DNA of 42,194 nucleotides from Nitrospira sp. (lineage in GTDB: Bacteria > Nitrospirota > Nitrospiria > Nitrospirales > Nitrospiraceae): contig JAHBWT010000031.1 of NCBI GenBank assembly GCA_019636815.1, positions 1-42,194 of the forward strand, read 5' to 3'. Shown here one piece after another: positions 1-42,194 of this stretch. Numbering within the stretch: position 1 is the first letter of the stretch; each line of letters starts with the position of its first letter. The notes beneath the pieces are model-generated. The model was not told the origin of the DNA, searched no databases, and saw nothing but the letters and a program-made list of their open reading frames with translations. The position numbers were made by a program, and so were the translations under genes.

Positions 1-217
1 AGGCTCACAGCGGCCTAACCGGCGCTTCGAGGCGCCGCGCTGAAACGTCGCGTCTCCGGGCACGCTTTTCGGCCACTTGGTTGACGACACCTCAGGCGAG
101 ATCATAGAAAGCTGTGTAGAGTCCTGAGTGTGGTCTAAAGACGAGGAGGAATCCGTCTACATTGCGACTTGCGCAAAATCAGAATTGTCGGCTGACCTTA
201 CTGAAAGGGGGTTCGAA

Positions 218-694
218 ATGCAGCGGCGTACGATCAAAGCCAATCCTTCGGAGGAGACCATCAAGATTGATCCGCTAGGAATCCGGTTCCTCCTCACGGG
301 CGATGATTCCAACGGCAGCGCGTCGGTGTTCGAGATGCTCATACCCGTCGGACAGAGGCTGGCGGCACCGGCCCACAAGAACGACGCCTACGAGGAGATC
401 CTCTACGGCATTAAGGGCATTCTTACCTGGACAGTGGACGGCACTCCCATCGAGGTTGGTCCCGGGCAGGCCCTGTGCATCCCCCGAGGCGCGGTGCACC
501 GTTTCGATAACCTCGGCAGCGAAGATGTGAAACAGCTCGTCCTCATAACTCCTGCGATCATGGGACCCGCGTACTTCCGCGAAGCTGCCGAGGTAATCGG
601 AGCCGCGGCCGGCGGCCCGCCCGACCGCGCGAAGATGATGGACGTCTTCAAGCGGCATGGCATGACGCTGGCTAGTCCTCCGTCCGGAAAGTAG
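218..694 (+). CDS. Small single-domain cupin protein (first of a pair)
   Basis: This is a 158-residue cupin (small beta-barrel metal-binding fold). The second cupin motif is clear at about residues 86-103: G-P-G-Q, then I-P-R-G-A-V-H and a terminal N. The first motif (about residues 56-76) has the E-E-I-L-Y-G-I-K-G core but only one recognisable His (PAHKND), so the metal site may be incomplete. I chose ATG 218 over the GTG at 128 because AAAGGGGG lies 6 bases upstream of it. The substrate cannot be told from sequence; cupins of this size include isomerases, dioxygenases and sugar-binding proteins. It is related to the next gene: both end in a proline-rich turn followed by a K-x-x-D-V-x-x-R-x-G-x-T segment. 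Confidence 0.8.
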   Translation: MQRRTIKANPSEETIKIDPLGIRFLLTGDDSNGSASVFEMLIPVGQRLAAPAHKNDAYEEILYGIKGILTWTVDGTPIEVGPGQALCIPRGAVHRFDNLGSEDVKQLVLITPAIMGPAYFREAAEVIGAAAGGPPDRAKMMDVFKRHGMTLASPPSGK

Positions 695-847
695 TGTGCG
701 CGTGGCATTGTCTTCCGCGCGCGACAGGGGGCGACCCGTGCTTCTATTCCGGAGCCATTCTGCAAGACGAGTGTCGCGACGAGGCAGCCCAACAAGGCGT
801 CCGGCGGTAGGCACACAATCACCATCTTTGTAGGAGGCAGCGAGGTC

Positions 848-1291
848 ATGAGCGTTCAACCCATTGTTTTGAGACCGGATCAGCATGAGCCTGCATTGAA
901 TGTGATCGGAACACAGGTGACGGTGTTGGCGTCGAATGCGGCGACGCAAAGCTACGGGATCACCTTACAGCAGGGCGCGGAAGGAACAGGCCCTCCGCCG
1001 CACAGCCACGATTGGGACGAAGCGTTCTACGTTCTGAAAGGCGAGATTCACTTCCTGTGCGACGGGAACGTCTACGCCTGCACCGTGGGGACTCTCGTGC
1101 ACGTTCCCCGAGGAACCGTGCATGGCTTTCGCTACGGACCTGGTGGTGGTCAGATGCTCGAGATTACGGGAGCCGGCGCATTAGCGGCTCAGATGTTCAC
1201 GGCCATCGACAAGGAGATTCCCCCCGGACCGCCGGATATTCCAAAGTTGCTTGATGTGCTCACGCGCAATGGGGTCACGGTTGTGATATGA
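848..1291 (+). CDS. Small single-domain cupin protein (second of a pair)
   Basis: This is a 147-residue cupin. Motif 1 is well preserved (P-P-P-H-S-H-D-W-D-E-A-F-Y-V-L-K-G, about residues 49-65), giving the usual two His and one Glu ligands. Motif 2 is G-T-L-V-H-V-P-R-G-T-V-H-G-F (about 81-94), supplying the last His. AGGAGG at 832-837 supports ATG 848. It lies 153 bases after the first cupin on the same strand and resembles it at the C terminus, so an old tandem duplication is likely. Unlike its neighbour it keeps a full set of metal ligands. The substrate is unknown. Confidence 0.85.
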   Translation: MSVQPIVLRPDQHEPALNVIGTQVTVLASNAATQSYGITLQQGAEGTGPPPHSHDWDEAFYVLKGEIHFLCDGNVYACTVGTLVHVPRGTVHGFRYGPGGGQMLEITGAGALAAQMFTAIDKEIPPGPPDIPKLLDVLTRNGVTVVI

Positions 1292-1353
1292 CCAGCACCG
1301 CACGCTTGACGGACGCGCGCCCGGTCCCACGCGCTTCGAGTACGAGCTACTTC

Positions 1354-1376
1354 CGCCGGCATCGCCGGTGTGTTTT
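1354..1376 (+). terminator. Possible weak terminator after the cupin pair
   Basis: A 7-bp stem CGCCGGC/GCCGGTG (one G-U pair) with a 3-base loop is followed by TGTTTT. It lies about 60 bases after the second cupin stop. The T-run is short, so this is tentative. Confidence 0.35.
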
Positions 1377-1400
1377 AACACTTGTCGGACTCTGATGCTC

Positions 1401-1429
1401 TCACGGTTTTCCTCCCTACCTGTTATACT
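1401..1429 (+). promoter_or_regulatory. Possible promoter for tldD
   Basis: TATACT at 1424-1429 is a good -10 match, 27 bases before the tldD start. The hexamer at 17-bp spacing (TCACGG) is a poor -35 box, so only the -10 is convincing. Confidence 0.3.
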
Positions 1430-1455
1430 GATTCATTCCTTCTGAGAAACGTTAC

Positions 1456-2913
1456 ATGAGCTCTCCGATCTGGGATGAATTTGCCAAGCTTGCGCTGAAG
1501 CGCATTGCGGCATCGGGTGCCGAGTACGGCGATATCCGCGTTCAGGACAGCAGCACACAACACATTGAGGGAGCGGATCGGCGAATTGCCTCGATCCGAG
1601 ATGTTCGGGACATCGGATTCGGTGTGCGCGTGCTCTATCATGGGGCCTGGGGCTTTGCCGCGAGCTCGATTCTGTCGCTCGAAGAAGTGCCGCGCGTGGC
1701 GGATCTCGCCGTCGAGATCGCCAAAGGCTCCGCGTCGATCGCTCTTGAAAAAGTACGGCTCGCTGAAGAGCCGATACATCGTGATCGTGTCGTCACACAC
1801 TGCCGAATCGATCCATTCAGCGTGCCTCTGGAGAAGAAAGCCGATTTATTGCTGAATACGATGGAAACGCTCCACCGGCAATCCGGTGTCGAGCGGAGCA
1901 GCGCAAGCCTGTGGGCACGTCAGGACCGGAAATTGTTTGTGTCGACCGAAGGGTCGCACGTGGAATTCGATCTGCTGGCCGGGCAAGGTGAATGTGCGGC
2001 GACCGCCCTCCACCAAGGCCGGTTTGCGTCGCGCAACTTCAATACGCCATATCTCCGCAAAGGCTATGAATTGATCGAAGAAGCGGACTTTCTGCGTGAG
2101 GCGTCACGGGTTGCCACTCAGGCGGTCGAAAAGGTCAAGGCTCCGGCGGTCGACGCCGGCCAGTATGACCTGGTGCTCGATCCCGAACATCTCTCCTTGA
2201 CCATCCATGAATCCTGTGGCCATCCGAGCGAGTTGGATCGCGCGCTTGGCTACGAGGCCAACTATGCCGGCACCAGCTTCCTAACAACAGACAAGCGTGG
2301 CACCTATCGCTATGGATCTCCCCATGTGAGCTTAATCGCCGATAACACCGAACCTGAAACTCTAGCGGCCACCGGGTACGATGATGACGGCGTGATGTGC
2401 CAACGGTGGGACATCATCCGTCACGGGATCTTTGTCGGTTACTGCACCAATCGGGAAGTGGCGCCGAAGATCGGCGAAGCTCGTTCGCGCGGTTCGAATC
2501 GCGCTGACGGGTGGGGGCACGTTCCGATCGTCCGAATCGCGAATATCGGGCTTGAACCAGGCTCGGCGACCGTCGATCAACTGATGGCTGATGTAAAACA
2601 CGGCATCTACATCGAGGGCCACGGGTCCTATAGCATCGATCAGCGCCGGTACAATTTTCAGTTCGGCGGTGACGCGTTCTGGCTGATTGAAAATGGGCGA
2701 CGGACCCACATGCTGCGGGATGTGATTTACCATGGCATCACGCCGGAGTTCTGGAATCGCTGTGATGGAGTCGCAGACCGAACCGCTCGGCGCCGCTACG
2801 GGTTCATCACCTGTGGCAAGGGGCAGCCTGGCCAGTCGGGCTGGATGACCCATGCGGCATCACCCGCGAGATTCCGGCGGATCCAGGTGCTCAGGGGAGA
2901 GGGCCACGGATGA
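1456..2913 (+). CDS. tldD: TldD, metalloprotease of the TldD/TldE (PmbA) pair
   Basis: The 485-residue product is full length for TldD. The zinc-binding HExxxH motif is at residues 251-256 (H-E-S-C-G-H), within the typical L-T-I-H-E-S-C-G-H-P-S-E-L block. In characterised systems TldD and TldE form a cytosolic heterodimer that threads unfolded peptides into a sealed chamber and cleaves them. Known roles include maturation of microcin B17 and degradation of the CcdA antitoxin. The stop overlaps the start of the next gene by 4 bp (ATGA), so the two subunits are very probably translationally coupled. ATG 1456 has only a weak Shine-Dalgarno sequence. Confidence 0.95.
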   Translation: MSSPIWDEFAKLALKRIAASGAEYGDIRVQDSSTQHIEGADRRIASIRDVRDIGFGVRVLYHGAWGFAASSILSLEEVPRVADLAVEIAKGSASIALEKVRLAEEPIHRDRVVTHCRIDPFSVPLEKKADLLLNTMETLHRQSGVERSSASLWARQDRKLFVSTEGSHVEFDLLAGQGECAATALHQGRFASRNFNTPYLRKGYELIEEADFLREASRVATQAVEKVKAPAVDAGQYDLVLDPEHLSLTIHESCGHPSELDRALGYEANYAGTSFLTTDKRGTYRYGSPHVSLIADNTEPETLAATGYDDDGVMCQRWDIIRHGIFVGYCTNREVAPKIGEARSRGSNRADGWGHVPIVRIANIGLEPGSATVDQLMADVKHGIYIEGHGSYSIDQRRYNFQFGGDAFWLIENGRRTHMLRDVIYHGITPEFWNRCDGVADRTARRRYGFITCGKGQPGQSGWMTHAASPARFRRIQVLRGEGHG

Positions 2914-4250
2914 CACTCAATGGTGACAAGTGGCCCAAAATGACGAGCCGCGAAGAGTTTCGTTTTCTGAGCGAGCTGGTCCTGACTCGGTCGTCAGCCG
3001 ATCACACGATGATCAGCCTCCACGATCACCACGCCGGAACGACCAGATTCGCCAACAACCAAGCGATCCAGAATGTGGATGTACGACAGGGTAAGCTGAC
3101 GGTGACGGTCACCTTCGATGGGCGGCAGGGGACTGCCAGCACGACCGATTTTACGGCCGGCGCGATCCAGGAGACGCTGTCCCGGGCCGAGAACATTGCC
3201 AAAGTCAGCCCTGTTGATCCCGAATACCTTCCTCCTCCTGATCCGTACGTGTTTCCGGCCCGAGAAACTGCGAAACCGGAGACGATGGCGGCGGGGCCGC
3301 CGCGCCGCCTGGAGTACGCAAACGAAGCGATCGGTCAGTGCCGGATGGAGAATCTCATGGCCGCCGGAGCGGTCTCGACATCAGCGACGGCGGTTGGAGT
3401 TGCCGCCAACACCGGACTGTTCGGCTATGAACGACGAGGGGATGCGAGTTTCAGTCTCACGGTCCAAGCTGGTGATGCGACGGGATGGAGCGCGGCCGCC
3501 CATCGATCGATCAATCACTTGAAAGTGCAGGAGCGCACGCTGACAGCGATCCGCAGAGCCAAACGTAGCCGTGATGTATGCGAGCTACCAGCGGGGCGGT
3601 ATCCCGTGATTCTGGAACCGGCCGCTGTAGCCGGACTCTGGGCCTGGCTGATCCGGTCGCTTGATGCCAAGGCCTATGTGAAGGGGACAAGCACCTTCGC
3701 GGGCAAACTGGGAGAGGCGATCGTTGATGAACGCATCACGCTACAGAACAGCCCGGACCATGCGGATTTGTTTGGCGAAGGCTTTTCGAATGACGGCTTG
3801 CCGAGTACGCCTTCGGTATGGATCGATCACGGAATCTTGAGACAGTTGGCGTATGATCGATTCACGGCCAAGCAGCGGGGAGAGGCGATGATCCCCACCT
3901 TGGAGGCTCCTGCATTATCCGTCGAGGGCTCCTCGGTCGACTCCATTCACGATCTTGTGAAGAGGACCGAACGCGCCATTCTCGTGACCAATTTTTGGTA
4001 CATTCGTCCTGTGAATCTTCGTGATCTCATGCTGACCGGGATGACGCGCGATGGAACATTCCTGATCGAAAACGGAGAAATTGTCTCCGCGGTAAAAAAC
4101 TTTCGATTCCATGAGAGCCCGCTCCAAGCATTTCGGCACATCAACATGTGGACGGCGCCGATGGAGGCGGTGAACTCGGAGTCTCGAAAGATCCTGGCCC
4201 CGGCGGTGGCCCTGCCTCACTTCCACTTCTCGAGTGTGACCCGGTTCTAA
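2910..4250 (+). CDS. pmbA: TldE/PmbA family protein, partner of TldD
   Basis: This 446-residue protein shares the TldD/PmbA fold: an N-terminal region with the F-A-N-N-Q-A-I-Q-N-V strand and a C-terminal region rich in beta strands (N-F-W-Y-I-R-P-V-N, then G-E-I-V-S-A-V-K-N-F-R-F). It has no HExxxH motif, as expected for the non-catalytic E subunit that completes the protease chamber with TldD. The start codon overlaps the tldD stop, and the pair forms a two-gene operon. It should act in the cytosol; the natural substrate in this organism is unknown. Confidence 0.9.
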   Translation: MTLNGDKWPKMTSREEFRFLSELVLTRSSADHTMISLHDHHAGTTRFANNQAIQNVDVRQGKLTVTVTFDGRQGTASTTDFTAGAIQETLSRAENIAKVSPVDPEYLPPPDPYVFPARETAKPETMAAGPPRRLEYANEAIGQCRMENLMAAGAVSTSATAVGVAANTGLFGYERRGDASFSLTVQAGDATGWSAAAHRSINHLKVQERTLTAIRRAKRSRDVCELPAGRYPVILEPAAVAGLWAWLIRSLDAKAYVKGTSTFAGKLGEAIVDERITLQNSPDHADLFGEGFSNDGLPSTPSVWIDHGILRQLAYDRFTAKQRGEAMIPTLEAPALSVEGSSVDSIHDLVKRTERAILVTNFWYIRPVNLRDLMLTGMTRDGTFLIENGEIVSAVKNFRFHESPLQAFRHINMWTAPMEAVNSESRKILAPAVALPHFHFSSVTRF

Positions 4251-4300
4251 GTGGTTAAAAAGGAATACAAATGTAGTACGACAGCTTCCTAATAAAAAGG

Positions 4301-4329
4301 TTGACTCTTGCCTCCGCCAGGAGTAGGTA
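4301..4329 (+). promoter_or_regulatory. Possible promoter for the coiled-coil protein gene
   Basis: TTGACT at 4301-4306 and TAGGTA at 4324-4329 are separated by exactly 17 bp, 29 bases before the ATG. The -35 is strong and the -10 weak. Confidence 0.4.
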
Positions 4330-4358
4330 AATTGTACATGGAAGAAAGGACCTAGCCC

Positions 4359-5021
4359 ATGGCCCTGCGATTCAGCAAAGAGCCGATCAACCTCATCCAT
4401 CGTATTCCATCGCAGAAGCAGATCGACGAGGCGCGACCGGTCCCTACGCCATACGGTCAGTTTTTCCTTGAGGTCGCCACCAAGTGTTGGCGAAAGGTGA
4501 TTGAGTTCCTCGCACGTGTGACGCGGTACGAGGAGGAAACAACGTCATCCGGCCAGGCCAAGCAAGGTCCACAAGACGGCCGGGCTGCTTCGACAACGGC
4601 TCAGGCCGCTGCACAATCTGACCAGGTTGTTGAGGTTGGCAATAGCGAGACCGCTGTCGCAGCAAGGGTCCAAGAAGTGGATCCCCCAGCCGTTCAGGAA
4701 GGAGCTCTCCTACACCAGGGTGCGACTCCGACGGTGGTCCAACCTGAGGTGATCTCCGAGCTGCGATCGTTTCTCATTAAACAGCAGGAACAGATTGCGC
4801 ATCTCTCCAACGAAATTGCGCAGTTGAAGTCGCTGGTGGTCTCGCAGCAACAGGTGCTCGTTCATCTCGGACAAGAACTCGAAGCCGACGCCTTCCCCAC
4901 GGTCGCGACCGGGATGGGGCCGAACCCGGCGAAACGGGGGCGGATAGCCCGGAAAAACCCCATCACAAAAGAAAAACCGCTTCCGCCTCAAGAACCTGAA
5001 AGCCAATCCCTAAATTTATAA
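4359..5021 (+). CDS. Hypothetical protein with a central coiled coil
   Basis: I do not recognise this 220-residue protein. An N-terminal segment with several aromatic and basic residues (1-57) is followed by a low-complexity Gln/Ala/Thr/Ser-rich linker (about 60-125). A predicted coiled coil follows (about 128-172, with heptad-like L-x-x-x-I/L spacing around Q-I-A-H-L-S-N-E-I-A-Q-L-K). The tail is basic and Pro-rich. There is no signal peptide or membrane segment. AAAGGA 8 bases before the ATG supports the start, and a TTGACT promoter lies just upstream. The architecture would suit an oligomerising scaffold or regulator, but that is only inference. Confidence 0.75.
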   Translation: MALRFSKEPINLIHRIPSQKQIDEARPVPTPYGQFFLEVATKCWRKVIEFLARVTRYEEETTSSGQAKQGPQDGRAASTTAQAAAQSDQVVEVGNSETAVAARVQEVDPPAVQEGALLHQGATPTVVQPEVISELRSFLIKQQEQIAHLSNEIAQLKSLVVSQQQVLVHLGQELEADAFPTVATGMGPNPAKRGRIARKNPITKEKPLPPQEPESQSLNL

Positions 5022-5198
5022 GCTGCTCTGATCAAGCACAGGCGTCGACCTTCCTCTAGCCAGGTCCGTGGCAGGTCTGTTAAAAAACCGTCCATGACGA
5101 TCCCAAGCGCGCATGTCAGGCGGGCGTGGGCGCATGCAGATGTGACTCTCGCATCTTCACGGTTCTGAGTCGTTGCTAAAGGGTAATGGGAGGAAGTC

Positions 5199-5741
5199 AT
5201 GCGATTCGTGGTCGGTGTTATGGGGCCAGCCAAAGCTCTCAAAAAGGACCTCGACAATGCCCGAGTTCTCGGCGAATTGATTGCCCGACGCGGGTGGGTG
5301 GTTTTGACCGGGGGGCGGGATGTGGGTGTGATGGACGCGGCATGTGAAGGGGCGAAGCGAGTCGGGGGAAGCCTGACCATCGGGGTCTTGCCGACGGTCA
5401 AGGACAAAGTGTCGCGACATGTCGATGTTTCCATCATTACGGAGATGGGTAGTGGACGGAACAATATCAACGTCTTATCCAGTTATGTCGTGGTGGTGTG
5501 TGGGTTGACTGGATCTGGTACCGTGTCGGAAGTCGCGTTGGCGGTGAAGGCAGGCAAGCCCGTCATTCTCGTCGCTGCGTCCCCTGCCGACGTCGCCTTC
5601 TTCCGCAAGCTGGACAAGCGATTGGTCAAGGCCGCGGACTCACCGGAGGAGGCTATCGAGCTCATCATGAAGTTGATGGACGGGCGATCGCGTCACACGC
5701 GCCGTGCTGAACAGGCTCGGTATTCGTATCTTCCCGTGTGA
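5199..5741 (+). CDS. SLOG/LOG-superfamily nucleotide-binding protein (TIGR00725-like)
   Basis: This 180-residue Rossmann-type protein opens with M-R-F-V-V-G-V-M-G. A T-G-G-R-D-V-G-V-M-D-A-A motif follows at about residues 37-48, then G-S-G-R-N-N-I-N-V near 87 and G-L-T-G-S-G-T-V-S-E-V-A near 102-113. The last matches the PGGxGTxxE phosphate-binding loop of the LOG ('lysine decarboxylase-like') family. LOG proteins hydrolyse nucleotide 5'-monophosphates; other SLOG members sense nucleotide ligands. Which applies here is not clear. GGGAGGAAG just upstream supports the ATG. The C-terminal tail after D-G-R is basic. Confidence 0.75.
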   Translation: MRFVVGVMGPAKALKKDLDNARVLGELIARRGWVVLTGGRDVGVMDAACEGAKRVGGSLTIGVLPTVKDKVSRHVDVSIITEMGSGRNNINVLSSYVVVVCGLTGSGTVSEVALAVKAGKPVILVAASPADVAFFRKLDKRLVKAADSPEEAIELIMKLMDGRSRHTRRAEQARYSYLPV

Positions 5742-5854
5742 GCAGTGCGCCACGAACGGGCGCTCTCTCCCCGGATCTCTTCCAGTATCCAAGTCCTGTA
5801 GTAGGATGTACGGACGGTCTCACTGCCACGACAATAGGCGAGGAGGAAGGAGCC

Positions 5855-6475
5855 ATGACCACTCAACGGCGTCTCACATTGTTCACCATCGGCCTTCTGA
5901 TAGGCATGACCTTCGCTCTTACGCCGTCAAACGCGGCGCCTGGCGCAGCCACTAAGGCGAAAGCCTACTTTGCCGGAGGCTGCTTCTGGTGCATGGAAGA
6001 GGCCTTCGAAAAAGTGGATGGGGTGCTCGCGGTCGTCTCCGGCTACATGGGAGGCACGGTCGCCAATCCCACCTATGAACAGGTCTCGGCCGGACGCACG
6101 GGCCATGCGGAAGCTGTCGAAGTGACGTACGATCCCGAAAAGGTCAGCTACCAGAAACTCTTGGATGCCTTTTGGCGCAATGTCGATCCCGTCACGCCGA
6201 ACGCGCAATTCTGCGATCATGGCAGCCAATATCGATCGGCGGTGTTCTATGCAACGGATGAAGAAAAGCGACTTGCGGAAGCATCCAAAGCCGCCATCGA
6301 GCAGGCAAAGCAATTTCCCGTGCCGATCGTGACCGAGCTGGTTCCGGCGTCCACGTTCTACCAAGCCGAGGACTATCATCAGGATTACTACAAGAAGAAC
6401 CCTATCCGGTATAAATACTACAAGTTCAGCTGCGGTCGAGCCCAGCGGTTGGAAGCCTTGTGGGGAAAACCGTAG
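5855..6475 (+). CDS. msrA: Exported peptide-methionine (S)-S-oxide reductase MsrA
   Basis: MsrA repairs methionine-S-sulfoxide in oxidised proteins. The catalytic signature G-G-C-F-W-C-M-E-E spans residues 41-49 with nucleophile Cys43. A candidate resolving Cys193 lies in the F-S-C-G-R-A-Q tail. The conserved F-C-D-H-G-S-Q-Y-R-S segment is also present. I chose ATG 5855 (206 residues) over the upstream GTG 5738 because AGGAGGAAGG lies immediately before it and it gives a clean signal peptide (R-R, about 16 hydrophobic residues, then S-N-A-A). The enzyme is therefore probably periplasmic and would protect envelope proteins. Confidence 0.93.
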   Translation: MTTQRRLTLFTIGLLIGMTFALTPSNAAPGAATKAKAYFAGGCFWCMEEAFEKVDGVLAVVSGYMGGTVANPTYEQVSAGRTGHAEAVEVTYDPEKVSYQKLLDAFWRNVDPVTPNAQFCDHGSQYRSAVFYATDEEKRLAEASKAAIEQAKQFPVPIVTELVPASTFYQAEDYHQDYYKKNPIRYKYYKFSCGRAQRLEALWGKP

Positions 6476-6815
6476 GGCAAAGTCGTTCCGGGCCGCATAA
6501 CCGCGCACGTCCTCCCCATTCTGCCCATGTCCGAACCTGGCCCACAGTTCAGCTCCATGTCTTGCTCACCATCCCGTCTTGAATGCTCAGAGAGCGTCCG
6601 CCTTTCTCACCCTCAACCAGGGGCCGAATGGCCTCGTCTAGGGCCATCTTCGGGGCTTGCGCGTCTTCAAAAACGGAGTAGAGTCAATCACGTAAGAACT
6701 CTCCGCGTGCAGGTGGCGCGGCGACGGTGAAGCTCGTGGGACAGCCATTCATCTCGTGTCAACGGGCTTGAGGCCAACCGCTGACGATCAAAGATCCTGT
6801 GAACAACATCACCAC
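6476..6815. other. Non-coding stretch at the left edge of the Rhs island
   Basis: No convincing gene is seen between msrA and the first Rhs scrap. A minus-strand open stretch of about 40 codons near 6550-6690 was read but matches nothing I know and lacks a start with a ribosome-binding site. It may be the eroded end of a gene at the island boundary. Confidence 0.4.
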
Positions 6816-6965
6816 CTTACCTATGATGCCGCCCGTCGCCTGCTGACGATCACCGATGCGCGAGGCATCACGTATCTGACCAATACCTATTGCACCAGCG
6901 GGGGTGGGATCGCCTGTCCGCCCGATCCCGCCGTGGTCTCTCAAACCCAGACGGATGGCGGGGCT
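6816..6965 (+). pseudogene. Rhs/YD-repeat core fragment A
   Basis: The +3 frame reads L-T-Y-D-A-A-R-R-L-L-T-I-T-D-A-R-G-I-T-Y and continues to S-Q-T-Q-T-D-G-G. This is an Rhs-core YD-repeat segment preceding a typical 'ISQTQADGG'-like turn. No start or upstream Rhs sequence remains. After D-G-G the reading frame passes into unrelated, AT-richer DNA and stops at 7040. Rhs sequence resumes at 7553, so the fragment looks like the upstream part of a core split by about 590 bp, or a leftover from an earlier tip exchange. Confidence 0.65.
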
Positions 6966-7098
6966 ATTTGTACGGGAATTGCTGCCAACATAAGGATAAC
7001 GTGTTCGGCGAATTACAACACGTGTAGAGGTCAATGTTGAAAGTTCTGTTTATGTTGAGTTTGATAATTCCGTCGATGTCTGGATTGAGCAGTCAGGT

Positions 7099-7233
7099 AT
7101 GAACTTCAAACTTCTTATTGGGTATCTCATTTTGGTAGGTGCGACTATATTCCTCTCGCTGGCTACCATCCGGCTAGCTATTCACCAAGAGCTAGCGCAG
7201 GTCTACTTGGGAGGATGGGCTCTGGGATGGTAG
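7099..7233 (+). CDS. Short membrane ORF, probable 5' part of a frameshifted gene
   Basis: This 44-residue reading frame starts at ATG 7099 and encodes one strong membrane helix (L-L-I-G-Y-L-I-L-V-G-A-T-I-F-L-S-L-A). It ends at TAG 7231, inside the start of the next ORF, which is in another frame and also encodes a membrane protein. Joining the two frames near 7225-7235 would give a membrane protein of about 150 residues. Composition is AT-richer than the flanking Rhs DNA. Function is unknown; its place after an Rhs fragment suggests a tip-associated gene. Confidence 0.35.
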   Translation: MNFKLLIGYLILVGATIFLSLATIRLAIHQELAQVYLGGWALGW

Positions 7234-7547
7234 GTGGATACTTTATGTCTCGCCATGCTTGGCGCTCTATTCAGAATCTTGTCACAACCCGCACGCAGAT
7301 GAGTCCTCGCGAGGGGAAAGAATTGTTAGGTCATCGGATCTATCGTTGGGTATACGAAGGATGGGTTGTTCTCATATTTGTCTTCCTTATTCTCCCGATA
7401 GAGTCACCTAACTTGGTCTTCGACCTTCTTACCCTTCTAAGTGGAACACTTAGTGGAGCCCTCGTCATCTATTTTTTGCTCCTGTCCGTCTTAACTTTGT
7501 GGCTAGAGCGACAGCTCAAGAGAAAGATCGTCATTACGGTCGAATAA
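7215..7547 (+). CDS. Small membrane protein after Rhs fragment A
   Basis: This 110-residue protein has two hydrophobic segments, W-V-V-L-I-F-V-F-L-I-L-P and L-V-F-D-L-L-T-L-L-S followed by A-L-V-I-Y-F-L-L-L-S-V-L. Its C terminus is basic. GGGAGG lies a few bases before ATG 7215, so it may be translated alone, but the upstream overlapping ORF (7099-7233) may be its lost first third. It lies between Rhs fragment A and the main Rhs core. I recognise no family. A membrane-anchored immunity protein for a lost Rhs tip is possible but unproven. Confidence 0.5.
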   Translation: MGSGMVGGYFMSRHAWRSIQNLVTTRTQMSPREGKELLGHRIYRWVYEGWVVLIFVFLILPIESPNLVFDLLTLLSGTLSGALVIYFLLLSVLTLWLERQLKRKIVITVE

Positions 7548-7552
7548 CTTAA

Positions 7553-7834
7553 TGTTCGGTCACGACCACCGATCCGCTGACCTATGCGACCACCATCGCT
7601 TACAATCCGTTTGGTCAACCAATTACCGTGACGGACGCGCTGGCCCACACCACAACGTTCGAGTACAACGACGTGGGCGATCTCATTGCCACCGTGGATC
7701 CGCTCGGCAACCGGATGCTGCGCTTCTATGACGCCGTCAGCCGGTTGATCGCCCTCGTCGATCCGCGCGGCAAGAGCACCACATTTATCTACGACAGTCT
7801 CAATCGGGTCAGCGAGATACGAGCGACGGGGTGA
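7553..7834 (+). pseudogene. Rhs core, 5' remnant (frameshifted)
   Basis: From 7553 the frame reads V-T-T-T-D-P-L-T-Y-A-T-T-I-A-Y-N and continues through F-E-Y-N-D-V-G-D-L-I-A-T-V-D to S-L-N-R-V-S-E-I. These are canonical YD repeats. A stop codon (7550-7552) lies directly upstream and there is no proper start, so the N-terminal part of the Rhs protein is missing. The frame is lost at the GGGG run near 7829-7832: adding one base there would join it exactly to the next ORF (V-T-S-F-T-Y-D-P-N-G). Confidence 0.75.
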
Positions 7835-8760
7835 CCAGCTTTACGTATGATCCGAACGGTAATCTGCTCACCGTCACGGACGCGAAGAACCAGACGACGA
7901 CGTATACGTATGACAATATGGACCGGTTGGCGACAAGGAAGGACCCACTGCTGAAGACCGAGAGCTATCTCTACGATGGGAACGGCAATCTGACCAGTGC
8001 CACAGACCGCAAGGGCCAGACCACGACCTATCAATACGACGGCCTCAATCGCCTCACGCTCACGACGTATCATGGCGGGACGACGAGCACGACCTACACC
8101 TACGATGCCGGTGATCGGCTGACCCAACTCGTCGATACTGTGTCGGGTACGATCACCCGCACCTATGACAATTTGGACCGAGTGACGAACGAAACGACGC
8201 CGCAGGGGACAATCGGGTATACCTATGATAACGCGAGCCGCCGAGCGACCATGACGGTGGGTGGGCAAGCGGCCATCAGCTACGGGTATGACAATGCGGA
8301 TCGCCTCACCACCATCACGCAAGGTACCAGTGTAGTTGGCTTTACTTACGATGCCGCTAATCGGACGACCCAGATCGCGTTGCCGAACAATCTCGCAATG
8401 GTCTATGCGTACGATAATGCGAACCAGTTGACCGGCATTACGTATAAGCAGGGAAGTACAACGTTAGGTGATCTGACCTATGCCTATGACACCGTTGGGC
8501 GAAGAACGACGGTAGGGGGAAGTTGGGCTCGCACGGGCCTACCCGTGGCCGCACCAGCCACAGGCATCACGCTTAATGCCAACAACCAGGTGCTGACCTT
8601 TGGGGGCACGACCCTTACCTACGATCTGAACGGAAATCTGGCCACCGCGCAGGATGCTTCCGGCACCGCGATCTACACGTGGGACGTGCGGAATCGACTG
8701 ACGGGCTTAACAGCACCGGGCTTCAGCGCCAGCTTTACCTATGATGCCTTAGGCCGATGA
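7831..8760 (+). pseudogene. Rhs/YD-repeat core, middle part, ended by an in-frame TGA
   Basis: The segment has 309 codons of tandem YD repeats of the form x-Y-D-x-x-G/D-R-L-T (for example T-Y-T-Y-D-N-M-D-R-L-A and Y-T-Y-D-N-A-S-R-R-A). Such repeats build the hollow beta-cage of Rhs and teneurin proteins. It ends F-T-Y-D-A-L-G-R-stop at TGA 8758-8760. The next codons in the same frame read T-G-K-M-V-Q-G-V-T-T and continue the Rhs protein without a gap. The stop is thus best read as a CGA-to-TGA change in an R-R pair. The GTG at 7831 has no good ribosome-binding site and exists only because of the upstream frameshift. Confidence 0.8.
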
Positions 8761-8763
8761 ACT

Positions 8764-9219
8764 GGCAAGATGGTACAGGGCGTCACGACAAACTTCGTGT
8801 ACGACGGCTTGAATCCCGTGCAGGAAAAGAACGGGGCGACCGTCACGGCGAATTTGCTCACCGGGCTGGGGATTGATCAGGTGTTTACAAGAACGGATGG
8901 GACCGGCACGCGGGAGTTGTTCACCGATGCGCTAGGCTCAACCGTCGCGTTGGCCGACACCAGTGGAGCCGTCCAGACCAGCTATACCTATGAGCCGTTC
9001 GGAGGCATCACGCAAAGCGGCAGCATCAATTCGAACAGTTACAAGTACACAGGTCGAGAAGACGATGGGACTGGCTTGATGTACTATAGAGCGCGGTACT
9101 ACTCGCCACGGCTCCAGCGGTTTATCTCTGAGGATCCGATTGGGTTTGATGGAGGGGATGTAAATGTGTACGCCTATGTCGAAGGCAATCCAATTTCGAG
9201 AGCGGATTCATATGGCTTG
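8764..9219 (+). repeat. 456-bp Rhs tail repeat, copy B
   Basis: The segment runs from the G-K-x-V-Q-G codons to the D-S-Y-G-L boundary. It is the same length, 152 codons with no gaps, as copies C (11305-11760) and D (13099-13554). This copy is the most diverged of the three at the DNA level. Confidence 0.8.
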
Positions 9220-9507
9220 TATTGGCTTCAGCAGCCGTGGCAAGCGATAAATCCTATCGTAGGCCGTGAGGGCACGATCATTGAGCCAGGTGACCCAATA
9301 AGTTCGTTCATTGAAAAGTATGTACCGGCAGGACGGACGCTTGCTGAAATACATGACCCGCTTGTCGATTCGCTTACAAAGGCGGGTATACCTGACCGCT
9401 TTGCCAACATCCCAACGATACCTTTCTCGTATCTTGCGGCAGTCAACCGGGAAATCCGGCGGAGCTTGGGACTTACAAAGCAACCCACGCCGCCGTGCAG
9501 ACCATGA
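8770..9507 (+). CDS. Rhs core tail plus variable tip B
   Basis: This 245-residue reading frame is in phase with the preceding Rhs ORF across one TGA. Residues 1-150 are the conserved Rhs tail, including Y-Y-R-A-R-Y-Y-S-P-R-L-Q-R-F-I-S-E-D-P-I-G-F. The boundary motif is D-S-Y-G-L instead of the usual D-P-x-G-L. The last 96 residues are the tip: acidic and Pro-rich at first (E-G-T-I-I-E-P-G-D), ending T-K-Q-P-T-P-P-C-R-P. No known toxin fold is recognised. The stop TGA (9505-9507) overlaps the start of an exported protein. If translated alone, from ATG 8770, it would lack most of the cage and could be a silent tip. Confidence 0.75.
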   Translation: MVQGVTTNFVYDGLNPVQEKNGATVTANLLTGLGIDQVFTRTDGTGTRELFTDALGSTVALADTSGAVQTSYTYEPFGGITQSGSINSNSYKYTGREDDGTGLMYYRARYYSPRLQRFISEDPIGFDGGDVNVYAYVEGNPISRADSYGLYWLQQPWQAINPIVGREGTIIEPGDPISSFIEKYVPAGRTLAEIHDPLVDSLTKAGIPDRFANIPTIPFSYLAAVNREIRRSLGLTKQPTPPCRP

Positions 9508-9944
9508 TGATAAAACATATTCTAGTGTGTGTGAGATGGCTATTAGCACTGTTGGTCGCGTTGTCCAGCGCGTTGGAGGCGAATACGGCAGCGGGCAATG
9601 AGGGGGCGATGATCGGGCAACAATATGAGATTGTTGGAGAACTCTATGCTCATAGTGTGGCCGATGATCTCAACTCAAGAGTTGTGTCATTCATTTCCTT
9701 GGTGCCACTTCAACTCACAGGGCCTGAGATAATTTCGCGCAAAGTAGTTCCCACTGGCAGCATACTCACCATCGTCGAAAAGGCACCGAAGAGGTTCTTA
9801 GCTTTTCTCTACCCTGATCGATATATTGTCCGTGTCAATACCCTCGATGCGCCAGCAGGGATTCCGGTTGTTATTAGCCTCTCTCGTGGAATTGAGGGTA
9901 AATCAACGGCGCTCAATCCGCTAATTTTCAAGCCACTCTTCTGA
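9504..9944 (+). CDS. Exported protein of unknown function paired with Rhs tip B
   Basis: This 146-residue protein has a clear signal peptide: basic start, about 15 hydrophobic residues W-L-L-A-L-L-V-A-L-S-S-A-L, then E-A-N-T-A. ATG 9504 overlaps the tip B stop codon (ATGA), suggesting translational coupling; GTG 9495 and ATG 9507 are alternatives and none has a strong Shine-Dalgarno sequence. The mature part is mostly beta-strand-like and ends in Phe. No family is recognised. It occupies the position where an Rhs cognate immunity gene would be expected. Periplasmic location would imply that any cognate toxin acts in the envelope. Confidence 0.6.
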   Translation: MMIKHILVCVRWLLALLVALSSALEANTAAGNEGAMIGQQYEIVGELYAHSVADDLNSRVVSFISLVPLQLTGPEIISRKVVPTGSILTIVEKAPKRFLAFLYPDRYIVRVNTLDAPAGIPVVISLSRGIEGKSTALNPLIFKPLF

Positions 9945-9973
9945 GTTCTAAGAACGAAGAAAAGGAGTCGGGA

Positions 9974-10931
9974 TGGACTTCCCAGCCTTTTGCGGACCCA
10001 TCATTAAGCCCGCATCGAAATTGCTTCAAAAGCCTCCGGACTGACCCCACTGAGATGGCTGTGTCGCCGGGTGCGATTAGAGAACAGTTCGATGTACTGG
10101 CAGACCTCGGTCGTGGCGATCTCCCGAGTCGTGTAGATGCGCTTCTTGATCTGCTCCTTCTTCAAGCTGCTAACGAACGATTCGGCCACCGCATTGTCCC
10201 AGCAGTTGCCGCGCCGGCTCCTGCTGGGCTCCAGGTGATGCGCCCGGCAGAAGCACCGCCACGCATCGCTGCCAAATTGAGACCCTTGATCGGAGTGAAT
10301 CAGGACGTGCGTTGGCGTACGGCCATGAGAATTGCGTCCAGCACAAGTTCCCGGCCCATTGTCGGTTTGGTTGACCAACCGACAATTCGGCGTGAGTCGA
10401 GATCCATCGCGACGGCCAAATAGAGCAAGCCTTCCACGTGCGCACGTACGTCATGTCGGTGACCCAGGCGGTGTTGGGACGGGGGACGGTACACCCTCGC
10501 GGCAGCGTATGAGACGTCAGGAATGATGTGGGGCCTCCGGCGTACCGAGGTGTTCGATATCCGTGGAGGGCGTTGAGGTGATGGGCCCGCATAATCCGCG
10601 CAACCCGATGTTTGCTATAGGTCTCGCCCGCTTCGCGCAGATCGAGAAAGATCCGTGGGATCCCATAGACGCCGTGGCTCGCTGTATAGGCCGAGCAACC
10701 GCTGATCTTCCCGGGCTCGATCGGAGAGCGGGTTCCATAACCATTGATAGAACCCGCTACGCGAGACATCGAGGAGCCGACACATGACAGCCGTATCAAA
10801 CTCGCCACGATGGGCTTTGATGAACGCATACTTCACTCTGATGCTCTGCGATCTGCGCCAATTGCTCATAGGTTCTCCCCTGTTCGAACGACCACCCATC
10901 ACAGGTGTCCTGTGAAACCCTGGGAAGTCCA
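9974..10931 (-). mobile_element. Decayed IS3-family element, deletion derivative of about 958 bp
   Basis: The ends are a perfect 12-bp inverted repeat, TGGACTTCCCAG at 9974-9985 and its complement at 10920-10931, with partial pairing a few bases further in. Between them lies one IS3-type orfB on the minus strand, broken by frameshifts. No orfA is present: only about 50 bases separate orfB from the right end. The copy is thus shorter than a usual IS3 element (about 1.2-1.5 kb). No target duplication is visible next to the ends. Confidence 0.7.
10004..10869 (-). pseudogene. IS3-family transposase OrfB, at least three frameshifts
   Basis: Read in pieces on the minus strand it gives the IS3 OrfB order. 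The start is near R-V-K-Y-A-F-I-K-A-H-R-G-E-F-D, with L-L-D-V-S-R-S-G-F-Y-Q-W. Then come H-G-V-Y-G-I-P-R-I, the DDE-domain D-M-T-Y-V, H-S-D-Q-G-S-Q-F, N-C-W-D-N-A-V-A-E-S-F and the end Y-I-E-L-F-S-N-R-T-R-R-H. Frames change near 10750, 10440 and 10330, so no active enzyme can be made. The catalytic Asp, Asp and Glu positions are still readable. Confidence 0.85.
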
Positions 10932-10972
10932 CACTTGTCAATAAGGCTACAGAGCTGATCGTCCGTGCGTCA

Positions 10973-11215
10973 GTGGCAATCTGTGGTCAGATGATCGAGT
11001 TGAAAGTCATTCAGCCCAACACAAGCGCTGCGGGTTCTTACGAGGTGAAGTGCGAAAGCCATTCCACTATTCAGGTCGAGTTTCAATCCGGAAAGAAACT
11101 CCAGAAGGAAACAGGATATGTCACGACTGGGATGGACATCCAGGATAAGATTGAGGTCACCGATTCTGATATTGAGATCACCGACACCAAGTTATCCTCT
11201 CGATATGGCAGATAA
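10973..11215 (+). CDS. Small unknown ORF, possible fragment of a gene cut by the IS
   Basis: The 80-codon ORF starts at a GTG without a good ribosome-binding site. The frame is open further upstream into the IS end, so it is probably the 3' part of a larger gene. The protein is hydrophilic and beta-rich (S-Y-E-V-K-C-E-S-H-S-T-I-Q-V-E-F) with an acidic C-terminal part (D-K-I-E-V-T-D-S-D-I-E-I-T-D). I recognise no family. Confidence 0.3.
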   Translation: MAICGQMIELKVIQPNTSAAGSYEVKCESHSTIQVEFQSGKKLQKETGYVTTGMDIQDKIEVTDSDIEITDTKLSSRYGR

Positions 11216-11268
11216 GGATACGGCGACTTTGAGGGAAAAAGGTCGGGAGGCATTGTTGGATGGCCTGA

Positions 11269-12054
11269 TTGTATTTAAAACTCCCCACCTTTTTCTCCGA
11301 CTCTGGCAAAACCGTCCAAGGCGTGACAACCAATTTTGTCTACGACGGATTGAATCCCGTGCAGGAAAAGAACGGAGCCACGGTGACAGCGAATCTGCTG
11401 ACAGGCCTGGGGATCGATCAATTGTTCACCCGGACCGACTCAGCGGGCATGCGGAAATTCTTCACCGATGCGTTGGGTTCAACGGTAGCCTTAGCTGACA
11501 CCGCTGGCACTGTGCAGACGAGCTACACATACGAACCCTTTGGCGGGACCACCCAAAGTGGTAGTGCCAGCACCAACAGCTACAAGTACACGGAGCGGGA
11601 AGACGATGGCACGGGGCTGTACTATTATCGGGCTCGGTACTATTCCCCGCGCCTGCAGCGATTCATCAGTGAGGATCCGATTGGGTTCCGGGGAAGAAAC
11701 ATAAACTTATATGGGTATGTATCTAATAATCCAATAAACAGGATAGATCCTTTGGGCTTATGGGAGCTTCAGTGGGGCAGACCTATCCCCAAACTAACAG
11801 GGCCGGCCCCCGATCCTCTCCAACCCTTTCGTTCTCCGTCTTCTTATCCGGCGGTTCCGCCCGTCCGTAATGCGATAAAAGACAAGATCAACGATCTAGC
11901 AGATTCAGTTAATCAATGTAAGACTCAGAGGTTTGATGGTCTGGACGACGTAACTGTTACCATAGACCCGAGCATCGGTGTGAAGTGGGATTTCCTAAGC
12001 CCGCTAAACTTGCAAATCAATAGTGTGGGTGTATCTATCGGAATCAGTTACTAA
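11269..12054 (+). CDS. Rhs tail fragment plus variable tip C (orphan tip)
   Basis: This 261-residue ORF has a TTG start and no convincing ribosome-binding site. Residues 13-164 are the Rhs tail (from G-K-T-V-Q-G to D-P-L-G-L at codons ending 11760). The remaining 97 residues are the tip: Pro-rich at first, then S-V-N-Q-C-K, ending V-G-V-S-I-G-I-S-Y. GC falls sharply at the junction (34 of 60 bases before, 18 of 60 after, hand-counted). With no cage upstream it resembles the silent, displaced tips known from enterobacterial rhs loci. No nuclease or other toxin motif was recognised. The next gene starts 11 bases after its stop. Confidence 0.7.
   Translation: MYLKLPTFFSDSGKTVQGVTTNFVYDGLNPVQEKNGATVTANLLTGLGIDQLFTRTDSAGMRKFFTDALGSTVALADTAGTVQTSYTYEPFGGTTQSGSASTNSYKYTEREDDGTGLYYYRARYYSPRLQRFISEDPIGFRGRNINLYGYVSNNPINRIDPLGLWELQWGRPIPKLTGPAPDPLQPFRSPSSYPAVPPVRNAIKDKINDLADSVNQCKTQRFDGLDDVTVTIDPSIGVKWDFLSPLNLQINSVGVSIGISY
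11305..11760 (+). repeat. 456-bp Rhs tail repeat, copy C
   Basis: This copy has the same 152 codons as copies B and D. Bases 11581-11694 match 13375-13488 of copy D at 113 of 114 positions, the only difference changing a Tyr codon to Asp. Such a near-perfect tract inside more diverged flanks suggests recent gene conversion or recombination. Confidence 0.85.
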
Positions 12055-12065
12055 ACGAGGGGTAC

Positions 12066-12938
12066 ATGATCACTAAGCCTGTTCTGGTAAGCATCGTAGT
12101 GGGTAGCGGATTGTTGCTCGCGCAATCAGCTGGGGCTGCAACGGCGGTGGTAGAACTCCCGTATCGGAACGGCTTTGAGTCTTCACAGCATCTAAAGTCC
12201 GCAATAGACTACGCCATAGCTCATCTCGAGTCAGAACTCGAGAATCAGCCGAGAAATGTCGAGATGCAATTTGCTCTTGGTAGTCTATATTTCGAGTTCC
12301 AGCCGGACAAGGCTAAGCAGCAATTCCAAGAAATTCTTCGTATTGACCCGAACCATGCAGAGAGCAACTTTTTGCTCGGCATGATTGTTTTAAGTGAGAA
12401 AGATCTCAAAGGTTTTGCTACCCACTTGGAGAAGGCCATCCAGTCTGATCCCATACATGTCCAGGCGTATAACACGCTCGCAATGTGGTACGCGAAAACG
12501 GGTCGGCTTGAAAGGGCGGTGCAGCTGCTAGAGCAAGGAAAGGCACACGTCGCAAATGAGGAGTCGTTTTACTTTAATCAGTCGTTAATGCTTCTCGATA
12601 GCAATGGGCAGTATGATTCCATCATCAAGAATATGGAGACGGCAATCAAGTTGGCCCCTAAAGAGGAGTACTATTTTATCCTTGGTTGGGCATACCATAA
12701 ACAGCGTGCATACGACGCTGCGCGTGTGACGATGCAGAAGGTGATGGAGTTAAATCCTAAGAATGTAAACGCACTTATGGTGATTGCTACGACGTATAAG
12801 GAAACTGGCGATTTGGAGAAAGCCCGTACTCTTGTGGAAGAAGCTCTTACAATAGACCCCGCTAACAAAACCATTCAGGCCGAACTCCAAGAATATAAAG
12901 AAGAATACAAAAAGTTAGACAAGCCCAAGAAGAAATAA
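12066..12938 (+). CDS. Periplasmic TPR protein paired with Rhs tip C
   Basis: This 290-residue protein has a signal peptide of about 24 residues (L-V-S-I-V-V-G-S-G-L-L-L-A-Q, cleavage near A-G-A-A). About six tetratricopeptide repeats fill residues 40-275, for example A-L-G-S-L-Y-F-E-F...I-D-P-N-H and A-Y-N-T-L-A-M-W-Y-A-K-T-G. The tail is Lys-rich. GAGGGG lies just before the ATG, 11 bases after the tip C stop, so the two should be co-expressed. TPR arrays bind peptides or protein partners. It is clearly paralogous to the TPR protein at 13826, also directly after an Rhs tip. A role as tip-binding immunity protein, chaperone or adaptor is inferred from position only. Confidence 0.8.
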   Translation: MITKPVLVSIVVGSGLLLAQSAGAATAVVELPYRNGFESSQHLKSAIDYAIAHLESELENQPRNVEMQFALGSLYFEFQPDKAKQQFQEILRIDPNHAESNFLLGMIVLSEKDLKGFATHLEKAIQSDPIHVQAYNTLAMWYAKTGRLERAVQLLEQGKAHVANEESFYFNQSLMLLDSNGQYDSIIKNMETAIKLAPKEEYYFILGWAYHKQRAYDAARVTMQKVMELNPKNVNALMVIATTYKETGDLEKARTLVEEALTIDPANKTIQAELQEYKEEYKKLDKPKKK

Positions 12939-13059
12939 ATGCGCAGAGGGGTGGATTGAGGTGCCCTCGAATTCACAGACACGTGAATTAAGCCTCATTC
13001 TCCTGCTGCTCGAACCGTAAGCTCCCCGGTCAAGAGCCCAGTGGGGTCGGACTTGAGCT

Positions 13060-13815
13060 GTGAGCACTACACCACCTGAACCAGTTTATCGCCGAACCGG
13101 CCAAACCGTCCAAGGCGCCACAACGAATTTTGTCTACGACGGGCTGAATCCGGTGCAGGAGAAGAACGGAGCCACGGTCACGGCCAATCTCTTGACGGGC
13201 CTGGGGATCGATCAGCTGTTCACACGGACCGACTCAGCGGGCACACGGGAATTCTTTACCGATGCGTTGGGCTCCACCGTGGCCTTAGCTGACACATCTG
13301 GTGCCGTGCAGACGAGCTATACCTACGAGGCATTCGGTGGAACGACGCAGAGCGGCAGCATCAGTTCGAACAGTTACAAGTACACGGAGCGGGAAGACGA
13401 TGGCACGGGGCTGTACTATTATCGGGCTCGGGACTATTCCCCGCGCCTGCAGCGATTCATCAGTGAGGATCCGATTGGGTTCCGGGGACGGCAAGCCAAT
13501 CTCTACGGCTACGTTCGAAATGCTCCAACCGTATACATCGATCCATACGGGTTAATTGAGGGTCAGCTATTCCCGGACATTCCACTGATTCCGTATACAC
13601 CCAAGCAAGATCCGGTTTATCATGTTCCACCGAGCCCAAATCAGTATGAGGGTCTCAATCGAAAGATCCAAGATGTGAACCAATGTAAGAGATATGATTT
13701 TGGTGGGCCTCCGTTGAAATTCATACTCGACGGAAGCATCGATACTTCCGTAAAGCCATGGCCTCCAACTGTAGATGTGAATGGTTTCCAATTTCAAATA
13801 AAAATTCCGTTCTGA
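13060..13815 (+). CDS. Rhs tail fragment plus variable tip D (orphan tip)
   Basis: This 251-residue ORF has a GTG start and a weak upstream GAG. The Rhs tail runs from T-G-Q-T-V-Q-G to D-P-Y-G-L (ending at 13554). The 87-residue tip is Pro-rich (L-I-P-Y-T-P-K-Q-D-P-V-Y), contains D-V-N-Q-C-K followed by an F-G-G, and ends F-Q-F-Q-I-K-I-P-F. It thus resembles tip C in layout and in the VNQCK motif, though overall sequence is different. One residue of the tail is changed from the normal R-Y-Y-S to R-D-Y-S. No toxin family was recognised. A TPR gene follows after 10 bases. Confidence 0.7.
   Translation: MSTTPPEPVYRRTGQTVQGATTNFVYDGLNPVQEKNGATVTANLLTGLGIDQLFTRTDSAGTREFFTDALGSTVALADTSGAVQTSYTYEAFGGTTQSGSISSNSYKYTEREDDGTGLYYYRARDYSPRLQRFISEDPIGFRGRQANLYGYVRNAPTVYIDPYGLIEGQLFPDIPLIPYTPKQDPVYHVPPSPNQYEGLNRKIQDVNQCKRYDFGGPPLKFILDGSIDTSVKPWPPTVDVNGFQFQIKIPF
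13099..13554 (+). repeat. 456-bp Rhs tail repeat, copy D
   Basis: This is the third gap-free copy of the 152-codon Rhs tail. It begins at the same codon (Gly of T-G-K/Q-x-V-Q-G) as the other two, so that point is a shared recombination or truncation edge. The 5' flank of this copy is unrelated to those of copies B and C. Confidence 0.85.
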
Positions 13816-13825
13816 AGGAACTCCT

Positions 13826-14785
13826 ATGGCTGTAGGGAACGCTTGCCACATCCTTATCGCGCTGCTTGTCGCCTGGGTGCTCTGGCCTGCGCCAGACGCT
13901 CGCGCGGGTGTGATTGTGCCCATTGAACCGCAAGGCATGTTCGATTTTGCTGGGACAGCTGAAAAGGCGATCACGTACGCAAACGCCTATCTAAAACGCC
14001 AGGCTGCCGAGGGCCCAGCCGGGCAAGAGTTACGTCTACAGTGGTCCTCACAGGCAGCGCTCGACAACCTTGAACGACAGCTCCAGAAGACTCCTGAAGA
14101 TCTCGAACTCCAGACGGCTCTGGGAGTCGCGTTATTTGGCGTTTCACGCCCGAAGGAGGCACAGCGCCTCTTTGAACAGAGTGCCCGCGCGAACCCATCG
14201 TATGCCATCGGGCATTGCTATCTTGCATACCTTGCGCTCCTTGAAGATGACCGGAGCGGCTTCGGGAGGCATTTTCAACAGGCGATTCAGGCCGACCCCA
14301 CCTATGTTCCGGCTTATAACAGCTTGGCAATATTTTACAACAAAATAGGGAACACCGATGCGGCCCTTCGTATCCTGACACAGGGCATCGCCCGATTTCC
14401 GAATGAGGCCTCGTTCTTCTATAACCAAGCCATCATTCATGGGAGTCAGGAAAACTGGGAGGCTGCGCAAGTCAGTTTCCAACATGCAGTGACGCGACAG
14501 CCTACAGAGCAGCACCGCTTGGTGCTGGGCACGATTCTATTGAAACGTCATCAGTATGAGCGTGCCCAGACGGTCTTCGAGTCGATTCTCGACACGAATC
14601 CCAAGCATGTTGTCGCATTGGCTGGGCTGGCCGACAGTTATAAAGGACGGCACGATTTTGTGAAAGCGATTGCGCTGATCGAACGTGCGATTGCCATTGA
14701 CCCTCACAACGCCGATCTGCACGATGAACTCCGAATACACAAAGAGGCTTCAGAAAAATGGGAGCGGCAAGCAAAGGAAAACTAA
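13826..14785 (+). CDS. Periplasmic TPR protein paired with Rhs tip D
   Basis: This 319-residue protein has a signal peptide (H-I-L-I-A-L-L-V-A-W-V-L-W, cleavage near A-R-A-G) and about six TPR units over residues 75-305. It aligns with the TPR protein at 12066 over most of its length, for example A-I-Q-A-D-P-T-Y-V-P-A-Y-N-S-L-A against A-I-Q-S-D-P-I-H-V-Q-A-Y-N-T-L-A. The ATG lies 10 bases after the tip D stop with AAGGA between. Two paralogues, each next to its own tip, argue that tip and TPR protein move together as a module. No enzymatic domain is present. Confidence 0.8.
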   Translation: MAVGNACHILIALLVAWVLWPAPDARAGVIVPIEPQGMFDFAGTAEKAITYANAYLKRQAAEGPAGQELRLQWSSQAALDNLERQLQKTPEDLELQTALGVALFGVSRPKEAQRLFEQSARANPSYAIGHCYLAYLALLEDDRSGFGRHFQQAIQADPTYVPAYNSLAIFYNKIGNTDAALRILTQGIARFPNEASFFYNQAIIHGSQENWEAAQVSFQHAVTRQPTEQHRLVLGTILLKRHQYERAQTVFESILDTNPKHVVALAGLADSYKGRHDFVKAIALIERAIAIDPHNADLHDELRIHKEASEKWERQAKEN

Positions 14786-15060
14786 ATGAGAAAAGGCTTT
14801 CCACAGATTGGAGTGGGTACATCAGGGATCCTCGACGCGGCTAGCCTGCGGTTGGGGAGACCTGAGGTCCGTACCGAAAAAGGATCAGCAACTCTCTTGA
14901 AAATCAAGTAGGCTGACTGACTGTGCTCCGCTCCATGCACAACCTTCTCAATCGCATCACCTGACTGTGCTGGACTAGCATGTCGTTCCAATAGCAGATC
15001 TTCATTAGCCAGTTTGCACCACGAAGCTTGTTGTTACGGTCGCTCGGCGTTGTTCTGGGC
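14786..15060. other. Non-coding stretch between the second TPR gene and the Rhs relic
   Basis: Nothing was identified here: no plausible start with a ribosome-binding site, no hairpin with a T-run and no recognisable coding remnant. Confidence 0.4.
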
Positions 15061-15234
15061 GTGTATCGCACCAAGGACGCACTGAATCGGACAGAAAGCT
15101 ATCAGTACGATCTCGCGGGAAACCGGATCACGCAGGTGCAGGAGAAGGACTAAGAAAGGACGGTCACGGCGACGATCACCCGCACCTATGATGGATTGGA
15201 TCGGCTCACACAGGAAGTGACGCCGCAAGGCTAT
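15061..15234 (+). pseudogene. Rhs/YD-repeat relic E
   Basis: One frame reads Y-R-T-K-D-A-L-N-R-T-E-S-Y-Q-Y-D-L-A-G-N-R-I-T-Q-V, then a TAA (15151-15153). It continues in the same frame as T-I-T-R-T-Y-D-G-L-D-R-L-T-Q-E-V-T-P-Q-G. The second part matches T-I-T-R-T-Y-D-N-L-D-R-V of the main Rhs core near 8152-8208. The relic ends abruptly at an IS3-type orfA start on the other strand. Confidence 0.7.
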
Positions 15235-15342
15235 CGCAATCTGCCCCTCCGAATACGTGCTCTTCTTCATGCCATCCTCCTGGGTGAGGAGCACAGGTTA
15301 GCCGATCATTCCAATTCTCGCTGGTCCAGTTTTCCGGGGGGG
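15230..15342 (-). mobile_element. 5' end scrap of an IS3-family element (orfA start)
   Basis: On the minus strand, AGGAGG and ATG (15270) are followed by codons for M-K-K-S-T-Y-S-E-G-Q-I-A-I-A-L-R-R, the usual opening of IS3-type OrfA. The frame then runs into the Rhs relic at about 15230. A GC-rich end-like sequence (CTGGTCCAGTTTTCC followed by a G-run, 15321-15342) may be the terminal repeat. The rest of the element is gone. Confidence 0.45.
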
Positions 15343-15345
15343 ACG

Positions 15346-15679
15346 TCAAGGTCTCCATTCCCCTCGCCACCAAGACACGTCCGTTCTGCGGCTGAGGGGC
15401 ACTCGTGGAGGATCAAGCGTAGAAGCGGCGAAGACTGGGGAATCAGACACGCAAGAAAGGGATGGAGAGAAACAGCGCGAGCGATGGGATAGTCAAGGAC
15501 CTACTCGACATGATACGAGTGGCCTTCTTTCAAATTCCTCCATCACGGCGACAACGCTATTGCCGTGGATGTCGAGATGTGTGCAGAGAGTGGCAAAGCA
15601 GGTGTCAGGCGTATGCCAGACCTTCGAGGACGTACATCGAAACAGTTAACTTCAGGGGCGCCTATTCAGGGACGAGTAC
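15346..15679. other. Non-coding stretch at the right edge of the Rhs island
   Basis: No credible gene is found. Short open frames exist in several phases, none with a start signal or recognisable product. It probably marks the edge of the accessory island before nhaA. Confidence 0.4.
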
Positions 15680-16960
15680 ATGATTAGTACGATTCGCACA
15701 TTCCTTCGCCTGGAATCGGCCGGCGGTATTCTGCTGATTGTGGCCGCCGGACTCGCCATGCTGTGCGCCAATACCGGCTTGAAGCAGCTGTATGAGAGCC
15801 TGCTCCAGATTCCAGTCGGCATTCAGTTTGGAAGCCTCCAGATTCATAAACCTCTCTTGCTCTGGATCAATGATGGTCTCATGGTGCTGTTTTTCTTTCT
15901 GGTTGGGATGGAGCTGAAGCGGGAGATCATAGAGGGGGAATTGTCCGATACGGCCAATGTAGGGCTTCCAGCCCTGGGCGCACTGGGCGGGATGGTGGTT
16001 CCGGCATTCATCTATTGGTGGATCAATGCTGACAATCCAGCCGGCATGGGTGGCTGGGCCATTCCCATCGCCACCGATACGGCCTTTTCCTTGGGAATTC
16101 TCTCCTTGCTGGGTCACCGGGTCCCATTGTCCCTGAAGGTATTTCTGGTCTCGCTCGCCATTTTTGATGATGTCGGCGCCATCGTGGTCATTGCGCTCTT
16201 TTATGCCTCGAATCTCTCCCCTGCCATGGTGTGGACGGCTGGCAGCTGCCTGGTCGTGCTGCTGCTCCTGAACCGGAGAGGCGTGACGGCCATTCCGCTC
16301 TATGCCTTGGTGGGCCTCGTGATGTGGGTCGCCGTGTTGAAGTCCGGTGTGCATGCCACGCTGGCGGGCGTCCTGCTGGCAATGTTTATTCCGCTCACGG
16401 ATGCCAGGAACCGAGCCCATTCCCCGCTCCGGACCCTGGAGCAGGAATTACACACCGCGGTGGCCTTTGTTACCTTACCCCTCTTTGCCTTCTTTAATGC
16501 CGGCATCTCCCTGAGCGAGGTGTCCCTTGAAAGTCTCATCCACCCGGTGTCCCTCGGCATTACGCTGGGGTTATTCCTCGGCAAGCAGGTCGGGGTCTTT
16601 CTATTCTGCATGGCTGGGATTCTGCTGGGGATCGCCCGCCTTCCGAAGGAGGTCACTGCGATCCAGCTCTATGGGGTCGCCGTCCTGTGCGGAACCGGGT
16701 TTACCATGAGTCTCTTCATTGGGGCCCTCGCCTTTGAGGAACTGCAGCGACCTGCGCTGTTCGATGAGCGCATTGGTATTCTCTTCGGTTCCCTTCTCTC
16801 CGCGATGGCCGGATATCTGGTGCTCTGGTTGACACTCGGCAAACCTCAGCCACGAACACATCGTCGAACATTGCATGCGACACTTGCCCGCACGGAGCAA
16901 TCGAAACACCGACCCTCTGGCCGTCTATCTCAGCACACCTCCAATGATCATGACGTTTGA
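15680..16960 (+). CDS. nhaA: NhaA-type Na+/H+ antiporter
   Basis: This 426-residue inner-membrane protein has about 12 hydrophobic segments. NhaA exchanges internal Na+ for external H+ and controls pH and sodium. The ion-binding residues are kept at the same numbers as in E. coli: Asp133 in I-A-T-D-T-A-F-S and Asp163-Asp164 in S-L-A-I-F-D-D-V-G-A. G-M-E-L-K-R-E near residues 76-82 is also typical. The tail after residue 395 is hydrophilic and basic. GGGA lies about 9 bases before the ATG. It borders the Rhs island but shows no damage itself. Confidence 0.96.
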   Translation: MISTIRTFLRLESAGGILLIVAAGLAMLCANTGLKQLYESLLQIPVGIQFGSLQIHKPLLLWINDGLMVLFFFLVGMELKREIIEGELSDTANVGLPALGALGGMVVPAFIYWWINADNPAGMGGWAIPIATDTAFSLGILSLLGHRVPLSLKVFLVSLAIFDDVGAIVVIALFYASNLSPAMVWTAGSCLVVLLLLNRRGVTAIPLYALVGLVMWVAVLKSGVHATLAGVLLAMFIPLTDARNRAHSPLRTLEQELHTAVAFVTLPLFAFFNAGISLSEVSLESLIHPVSLGITLGLFLGKQVGVFLFCMAGILLGIARLPKEVTAIQLYGVAVLCGTGFTMSLFIGALAFEELQRPALFDERIGILFGSLLSAMAGYLVLWLTLGKPQPRTHRRTLHATLARTEQSKHRPSGRLSQHTSNDHDV

Positions 16961-17068
16961 CTCCTTAGACCCGAGGAACCCTTTCCATCCAGAATCCAAC
17001 ATCTGAAGCCGTCTTGACGAAGGCTGAGCTCTCTGCGACAACGGAGGCTGGCCAAGGGAGATGACATC

Positions 17069-18229
17069 ATGACACGAACGGTCAGTCGACGGATGGCAGA
17101 TCTCGCCCAATCGGAGATTCGGGCGATGACACAGGCTTGCGCCAGTCTGAAGGGTCTCAATATGGCGCAAGGCGTCTGTGATACGCCGGTTCCTCCGGTA
17201 GTCCTTGAGGGTGCGGAGAGGGCCATCAGAGACGGGTATAACGTCTATACCCGCTTCGATGGCTTGCCGGAATTGCGGCAAGCCATCGCCGACAAACTGG
17301 TGCACTATAACGGTATTGAAGCCGACCCTGAAACGGACGTGACCGTCAGCGCCGGGGCGACCGGCGCGTTTCACTGTGCCAGTGCCGCTCTCCTCGATCC
17401 CGGTGATGAAGTCATCCTGTTCGAGCCCTATTATCAGTACCATATCAGCGCGCTGGTGGCTGTCGAGGCGGTTCCCGTGGTCGTTCATATGCAGCCACCG
17501 GCCTGGACCTATTCTCTCCCGCAGCTTGAAGAGGTCGTGACTTCCAAAACAAAGGCCATCATTGTGAATTCACCGGGCAATCCTTCGGGCAAGGTGTTCA
17601 CTCGAACGGAGTTAGAGACGCTCGCCGATTTCGCGTGCCGACACGATTTGTTCGTCTTTACCGACGAGATCTATGAATATTTTCTCTATGATGGGCGGAG
17701 TCACGTGAGCATGGCCACGTTGCCGGGCATGGCTGAGAGGACGATCACCATTGGCGGGTATTCCAAAACGTTCAGCGTGACCGGCTGGCGTATCGGGTAC
17801 AGTGTGGCCGCCAAGCCATGGGCCGGCGCTATCGGGGCGATGAATGATCTGCTCTACGTCTGTGCGCCGGGGCCTCTTCAAATCGGAGTGGCCCGTGGCA
17901 TCCGAAGTCTCCCCGACGGTTTCTATAACGATCTGGCGCTCGAATACCGCCGTAAGCGGGACAGGTTTTGTGATGTACTGACGAAGGTGGGACTAAGCCC
18001 GTCGATCCCTCAAGGCGCCTATTATGTGTTGGCCGACGTCTCCCGTCTTCCTGGGGACACGGGGAAAGCTCGCGCTATGTATCTGCTGGGAAAAACCGGT
18101 GTTGCGGGTGTACCGGGAGAGGCCTTTTTCTCCGGCGATACGGGAGCCCATTTCATTCGCTTCAGCTACGCGAAGACGGGCTCCGATCTCGATGACGCTT
18201 GCCGTCGATTGACTCACGACAAGTTCTAA
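17069..18229 (+). CDS. Class I/II PLP-dependent aminotransferase
   Basis: This 386-residue fold-type I aminotransferase has N-S-P-G-N-P-S-G at 167-174, D-E-I-Y at 199-202, the PLP-binding lysine Lys233 in S-K-T-F-S-V-T-G-W-R-I-G-Y and Arg241. The family includes aspartate, aromatic and methionine/kynurenine-type aminotransferases; substrate cannot be assigned from the sequence. GGGAGATGAC precedes ATG 17069. It stands alone on the plus strand, convergent with the phosphatase gene that follows. Confidence 0.92.
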   Translation: MTRTVSRRMADLAQSEIRAMTQACASLKGLNMAQGVCDTPVPPVVLEGAERAIRDGYNVYTRFDGLPELRQAIADKLVHYNGIEADPETDVTVSAGATGAFHCASAALLDPGDEVILFEPYYQYHISALVAVEAVPVVVHMQPPAWTYSLPQLEEVVTSKTKAIIVNSPGNPSGKVFTRTELETLADFACRHDLFVFTDEIYEYFLYDGRSHVSMATLPGMAERTITIGGYSKTFSVTGWRIGYSVAAKPWAGAIGAMNDLLYVCAPGPLQIGVARGIRSLPDGFYNDLALEYRRKRDRFCDVLTKVGLSPSIPQGAYYVLADVSRLPGDTGKARAMYLLGKTGVAGVPGEAFFSGDTGAHFIRFSYAKTGSDLDDACRRLTHDKF

Positions 18230-18279
18230 ACCGTGATCAGTGACACATCTCCACCGCCGTAACTCGATGCTGTAAACTT

Positions 18280-19086
18280 TTATTCCACAGTACCGATCCC
18301 AATACGGGTGAGGAGTGTGAGTCTCTGCCTCAGGGCGTCGGGACACGATGCACTCGTGGCAATCATTCCCTGGTAGCGAGGCGTGGCCTGGTTGAAGGCT
18401 AGAGCGCGGCCACTCCCATCGCAAATTCCTCCACCGCTTTCTTCGATGAGCAGGGCTCCGGCCGCGACATCCCACTCATTCTCCGGTTCGAGTGTGACGA
18501 GCCCCTGGATGTGGCCGCCGGCGGTCAGGGCGAGCCCCCATGCGATTGAACGCATCAGGCGACTGTTGACCATCCCATCAAGCGAGGGGAAACGCCCAAT
18601 GTCCTGTTCCCATGGGCTCATGGCGACGACCGGTTGCCGATCGCCGCGGATCGCTGGTGGCGTGACCGGCTTGGCATCGAGGTAGAGGCCGCCGCCTCTG
18701 GTTGCCGTGTAGAGCTCATCCGTCGAGGGGTTGAAAATGGCTGCCACGATCGGTCGGCCTTCCTCAATAAGGGCCACGGAAATACAAAACTCCGGCTCCC
18801 CGTTGATGAACGCTTTCGTGCCATCTATCGGATCTACCACCCAGACTCGATTCCTCTGTAGCCGATCTGGATCATCCGGCGACTCCTCTGATAGCCACCC
18901 GTCCAGGGGAAAGGCCGATTGAAGGCGTGATTGGAGAATCCGATTCACGGCGAGATCGGCGGAGGTAACCGGGGAAAGATCGGCCTTTTGTACCGTCTCA
19001 AACCCATCGACCGCCATTCGTAAGGCCTCTCCCCCGGCTGCTCGAATGGCTCGAATAAGGACATCAAGTTCGTCATGCCATGGCAT
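18280..19086 (-). CDS. Inositol-monophosphatase-family phosphatase (HisN/CysQ-like)
   Basis: This 268-residue Mg2+-dependent phosphatase has S-E-E-S at 66-69, W-V-V-D-P-I-D-G-T at 82-90 and a C-terminal E-W-D-V-A-A-G-A block; together these hold the metal ions. Family members hydrolyse inositol phosphate, histidinol phosphate or 3'-phosphoadenosine 5'-phosphate. I started at 19086 (M-P-W-H-D-E-L-D) because the 30 upstream codons of the open frame are not family-like, though the Shine-Dalgarno sequence is weak. It lies downstream of leuCD on the same strand after a 205-base gap, which could fit a HisN role in amino-acid synthesis, but CysQ is equally possible. Confidence 0.85.
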   Translation of the reverse strand: MPWHDELDVLIRAIRAAGGEALRMAVDGFETVQKADLSPVTSADLAVNRILQSRLQSAFPLDGWLSEESPDDPDRLQRNRVWVVDPIDGTKAFINGEPEFCISVALIEEGRPIVAAIFNPSTDELYTATRGGGLYLDAKPVTPPAIRGDRQPVVAMSPWEQDIGRFPSLDGMVNSRLMRSIAWGLALTAGGHIQGLVTLEPENEWDVAAGALLIEESGGGICDGSGRALAFNQATPRYQGMIATSASCPDALRQRLTLLTRIGIGTVE

Positions 19087-19291
19087 TGATAAAGAGTACC
19101 AACCTTGGGAAGAGAAGAAAAGGAATGTTCGTCTCCCGAACTTGACCTGGAAGACGAATCCGCGTACAGGCACCATGCGATGAAACTGATGCAGGAACGA
19201 TCACGGAAGAAAGGACTGTCCTCCGGCAGGCTCGTCCACATCGGTGAGAAACGAACCGAAGCCGTCACGGTGACCACGGATCTCTACTCGG

Positions 19292-19915
19292 TTATGAACG
19301 GAGATCAGTAAAGAGCCACGGAGCGTCAGCGCTTCGGCGAGTTTCGTAGGCCGTGATCGCGCCCTCGTGCTGAAGAGTGAGGCCGATTGCGTCAAGCCCT
19401 TGATACAAGCAATCTTTACGAAATGGATCGATCTCGAACCGATACGTGACTTCTTTGGGTGTGGTGACTGTTTGACGATCCAGGTCTACCGTGAGCCGAT
19501 AGCCCTCGGTGTCGTTCACTTCTTTCAGCAGCACGAGCACTTCCTCTCCTTTCAAGACTACTGGGAGGATCCCATTCTGAAAGCAGTTGTTATAGAAAAT
19601 GTCGGCGAAACTTGGAGCGATCAGACAACGGAATCCCTGATCCAATAACGCCCACGGAGCGTGCTCACGGGACGAGCCGCAGCCGAAATTGTCGCGGGTC
19701 AAGAGGATCGTCGCCCCCTGATATCGAGGGTCGTTCAGGAAGAACGATGGATCGGGAGAACCGTCCGGCCGCTTCCGCCAATCGAAGAAAAGGCCTTCAC
19801 GCAAGCCGGTGCGCTTGATGGTCTTGAGAAATTGCTTAGGAATCACTTGGTCGGTGTCGACGTTCACTCGATCCAATGGAGCGACGAGACCGGTCAGTGT
19901 CGTGAAAGGTGTCAT
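19292..19915 (-). CDS. leuD: 3-isopropylmalate dehydratase small subunit LeuD
   Basis: LeuD and LeuC together isomerise 2-isopropylmalate to 3-isopropylmalate in leucine synthesis. The 207-residue product is of normal length. It has the small-subunit signature V-D-T-D-Q-V-I-P near residue 19 and the substrate loop [14 protein letters not shown]. It starts 57 bases after leuC on the same strand, so the two form one operon. Confidence 0.96.
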
Positions 19916-19972
19916 GGTGCGAATTTCCTCATATCGATAGACGAATGCGTCATGCCGGAGATTCTTGAAGGA

Positions 19973-21376
19973 TCAATGCCAGTGTCTGATATCGACAAAA
20001 TGGCCCTCAATGGCCGCAGCAACCGCCATGGCCGGTGACACGAGGTGAGTTCGCCCTCCAGCCCCCTGGCGCCCTTCGAAATTCCGATTACTTGTCGAGG
20101 CACAGCGTTCCCCCGGCTTGAGCACATCGGCGTTCATCGCCAGACACATGCTGCACCCGGCCTCCCGCCACTCAAAGCCTGCTTCACGAAACACTTGGTC
20201 AAGCCCTTCTGCCTCTGCCTGCTGTTTGACGAGCCCGGAGCCTGGCACCACCATGGCAAGGACCGTCTTCGCGACCTTCTTGCCTTTCGCAAAACCGGCG
20301 GCAAGGCGAAGGTCCTCGATTCGGGAATTCGTGCAGGAGCCGATGAACACTCGATCTATTTTAATATCGGTGATCGGCATATTAGGGGTGAGCCCCATGT
20401 AGGACAACGCGCGTTCAGTGGCGTTTTTGGACTTGTCGTCAACCATCGTTCGTGGATCCGGCACGCGTTCATCGACACCGCTCACCATGCCCGGACTTGT
20501 TCCCCAGCTGACTTGAGGGGCGATGCGCTCGGCTTGTAGAACGACGGTTGCCTCATATGTGGCGTCGAGATCGGTCTTGAGGTGTCGCCACGCTTGGGCG
20601 GCTTGTTCGAATTGCTCGCCCTTTGGAGCAAGCGGCCGCCCTTTGATATAGGCAATCGTTTTTTCATCGGCTGCGACGAGGCCGGCGCGCGCTCCTCCCT
20701 CGATCGACATGTTACAGAGGGTCATCCGACCTTCCATACTGAGCGAGCGAATCGCATCGCCCGTGTACTCAATCACGTAGCCGGTGCCGCCCCCCGTACC
20801 GATCTTCCCTATGATTGCGAGAATAATGTCTTTGGCTGAACAACGATCTGAAAGAACCCCATTGACCCGGATTTCCATTGTCTTTGGCCGCTTCTGCACC
20901 AAACATTGAGTGGCCAATACATGTTCCACTTCACTGGTTCCGATTCCAAACGCCAACGCGCCAAATGCGCCGTGGGTGGATGTGTGCGAATCGCCGCACA
21001 CGATCGTGGTGCCGGGGAGGGTAAATCCCTGTTCAGGGCCGATGACATGCACAATACCCTGACGGATGTCGCTCATGTTGAACAGAGGGATCCCGAAATG
21101 TTTGCAATTGTCTTCCAGTGTTTGAATCTGCAGGGCGCTCACGGGATCCATAATTCCCAGACGCCGGTCTGTGGTCGGGACATTATGATCCGGCACAGCC
21201 AATGTCGCGGCAGGTCGTCGAGGGCGCCGCCCGGCGAGTTTCAACCCTTCAAACGCTTGAGGGGAGGTCACTTCATGAACCAGCTGGCGATCGATGTAGA
21301 GCAACGTCGTTCCATCAGCTTCAGCACGCACGACGTGCGAGTCCCAAATTTTATCGAATAATGTTTTCCCGGCCAT
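19973..21376 (-). CDS. leuC: 3-isopropylmalate dehydratase large subunit LeuC
   Basis: This 467-residue aconitase-family large subunit carries the three cysteines that hold the 4Fe-4S cluster: Cys348 in G-S-C-T-N-S-R, and Cys408 and Cys411 in A-G-C-S-M-C-L-A-M. The open frame extends 46 codons further upstream, but ATG 21376 has an AGGAG sequence at good spacing and begins with the family's [11 protein letters not shown]. It acts with LeuD in the cytosol. Upstream there is a perfect TATAAT box and a 24-bp dyad, described separately. Confidence 0.97.
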
Positions 21377-21409
21377 CACAGCTCCTGCTGGTTTTGGTAT
21401 GAAGGGCTC

Positions 21410-21440
21410 ATTATACAGAGACAGACCATGCGGTTGACAA
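21410..21440 (-). promoter_or_regulatory. leuCD promoter
   Basis: On the minus strand a perfect TATAAT (21410-21415) is preceded by TTGTCA (21435-21440), with a slightly long 19-bp spacer. It lies 34 bases before the leuC start. Confidence 0.55.
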
Positions 21441-21459
21441 GGTGTCCGTGAGCCTTGTC
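21436..21459. promoter_or_regulatory. Candidate operator dyad at the leuC -35 box
   Basis: A perfect inverted repeat GACAAGG-N10-CCTTGTC overlaps the leuC -35 hexamer and extends upstream of it. Size and position fit a dimeric transcription factor site in the divergent leuC/MEKHLA region. The cognate regulator is unknown. Confidence 0.4.
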
Positions 21460-21490
21460 CTGCTCGGCAAGACGTGATACCACAACGCGC

Positions 21491-21961
21491 ATGAGTACCG
21501 CACACTGGAATCAAGCCCGCATCATCCAGTGGAGTCAGCGATTACTGGACAGCTATAGGCATTGGACGGGGATAGAACTGATCGAACGGATAGGCGGAAC
21601 GAAACACCAGGCGCGCAGATTGTTCAAGGCTCCCTTTGTCGTCGTCTCGCATGGGGTCGAGCTCGACCCGATCTTGAATTATGGAAACCAAGCGGCGCTC
21701 GATCTGTGGGAACTCTCGTGGGATCAACTCATTCGGACGCCATCGCGACTCACGGCCGAGCCTCATGACCGTCCTGAGCGAGAATATATGTTGGAGCAGG
21801 CAAGGGTGAACGGCTACTTTGATGGATATCGTGGAATCAGAATTTCTTCAACGGGCCGGCGTTTTCTCGTCGAACAGGCATTGATCTGGACTGTCATTGA
21901 TTCGGCTGGAAGACCGATCGGTCAAGCAGCGACCTTCTCACATTGGTCGAGAGTGCCGTAA
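21491..21961 (+). CDS. MEKHLA-domain protein
   Basis: This 156-residue protein is covered almost entirely by a MEKHLA domain, a PAS-related domain. Recognisable blocks are [37 protein letters not shown] and [10 protein letters not shown]. Biochemical function is not established; the PAS likeness suggests ligand or redox sensing. The start is uncertain: ATG 21491 was chosen, with an in-frame TTG at 21455 as alternative, and neither has a clear Shine-Dalgarno sequence. It is divergent from leuC and convergent with bcsS. Confidence 0.75.
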
Positions 21962-21962
21962 A

Positions 21963-22664
21963 TCAAAACGGGAAATAAACCTCTATTCCTCCATAGCTCC
22001 CGCTGTGAAAGGAATTGCTGTTTTGGTATCCACCTTTGGCCAGAAAGAAAACGTTCCCAATCGACACCTCGACAATCGGTCCTGTCTGGACGGCACGAAA
22101 TTCTCCGTTGCCCATTCCTGCAATATCCCATCCAGTGTAGAGGGGACAGCAACCCTGGCCGGCCCTGTACGTTAACAATTTCCCACGCAGACGGCCCCAG
22201 AAGAAATTGTCGAGATCAGCATAGGATCCAATCGCGTGGAGGCTGCCTTTCTCATGCCAATACAGCGCTTCAATTTGGCCGAAGAATCCGACCTGATGAT
22301 CGATCCTCGAACTTGCGTTCAGCCGATCTTCCTCGATTCGGCGCAGTTGCGGACCCGCAAGTGCGAGGAATGTCCACCTGCCGAGTGACTGTGCAATCCC
22401 GAGGGATGGGACGACAAACTGCACGTTGGCATCCAACAGTTGCCCATTGCTCTTGAAACTATATCCAAGGCCAGCTGTCATTGCTTGCGCAAACATGGTT
22501 GTTCCACCCGACATGAGCAAGATCGGGGTCCGTACGCCCAAATAACCGAAATATTGACGCGTATCGTCGATCTGAAATCCGGTGAACGCATCTCCTGCTT
22601 CTGCGCGGCCCGGTACGATCGTCAGGACAAGTGTCGCGAGTAGGAGTGCGATACGTCGCGCCAT
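21963..22664 (-). CDS. bcsS: Cellulose biosynthesis protein BcsS
   Basis: This 233-residue exported protein has a signal peptide (A-R-R-I-A-L-L-L-A-T-L-V-L-T-I-V, cleavage near A-E-A-G). Its mature part is rich in alternating strands and ends Y-G-G-I-E-V-Y-F-P-F, an outer-membrane beta-barrel type end. The features (F-T-G-F-Q-I-D-D, N-F-F-W-G-R-L-R-G-K) fit the BcsS family, found next to bacterial cellulose synthase genes. AAGGGGAAA before ATG 22664 decides the start over the longer frame. bcsA lies upstream on the same strand, supporting the assignment. The molecular role of BcsS is not known. Confidence 0.75.
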   Translation of the reverse strand: MARRIALLLATLVLTIVPGRAEAGDAFTGFQIDDTRQYFGYLGVRTPILLMSGGTTMFAQAMTAGLGYSFKSNGQLLDANVQFVVPSLGIAQSLGRWTFLALAGPQLRRIEEDRLNASSRIDHQVGFFGQIEALYWHEKGSLHAIGSYADLDNFFWGRLRGKLLTYRAGQGCCPLYTGWDIAGMGNGEFRAVQTGPIVEVSIGNVFFLAKGGYQNSNSFHSGSYGGIEVYFPF

Positions 22665-22729
22665 CGGATTTCCCCTTCTAGAACCAGAGTCAACACTAAA
22701 CAAAAAACCAAACAACGGTGTGGCGACAC

Positions 22730-22873
22730 TCATGAACGATACCGGGCGCCAATGACCATCGCTTTATGTTTGACGAACTTGATATAGCTAGAATAGGACA
22801 CGACACAGATAAGCAGGAGAAAAATCAGAAAATGGGACGAGATATCCGTTGTAGGCCAGATCTGGGGCGACAC
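22730..22873 (-). CDS. 47-residue single-helix membrane ORF between bcsA and bcsS
   Basis: This short ORF has a GTG start with AGGGTGGA about 6 bases upstream. It encodes M-S-P-Q-I-W-P-T-T-D-I-S-S, then one membrane helix (H-F-L-I-F-L-L-L-I-C-V-V-S-Y-S-S-Y), then a basic tail (K-F-V-K-H-K-A and G-A-R-Y-R-S). An in-frame stop a few codons upstream limits the N terminus. It lies between bcsA and bcsS on the same strand and recalls the small one-helix accessory proteins of other cellulose systems (for example BcsF), though no sequence relation is claimed. Confidence 0.4.
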   Translation of the reverse strand: MSPQIWPTTDISSHFLIFLLLICVVSYSSYIKFVKHKAMVIGARYRS

Positions 22874-22984
22874 GACTGATCCACCCTGGACGATGATCTA
22901 TTGGGCTGAGTCAAGATGACGGTCGTCGAATCATCTTGAGCAGAGGGCTGCAAGATAGAAAACGATGCAGTGGCACGGTGTTCT

Positions 22985-25273
22985 TCATAATCGTCTCCAC
23001 TGCTTCTGGTGCAGTTCTCGCCAGTGCTGTTCACCTCGCTCGATGCTCTCGATCCTGAAGCGGACACAGGTCGTGCGGAAACGGTGTGTGACCGATACAG
23101 GGCTAACCTTGAGGGTGGTGATGCGGGGGAGTTCTAAGAGAGCTCCGACTAACGACCCCTTCGGAGTTGAAGGGAAGAGGACACTCACGCCCGTGAAGGA
23201 CATATCTGCCAACCTCCCGGATATCAAAGACGCCGACGTGCTTAATCGGCAAGAAGTCGCATGGGGGACTCGCAGCATCCGGCGCCGTTCCCAATTGAAG
23301 GACCGCCAAGGAGCTGTGAGAGCATAAAACAGTGATTGTAGACTGCTAGCGATACCGGGTTGGAATCGATCACTCTCTTCCCAGAGGGTTGGATCACCAA
23401 AAATCTTATCAATGAGTGCCGCTCTAGTCACGTCATCAAGTTCGAAGAACTGAAGCCCGGCTCCTACGCCGCCGGATGGCAACCGTTCCTGTCTAATGAT
23501 TCGTCCAGCTAATCGTACGATAGTGCCTTGAGAGGATGTCAGAAGGAAGGTCACGGTGTCCCGTGCAGTAAAGACGGGGTGTTCAAGTGACAATGCGGCG
23601 CCGTGCTCATTAATATTCAGAATACGCGCTGCGACGGAGGAGTCTTCCGCAAACAACTCGCTCACGAAATCTCGATGAAGCCGGAACGCCTGTCGATCCT
23701 GCGGTTGTTCACTGGCGACGAATATGGCGATCATCAACAGCAAAAGGTTGATGGAACCCCAAAAAAGACTGACCAGAAGACTGGGATCTCCAGTTCCGTG
23801 GCGAAGATTCTGAATCCCTAAGACCAAACCTCCGGCCAACACTCCAAATGTCAACAAGTGCGGCCAAGCCAAGGTCAATTCAGCAGACGAGCTTCTTTTG
23901 ATGCGTTGCCCTTTCGGCGTTACCTCGAAGGCGCGCTCTTTACGAGGAGCGGCGAAGACCTTTAGTGCCACAGCGCTGAGCGCAAAACACATGGCGATTT
24001 CATAGATGTCGGACCAGAATGGGTTGCGCGAGCCACGGCTCACTGGGCGCACGGCTAATGCTGATGCGATGTAGAAAGAGAAGAAATGAAGACTAAGCTG
24101 CAGTACGTTCGCCTGAATCGGGGGCGTGTGGAACAGCAAACTTGAAAGCGGAGCCACAAGGCAGATCAGGCGTGGAAGGCCAAAAAAGAAGTAGAAGATC
24201 GAGCCGAAATAATCCAGGCGCTGCGGCACTGTCAACCCGCGTTTCGTCAGCGGATTGTCGCGAAGGAGGATTTGGATACAGCCCATAGCCCAGCGCTTTC
24301 GCTGCTTGAGGTATCCCTCAAATGTCTCGGGCATCAGACCAGCGGATAGCACACGATTGAGGTAGCAAGATGTATAGCCTTTCGCATGGAGATTCATGCT
24401 CGTATGGATGTCTTCCGTGATGGTCTGGGTTTGGAATCCACCGATTTCTTCGAGCGGTTGGCGACGGAAGAGGCCACCACTGCCTGCAAAGAAGGCACTG
24501 TTATGAGAATCTCGCCCGGCCTGCAATGAGTGGAAGAACAACGCTTGCTCGTTCTTGACGAGATCGCCGACCCGCAGGTTACGCTGGAAAATATCCGGAT
24601 TGTAGAAGTGGTGGGGGGTCTGCACGATGGCCACATTGGGGTCATCGAAGAAACCAACGGTCTCCTTCAGAAACGTACGGGCCGGGACATGGTCCACATC
24701 GAAGACGGCTATGAGGTCGCCATCGGTCGTACGAAGTGCATGATTGAGATTTCCGGCTTTAGCATGGCGGGGACGATCCGGGCGCCTGATGTAGCCACAG
24801 CCTAGGGCGGTCGCGAGCTTCTTCGCTTCAAGCCGGTGACCGTCATCGAGAACATACACCTTGAACCGATCCTTGGGATATTCCTGCGATAGACAACCCA
24901 TCAACGTTTGCCGCAGGAGCGAGAGTGGTTCATCCACGACGGTGACCATGATGTCGACAGTCAGGTAATTCGTGATCGGCGCCGGTTGACGGTCAGTAGG
25001 CGACCAGGATTGATACGTGAAGAAGCAAAATTGACAGAGTCCATACAGCTCGGCGAGATACACGATCCCTCCGACGATCATGCTGTTCATGTCTTCGGTA
25101 GGCAGTGTGTAGAGCGTCCGCCAGACCATGTAACGGACGTACAGGAAGAGACTCAGAGCTAGGACCCACCGACGCCCTCGTTTCTCCTTGAGAAGAAGGC
25201 CAATCGCGAAGAGGATCAGGCCGGAGACTCCTGCTGCAACAGGGGTGTCGAAAAATGTGTCGAGGAGTGTCAT
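22985..25273 (-). CDS. bcsA: Cellulose synthase catalytic subunit BcsA with two PilZ-like domains
   Basis: This 762-residue inner-membrane GT2 synthase polymerises glucose from UDP-glucose and exports the chain. Three N-terminal membrane segments are followed by the catalytic domain: D-D-G at 143-145, D-V-D at 192-194, T-E-D at 286-288 and Q-R-K-R-W at 324-328. Five or so C-terminal helices follow. Two PilZ-like regions end the protein: one at about 524-620 (R527-x3-R531, degenerate N-I-N-E-H-G), one at about 660-755 (R664-x3-R668, D-M-S-F-T-G). The second has the normal c-di-GMP motif, so synthesis is probably c-di-GMP-activated. ATG 25273 was preferred to a TTG ten codons upstream; both have weak signals. 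Confidence 0.9.
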   Translation of the reverse strand: MTLLDTFFDTPVAAGVSGLILFAIGLLLKEKRGRRWVLALSLFLYVRYMVWRTLYTLPTEDMNSMIVGGIVYLAELYGLCQFCFFTYQSWSPTDRQPAPITNYLTVDIMVTVVDEPLSLLRQTLMGCLSQEYPKDRFKVYVLDDGHRLEAKKLATALGCGYIRRPDRPRHAKAGNLNHALRTTDGDLIAVFDVDHVPARTFLKETVGFFDDPNVAIVQTPHHFYNPDIFQRNLRVGDLVKNEQALFFHSLQAGRDSHNSAFFAGSGGLFRRQPLEEIGGFQTQTITEDIHTSMNLHAKGYTSCYLNRVLSAGLMPETFEGYLKQRKRWAMGCIQILLRDNPLTKRGLTVPQRLDYFGSIFYFFFGLPRLICLVAPLSSLLFHTPPIQANVLQLSLHFFSFYIASALAVRPVSRGSRNPFWSDIYEIAMCFALSAVALKVFAAPRKERAFEVTPKGQRIKRSSSAELTLAWPHLLTFGVLAGGLVLGIQNLRHGTGDPSLLVSLFWGSINLLLLMIAIFVASEQPQDRQAFRLHRDFVSELFAEDSSVAARILNINEHGAALSLEHPVFTARDTVTFLLTSSQGTIVRLAGRIIRQERLPSGGVGAGLQFFELDDVTRAALIDKIFGDPTLWEESDRFQPGIASSLQSLFYALTAPWRSFNWERRRMLRVPHATSCRLSTSASLISGRLADMSFTGVSVLFPSTPKGSLVGALLELPRITTLKVSPVSVTHRFRTTCVRFRIESIERGEQHWRELHQKQWRRL

Positions 25274-25381
25274 CGTGAAGGTGTTCTCGATGTAAGGTTT
25301 CAAAAGCCGATCTCGTGGGGGTCACCGTATTACAGAGGCACCCGTTCGCCTATCCCTACGGACGGGGTCGACCTTTTGAGG

Positions 25382-25441
25382 GGGATCAAACCAATCAATT
25401 TGATGGCATGGGGAATCTCACCACACGTCGAGATCAGAACG
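25382..25441 (+). pseudogene. Possible tiny Rhs scrap between bcsA and the CBS gene
   Basis: One plus-strand frame reads N-Q-F-D-G-M-G-N-L-T-T-R-R-D-Q-N, which resembles a YD repeat (Y-D-x-x-G-N-L-T-x-R-x-D). It is only about 20 codons, lies 10 kb from the Rhs island, and could be chance. Confidence 0.25.
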
Positions 25442-25462
25442 TTTCACCAAAAGAGGGGGAAT

Positions 25463-26074
25463 CTAGGTCCAGAGTTCGAGTGGGCCGTGGTTGGCGATGC
25501 CTTGGAGCAAGTCGTGGGTTGATAAAATGCCGACGAGAAGCCGGTGATTGTCCAGGATTGGAACAGCATGAATTTGTTCATCAAGCATGACGCGCGCAAT
25601 CTCTCGGATTTCCGTCGTGGGCGTGGCCGTGATGACTCTGGAGATCATAATTTCAGCTAATCGCTTTTGCGCGGCCTGTCTCTTGTCGCCTGCTGTAATC
25701 AGTTCCGGGACGTGCAGGAGCAAATCACGATACGACACCATCCCTACCAGGGTGCCATGGAAGGAAGTTACGGGAACATGGTGAAAACTCTTCTGAGACA
25801 TGATCGCCCAGGCATCGAGCAACCTACTGTCGGATGGGAGAGAGAGGACCGGAGATTTCATTAAATCTCTGGCCAGAACCGCCGGATTTGGATGTTGTTG
25901 GATGCTGGCTTGACGGTAGGCAGTCTGCGCTGTCAAAGCGGAGTGATCCAATGACGGAGGGTGTTGATCATGAGATTCACGATCCCCAACAGGGTTAGCC
26001 CGGTTAGGCCGTGAGCCCACCTGCTTTGTCGGATAGATCTCGGTGATTCCATTGACCGCCAGATTAATAGGCAT
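25463..26074 (-). CDS. Protein with two CBS domains
   Basis: This 203-residue protein has a disordered N terminus of about 65 residues followed by a CBS pair. The first (L-M-K-S-P-V-L-S-L-P, H-H-V-P-V, G-M-V-S-Y-R-D-L) is at about 73-122. The second (M-I-S-R-V-I-T-A-T-P, I-H-A-V-P-I-L-D, G-I-L-S-T-H-D-L-L) is at about 142-195. CBS pairs bind adenine nucleotides and act as energy or ligand sensors. GGAGAG 7 bases upstream decides ATG 26074 over an upstream TTG. There is no enzymatic or membrane domain, so it probably regulates a partner; its place after bcsA may be coincidental. Confidence 0.88.
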   Translation of the reverse strand: MPINLAVNGITEIYPTKQVGSRPNRANPVGDRESHDQHPPSLDHSALTAQTAYRQASIQQHPNPAVLARDLMKSPVLSLPSDSRLLDAWAIMSQKSFHHVPVTSFHGTLVGMVSYRDLLLHVPELITAGDKRQAAQKRLAEIMISRVITATPTTEIREIARVMLDEQIHAVPILDNHRLLVGILSTHDLLQGIANHGPLELWT

Positions 26075-26185
26075 GGGGAAACTCTCCAACGTCTATATCG
26101 GAACGCTTGGGAAATACTTAAGCAGGGGCCGAGTTACGCTTAAAAAGGTGCGAAAGCAATCTCTGAACCCAAGGAGTTCCAATCT

Positions 26186-26219
26186 GTTGCTTCCGTTTTA
26201 ACCCCTGTGTTATAAGGGT
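26186..26219 (+). promoter_or_regulatory. Possible promoter with dyad, upstream of the cupredoxin gene
   Basis: TTGCTT (26186-26191) and TATAAG (26210-26215) are 18 bp apart. An imperfect inverted repeat AACCC...GGGTT (26199-26219) overlaps the -10 box and could be an operator. The 5' leader would be about 140 bases. Confidence 0.35.
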
Positions 26220-26363
26220 TGCCTCGGTGCGTGCTGAATCGTGATGAAGCTATAAAGACAACAGGTACATAACTTAACGGGAAAGCCTGCACGTCCTCCA
26301 ATTTTTGGCGGCACATATTCACAAGCCTCTATTTATCTCTTCTTTTCTTGCAAGGGGGTAGTC

Positions 26364-26840
26364 ATGGGCAAGACAATGTTGGCGGTTTTCCTCGGCCTGG
26401 GAGTGATATTGGCTGGGGCATCCGGTTCCTATGCACTGCAAGCGGGTGGTGTTGAAGTGGGTGATTTAGAAACTGGATCTGTGGTGGGCCAACCCTTTAA
26501 GGAGCTGACCGTGGATGCCTCCTTCTTCGCTATCGAAATTGGCAACATGAAGGTGTGGTATCCTCCCACGACAGTCATTGATTTTAAGGGGCGTCCTGGT
26601 GCTCCGGTTCTGATAAAAGTGACGAATAATTCCACTGCCGAACATGGCTTTCAGCTGAGTGCTGCGGTTAATCAATCGGGGCCGTTTGTCTTGGATTCCA
26701 AGCTAGTGCTCAAGCCGGGAGAAACGCGTTACATCGGTGTTCCAACCAGCGATCTGTTTTATGCAGCGGGGAGTGTCCTTGAATATCGATGTCATCTGCA
26801 TGCAGGGCATGTCGGCGGTAAATTGCTAATGCTAAAGTAG
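26364..26840 (+). CDS. Exported cupredoxin-domain protein
   Basis: This 158-residue protein has a signal peptide (L-A-V-F-L-G-L-G-V-I-L-A-G-A, cleavage near the S-Y-A-L-Q region). The cupredoxin beta-sandwich follows, with candidate copper ligands His94 (A-E-H-G-F), Cys143 and His146 (Y-R-C-H-L-H-A-G-H). In the usual CxxHxxM pattern the last position is Met; here it is His149. A more distant Met156 is also available. Such proteins carry electrons or copper in the periplasm. AAGGGGG precedes the ATG and a strong terminator follows. The partner in electron transfer is unknown. Confidence 0.8.
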   Translation: MGKTMLAVFLGLGVILAGASGSYALQAGGVEVGDLETGSVVGQPFKELTVDASFFAIEIGNMKVWYPPTTVIDFKGRPGAPVLIKVTNNSTAEHGFQLSAAVNQSGPFVLDSKLVLKPGETRYIGVPTSDLFYAAGSVLEYRCHLHAGHVGGKLLMLK

Positions 26841-26867
26841 CCCATTCGTTTACATGGGGAATTGAAT

Positions 26868-26907
26868 TAAAAAAGCCTCGTTGAAGCTCAACGAGGCTTT
26901 TCTTTTT
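26868..26907 (+). terminator. Strong intrinsic terminator after the cupredoxin gene
   Basis: A perfect 12-bp stem AAGCCTCGTTGA/TCAACGAGGCTT with a 3-base loop is followed by TTCTTTTT and preceded by an A-run. It can therefore work in both directions between the convergent genes. Confidence 0.9.
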
Positions 26908-26910
26908 GCA

Positions 26911-26945
26911 AAAACAAAAGCCCAGGTTTCAGACCAAACCGGGGC
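26911..26945 (-). terminator. Intrinsic terminator after the ferredoxin gene
   Basis: On the minus strand the stem GCCCCGGTTT/AAACCTGGGC (one mismatch) is followed by TTTTGTTTT. It lies 31 bases after the ferredoxin stop. Confidence 0.7.
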
Positions 26946-26976
26946 CTCTCCTAGAAGCCAAAAGGCAAGTACCAAG

Positions 26977-27324
26977 TCAGTTTCTTACACCGCTCCAGAC
27001 TTTGGCAGCATCTATCTCCTTATCAGGGTTTAAAGTCTTCGCCTTTTCAAGAAGTACTTCTGTCGCCTCAGGGTAGGCGGGGTCTGAGATACAACAATTA
27101 TCGACGGGACACACTGCCGCACATTGAGGTTCATCAAAGTGACCGACGCACTCGGTACACCGATCATGGGCGATTACGTAGATGTTGTCACCGACACCTT
27201 GCCCATCACCAACGTGATTGCCTTTACTTTCGGCGTCGCTTCTGGTCTCAAAGATTGCTTCATTCGGACATTCCGGCAGGCATGCGCCACAAGAGATACA
27301 TTCATCCGTGATCAATAAAGCCAT
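26977..27324 (-). CDS. Ferredoxin with two 4Fe-4S clusters (YfhL-like)
   Basis: This 115-residue ferredoxin has cysteines 9, 12, 15 and 19 in C-I-S-C-G-A-C-L-P-E-C-P, and 56, 59, 68 and 72 in C-T-E-C-x8-C-A-A-V-C-P. The spacing of the second set (CxxCx8CxxxC) is typical of YfhL/Alvin-type ferredoxins. An insertion of about 25 residues separates the clusters. It is a low-potential cytosolic electron carrier. GAAGGAGG at good spacing decides the start at 27324, two codons into the open frame. Confidence 0.93.
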   Translation of the reverse strand: MALLITDECISCGACLPECPNEAIFETRSDAESKGNHVGDGQGVGDNIYVIAHDRCTECVGHFDEPQCAAVCPVDNCCISDPAYPEATEVLLEKAKTLNPDKEIDAAKVWSGVRN

Positions 27325-27363
27325 GACCAAAGCCTCCTTCTCACTCTCAAAGACTAAACAACA

Positions 27364-27393
27364 TTGACAAGTTCACGCCATTCCAACCATAGT
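27364..27393 (+). promoter_or_regulatory. Possible promoter in the ferredoxin/DUF192 divergent region
   Basis: A perfect TTGACA (27364-27369) is followed after 18 bp by CATAGT (27388-27393). It would transcribe DUF192 with a leader of about 145 bases. The -10 is only moderate. Confidence 0.35.
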
Positions 27394-27544
27394 GCGCTTG
27401 TCATGGTAAGCATGCGTGTGAAAAGATATTTTATTCTGCGATTCTTTTCTAAGTCAACAGAAAGCCCTCAGATCAGAAGGCCTAGGTTGGTATTAGGGAT
27501 GGGCCATTGGGCTCAGCAGGAAAAACAATCGCCGGACCTCACGG

Positions 27545-28045
27545 ATGGCATCTAGTCAGATACAACTCGGAAATCGGGAACAGCGAAACAAGCGGATCAT
27601 CATGATGGTCTTGCTCGCGCTTCTTTTGATGAGCGCGTCTGTCTTCCTGGGCGAACGCAAGGAATCAAGCATTATTGTCGTTACATTCCCCAGTGGGATT
27701 CAGCTCGAAGCTGAAGTGGCGGATACTCCGGAGCAATTGCTCTTTGGGCTGGCCTTTCGCGATACACTGCCGCCCAACGGGGGGATGCTTTACATTTTTG
27801 AGCAAAACGGTTTACACCGGATCACAACCAAGGAATACCGATTCCCCATCGATATTCTTTGGATAGACGAGAGTCATCATGTCATCCATATGCTGGAAAA
27901 CGCGGAACCGTGTAGGAATGATCCCTGCCCGTTCCTTGGGCCGCCACCTGAACCCGCTCGCTATGTGATACAGGCTGAATCGGGATTCATTCAGAAGGCG
28001 AGAGTCGCCGAAGATGATGAACTCAAATACACGCTCCGCATGTAA
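27545..28045 (+). CDS. DUF192 protein with an N-terminal membrane anchor
   Basis: In this 166-residue protein a basic N terminus is followed by a hydrophobic segment (about 20-35, M-M-V-L-L-A-L-L-L-M-S-A-S-V) acting as signal or anchor. A DUF192 domain then extends to the end. Family features seen are T-P-E-Q-L-L-F-G-L-A-F-R, G-G-M-L-Y-I-F, F-P-I-D-I-L-W-I-D, A-E-P-C-x-N-D-P-C-P and R-Y-V-I-Q-A-E-S-G. Function is unknown. The start is uncertain because neither ATG 27545 nor the internal ATGs near 27602 have a clear ribosome-binding site. Confidence 0.82.
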   Translation: MASSQIQLGNREQRNKRIIMMVLLALLLMSASVFLGERKESSIIVVTFPSGIQLEAEVADTPEQLLFGLAFRDTLPPNGGMLYIFEQNGLHRITTKEYRFPIDILWIDESHHVIHMLENAEPCRNDPCPFLGPPPEPARYVIQAESGFIQKARVAEDDELKYTLRM

Positions 28046-28076
28046 GCACTGAGAACCGAGATAAAGGATACATTCT

Positions 28077-28397
28077 ATGACAAATAGCTTCCAGAAAGTT
28101 GCGCAGATCGAAGAGTTGCCGCAGGGCAAGTCGAAGATCGTGAAGGTCAACGACCGGCCTATCGCATTATTTAATGTTAACGGCACATTTTACGCCATCC
28201 ATAACAGCTGCCCTCATGAGGGCGGGCCGCTTATTGAAGGGAGACTCAAAGGATATGTCATTGCCTGTCCGTGGCATGATCTCGCGTTTGATATTCGAAA
28301 CGGCCAAGGTACGGATGGCGGTGGGTACTGTGTGGGCAGCTACGAGGTCCGGGTTGAGGGAACCGACATCATGATCGGTCCTCGGAAGAAGATGTAA
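28077..28397 (+). CDS. Rieske-type 2Fe-2S ferredoxin
   Basis: This 106-residue, one-domain protein has the two Rieske boxes C45-P-H47 and C64-P-W-H67, giving two Cys and two His ligands. There is no signal peptide, so it is cytosolic, like the NirD or dioxygenase-ferredoxin type. It starts 31 bases after DUF192 and may share its transcript. The partner enzyme is not apparent; no oxygenase or nitrite reductase gene lies nearby. Confidence 0.92.
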   Translation: MTNSFQKVAQIEELPQGKSKIVKVNDRPIALFNVNGTFYAIHNSCPHEGGPLIEGRLKGYVIACPWHDLAFDIRNGQGTDGGGYCVGSYEVRVEGTDIMIGPRKKM

Positions 28398-28528
28398 ACA
28401 AAGAACAGCCTCAACGAGAGTTCTCACGAAAAGGAACAGGTGCGAGCATTTCTGATACAGACTACAATCCAACCCTGGATGCTGCCGATTACCGCAAGGT
28501 CGTCGTTGAACAGCCGTTCGTCATTCGT

Positions 28529-28780
28529 ATGTGGGAAGATCGGACCAGAGGTGAACAATGGGTGCTGACCTATGACGCAAAAGGACTCGCGCTTCTGAGC
28601 GATGAATTCCTCCGCATCGCGAGTAACAACGCGGTGGAGAATGGGCAACGTATATTTGAGCTCAAGGCCGTCCAGCCGGGTGTGTATCACCTGGTTTTCG
28701 AAAAACGCATGGGGTGGAAATTTACCGCGGAAGAGCGGCGAGTCTTCAGAATAGAAGCACAATCGGTCATTGGGGGTTGA
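28529..28780 (+). CDS. Chagasin-like (I42) protease-inhibitor ORF, start unclear
   Basis: The sequence E-Q-W-V-L-T-Y-D-A-K-G-L-A-L-L, G-Q-R-I-F-E-L-K-A-V-Q-P-G-V-Y-H-L-V-F-E and the final W-K-F...F-R-I-E-A fits the beta-sandwich of chagasin-like cysteine protease inhibitors (MEROPS I42). The similarity clearly extends upstream of ATG 28529 (K-V-V-V-E-Q-P-F-V-I-R), and the frame is open back to about 28358. However, no ATG, GTG or TTG occurs there; CTG 28475 is one candidate. The first family loop (N-P-T-T-G-Y-x-W) is replaced by R-T-R-G-E-Q-W. It may be an unusual start or a truncated gene. Confidence 0.45.
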   Translation: MWEDRTRGEQWVLTYDAKGLALLSDEFLRIASNNAVENGQRIFELKAVQPGVYHLVFEKRMGWKFTAEERRVFRIEAQSVIGG

Positions 28781-28784
28781 GGGT

Positions 28785-29624
28785 ATGCCTGATGTCGCGT
28801 TCATCAATGGTCGATTTATTCCATGGGAGGATGCGACCGTTTCCATTGATGACAGGGGATTTCAGTTTGGTGATGCCGTCTACGAAGTGATCAGGACCTA
28901 TCGCGGTACGCCTTTTCAACTAGAGGCGCATCTCGTGCGACTGGATAGGAGCGGGAGAGAGCTCTTCATTCCGCAGCCATATTCAAAGGCGCAATGGAAG
29001 CAGTGGATTCAACATGGACTCAGCCTTGCTGGATACCAAGAGGCCAAGATCTATATCCAGATTACCCGAGGTGTGGCCCCCCGGGAGCACAGCTTTCCCT
29101 CTCAAAGCCGCCCGACCATCGTCATGACGGTTCGAGAGTTGCGGGGCCTGCCATCTGAGATACGCCGAACCGGTATCACGGCATGTACTCGGGAAGACCT
29201 CCGATGGGGACGATGCGATATCAAAAGCGTCAATCTCCTTGCCAACGTTCTTGCGCGGGAAGAGGCTAGAAAAGCCGGGGTGTTCGAGACTATTTTTGTT
29301 CGAGATGGCTTTGTGATGGAAGGAGCTCTCAGTAATGTCATGGTTGTTCGGGACGGAGTGGTTATGACGGCTCCCGAAGGGCCCCGGATCCTGTCCGGTG
29401 TCACAAGAACCGCGGTATTGGATTTAGCTAAAAAGGAGGATATCCCGATTGAGGAACGGTCCGTACCACTCGATGAGCTGTACAAAGCGGATGAGGTGTT
29501 CCTGACCGGGACTACACTCGAAGTGCTCGGGGTGGTTCAGGTTGATGGGAGGACAATTGGCTCCGGCCAGCCTGGTCCAGTCACGAAAACATTGGCTGCC
29601 CGGTGGGCGCTTTTGACCGGCTAG
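28785..29624 (+). CDS. dat: D-amino-acid (D-alanine type) aminotransferase, class IV
   Basis: This 279-residue fold-type IV PLP enzyme has Lys147 in C-D-I-K-S-V-N-L-L-A-N as the PLP lysine, near the position in Bacillus D-alanine aminotransferase. The opening I-D-D-R-G-F-Q-F-G-D-A-V-Y-E and the later F-L-T-G-T-T-L-E-V-L are also typical. It interconverts D-amino acids and 2-oxo acids; branched-chain or aminodeoxychorismate lyase activities are less likely alternatives. ATG 28785 with GAGGG upstream is preferred to the GTG at 28770. Confidence 0.88.
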   Translation: MPDVAFINGRFIPWEDATVSIDDRGFQFGDAVYEVIRTYRGTPFQLEAHLVRLDRSGRELFIPQPYSKAQWKQWIQHGLSLAGYQEAKIYIQITRGVAPREHSFPSQSRPTIVMTVRELRGLPSEIRRTGITACTREDLRWGRCDIKSVNLLANVLAREEARKAGVFETIFVRDGFVMEGALSNVMVVRDGVVMTAPEGPRILSGVTRTAVLDLAKKEDIPIEERSVPLDELYKADEVFLTGTTLEVLGVVQVDGRTIGSGQPGPVTKTLAARWALLTG

Positions 29625-29629
29625 CGCTC

Positions 29630-29658
29630 TTGCTTTGCTTACAGGTGCGTGATATGGT
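29630..29658 (+). promoter_or_regulatory. Probable promoter of the rimP-nusA-infB operon
   Basis: TTGCTT (29630-29635) and TATGGT (29653-29658) have the ideal 17-bp spacing, just after the dat stop codon. Transcription would start about 29665, right before a hairpin with T-run. Confidence 0.4.
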
Positions 29659-29670
29659 GCTGCCTCTGTA

Positions 29671-29693
29671 AGTGGGCTCATGCCCACTTTTTT
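29671..29693 (+). terminator. Intrinsic terminator after dat / possible rimP leader attenuator
   Basis: The 7-bp stem AGTGGGC/GCCCACT with loop TCAT is followed by six or more T. It can end dat transcripts. If the promoter at 29630 is real, it also sits at the very 5' end of the rimP transcript. Confidence 0.8.
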
Positions 29694-29728
29694 GTTTGGA
29701 CACATGTCAAGGAAAGTTTAGGTTGAGC

Positions 29729-30211
29729 ATGCCGGGTGATGGTTCGCAACCGGTTGCCGACCGGTTGCAAGAAATTGTTTCGCCGATTTTGTGGACGCTT
29801 GGGCTTGAGTTAATCGACGTGATCTGTGTCGGGCAAGGTCCTCGCTCGGTCGTTCGTGTTCTGATCAACAAACCCGGTGGAGTCACCATTACAGATTGCG
29901 AGCAAGCACATAAGGCGCTGGGGCCGGCTCTTGATGTAGCCGATCCCTTTCCCCATGCCTACACCCTTGAGGTCTCTTCACCAGGTCTGGATCGGCCATT
30001 TAAGAGACTTCAAGACTATCAACGGGCGATTGGGAAAGAGGTGAGTCTCAAGCTTCGCCGCCCACTCGAGGGTCAGTGGAAGATTACAGGACGGTTAATG
30101 AATGTGGATGAGCAAGCCGTCGTACTGGATCTCACCATGCCGAAGATGGCGCAGGCGATGAAGCTGGATCGAGAGATGATCACCGAGGCAAAGCTCGTCG
30201 TGAAGCTGTAG
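29729..30211 (+). CDS. rimP: Ribosome maturation factor RimP
   Basis: RimP binds the 30S precursor and is needed for its maturation. This 160-residue protein has the N-terminal RimP domain (L-G-L-E-L-I-D-V, G-V-T-I-T-D-C-E, Y-T-L-E-V-S-S-P-G-L-D-R-P) and the C-terminal SH3-like domain. I chose ATG 29729 because it gives the usual length; the frame is open for 19 more codons, but those overlap the terminator hairpin. It is the first gene of the rimP-nusA-infB cluster. Confidence 0.94.
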   Translation: MPGDGSQPVADRLQEIVSPILWTLGLELIDVICVGQGPRSVVRVLINKPGGVTITDCEQAHKALGPALDVADPFPHAYTLEVSSPGLDRPFKRLQDYQRAIGKEVSLKLRRPLEGQWKITGRLMNVDEQAVVLDLTMPKMAQAMKLDREMITEAKLVVKL

Positions 30212-30262
30212 GCACGTGAAATCTAGCGTTGTAGATGGTAACTGGATGCAGGAGCGTGAGGT

Positions 30263-31414
30263 ATGAACCGAGAACTGATTTCAGTCATCGATGAAATCGG
30301 GCGTCAAAAAGGGATCGACAAGGCCCGAGTGATCGGAGCCATTGAATCCGCCCTGCAGACAGCCGCCAAGAAACGCTTCGGTCAGGCCGAAAACATTCAA
30401 GTGGAAATTGATCCAAAGACCGGAGAAATTTCCGTCGTCTCCAAGAAAACGATTGTCGAAACGGTGAGCAATCCAAAAGCTGAAATTTCACTTCAGGAGG
30501 CACGTCACTACGACAGTGAAGCTGAAGTAGGGGACGAAATCGGATCGCTGATCGAAATGAACGAGTTGGGGAGAATCGCCGCGCAAACGGCGAAACAAGT
30601 CATATTTCAGAAAGTTCGTGAAGCAGAATGGGAGGCGGTTCAAAAGGAGTACTCCACGCGCCAGGGGGATCTCGTCACAGGGATCATTCTTGGTATGGAA
30701 CGCCGCAATTATCTCGTAGATCTTGGAAAGACGGAAGCCATTCTGCCGATTCAGGAGCAGATTCCTCGCGAAACATATCGGCGTGGCGATCGCGTGAAGG
30801 CCATGCTGCTGGAGGTCCGTCGTACACCGAAGGATGTTCAAGTCATATTGTCTCGGAGTCACCCGCAATTCGTGGCAAAACTTTTTGAGCTCGAAGTGCC
30901 GGAAGTGATGGAGAAGATCATTGAAATCAAGTCGGTCGTTCGAGAGCCTGGGGATCGGACGAAAATCGCGGTCACGTCACGGGAAAAAGCCGTGGACCCG
31001 GTTGGAGCCTGCGTTGGGATCAAGGGGTCCCGTGTTCAGGCAGTCGTGCGCGAGTTGCGAGGAGAGAAGATCGACATCATAACTTGGACGCAGGACCCTC
31101 GTGTGTTCATTGCTGAAGCGTTGAATCCGGCGACAATTGAAAAAGTCGGGATCGACGAAGAGAAAAAGTCGGCCCTCGTCGTCGCGGCTGACTCGCAATT
31201 GTCACTGGCCATCGGCAAGAACGGACAAAACGTTCGACTTGCCGCGCGATTGACCGGGTGGAAAATCGATATCATCAGCGCAACTGAATACGAAAAAGAA
31301 AAAGTCGAACGCGATAAGGAAATTAAAGCGGCTCTAGCAGAAGAGGCGGAGGCACAGCGACTCCAGGAAGAAGCGCGTCAAGCTGCCAGAGCCGAGGAAG
31401 CGACGAACGGATAA
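30263..31414 (+). CDS. nusA: Transcription termination/antitermination factor NusA
   Basis: NusA binds RNA polymerase and nascent RNA and modulates pausing and termination. The 383-residue protein has the N-terminal RNAP-binding domain (1-125), an S1 domain (about 130-198) and two KH domains. The latter include [12 protein letters not shown] near 250 and [13 protein letters not shown] near 315-327. It lacks the C-terminal acidic repeats of E. coli NusA, as in many phyla, and ends in a charged helical tail. GGAG lies upstream of the start. Confidence 0.97.
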
Positions 31415-31430
31415 CGGACGGAACCATCCG

Positions 31431-34007
31431 ATGGCCATGCGTGTATACGAACTTGCCAAAAAGTTAGGAATGGAAAATCGCGTGCTCATCCCCGAGCTCA
31501 AGAAAATGGGTGTGTCGGTATCCTCTCATAGCAGCACCCTTGATGACGTGATTGTCCAGAAGGTGTTTGAAACGCTCGCTTCCAAATCAAAGGGGCAATC
31601 ATGGGCGGCCGAAGGAGAGCACGCTGCAAGGTCAACCCAAGAAGCGACGCGCGGCAAAGGTATGCCGACCAGGGAGCAGTCGTTGGAAGCCTCCCCTAAG
31701 CCTGACAAACGTCGTATTCTGATCAAACGCAAGAAAGAGGATGAACCGATCGAAGTATTTCCTCCCTCGCCTGCGATCGAAGGTGAGCGTTCGGACCAGA
31801 TCGGAACAGTCAGCTCGAAGCCCACCTCCCCGGCGCCTGTGGATCAACCCAGTGTAGACGTGGAGGCTGAGCAAACCCTTCAGGTGGTGGAGGAAGCTCA
31901 AGATAAAGACAAGATGGTGCCGACGGCTCCATCTCCCATAGTTCCACAACGGGACGAGACGTCATCAAAGCCGACGGTGCCTCCACCAAGCCTCGCGGCA
32001 GGAACTGTGGAGTCAGTGGCTGCCAAAAAGAAAAGCATGGCGTTTGAAGCCATTGAAGCCGAGGGACAGAAAGATAAGCTTAAAAAAGTTCGTAAGCCTG
32101 GTCGCCCAAAAGACGATCAGCAGGATGTGAAATTCCGTGAAGATGCCGCCCGCTGGCAAGATCTTCGCGCAATCCCGGTGCAGCGACGTGATGACCGATC
32201 CAAGCACGTGCACCATAGTGCGCCCGCTGAAATCACGAAGCCTCGTCGAAAAAGCGTCAAGGTCACACCGCGGACAACGGTGAAGGAATTTGCCGAGTTA
32301 ATCGGTCAGCGGCCAGCAGACATCGTTCGCAAATTGATGGACATGGGCCAAATGCTGACTTTTCAGCAGCCGATGAATCTGGATGCGGCTTCGATATTCG
32401 CAGAAGAAAGCGGGCTCAAAATTGACATAGCGATTGAACGGGGAGGAGAGGAATTACTGCAAGATCTTGTCGAGGCGGGCGAAGACGAGCGGCCAGAACC
32501 TCGACCGCCGGTCGTTACTATTATGGGCCATGTCGATCATGGCAAAACCTCCTTGCTCGATGCGATTCGCCAAACCAATGTGGCAGAGGGAGAGGCAGGC
32601 GGCATCACGCAACATATTGGCGCCTATACGGTCTCGGTGCATGGAAAGCAAGTGACGTTTTTGGACACCCCTGGCCACGAAGCCTTCACCTCGATGCGGG
32701 CTCGCGGAGCAAAAGTGACAGACATCGTCATTTTGGTTGTTGCCGCAGATGACGGGGTCATGCCGCAGACGGTGGAGGCTATCCATCACGCTAAAGCTGC
32801 CGGAGTGTCCCTGATCGTTGCGATCAACAAAATTGACAAACCCGGTGCCAACCCGGACCGAGTCAAAAATGCCCTCTCTGAGCACGGCTTAATTTCAGAA
32901 GCTTGGGGCGGCGATACCATTATGGTGGAGGTGTCCGCGAAACAGAAAGCGGGGCTTGATACCCTGCTTGAGATGATCCTGCTTCAGGCCGAGGTGCTTG
33001 AACTCAAGGCGGATCCATATCGACAGGCTCGAGGCACCGTGATCGAAGCCAAAATTGAACGAGGCAGGGGGCCGGTTGCAACGGTATTGGTGCAAAGCGG
33101 GACGCTCAAGGTAGCCGACGCATATGTCGTGGGCTCATTTAGCGGTCGCGTCCGGGCCCTCATCAATGATCGTGGCGAAAAGGCTCAGCAGGCCGGACCG
33201 TCGATCCCTGTGGAAGTGATCGGATTGCCAGGAGTTCCTTCGGCGGGAGATGTCTTCCATGTCGTTTCGAACGAAAGAGTGGCGCGAGAGATTGCCGAAG
33301 AGCGAGCGCAAAAGCGACGAGCCGCTGAATTAACCGGCACAGCGAAGGTTTCGCTGGATGATCTCTTCGCGAAGATCCAAGAAGGATCGGTCAAGGAATT
33401 GGCCATCGTGATCAAAGCCGATGTTCAAGGTTCGTCGGAAGCGCTCGCAGGGGCCGTTGAGAAGCTCTCGACTGAGGCCGTCAAGCTCCGTGTGATTCAC
33501 AACGGAGTCGGGGGTATCATGGAGTCTGATGTGCTCCTTGCCGCTGCGTCACGAGCGATCATCATCGGTTTCAACATCAGGCCTGAACCCAAGGCAACTG
33601 CATTGGCCGAACAGCAAGGCGTGGATATTAGGCTCTATACCATCATCTATGACGCCATTGCCGACATCAAAGCTGCAATGGAAGGGTTGCTGGAGCCTAC
33701 GCTTAAGGAGCGAGTCTTGGGTCGAGCCGAAGTGCGGCAGGTCTTTATGATCCCCAAGGTTGGAGCGGTGGCTGGCGCGTATGTCGTCGATGGCACGGTT
33801 TCCCGATCGAGCGCCGGGGTACGGGTTATTCGGGATAATGTCGTGGTCTATCAGGGCAAGTTGGGTTCGCTGCGGCGGTTCAAAGACGATGTGCGAGAAG
33901 TCCAGCAGGGGTATGAGTGTGGCTTAAGCGTTGAAAATTTCAATGATGTCAAGACCGGAGATATCGTAGAGACCTATGCGATCGATAAGATCGCAGCAAA
34001 GCTCTAA
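31431..34007 (+). CDS. infB: Translation initiation factor IF-2
   Basis: IF-2 is the GTPase that brings fMet-tRNA to the 30S subunit and promotes subunit joining. The 858-residue product has an N-terminal IF2_N domain (about 1-52), a long charged, Pro-rich linker (55-275) and a second IF2_N-like part (about 278-330). The G domain follows, with G-H-V-D-H-G-K-T near 366-373, D-T-P-G-H-E and N-K-I-D, then domains II to IV. It starts 16 bases after nusA, with no ylxR gene between. Confidence 0.98.
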
Positions 34008-34117
34008 CCGGAACTCACGATTACACCACGAGCAGTGTCGATGCACAGTAGAAAAAACCCATGGGGGGATGACCTTGTAGAGACTCGTCGGTTGTCTGAT
34101 CTGAATGAGCAGTCGAT

Positions 34118-34399
34118 ATGGTCGTGGGACTCTGCACCGTGGAACTATTTATGGCGGGGAGCCAGTCGCTAAAAGACAAGCGACAGGTGCTGCACTCGCT
34201 GAAAGACCGACTTCGAGGCAAGTTTAATCTCTCCATTGCCGAAGTGGATGGTCAAGATCTCTGGCAGAAGGCTGTGCTTGGTATGGCGTGTGTCGCAAAT
34301 GACGGCGGCTATGTGAATCAGGTACTTGAACAAGCATTAAATGTGATCAAGGGCATGCCGGCAGTGGAAATTGTGCGGGCCAAACAGGAATTGCTCTAG
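34118..34399 (+). CDS. DUF503 protein (YlxP-like)
   Basis: This 93-residue ferredoxin-like-fold protein opens M-V-V-G-L-C-T-V-E-L and continues S-Q-S-L-K-D-K-R-Q-V-L-H-S-L-K-D-R-L and F-N-L-S-I-A-E-V-D. That is the DUF503 pattern. The family is commonly encoded between infB and rbfA, as here, and B. subtilis YlxP has been linked to ribosome biogenesis. The Shine-Dalgarno sequence is weak. The 110 bases between infB and this gene contain nothing recognised. Confidence 0.9.
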   Translation: MVVGLCTVELFMAGSQSLKDKRQVLHSLKDRLRGKFNLSIAEVDGQDLWQKAVLGMACVANDGGYVNQVLEQALNVIKGMPAVEIVRAKQELL

Positions 34400-34442
34400 C
34401 CCTCATTGTGATGCGTGTGATCGTCAGCGATACGCGGGCAAG

Positions 34443-34853
34443 ATGTCAAAAACAACCTACAAAAGAGCGGATCGGGTGGCTGACCAGATCAAAATGGAGG
34501 TGGCCGACATCCTCATGCGAAAAGTCAAGGATCCCCGGGTGCACAATGTCACCGTCACCGATGTGGACCTGACAGGCGATTTGCGCACCGCCCATGTGTT
34601 TGTCACGACCATGGAAACAGGTGAAGCCGAGCGGAACATCTTTTCCGGGCTCTCAAAGGCCAGTGGCTTTGTGCGAGCGGAATTGGGGAAACGACTGTCA
34701 CTCCGATACCTTCCCGATATCATCTTTAAAAAAGATGTCAGCGGTCCACGCGGTGATCGCATTATGCAGTTGCTCGAAGGACTGCATCGCGAAACCCAGC
34801 GACAAACGGCACATGATACTCAGAGCGGGAGCGAGAGTACAACGCACTCTTAG
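34443..34853 (+). CDS. rbfA: 30S ribosome-binding factor RbfA
   Basis: RbfA assists late maturation of the 30S subunit (16S rRNA 5' end). The 136-residue product has the KH-type fold, with Y-K-R-A-D-R-V-A-D-Q-I-K, D-P-R-V-H-N-V-T-V-T-D-V and L-R-Y-L-P-D-I-I-F. ATG 34443 gives the typical N terminus; the open frame runs 24 codons further back into DUF503. Its stop lies 4 bases before truB. Confidence 0.95.
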   Translation: MSKTTYKRADRVADQIKMEVADILMRKVKDPRVHNVTVTDVDLTGDLRTAHVFVTTMETGEAERNIFSGLSKASGFVRAELGKRLSLRYLPDIIFKKDVSGPRGDRIMQLLEGLHRETQRQTAHDTQSGSESTTHS

Positions 34854-34857
34854 GAGT

Positions 34858-35808
34858 ATGAAGACGGCAGGAATCACAATCGATCGTCGAGACGAGCTAG
34901 ACGGTGTCCTTGTTGCCCACAAGGAAGCCGGATGGACTTCGCATGATGTCGTCGCCAAGGTTCGGAAGTTACTCGGAGAAAGTAAAGTCGGTCACGCTGG
35001 CACGCTGGACCCGACTGCCACGGGTGTGCTTCCCATTATGGTCGGTCGGGCTACAAGAATTGCTGAGTACCTCATGGATTGGGATAAGGAGTACCGGGCG
35101 GTTTTGCGGCTTGGGGAAACGACCGATACGCAGGATGCGTCCGGCCGGGTGCTGACGAAACACGATCCGTCTCGGGTGGATGAAGGTGAGATTCGTATGA
35201 CCGTGGCCCAGTTCGGAGGTGTCCAACGGCAAGTGCCTCCGATGTATTCGGCCGTGAAGGTAGGTGGGCAACCGCTGTACAAAGCGGCCAGAGCGGGCAA
35301 AATCATCGAAAGGGGCGAACGGTCCGTAATCATCCACGAACTCGAGATTCTGGACATTGACGGACCTGACGTGACACTACGTATCGTGTGCTCGAAGGGA
35401 ACGTATGTACGCACATTGTGTGCGGACATTGGTCAGTCCTTGGGTGTCGGCGGGCATCTCTATGCGCTGGAACGGCGTCGTGTGGGCCCCCTTTCAATCG
35501 ATCAGGCGTTGACGATCGATCAAATCGCAGGTCATCTCACAATGGGCACGCTCCAACACCAGTTCCTTTCATTGGACCGCCTCTTATCCCAGCTCCCGGC
35601 GGTGGTCGTTAACATGGAACAGGCCCAACGGGTGGTACATGGAAATCCGGTTTCTCCAGCCGGAATCAACCAGCTGCCGGTTTCCCCTCATCCTGTGTTT
35701 GTGCGGGTGAAGAATGAAGCAGGTCAGCTACTGGCGATCGGCACACACGATCCCACTGGTTTGGGACCAATTAAAATTCGCAAAGTATTCAGTCTCGTGA
35801 CTCATTAA
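34858..35808 (+). CDS. truB: tRNA pseudouridine(55) synthase TruB
   Basis: TruB makes pseudouridine 55 in the T-loop of tRNAs. The 316-residue product has catalytic Asp51 in [14 protein letters not shown], followed by [15 protein letters not shown] and the C-terminal PUA-like part. At ATG 34858 an AGGAG abuts the start too closely to be optimal, so coupling to rbfA (4 bases apart) is likely. An in-frame ATG at 34813 is an alternative. Confidence 0.96.
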
Positions 35809-35824
35809 GACGGAAGGAGCCGCT

Positions 35825-36094
35825 ATGGCATTACTGAAAGAAGCGAAGACGGAACTCATCAAACAATTTCAGCAGCACGATAAGGATTCGGGTTCTCCAG
35901 AAGTTCAGATTGCGGTGTTGACCAACCGGATCACGTATCTGACCGAACATTTCAAAACCCATAAGAAAGATCACCATTCCCGTCGTGGACTCTTGCAACT
36001 GGTCGGACGTAGACGACGGTTGCTCGACTATCTTCGCGGTGTGGATGAAGCACGGTACCGGGCTGTGATTGATCGCCTCGGCATTCGAAAGTAA
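35825..36094 (+). CDS. rpsO: 30S ribosomal protein S15
   Basis: The 89-residue product is the standard size for S15, which binds the 16S rRNA central domain. Typical segments are [13 protein letters not shown] and [28 protein letters not shown] precedes the ATG. The order truB-rpsO-pnp is as in many bacteria. Confidence 0.98.
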
Positions 36095-36196
36095 GCAGTC
36101 GCACAACAGCCGCGTGGGCTTGTGCCATAGTCGAACACACATAATCCCACAGATGAACACCGACATGCGTTCTGACTCTGCCATGTTCGATGCCGT

Positions 36197-36231
36197 CGGG
36201 TCAGTCCTTTCGGTAAATCAGTGAACCCGTT
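36197..36231 (+). promoter_or_regulatory. Possible hairpin in the rpsO-pnp intergenic region
   Basis: CGGGTCA pairs with TGAACCCG (one bulged A) across an 18-base loop, 57 bases before pnp. In E. coli this spacer carries the RNase III site that lets PNPase control its own mRNA. A similar role here is only a suggestion; there is no T-run of terminator strength. Confidence 0.25.
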
Positions 36232-36285
36232 TCGTTCGAACGTATCTCAGTGGGCATCTGTGGATCTAACCAGAGGAGACCATAG

Positions 36286-38403
36286 ATGGTACATGTTGTA
36301 GAAGTGGACATTGCTGGCCGCACACTCCGGCTTGAAACTGGCCGGGTTGCCAAGCAGGCTGACGGATCAATTTGGGCCACGTACGGTGACACGGTCGTCC
36401 TGGCGACAGCCGTGGCTGCGCAAACGGCCAAGCCGGGCACCGACTTTCTTCCGCTTACCGTCGACTATCAGGAAAAGGCCTACGCGGCGGGAAAAATCCC
36501 CGGCGGCTATTTTAAACGCGAAGGCCGGCCGGCGGAAAAAGAAGTGCTGACCAGCCGATTGATCGACCGCCCCATCCGCCCACTCTTCCCGGAAGGCTAC
36601 TATTTCGAAACACAGGTGATTGCCTCGGTGCTCTCGGCTGATAAGACCGGGTCTTCCGATGTGATCGGAATCACCGCGGCATCCGCCGCTCTCGCGGTCT
36701 CGAATATCCCGTTCAACGGCCCGGTCGCCGGCGTGAAGATCGGCCGTATCAAGGGTCAGCTTGTGGTCAATCCGGACATTGAATCAATGGGGCAGAGCGA
36801 CCTTCATCTGGTCGTCGCTGGTACTGCCGATGCGGTCATGATGGTCGAGGCTGGAGCCAATGAGTTACCTGAACAGGCGATGCTCGAAGCACTAGAGCTG
36901 GCTCACTCTGAGATCAAGAAAATCGTCAAGAAGATCGATGAGTTGGCCCACAAGGTCGGCAAGGTCAAGCGAAAGGTGGCGGCTGAATCAATCGACCCCC
37001 AATTACAGACCGAGGTCAAGGCACTGGTCGCGCAGCCGATTCGCGATGCCATCATGATTTCCAACAAGACCGCGCGTCAAGAACGACTGGATCAAATTCT
37101 GGCGGACGCTGTTGAAAAGTTGAAGAAGCCGGAGGAACTTTCACGTGAACGGCACGTCAAGATTGTATTCCATCAGCTCGAGTACACGGAAGTCCGGAAG
37201 ATGATCCTAGAGAATCAGTCTCGAGCCGATGGGCGAGGTCCTGCAGACATTCGTCCGATCACCTGCGAAGTGGGCGCATTGCCACGAGCGCACGGTTCAG
37301 CGATTTTTACTCGAGGCGAAACCCAGAGCCTGGCGGTCGTCACGTTGGGAACAACGGACGATGAACAACGCATTGATGCGCTGGAAGGTGAGTACACCCG
37401 TACATTCATGCTCCACTACAACTTTCCGCCCTTCAGCGTCGGTGAAGCGCGGCCACTGCGCTCGCCGGGCCGACGGGAAGTCGGGCACGGCGCGCTGGCC
37501 GAACGGGCATTGAAGCCGGTCATCCCGACCAAGGATGTGTTCCCGTATACGCTACGGATTGTATCTGAAATTCTGGAATCAAACGGGTCGTCGTCGATGG
37601 CGACGGTTTGTGGGGGAACATTGGCTATGATGGACGCCGGCGTTCCGATCAAGGAACCGGTTGCCGGTATTGCGATGGGCCTGATCAAAGAAGGCGACGA
37701 CGTCATCATTCTGTCGGACATTCTCGGTCTTGAAGACCATTTGGGTGATATGGATTTCAAGGTCTGTGGGACGAAAAACGGCGTCACCGCACTCCAAATG
37801 GATATCAAAATCGGGGGAATTACGACGGCACTGATGCAGCAGGCGTTGGAGCAGGCTCGCTTGGGACGATTGCACATCCTTGGTCGCATGTCGAAAGCCC
37901 TTGCCGAATCCAGGACCGACCTTTCACCATTTGCTCCACGGATCCATACGATGAAAGTCAAACAGGATAAGATTCGAGACATCATCGGGCAGGGTGGGAA
38001 AACGATTCGGGGTATTCAGTCCGATTGCGGAGTCAAAATTAGCGTTGAAGATACGGGTGTCGTCACCATTGCCTCCTCCGATGAAGCGTCATTACAAAAA
38101 GCCAAAGACATCATCGGCCGCTTGACCGAAGAAGTGGAAGTGGGCAAAGTATATATGGGGACGGTCAGAAAAATCATGGACTTCGGAGCATTTGTGGAGG
38201 TTTTGCCAGGGACAGATGGGTTGGTCCACATCTCTCAGCTGGCGCATCACCGCGTGAAAGCGGTGTCCGACGAAGTCTCAGAAGGGGATCAAATTCTCGT
38301 GAAAGTTCTGGAAATCGATAAGCAGGGTAAGATCCGGCTCAGTCGAAAAGAGACGATTCCTATGCCGACAGGAAGCGGCACCAAGGATTCTTCCGGCGAG
38401 TAA
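36286..38403 (+). CDS. pnp: Polyribonucleotide nucleotidyltransferase (PNPase)
   Basis: PNPase degrades RNA 3' to 5' by phosphorolysis and can add tails. The 705-residue product has two RNase PH domains (1-140 and about 310-540) joined by an alpha-helical part. A KH domain (I-I-G-Q-G-G-K-T-I-R-G-I near 566-577) and an S1 domain (about 620-690, D-F-G-A-F-V-E-V-L-P-G-T-D-G-L-V-H) follow. GAGGAGACC lies before the ATG. The stop is 3 bases before the M16 peptidase start. Confidence 0.98.
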   Translation: MVHVVEVDIAGRTLRLETGRVAKQADGSIWATYGDTVVLATAVAAQTAKPGTDFLPLTVDYQEKAYAAGKIPGGYFKREGRPAEKEVLTSRLIDRPIRPLFPEGYYFETQVIASVLSADKTGSSDVIGITAASAALAVSNIPFNGPVAGVKIGRIKGQLVVNPDIESMGQSDLHLVVAGTADAVMMVEAGANELPEQAMLEALELAHSEIKKIVKKIDELAHKVGKVKRKVAAESIDPQLQTEVKALVAQPIRDAIMISNKTARQERLDQILADAVEKLKKPEELSRERHVKIVFHQLEYTEVRKMILENQSRADGRGPADIRPITCEVGALPRAHGSAIFTRGETQSLAVVTLGTTDDEQRIDALEGEYTRTFMLHYNFPPFSVGEARPLRSPGRREVGHGALAERALKPVIPTKDVFPYTLRIVSEILESNGSSSMATVCGGTLAMMDAGVPIKEPVAGIAMGLIKEGDDVIILSDILGLEDHLGDMDFKVCGTKNGVTALQMDIKIGGITTALMQQALEQARLGRLHILGRMSKALAESRTDLSPFAPRIHTMKVKQDKIRDIIGQGGKTIRGIQSDCGVKISVEDTGVVTIASSDEASLQKAKDIIGRLTEEVEVGKVYMGTVRKIMDFGAFVEVLPGTDGLVHISQLAHHRVKAVSDEVSEGDQILVKVLEIDKQGKIRLSRKETIPMPTGSGTKDSSGE

Positions 38404-38406
38404 CTC

Positions 38407-39672
38407 TTGTACCGCAAGCTTATTCTCGATAACGGGATTCGTCTCGTCACAGAGCGAATCCCGACCCTCAAATCCGTCACCATAGGTATCTGGGTCGATA
38501 CGGGATCCCGCGACGAAAGCCCGGGCCAGGCAGGCTATTCCCACTTCGTCGAACATATGTTCTTCAAAGGAACAGCCACTCGCTCAGCAACGGACATCTC
38601 GAGAGAAATCGATGGCTTAGGGGGCGAAATCAATGCCTTCACCACACGTGAGACGACGACGTTCTACGTCAAAGTATTGGATCAACACCTGCCTCAAGCC
38701 CTCGATCTTCTGTCGGACCTCTTTCTCCACTCACGGCTCGGGAAAAAGGAAATTGAGAAGGAAAAGCAGGTGATTCGTGAGGAAATTCGTATGGTCCAAG
38801 ATGACCCGGAGGATCTGGTCCAGGACCTTCATACGAAATTGATTATGGGACGACATCCTTTGAGTCGCCCGATTCTCGGGAGGCAATCAGCGATCGACCA
38901 GATCAATCGGCAAGATCTCTTGCGATACATTGATCTGCACTACCGACCCGAAAGAATCGTCATCGCCGTCGCCGGAAATTTTGATCAGCCGAAACTTGAA
39001 GCCGCTATCGTCCGTGCGTTCGGAAAGTATGGGTGTCCAAGTCGAGCGGTGCCCTTCAAGCGCTGGCCTCCCGAACTCTGCAGCGGCGTGACCATCACAC
39101 AAAAGCCATTGGAACAAGTGCATCTTTGTGTGGGACTGCCAGGAGTTGCAGCCGGTCATAAGGATCGCTATGCAGTCTATGCCCTGAATAGTGTGCTGGG
39201 TGGTAGTGTCAGTTCAAGACTTTTTCAAGAGATACGGGAGAAGCGTGGCTTGTCCTATTCGATCTACTCCTTCTTGTCGGGATACTCTGATGGCGGCACC
39301 ATCACGATTTATGCCGGAACTCAAGCGCGAGAAGTTGAGCGCGTGCTCGATCTGGTTTGTCGCGAAATTCGAAAGCTGGCCAGACAGGGCGTCGACCCCA
39401 TCGAACTGAGGCGCACGAAGGATCAAATGAAAGGCGGTCTCATGCTCAGCCTGGAGAGTTCTCATAGTCGCATGAATAAGCTTGCTAAAGATGAACTCAT
39501 AGCGGGGGCCCATACGACCCTGGAAGACATGATCCAAGAAATTGATGCTGTGACGGATCAGCAGATTTTTCGGGTTGCGCGGGACTCATTCATTCCAAAT
39601 GGAATGGCATTGACCGCCCTAGGGCCGCTTTCCTCTCGCCAGGTGCATGCGTTGAGTGCAAGATATGCGTGA
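38407..39672 (+). CDS. M16-family zinc peptidase (insulinase/processing-peptidase type)
   Basis: This 421-residue protein has the inverted zinc motif H-F-V-E-H at residues 46-50 and the distal Glu at 125-126 (R-E-E-I-R-M), the HxxEH-x74-76-E pattern of M16 peptidases. The second half carries the conserved R-G-L-S-Y-S-I-Y-S. There is no signal peptide, so it is probably cytosolic. The start is TTG 38407; no ATG or GTG fits and the gap to pnp is 3 bases, so translation is probably coupled. M16 genes next to pnp occur widely; the substrate is unknown. Confidence 0.93.
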   Translation: MYRKLILDNGIRLVTERIPTLKSVTIGIWVDTGSRDESPGQAGYSHFVEHMFFKGTATRSATDISREIDGLGGEINAFTTRETTTFYVKVLDQHLPQALDLLSDLFLHSRLGKKEIEKEKQVIREEIRMVQDDPEDLVQDLHTKLIMGRHPLSRPILGRQSAIDQINRQDLLRYIDLHYRPERIVIAVAGNFDQPKLEAAIVRAFGKYGCPSRAVPFKRWPPELCSGVTITQKPLEQVHLCVGLPGVAAGHKDRYAVYALNSVLGGSVSSRLFQEIREKRGLSYSIYSFLSGYSDGGTITIYAGTQAREVERVLDLVCREIRKLARQGVDPIELRRTKDQMKGGLMLSLESSHSRMNKLAKDELIAGAHTTLEDMIQEIDAVTDQQIFRVARDSFIPNGMALTALGPLSSRQVHALSARYA

Positions 39673-39818
39673 TCACCGGCAGATCCGAGATATGTGACTA
39701 TGTAACTCATTGTTTATTAAATTATTTTATGGCACCAGTTCTCCAGGTCTATTCGGGCAAACATTTTCTTGACTTGACATCGCAGTTTCAGTACCGTTCC
39801 GATAACATCGGTTGGGTT

Positions 39819-39848
39819 TTGTGCATAGTTTTTAGAAGCTTGTACAAT
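39819..39848 (+). promoter_or_regulatory. Promoter of the exported-protein pair
   Basis: In an AT-rich 277-base gap, TTGTGC (39819-39824) and TACAAT (39843-39848) are 18 bp apart. The leader is about 95 bases. A perfect TTGACA at 39774-39779 also occurs, but without a matching -10. Confidence 0.5.
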
Positions 39849-39949
39849 CCACAGCGAGCAATAAATTCATTGTGTGGGTACACACGAGAACTGAATAATT
39901 ATCGCCTGGTAAACCTATCGTGTTCAATTTGATGAAGGAGGGATGAGGT

Positions 39950-40462
39950 ATGAAGAGGACTGTCGTTCTAGCTGCCGTGGCAGTGTTTGCGGGGGTCGGC
40001 TTGCTAGCGGCCGAGTTTTCCTTCGCCGCAGGGATCGAAAAATTGGGGCTTGCCGATGCAGTCGTCGGAGGGAAACCGCTGAAGGCAGAAGCTGGGGTTA
40101 AAACGCTGCAAGGACGAGTCTGGTCACAGTGGGCCGATAATCCCGATGGAGAACTTTTGTTCGGGATTCAGTATTGGAATACCGGGGAGCCAGGATCCGG
40201 CGACACCGGAGGGCGATCTTCGACCATGCTCGACGTGAAACCACCGGATCCGTTGTTCAGTTGCTGTGCGTGGGGTTTCTCCGGTGGAGCCGAAAAAAAC
40301 TCAACCTATTCAGGGTGGTATCACGCGGCTACGACCGTCCGGCTGGCGGTCAAGGACAAGGCGCTGATGGATCAGATCATCAAGGCCTCACAAGAATTGG
40401 TGGCGATGGAGGTCACGCTGAGTGGTCGAACCATTACCGGTTTTAAGGTGCTCACGGATTAG
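39950..40462 (+). CDS. Exported protein of unknown function
   Basis: This 170-residue protein has a typical signal peptide (K-R-T, then V-V-L-A-A-V-A-V-F-A-G-V-G-L-L-A, cleavage near S-F-A-A). The mature part contains G-R-V-W-S-Q-W-A-D-N-P-D-G and a C-C pair in L-F-S-C-C-A-W-G-F. It ends with a beta-rich L-S-G-R-T-I-T-G-F-K-V segment. No family is recognised. GGAGG precedes the ATG. It appears to form an operon with the next exported protein, 42 bases downstream. Confidence 0.8.
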   Translation: MKRTVVLAAVAVFAGVGLLAAEFSFAAGIEKLGLADAVVGGKPLKAEAGVKTLQGRVWSQWADNPDGELLFGIQYWNTGEPGSGDTGGRSSTMLDVKPPDPLFSCCAWGFSGGAEKNSTYSGWYHAATTVRLAVKDKALMDQIIKASQELVAMEVTLSGRTITGFKVLTD

Positions 40463-40504
40463 ACACTCCAACCCGGGAAAGAAGTTTTTAAGGAGGATGT
40501 GATC

Positions 40505-41167
40505 ATGATGTTGCAGAAGCAAGGTGCAGTCATTCTTGCAGCCGTCGCACTGGTAGTCGGTATGGTTTCGACGGCCTCAGCGATTGAGTCATTTCAAGAA
40601 CGATTCGAGTGGGGCGACATGAGCAAGCCGACTGCCATCCAGGGAAGGGTGATCGTGCTGGATCCCTATGAAGAAGCGGTGTGGATCAATGTTGCTGTGT
40701 TCGGTGGGAACGCTGAAAGTGGATTGTATTGGCAAAAAGTTCATCCAGGGAAGACGCTGAAGTTTTATGCCGAGAAATCCGCCTGGCAGGAACTCAAGAA
40801 GATGGGGCGATCCCATGCGGGACCGGCAGCCGCGAAAGAAGTGCCTCCTGGCAGCACCACGGACTTGATTGAATTCGTCGCGACCGAGGTTGAGCAGAAC
40901 CGTCGTGTCATCTCATCGGTGAAGAGGATTGCCGAGGTCGCCGGTACCATGGGTAAGCCTCTAAGCATTTCCGGCCTTCGTTTGAAGGAATGTGCTGGAA
41001 AAAACGAGTTTGACTCAGCCTGTTCAAAGGCCAAGACAAGTCTCAACGAATCCCCGGTAACACCGGATGGGAGTAACGTAGGCATGCAATATGATGTGAT
41101 GCTTCCTGGTGGAAAAACAGTTGGTGGCTTGATTCCTTGGACTGCGGCCTATAATCAGGTCCGCTAG
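40505..41167 (+). CDS. Exported protein of unknown function
   Basis: This 220-residue protein has a signal peptide (A-V-I-L-A-A-V-A-L-V-V-G-M-V, cleavage near A-S-A-I). The mature part has I-Q-G-R-V-I-V-L-D-P-Y-E-E-A-V-W, which recalls the G-R-V-W segment of the gene before it, a central helical region and two cysteines (K-E-C-A-G and D-S-A-C-S). Function is unknown. AGGAGG at 40491-40496 decides ATG 40505. A strong terminator lies 26 bases after the stop, closing the two-gene unit. Confidence 0.8.
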   Translation: MMLQKQGAVILAAVALVVGMVSTASAIESFQERFEWGDMSKPTAIQGRVIVLDPYEEAVWINVAVFGGNAESGLYWQKVHPGKTLKFYAEKSAWQELKKMGRSHAGPAAAKEVPPGSTTDLIEFVATEVEQNRRVISSVKRIAEVAGTMGKPLSISGLRLKECAGKNEFDSACSKAKTSLNESPVTPDGSNVGMQYDVMLPGGKTVGGLIPWTAAYNQVR

Positions 41168-41192
41168 AAGGTCTAACGAGGTAATGCACAGG

Positions 41193-41229
41193 GGGCGGCT
41201 TTCCCTTCATTGTGGGAGCCGCCCTTTTT
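41193..41229 (+). terminator. Strong intrinsic terminator after the exported-protein pair
   Basis: GGGCGGCT pairs with AGCCGCCC, extended by CCC/GGG inside the loop, and is followed by TTTTTCTTT. Confidence 0.9.
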
Positions 41230-41255
41230 CTTTCTGTCATCAAGCAGTGATTGGC

Positions 41256-42194
41256 CTACTGATTCAATGTCTGGCTGGAGTCCTGCTTCGCCATGCGTTG
41301 TAACTCGGCAAGGCGATTCATGGCATCAAGCGGTGTTATCGAGAATAGATCGATCTGCTTCACCTCGTCGATGATGGGATGAGGCTGAGGGAGAGGATGC
41401 GCACTCTTGGACGGATGTTCTTGCAGGTACTCAGAATAAGCTGACTCGGGCTGTTCCAGTTGGCATAGGACGGCTTGTGCCCTATCAATAACATCAGTCG
41501 GTAGCCCGGCGAGTTTGGCCACGTGAATACCGTAACTGCGATCCGCTTTCCCCGCCACGATCTTTCTAAGAAAGACGACATCCCCGCCGCGTTCCTGCAC
41601 CGCCACGCGATAATTTTTGATCCCGGAGCGTTGCTCTTCCAGGTTGGTCATTTCATGGTAGTGTGTGGCAAACAACGTACGTGCCCCTAACCGAGTACAG
41701 TCATGGATGTACTCAGCAATCGCCCATGCAATGCTGAGTCCGTCATAGGTGCTGGTGCCTCGGCCGATTTCATCCAACAGTATCAAACTCCGCTGTGTGG
41801 CGGTTTGTAGAATGTGCGCGGTCTCGACCATTTCAACCATGAATGTGCTGTGGCCTCCGGCCAAATTATCCGAGGCCCCCACCCTTGTAAAAATACGGTC
41901 GGTGACCCCAATTCGGGCCTCTGTTGCCGGAACAAAGCTCCCGATCTGCGCCATCAGAACGATCAGCGCCACTTGTCGAAGATAGGTGCTCTTCCCTGCC
42001 ATGTTTGGTCCCGTGATGATCAAGAGGCGGTTCAGGTCCAGATCCAGGCAGGTGTCATTCGGGACGAAGGCGGAATCGACACAGAGGCGCTCCACGACTG
42101 GATGGCGACCTTCTTGAATAGTGAGCGTTCCATCTTCAGTGACAGTTGGCTTCACGTACCGATGGAGAGCGGCGACTTCTGCCAGCCCTGTCAC
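41256..42194 (-). CDS. mutS: DNA mismatch repair protein MutS, C-terminal part (cut by window edge)
   Basis: The visible 312 residues are the end of MutS, which recognises mismatches and recruits MutL. They include the Walker A loop G-P-N-M-A-G-K-S-T, the G-H-S-T-F-M-V-E-M segment, Walker B L-I-L-L-D-E-I-G-R-G-T-S-T and F-A-T-H-Y-H-E-M. The frame is open to the right edge, so the N-terminal two-thirds (mismatch-binding, connector and lever domains) lie outside. The GTG at the edge is not a real start. Confidence 0.97.
   Translation of the reverse strand: MTGLAEVAALHRYVKPTVTEDGTLTIQEGRHPVVERLCVDSAFVPNDTCLDLDLNRLLIITGPNMAGKSTYLRQVALIVLMAQIGSFVPATEARIGVTDRIFTRVGASDNLAGGHSTFMVEMVETAHILQTATQRSLILLDEIGRGTSTYDGLSIAWAIAEYIHDCTRLGARTLFATHYHEMTNLEEQRSGIKNYRVAVQERGGDVVFLRKIVAGKADRSYGIHVAKLAGLPTDVIDRAQAVLCQLEQPESAYSEYLQEHPSKSAHPLPQPHPIIDEVKQIDLFSITPLDAMNRLAELQRMAKQDSSQTLNQ

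Follow-up and report, generated by a model that had tools for sequence, protein, structure and literature searches.

The PilZ domain of BcsA is a model case for direct enzyme activation by c-di-GMP. In Rhodobacter (Cereibacter) sphaeroides BcsA (4hg6, 4p00, and 5ej1), a GT2 core with TED, QxxRW, and FxVTxK gating-loop motifs is followed directly after the last membrane helix by a single PilZ domain, with arginine and glutamate lock residues, and the synthase is accompanied by BcsB. According to PMC10374906, the gating loop at rest is held by a salt link that joins Arg580 in the PilZ domain to Glu371 in the GT domain, and both this arginine and Arg584 rearrange onto c-di-GMP. The Type II Bcs system of E. 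coli (BcsA with BcsE and BcsRQ) possesses a second c-di-GMP sensor besides the PilZ domain of BcsA: the separate protein BcsE, which contains a degenerate REC-GGDEF module and is described in PMC7439463 and PMC11470070 as a higher-affinity sensor acting on the synthase. RiGT2 of Romboutsia ilealis is also a PilZ-bearing GT2 synthase; PMC10374906, which also gives the QXXRW motif, places no bcsB beside its gene and assigns it the FxVTxK gating-loop motif in common with C. sphaeroides BcsA, one PilZ domain, and a (1,3;1,4)-beta-glucan product. The same paper records both PilZ motifs in the RiGT2 PilZ domain and no c-di-GMP binding seen.

Two PilZ domains in one chain are found in M. xanthus PixB (PMC8316039), which carries an acetyltransferase rather than a synthase, and a survey (PMC11800159) lists two-PilZ proteins apart from fusions of PilZ with cellulose synthase. 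Tandem PilZ proteins are already known, and the new aspect of the protein described here would be, from its sequence, a second PilZ domain within a BcsA-like synthase. In the literature searched, coverage of which was partial, neither a BcsA with two PilZ domains was described nor did any paper match a BcsA without BcsB.

We analyzed a 42,194-nucleotide stretch of a Nitrospira contig (hereafter the window), the minus strand of which encodes a BcsA-like protein of 762 aa (22985–25273) consisting of a GT2 domain with membrane helices and then two PilZ domains, PilZ1 and PilZ2. The protein shares with R. sphaeroides BcsA the GT2 core, its motifs, the position of the first PilZ domain, and the lock residues, but it has a second PilZ domain, and a BcsB gene was not found in the genomes searched (see below). 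As in E. coli there would be a second sensor, but here it is a predicted PilZ domain inside the synthase chain instead of a separate protein, and like RiGT2 the synthase has no bcsB beside its gene, but unlike RiGT2 it has two PilZ domains.

The synthase core and its two PilZ domains

The bcsA-like gene starts at an ATG at position 25273 and stops at 22985, an extent that an earlier note on this DNA had given correctly. The mechanical ORF is longer (22985–25303, 772 aa from a TTG), and ATG 25273 was taken as the start because the equivalent residue is the first start codon in many relatives. The GT2 and transmembrane part (residues 1–521; 23711–25273, minus strand) contains DDG, DxD, TED, QRKRW, and gating-loop motifs, with TITED at residues 284–288, QRKRW at 324–328 (numbered from the ATG), and FEVTPKG, comparable with FxVTxK, at 449–455 (23909–23929, minus strand). 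TED is counted among the motifs of BcsA-type GT2 synthases, so that all three BcsA-type motifs, TED, QxxRW, and FxVTxK, are present in the window protein. In the score against TIGR03030, the NCBIfam equivalog for UDP-forming cellulose synthase, it reached 559.3 bits, under the cut-off of 699.1 bits, and for this reason we name it BcsA-like and not an equivalog of that family.

A full-length predicted model (mean pLDDT 80.4) matched the BcsA fold of GT domain, membrane part, and PilZ domain: residues 1–655 aligned with solved BcsA structures 9b8v (Z 43.3, 643 residues, 3.4 Å) and 4p00 (Z 38.7, 642 residues, 4.0 Å). Residues 225–241, 249–253, 259–263, 524–529, 633–637, and 657–662 had a pLDDT below 50. 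An assembly artefact of the window contig was ruled out by the occurrence of the same architecture in other assemblies, and the complete genome of N. moscoviensis (locus L062) shares the tandem-PilZ bcsA-like arrangement with an intact ORF. Among plasmids the whole protein matched 478 records, and the best 15 of these all ended no further than query residue 696, in the first part of PilZ2; PilZ2 alone retrieved no plasmid record.

PilZ1 (residues 525–626; 23396–23701, minus strand) occupies the usual position of the BcsA PilZ domain. In a six-frame search of the genome, which gave 26 PilZ matches with PilZ1 and PilZ2 among them, it matched PF07238 with 45.9 bits (E 2.0e-11, window positions 23399–23701; cut-off 22.5 bits). 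Its RxxxR motif is RQAFR (residues 527–531; 23681–23695, minus strand), and NINEHG (residues 553–558; 23600–23617, minus strand) agrees with [DN]x[SN]xxG. Because model residues 1–655 align with BcsA structures, PilZ1 is identified as the PilZ domain proper to BcsA. R527 and R531 align with the RxxxR arginines of Rhodobacter BcsA, and E316, within PETF (residues 315–318; 24320–24331, minus strand), aligns with the PETF glutamate of that protein, which is taken to be Glu371. Since these three residues match the BcsA lock residues and are identical in all 25 aligned rows, window included, PilZ1 is interpreted as the canonical gate. In phmmer searches, neither the isolated PilZ1 segment nor a longer one including the gating loop matched any PDB chain, and the alignment of PilZ1 with BcsA is for that reason based on a still longer segment and on the model.

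A predicted linker helix (residues 641–658; 23300–23353, minus strand) connects PilZ1 to PilZ2 (residues 662–761; 22991–23290, minus strand), an added C-terminal barrel and helix. PilZ2 has RRMLR as its RxxxR motif (residues 664–668; 23270–23284, minus strand) and DMSFTG at residues 690–695 (23189–23206, minus strand), and it matched PF07238 with 26.1 bits (E 2.8e-5, window positions 23048–23290; six-frame search, cut-off 22.5 bits) over profile positions 1–75 of 102. The placing of PilZ2 on PilZ1 in the predicted model is uncertain because residues 633–637 and 657–662 lie below pLDDT 50. Modeled alone, PilZ2 formed six strands and a terminal helix with a pLDDT of 82.7, reaching 91–96 across model residues 41–120. 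In VIA-align this model scored highest, at 13.9, with 5y4r_C, a chain of an entry titled "methyltransferase complex" that we take to be MapZ. It was followed by Z scores of 12.4 for MapZ 5xly_B, 12.1 for MotI, 11.8 for E. coli BcsA over its PilZ domain, 11.5 for MrkH, 10.6 for YcgR, 9.9 for Rhodobacter BcsA, and 9.7 for 4q63, an uncharacterized Legionella protein, with flavin reductases from 8.4 down; 1ywu, presumably a PilZ protein, was also a fold match. The best Foldseek match was YcgR (E 8.2e-4). A PilZ2 profile searched against PDB sequences first retrieved the PilZ protein 8u0i (E 0.008), and the cellulose synthase PilZ domain 4i86 appeared at E 1.7, which is not significant alone.

The earlier note had proposed two consecutive PilZ-like regions, and both the profile search and the structure prediction that it suggested bear this out: there are two PF07238 hits above the cut-off in place of one hit and a non-PilZ fold, and the barrel of isolated PilZ2 aligns with PilZ structures. 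Its description of the first region as degenerate does not hold, PilZ1 being the stronger PilZ match, in the BcsA position and with a motif that fits the consensus. The label of canonical for the second region is apt insofar as DMSFTG fits the motif, but the ranking that it implied is misleading, since PilZ2 is the extra domain and the one in which the motif is less often complete.

Distribution, phylogeny, and conservation

Matches of the tandem type were detected in 8 of 34 genomes of the same genus (the window's own not counted), a patchy distribution, and the tandem gene is broken by internal stops in G013 and by a split frame in L063. Of 395 Nitrospirota genomes, 71 had BcsA-like matches (E 1e-60); in the phylum to which the Deltaproteobacteria MAG L073 belongs the figure was 28 of 297 (E 1e-50), in that of the Acidobacteria MAG L074 it was 30 of 297, and in that of the Anaeromyxobacter locus L077 it was 21 of 193. 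A Pfam scan of seven BcsA-like relatives gave two or three PilZ stretches (E up to 1) in all seven. Many of L185–L205, from the phylum of L074, have BcsA-like frames of roughly 1360–1630 aa with a PilZ domain and then a long C-terminal part.

A phylogenetic tree of 90 nonredundant GT domains was constructed by a quick method, with long branches flagged and with eight weak Nitrospirota matches and four places from the phylum of L074 left out. By HMM, 37 of the proteins were labeled tandem, 43 single, and 10 none, most GH8-BcsA rows being entered as single although their tails are PilZ2-like. The tandem label required 8 changes on the tree compared with a mean of 28.7 after shuffling. A clade of 26 rows (SH-aLRT 95), mostly from Nitrospirota, contains 25 tandem proteins; it includes L153 and L154, both from the phylum of L073, and its row L093 (633 aa) has a partial single PilZ domain only. 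A separate branch of 28 rows has 26 single and no tandem proteins, and such single-PilZ branches, together with PMC11470070, uphold the earlier note's statement that BcsA usually carries one PilZ domain. Near the 26-row clade are the tandem proteins L182–L184 (phylum of L074) and GH8-BcsA fusions, and a distant tandem group, including L120, L123, L134, L138, and L139, lies outside it. Tandem proteins occur in several families of Nitrospirota and, beyond that phylum, in an Acidobacteria and a Deltaproteobacteria MAG. The two-PilZ arrangement is common to many relatives and is a real regulatory variant, not the quirk of one gene.

The GH8-BcsA fusions of Nitrospirota and Anaeromyxobacter have a related GT2 core, a PilZ domain, and a tail that hhalign matches to PilZ2 despite its divergence (probability 70, E 4e-5), but differ from the window protein in the GH8 endoglucanase domain in front and in a second PilZ domain that is barely recognizable. 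Pfam detected GH8 in L043 (6747–10145) and L077 (6534–9938), where it precedes BcsA in a single chain of at least about 1130 aa, and searches of whole genomes showed it in five from Nitrospirota; L076 and L078, judged on length and similarity, are probably also GH8-BcsA fusions.

To compare the ligand motifs, 49 distinct two-PilZ proteins, window included, were picked from 174 unique sequences by at least two PilZ hits, a GT identity of at least 42%, and a length below 900 aa, with L117 and L064 dropped from an initial 51; the set contains some near-copies and L182–L184 from outside the 26-row clade. Read from alignment columns, the c-di-GMP motif is complete in 47 of the 49 for PilZ1 and in 39 for PilZ2. 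Both arginines and the glycine of PilZ2 are present in all 49, its acid/amide position is Q, K, or E in seven, which belong to a sub-lineage 48–50% identical to the window protein, and its serine is glycine in three. These changes, while PilZ1 is nearly always complete, indicate that the PilZ2 ligand site is less constrained. The reverse of the usual pattern occurs in the second BcsA-like gene of G067 (L102, 870–3224), where the first PilZ1 arginine is replaced by glutamine and the PilZ2 motif is full.

Median pairwise dN/dS among the window gene and eight close relatives (36 possible pairs, saturated pairs dropped) was 0.062 for the GT/transmembrane part (29 pairs); the two PilZ domains had higher medians, 0.145 over 27 pairs for PilZ1 and 0.176 over 34 pairs for PilZ2. 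These figures are rough because many of the pairs have a dS close to saturation. PilZ1 and PilZ2 are both under purifying selection.

Neighboring genes

A bcsS-like gene (233 aa; 21963–22664, minus strand) lies beside the bcsA-like gene; its start is the one common to relatives, and the mechanical ORF runs to 22733. The BcsS-like protein of the window scored below the PF17036 cut-off, and relatives L038, L073, and L075 scored over it, the L075 neighbor being BcsS by Pfam. In a BLAST survey of 23 loci, which gave no result for L062, a BcsS-like gene follows bcsA in 19, among them the window. PF17036 matches at E 0.01 or better were detected in 13 of 32 carrier genomes (six over the cut-off), each adjoining bcsA by coordinates. 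Upstream of bcsA is a gene for a protein with two CBS domains (25463–26089, minus strand), which takes the same upstream place in several close relatives. In L061, tandem-PilZ bcsA genes at 683–2956 and 4120–6402 flank one bcsS-like gene.

BcsB (PF03170) was not detected over the cut-off in any of 36 genomes (0 of 12 and 0 of 24), with one sub-cut-off match in G171, in a search in which E. coli and B. subtilis controls registered; a strongly diverged BcsB, or one that falls in the gaps of incomplete assemblies, could have escaped this search. Carriers made up 32 of the 36 genomes, of which G164 and G414, with identical coordinates, are probably the same genome; the other four were G138, which is not a known carrier, and the GH8-fusion genomes G415, G025, and G029.

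Between bcsA and bcsS, three loci have a separate gene of 251–266 aa that resembles the tandem PilZ tail and is open at L054 10253–11032, L068 10298–11053, and L063 2994–3794; Pfam recognized both PilZ domains in the L063 protein and one each in those of L054 and L068. The window has a decayed remnant of this gene, with stops and frame changes, at 22625–22880 (minus strand), found by tblastn in a search across the whole window at E 8.8e-8 against 0.42 for the best reversed-sequence control, and traces are present in other relatives too. An 893-aa BcsA-like protein (L060 8004–10685, the same protein as L087 1087–3768) has a third PilZ domain, apparently from fusion with the tandem-PilZ gene.

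Roles of the two PilZ domains

We lean toward a BcsA-like synthase in which PilZ1 gates and PilZ2 is a c-di-GMP-responsive module that tunes PilZ1 activation. The enzyme would be an inner-membrane beta-glucan synthase. Without c-di-GMP, an arginine of the PilZ1 RxxxR motif would keep the gating loop shut through a salt bridge to the GT-domain glutamate, and c-di-GMP on PilZ1 would free the loop as with the single PilZ domain of BcsA. PilZ2, attached by a helix after PilZ1, most likely itself binds c-di-GMP, to judge by its motifs, and might buttress the active state, raise local ligand, or steepen the response, making it by analogy a built-in counterpart of the separate BcsE of E. coli. Control by the two domains may be cooperative or gated, as the earlier note suggested. 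In this scheme we infer that the domains bind ligand, in which direction and how cooperatively PilZ2 acts, and which polymer is made; the RiGT2 example makes a mixed-linkage glucan feasible for a PilZ synthase without an adjacent bcsB.

PilZ2 could instead serve in docking or structure without binding c-di-GMP: it would hold PilZ1 or bring in a partner, such as the separate tandem-PilZ protein in genomes that have it, and leave all sensing to PilZ1. The nonbinding PilZ domain of RiGT2 lends this credibility, and it would suit a ligand motif incomplete in 10 of 49 proteins for PilZ2 against 2 of 49 for PilZ1, the low PF07238 score of PilZ2, and the even more diverged PilZ2-like tail of the GH8-BcsA fusions, but the full motif in the other 39 proteins, the arginines and glycine kept in every one, and purifying selection on PilZ2 argue for a ligand site; we regard docking as a serious contender, though short of even chances. 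The incomplete Pfam coverage of PilZ2 might suggest that only one PilZ domain is real and that the other region has a different fold and the motif by chance, or stems from a mis-joined frame. We reject this as having next to no chance, given the PF07238 score over the cut-off, the repeated PilZ stretches in all seven relatives scanned, the PilZ2 model and fold searches, and the intact ORF, including that of the complete N. moscoviensis genome.

The slightly weaker constraint on PilZ2 in dN/dS would also fit a recent duplicate of PilZ1 drifting within Nitrospira. However, the window PilZ2 scored 13.9 bits with a PilZ1 HMM and 136.9 with a PilZ2 HMM (the HMMs were trained on the sequences scored, so that own-HMM scores are inflated), and the tandem members span several Nitrospirota families and the Acidobacteria and Deltaproteobacteria MAGs, so that recent duplication is rejected as very improbable. 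More tentatively, this BcsA-like branch without recognizable BcsB might use its PilZ stack alone as a putative steep or higher-affinity c-di-GMP switch, which we consider rather unlikely. The stack would comprise the two domains in the synthase, in some Nitrospira two more from the gene between bcsA and bcsS, and in the L060/L087 protein a third fused one.

The apparent lack of BcsB raises the question of polymer export in this BcsA-like branch. Nitrospira are nitrite oxidizers whose growth in flocs and biofilms is important both in wastewater and in soil. With a second PilZ domain in the same chain throughout a conserved lineage, the tandem-PilZ synthases offer a compact natural system for two PilZ domains sharing one output.
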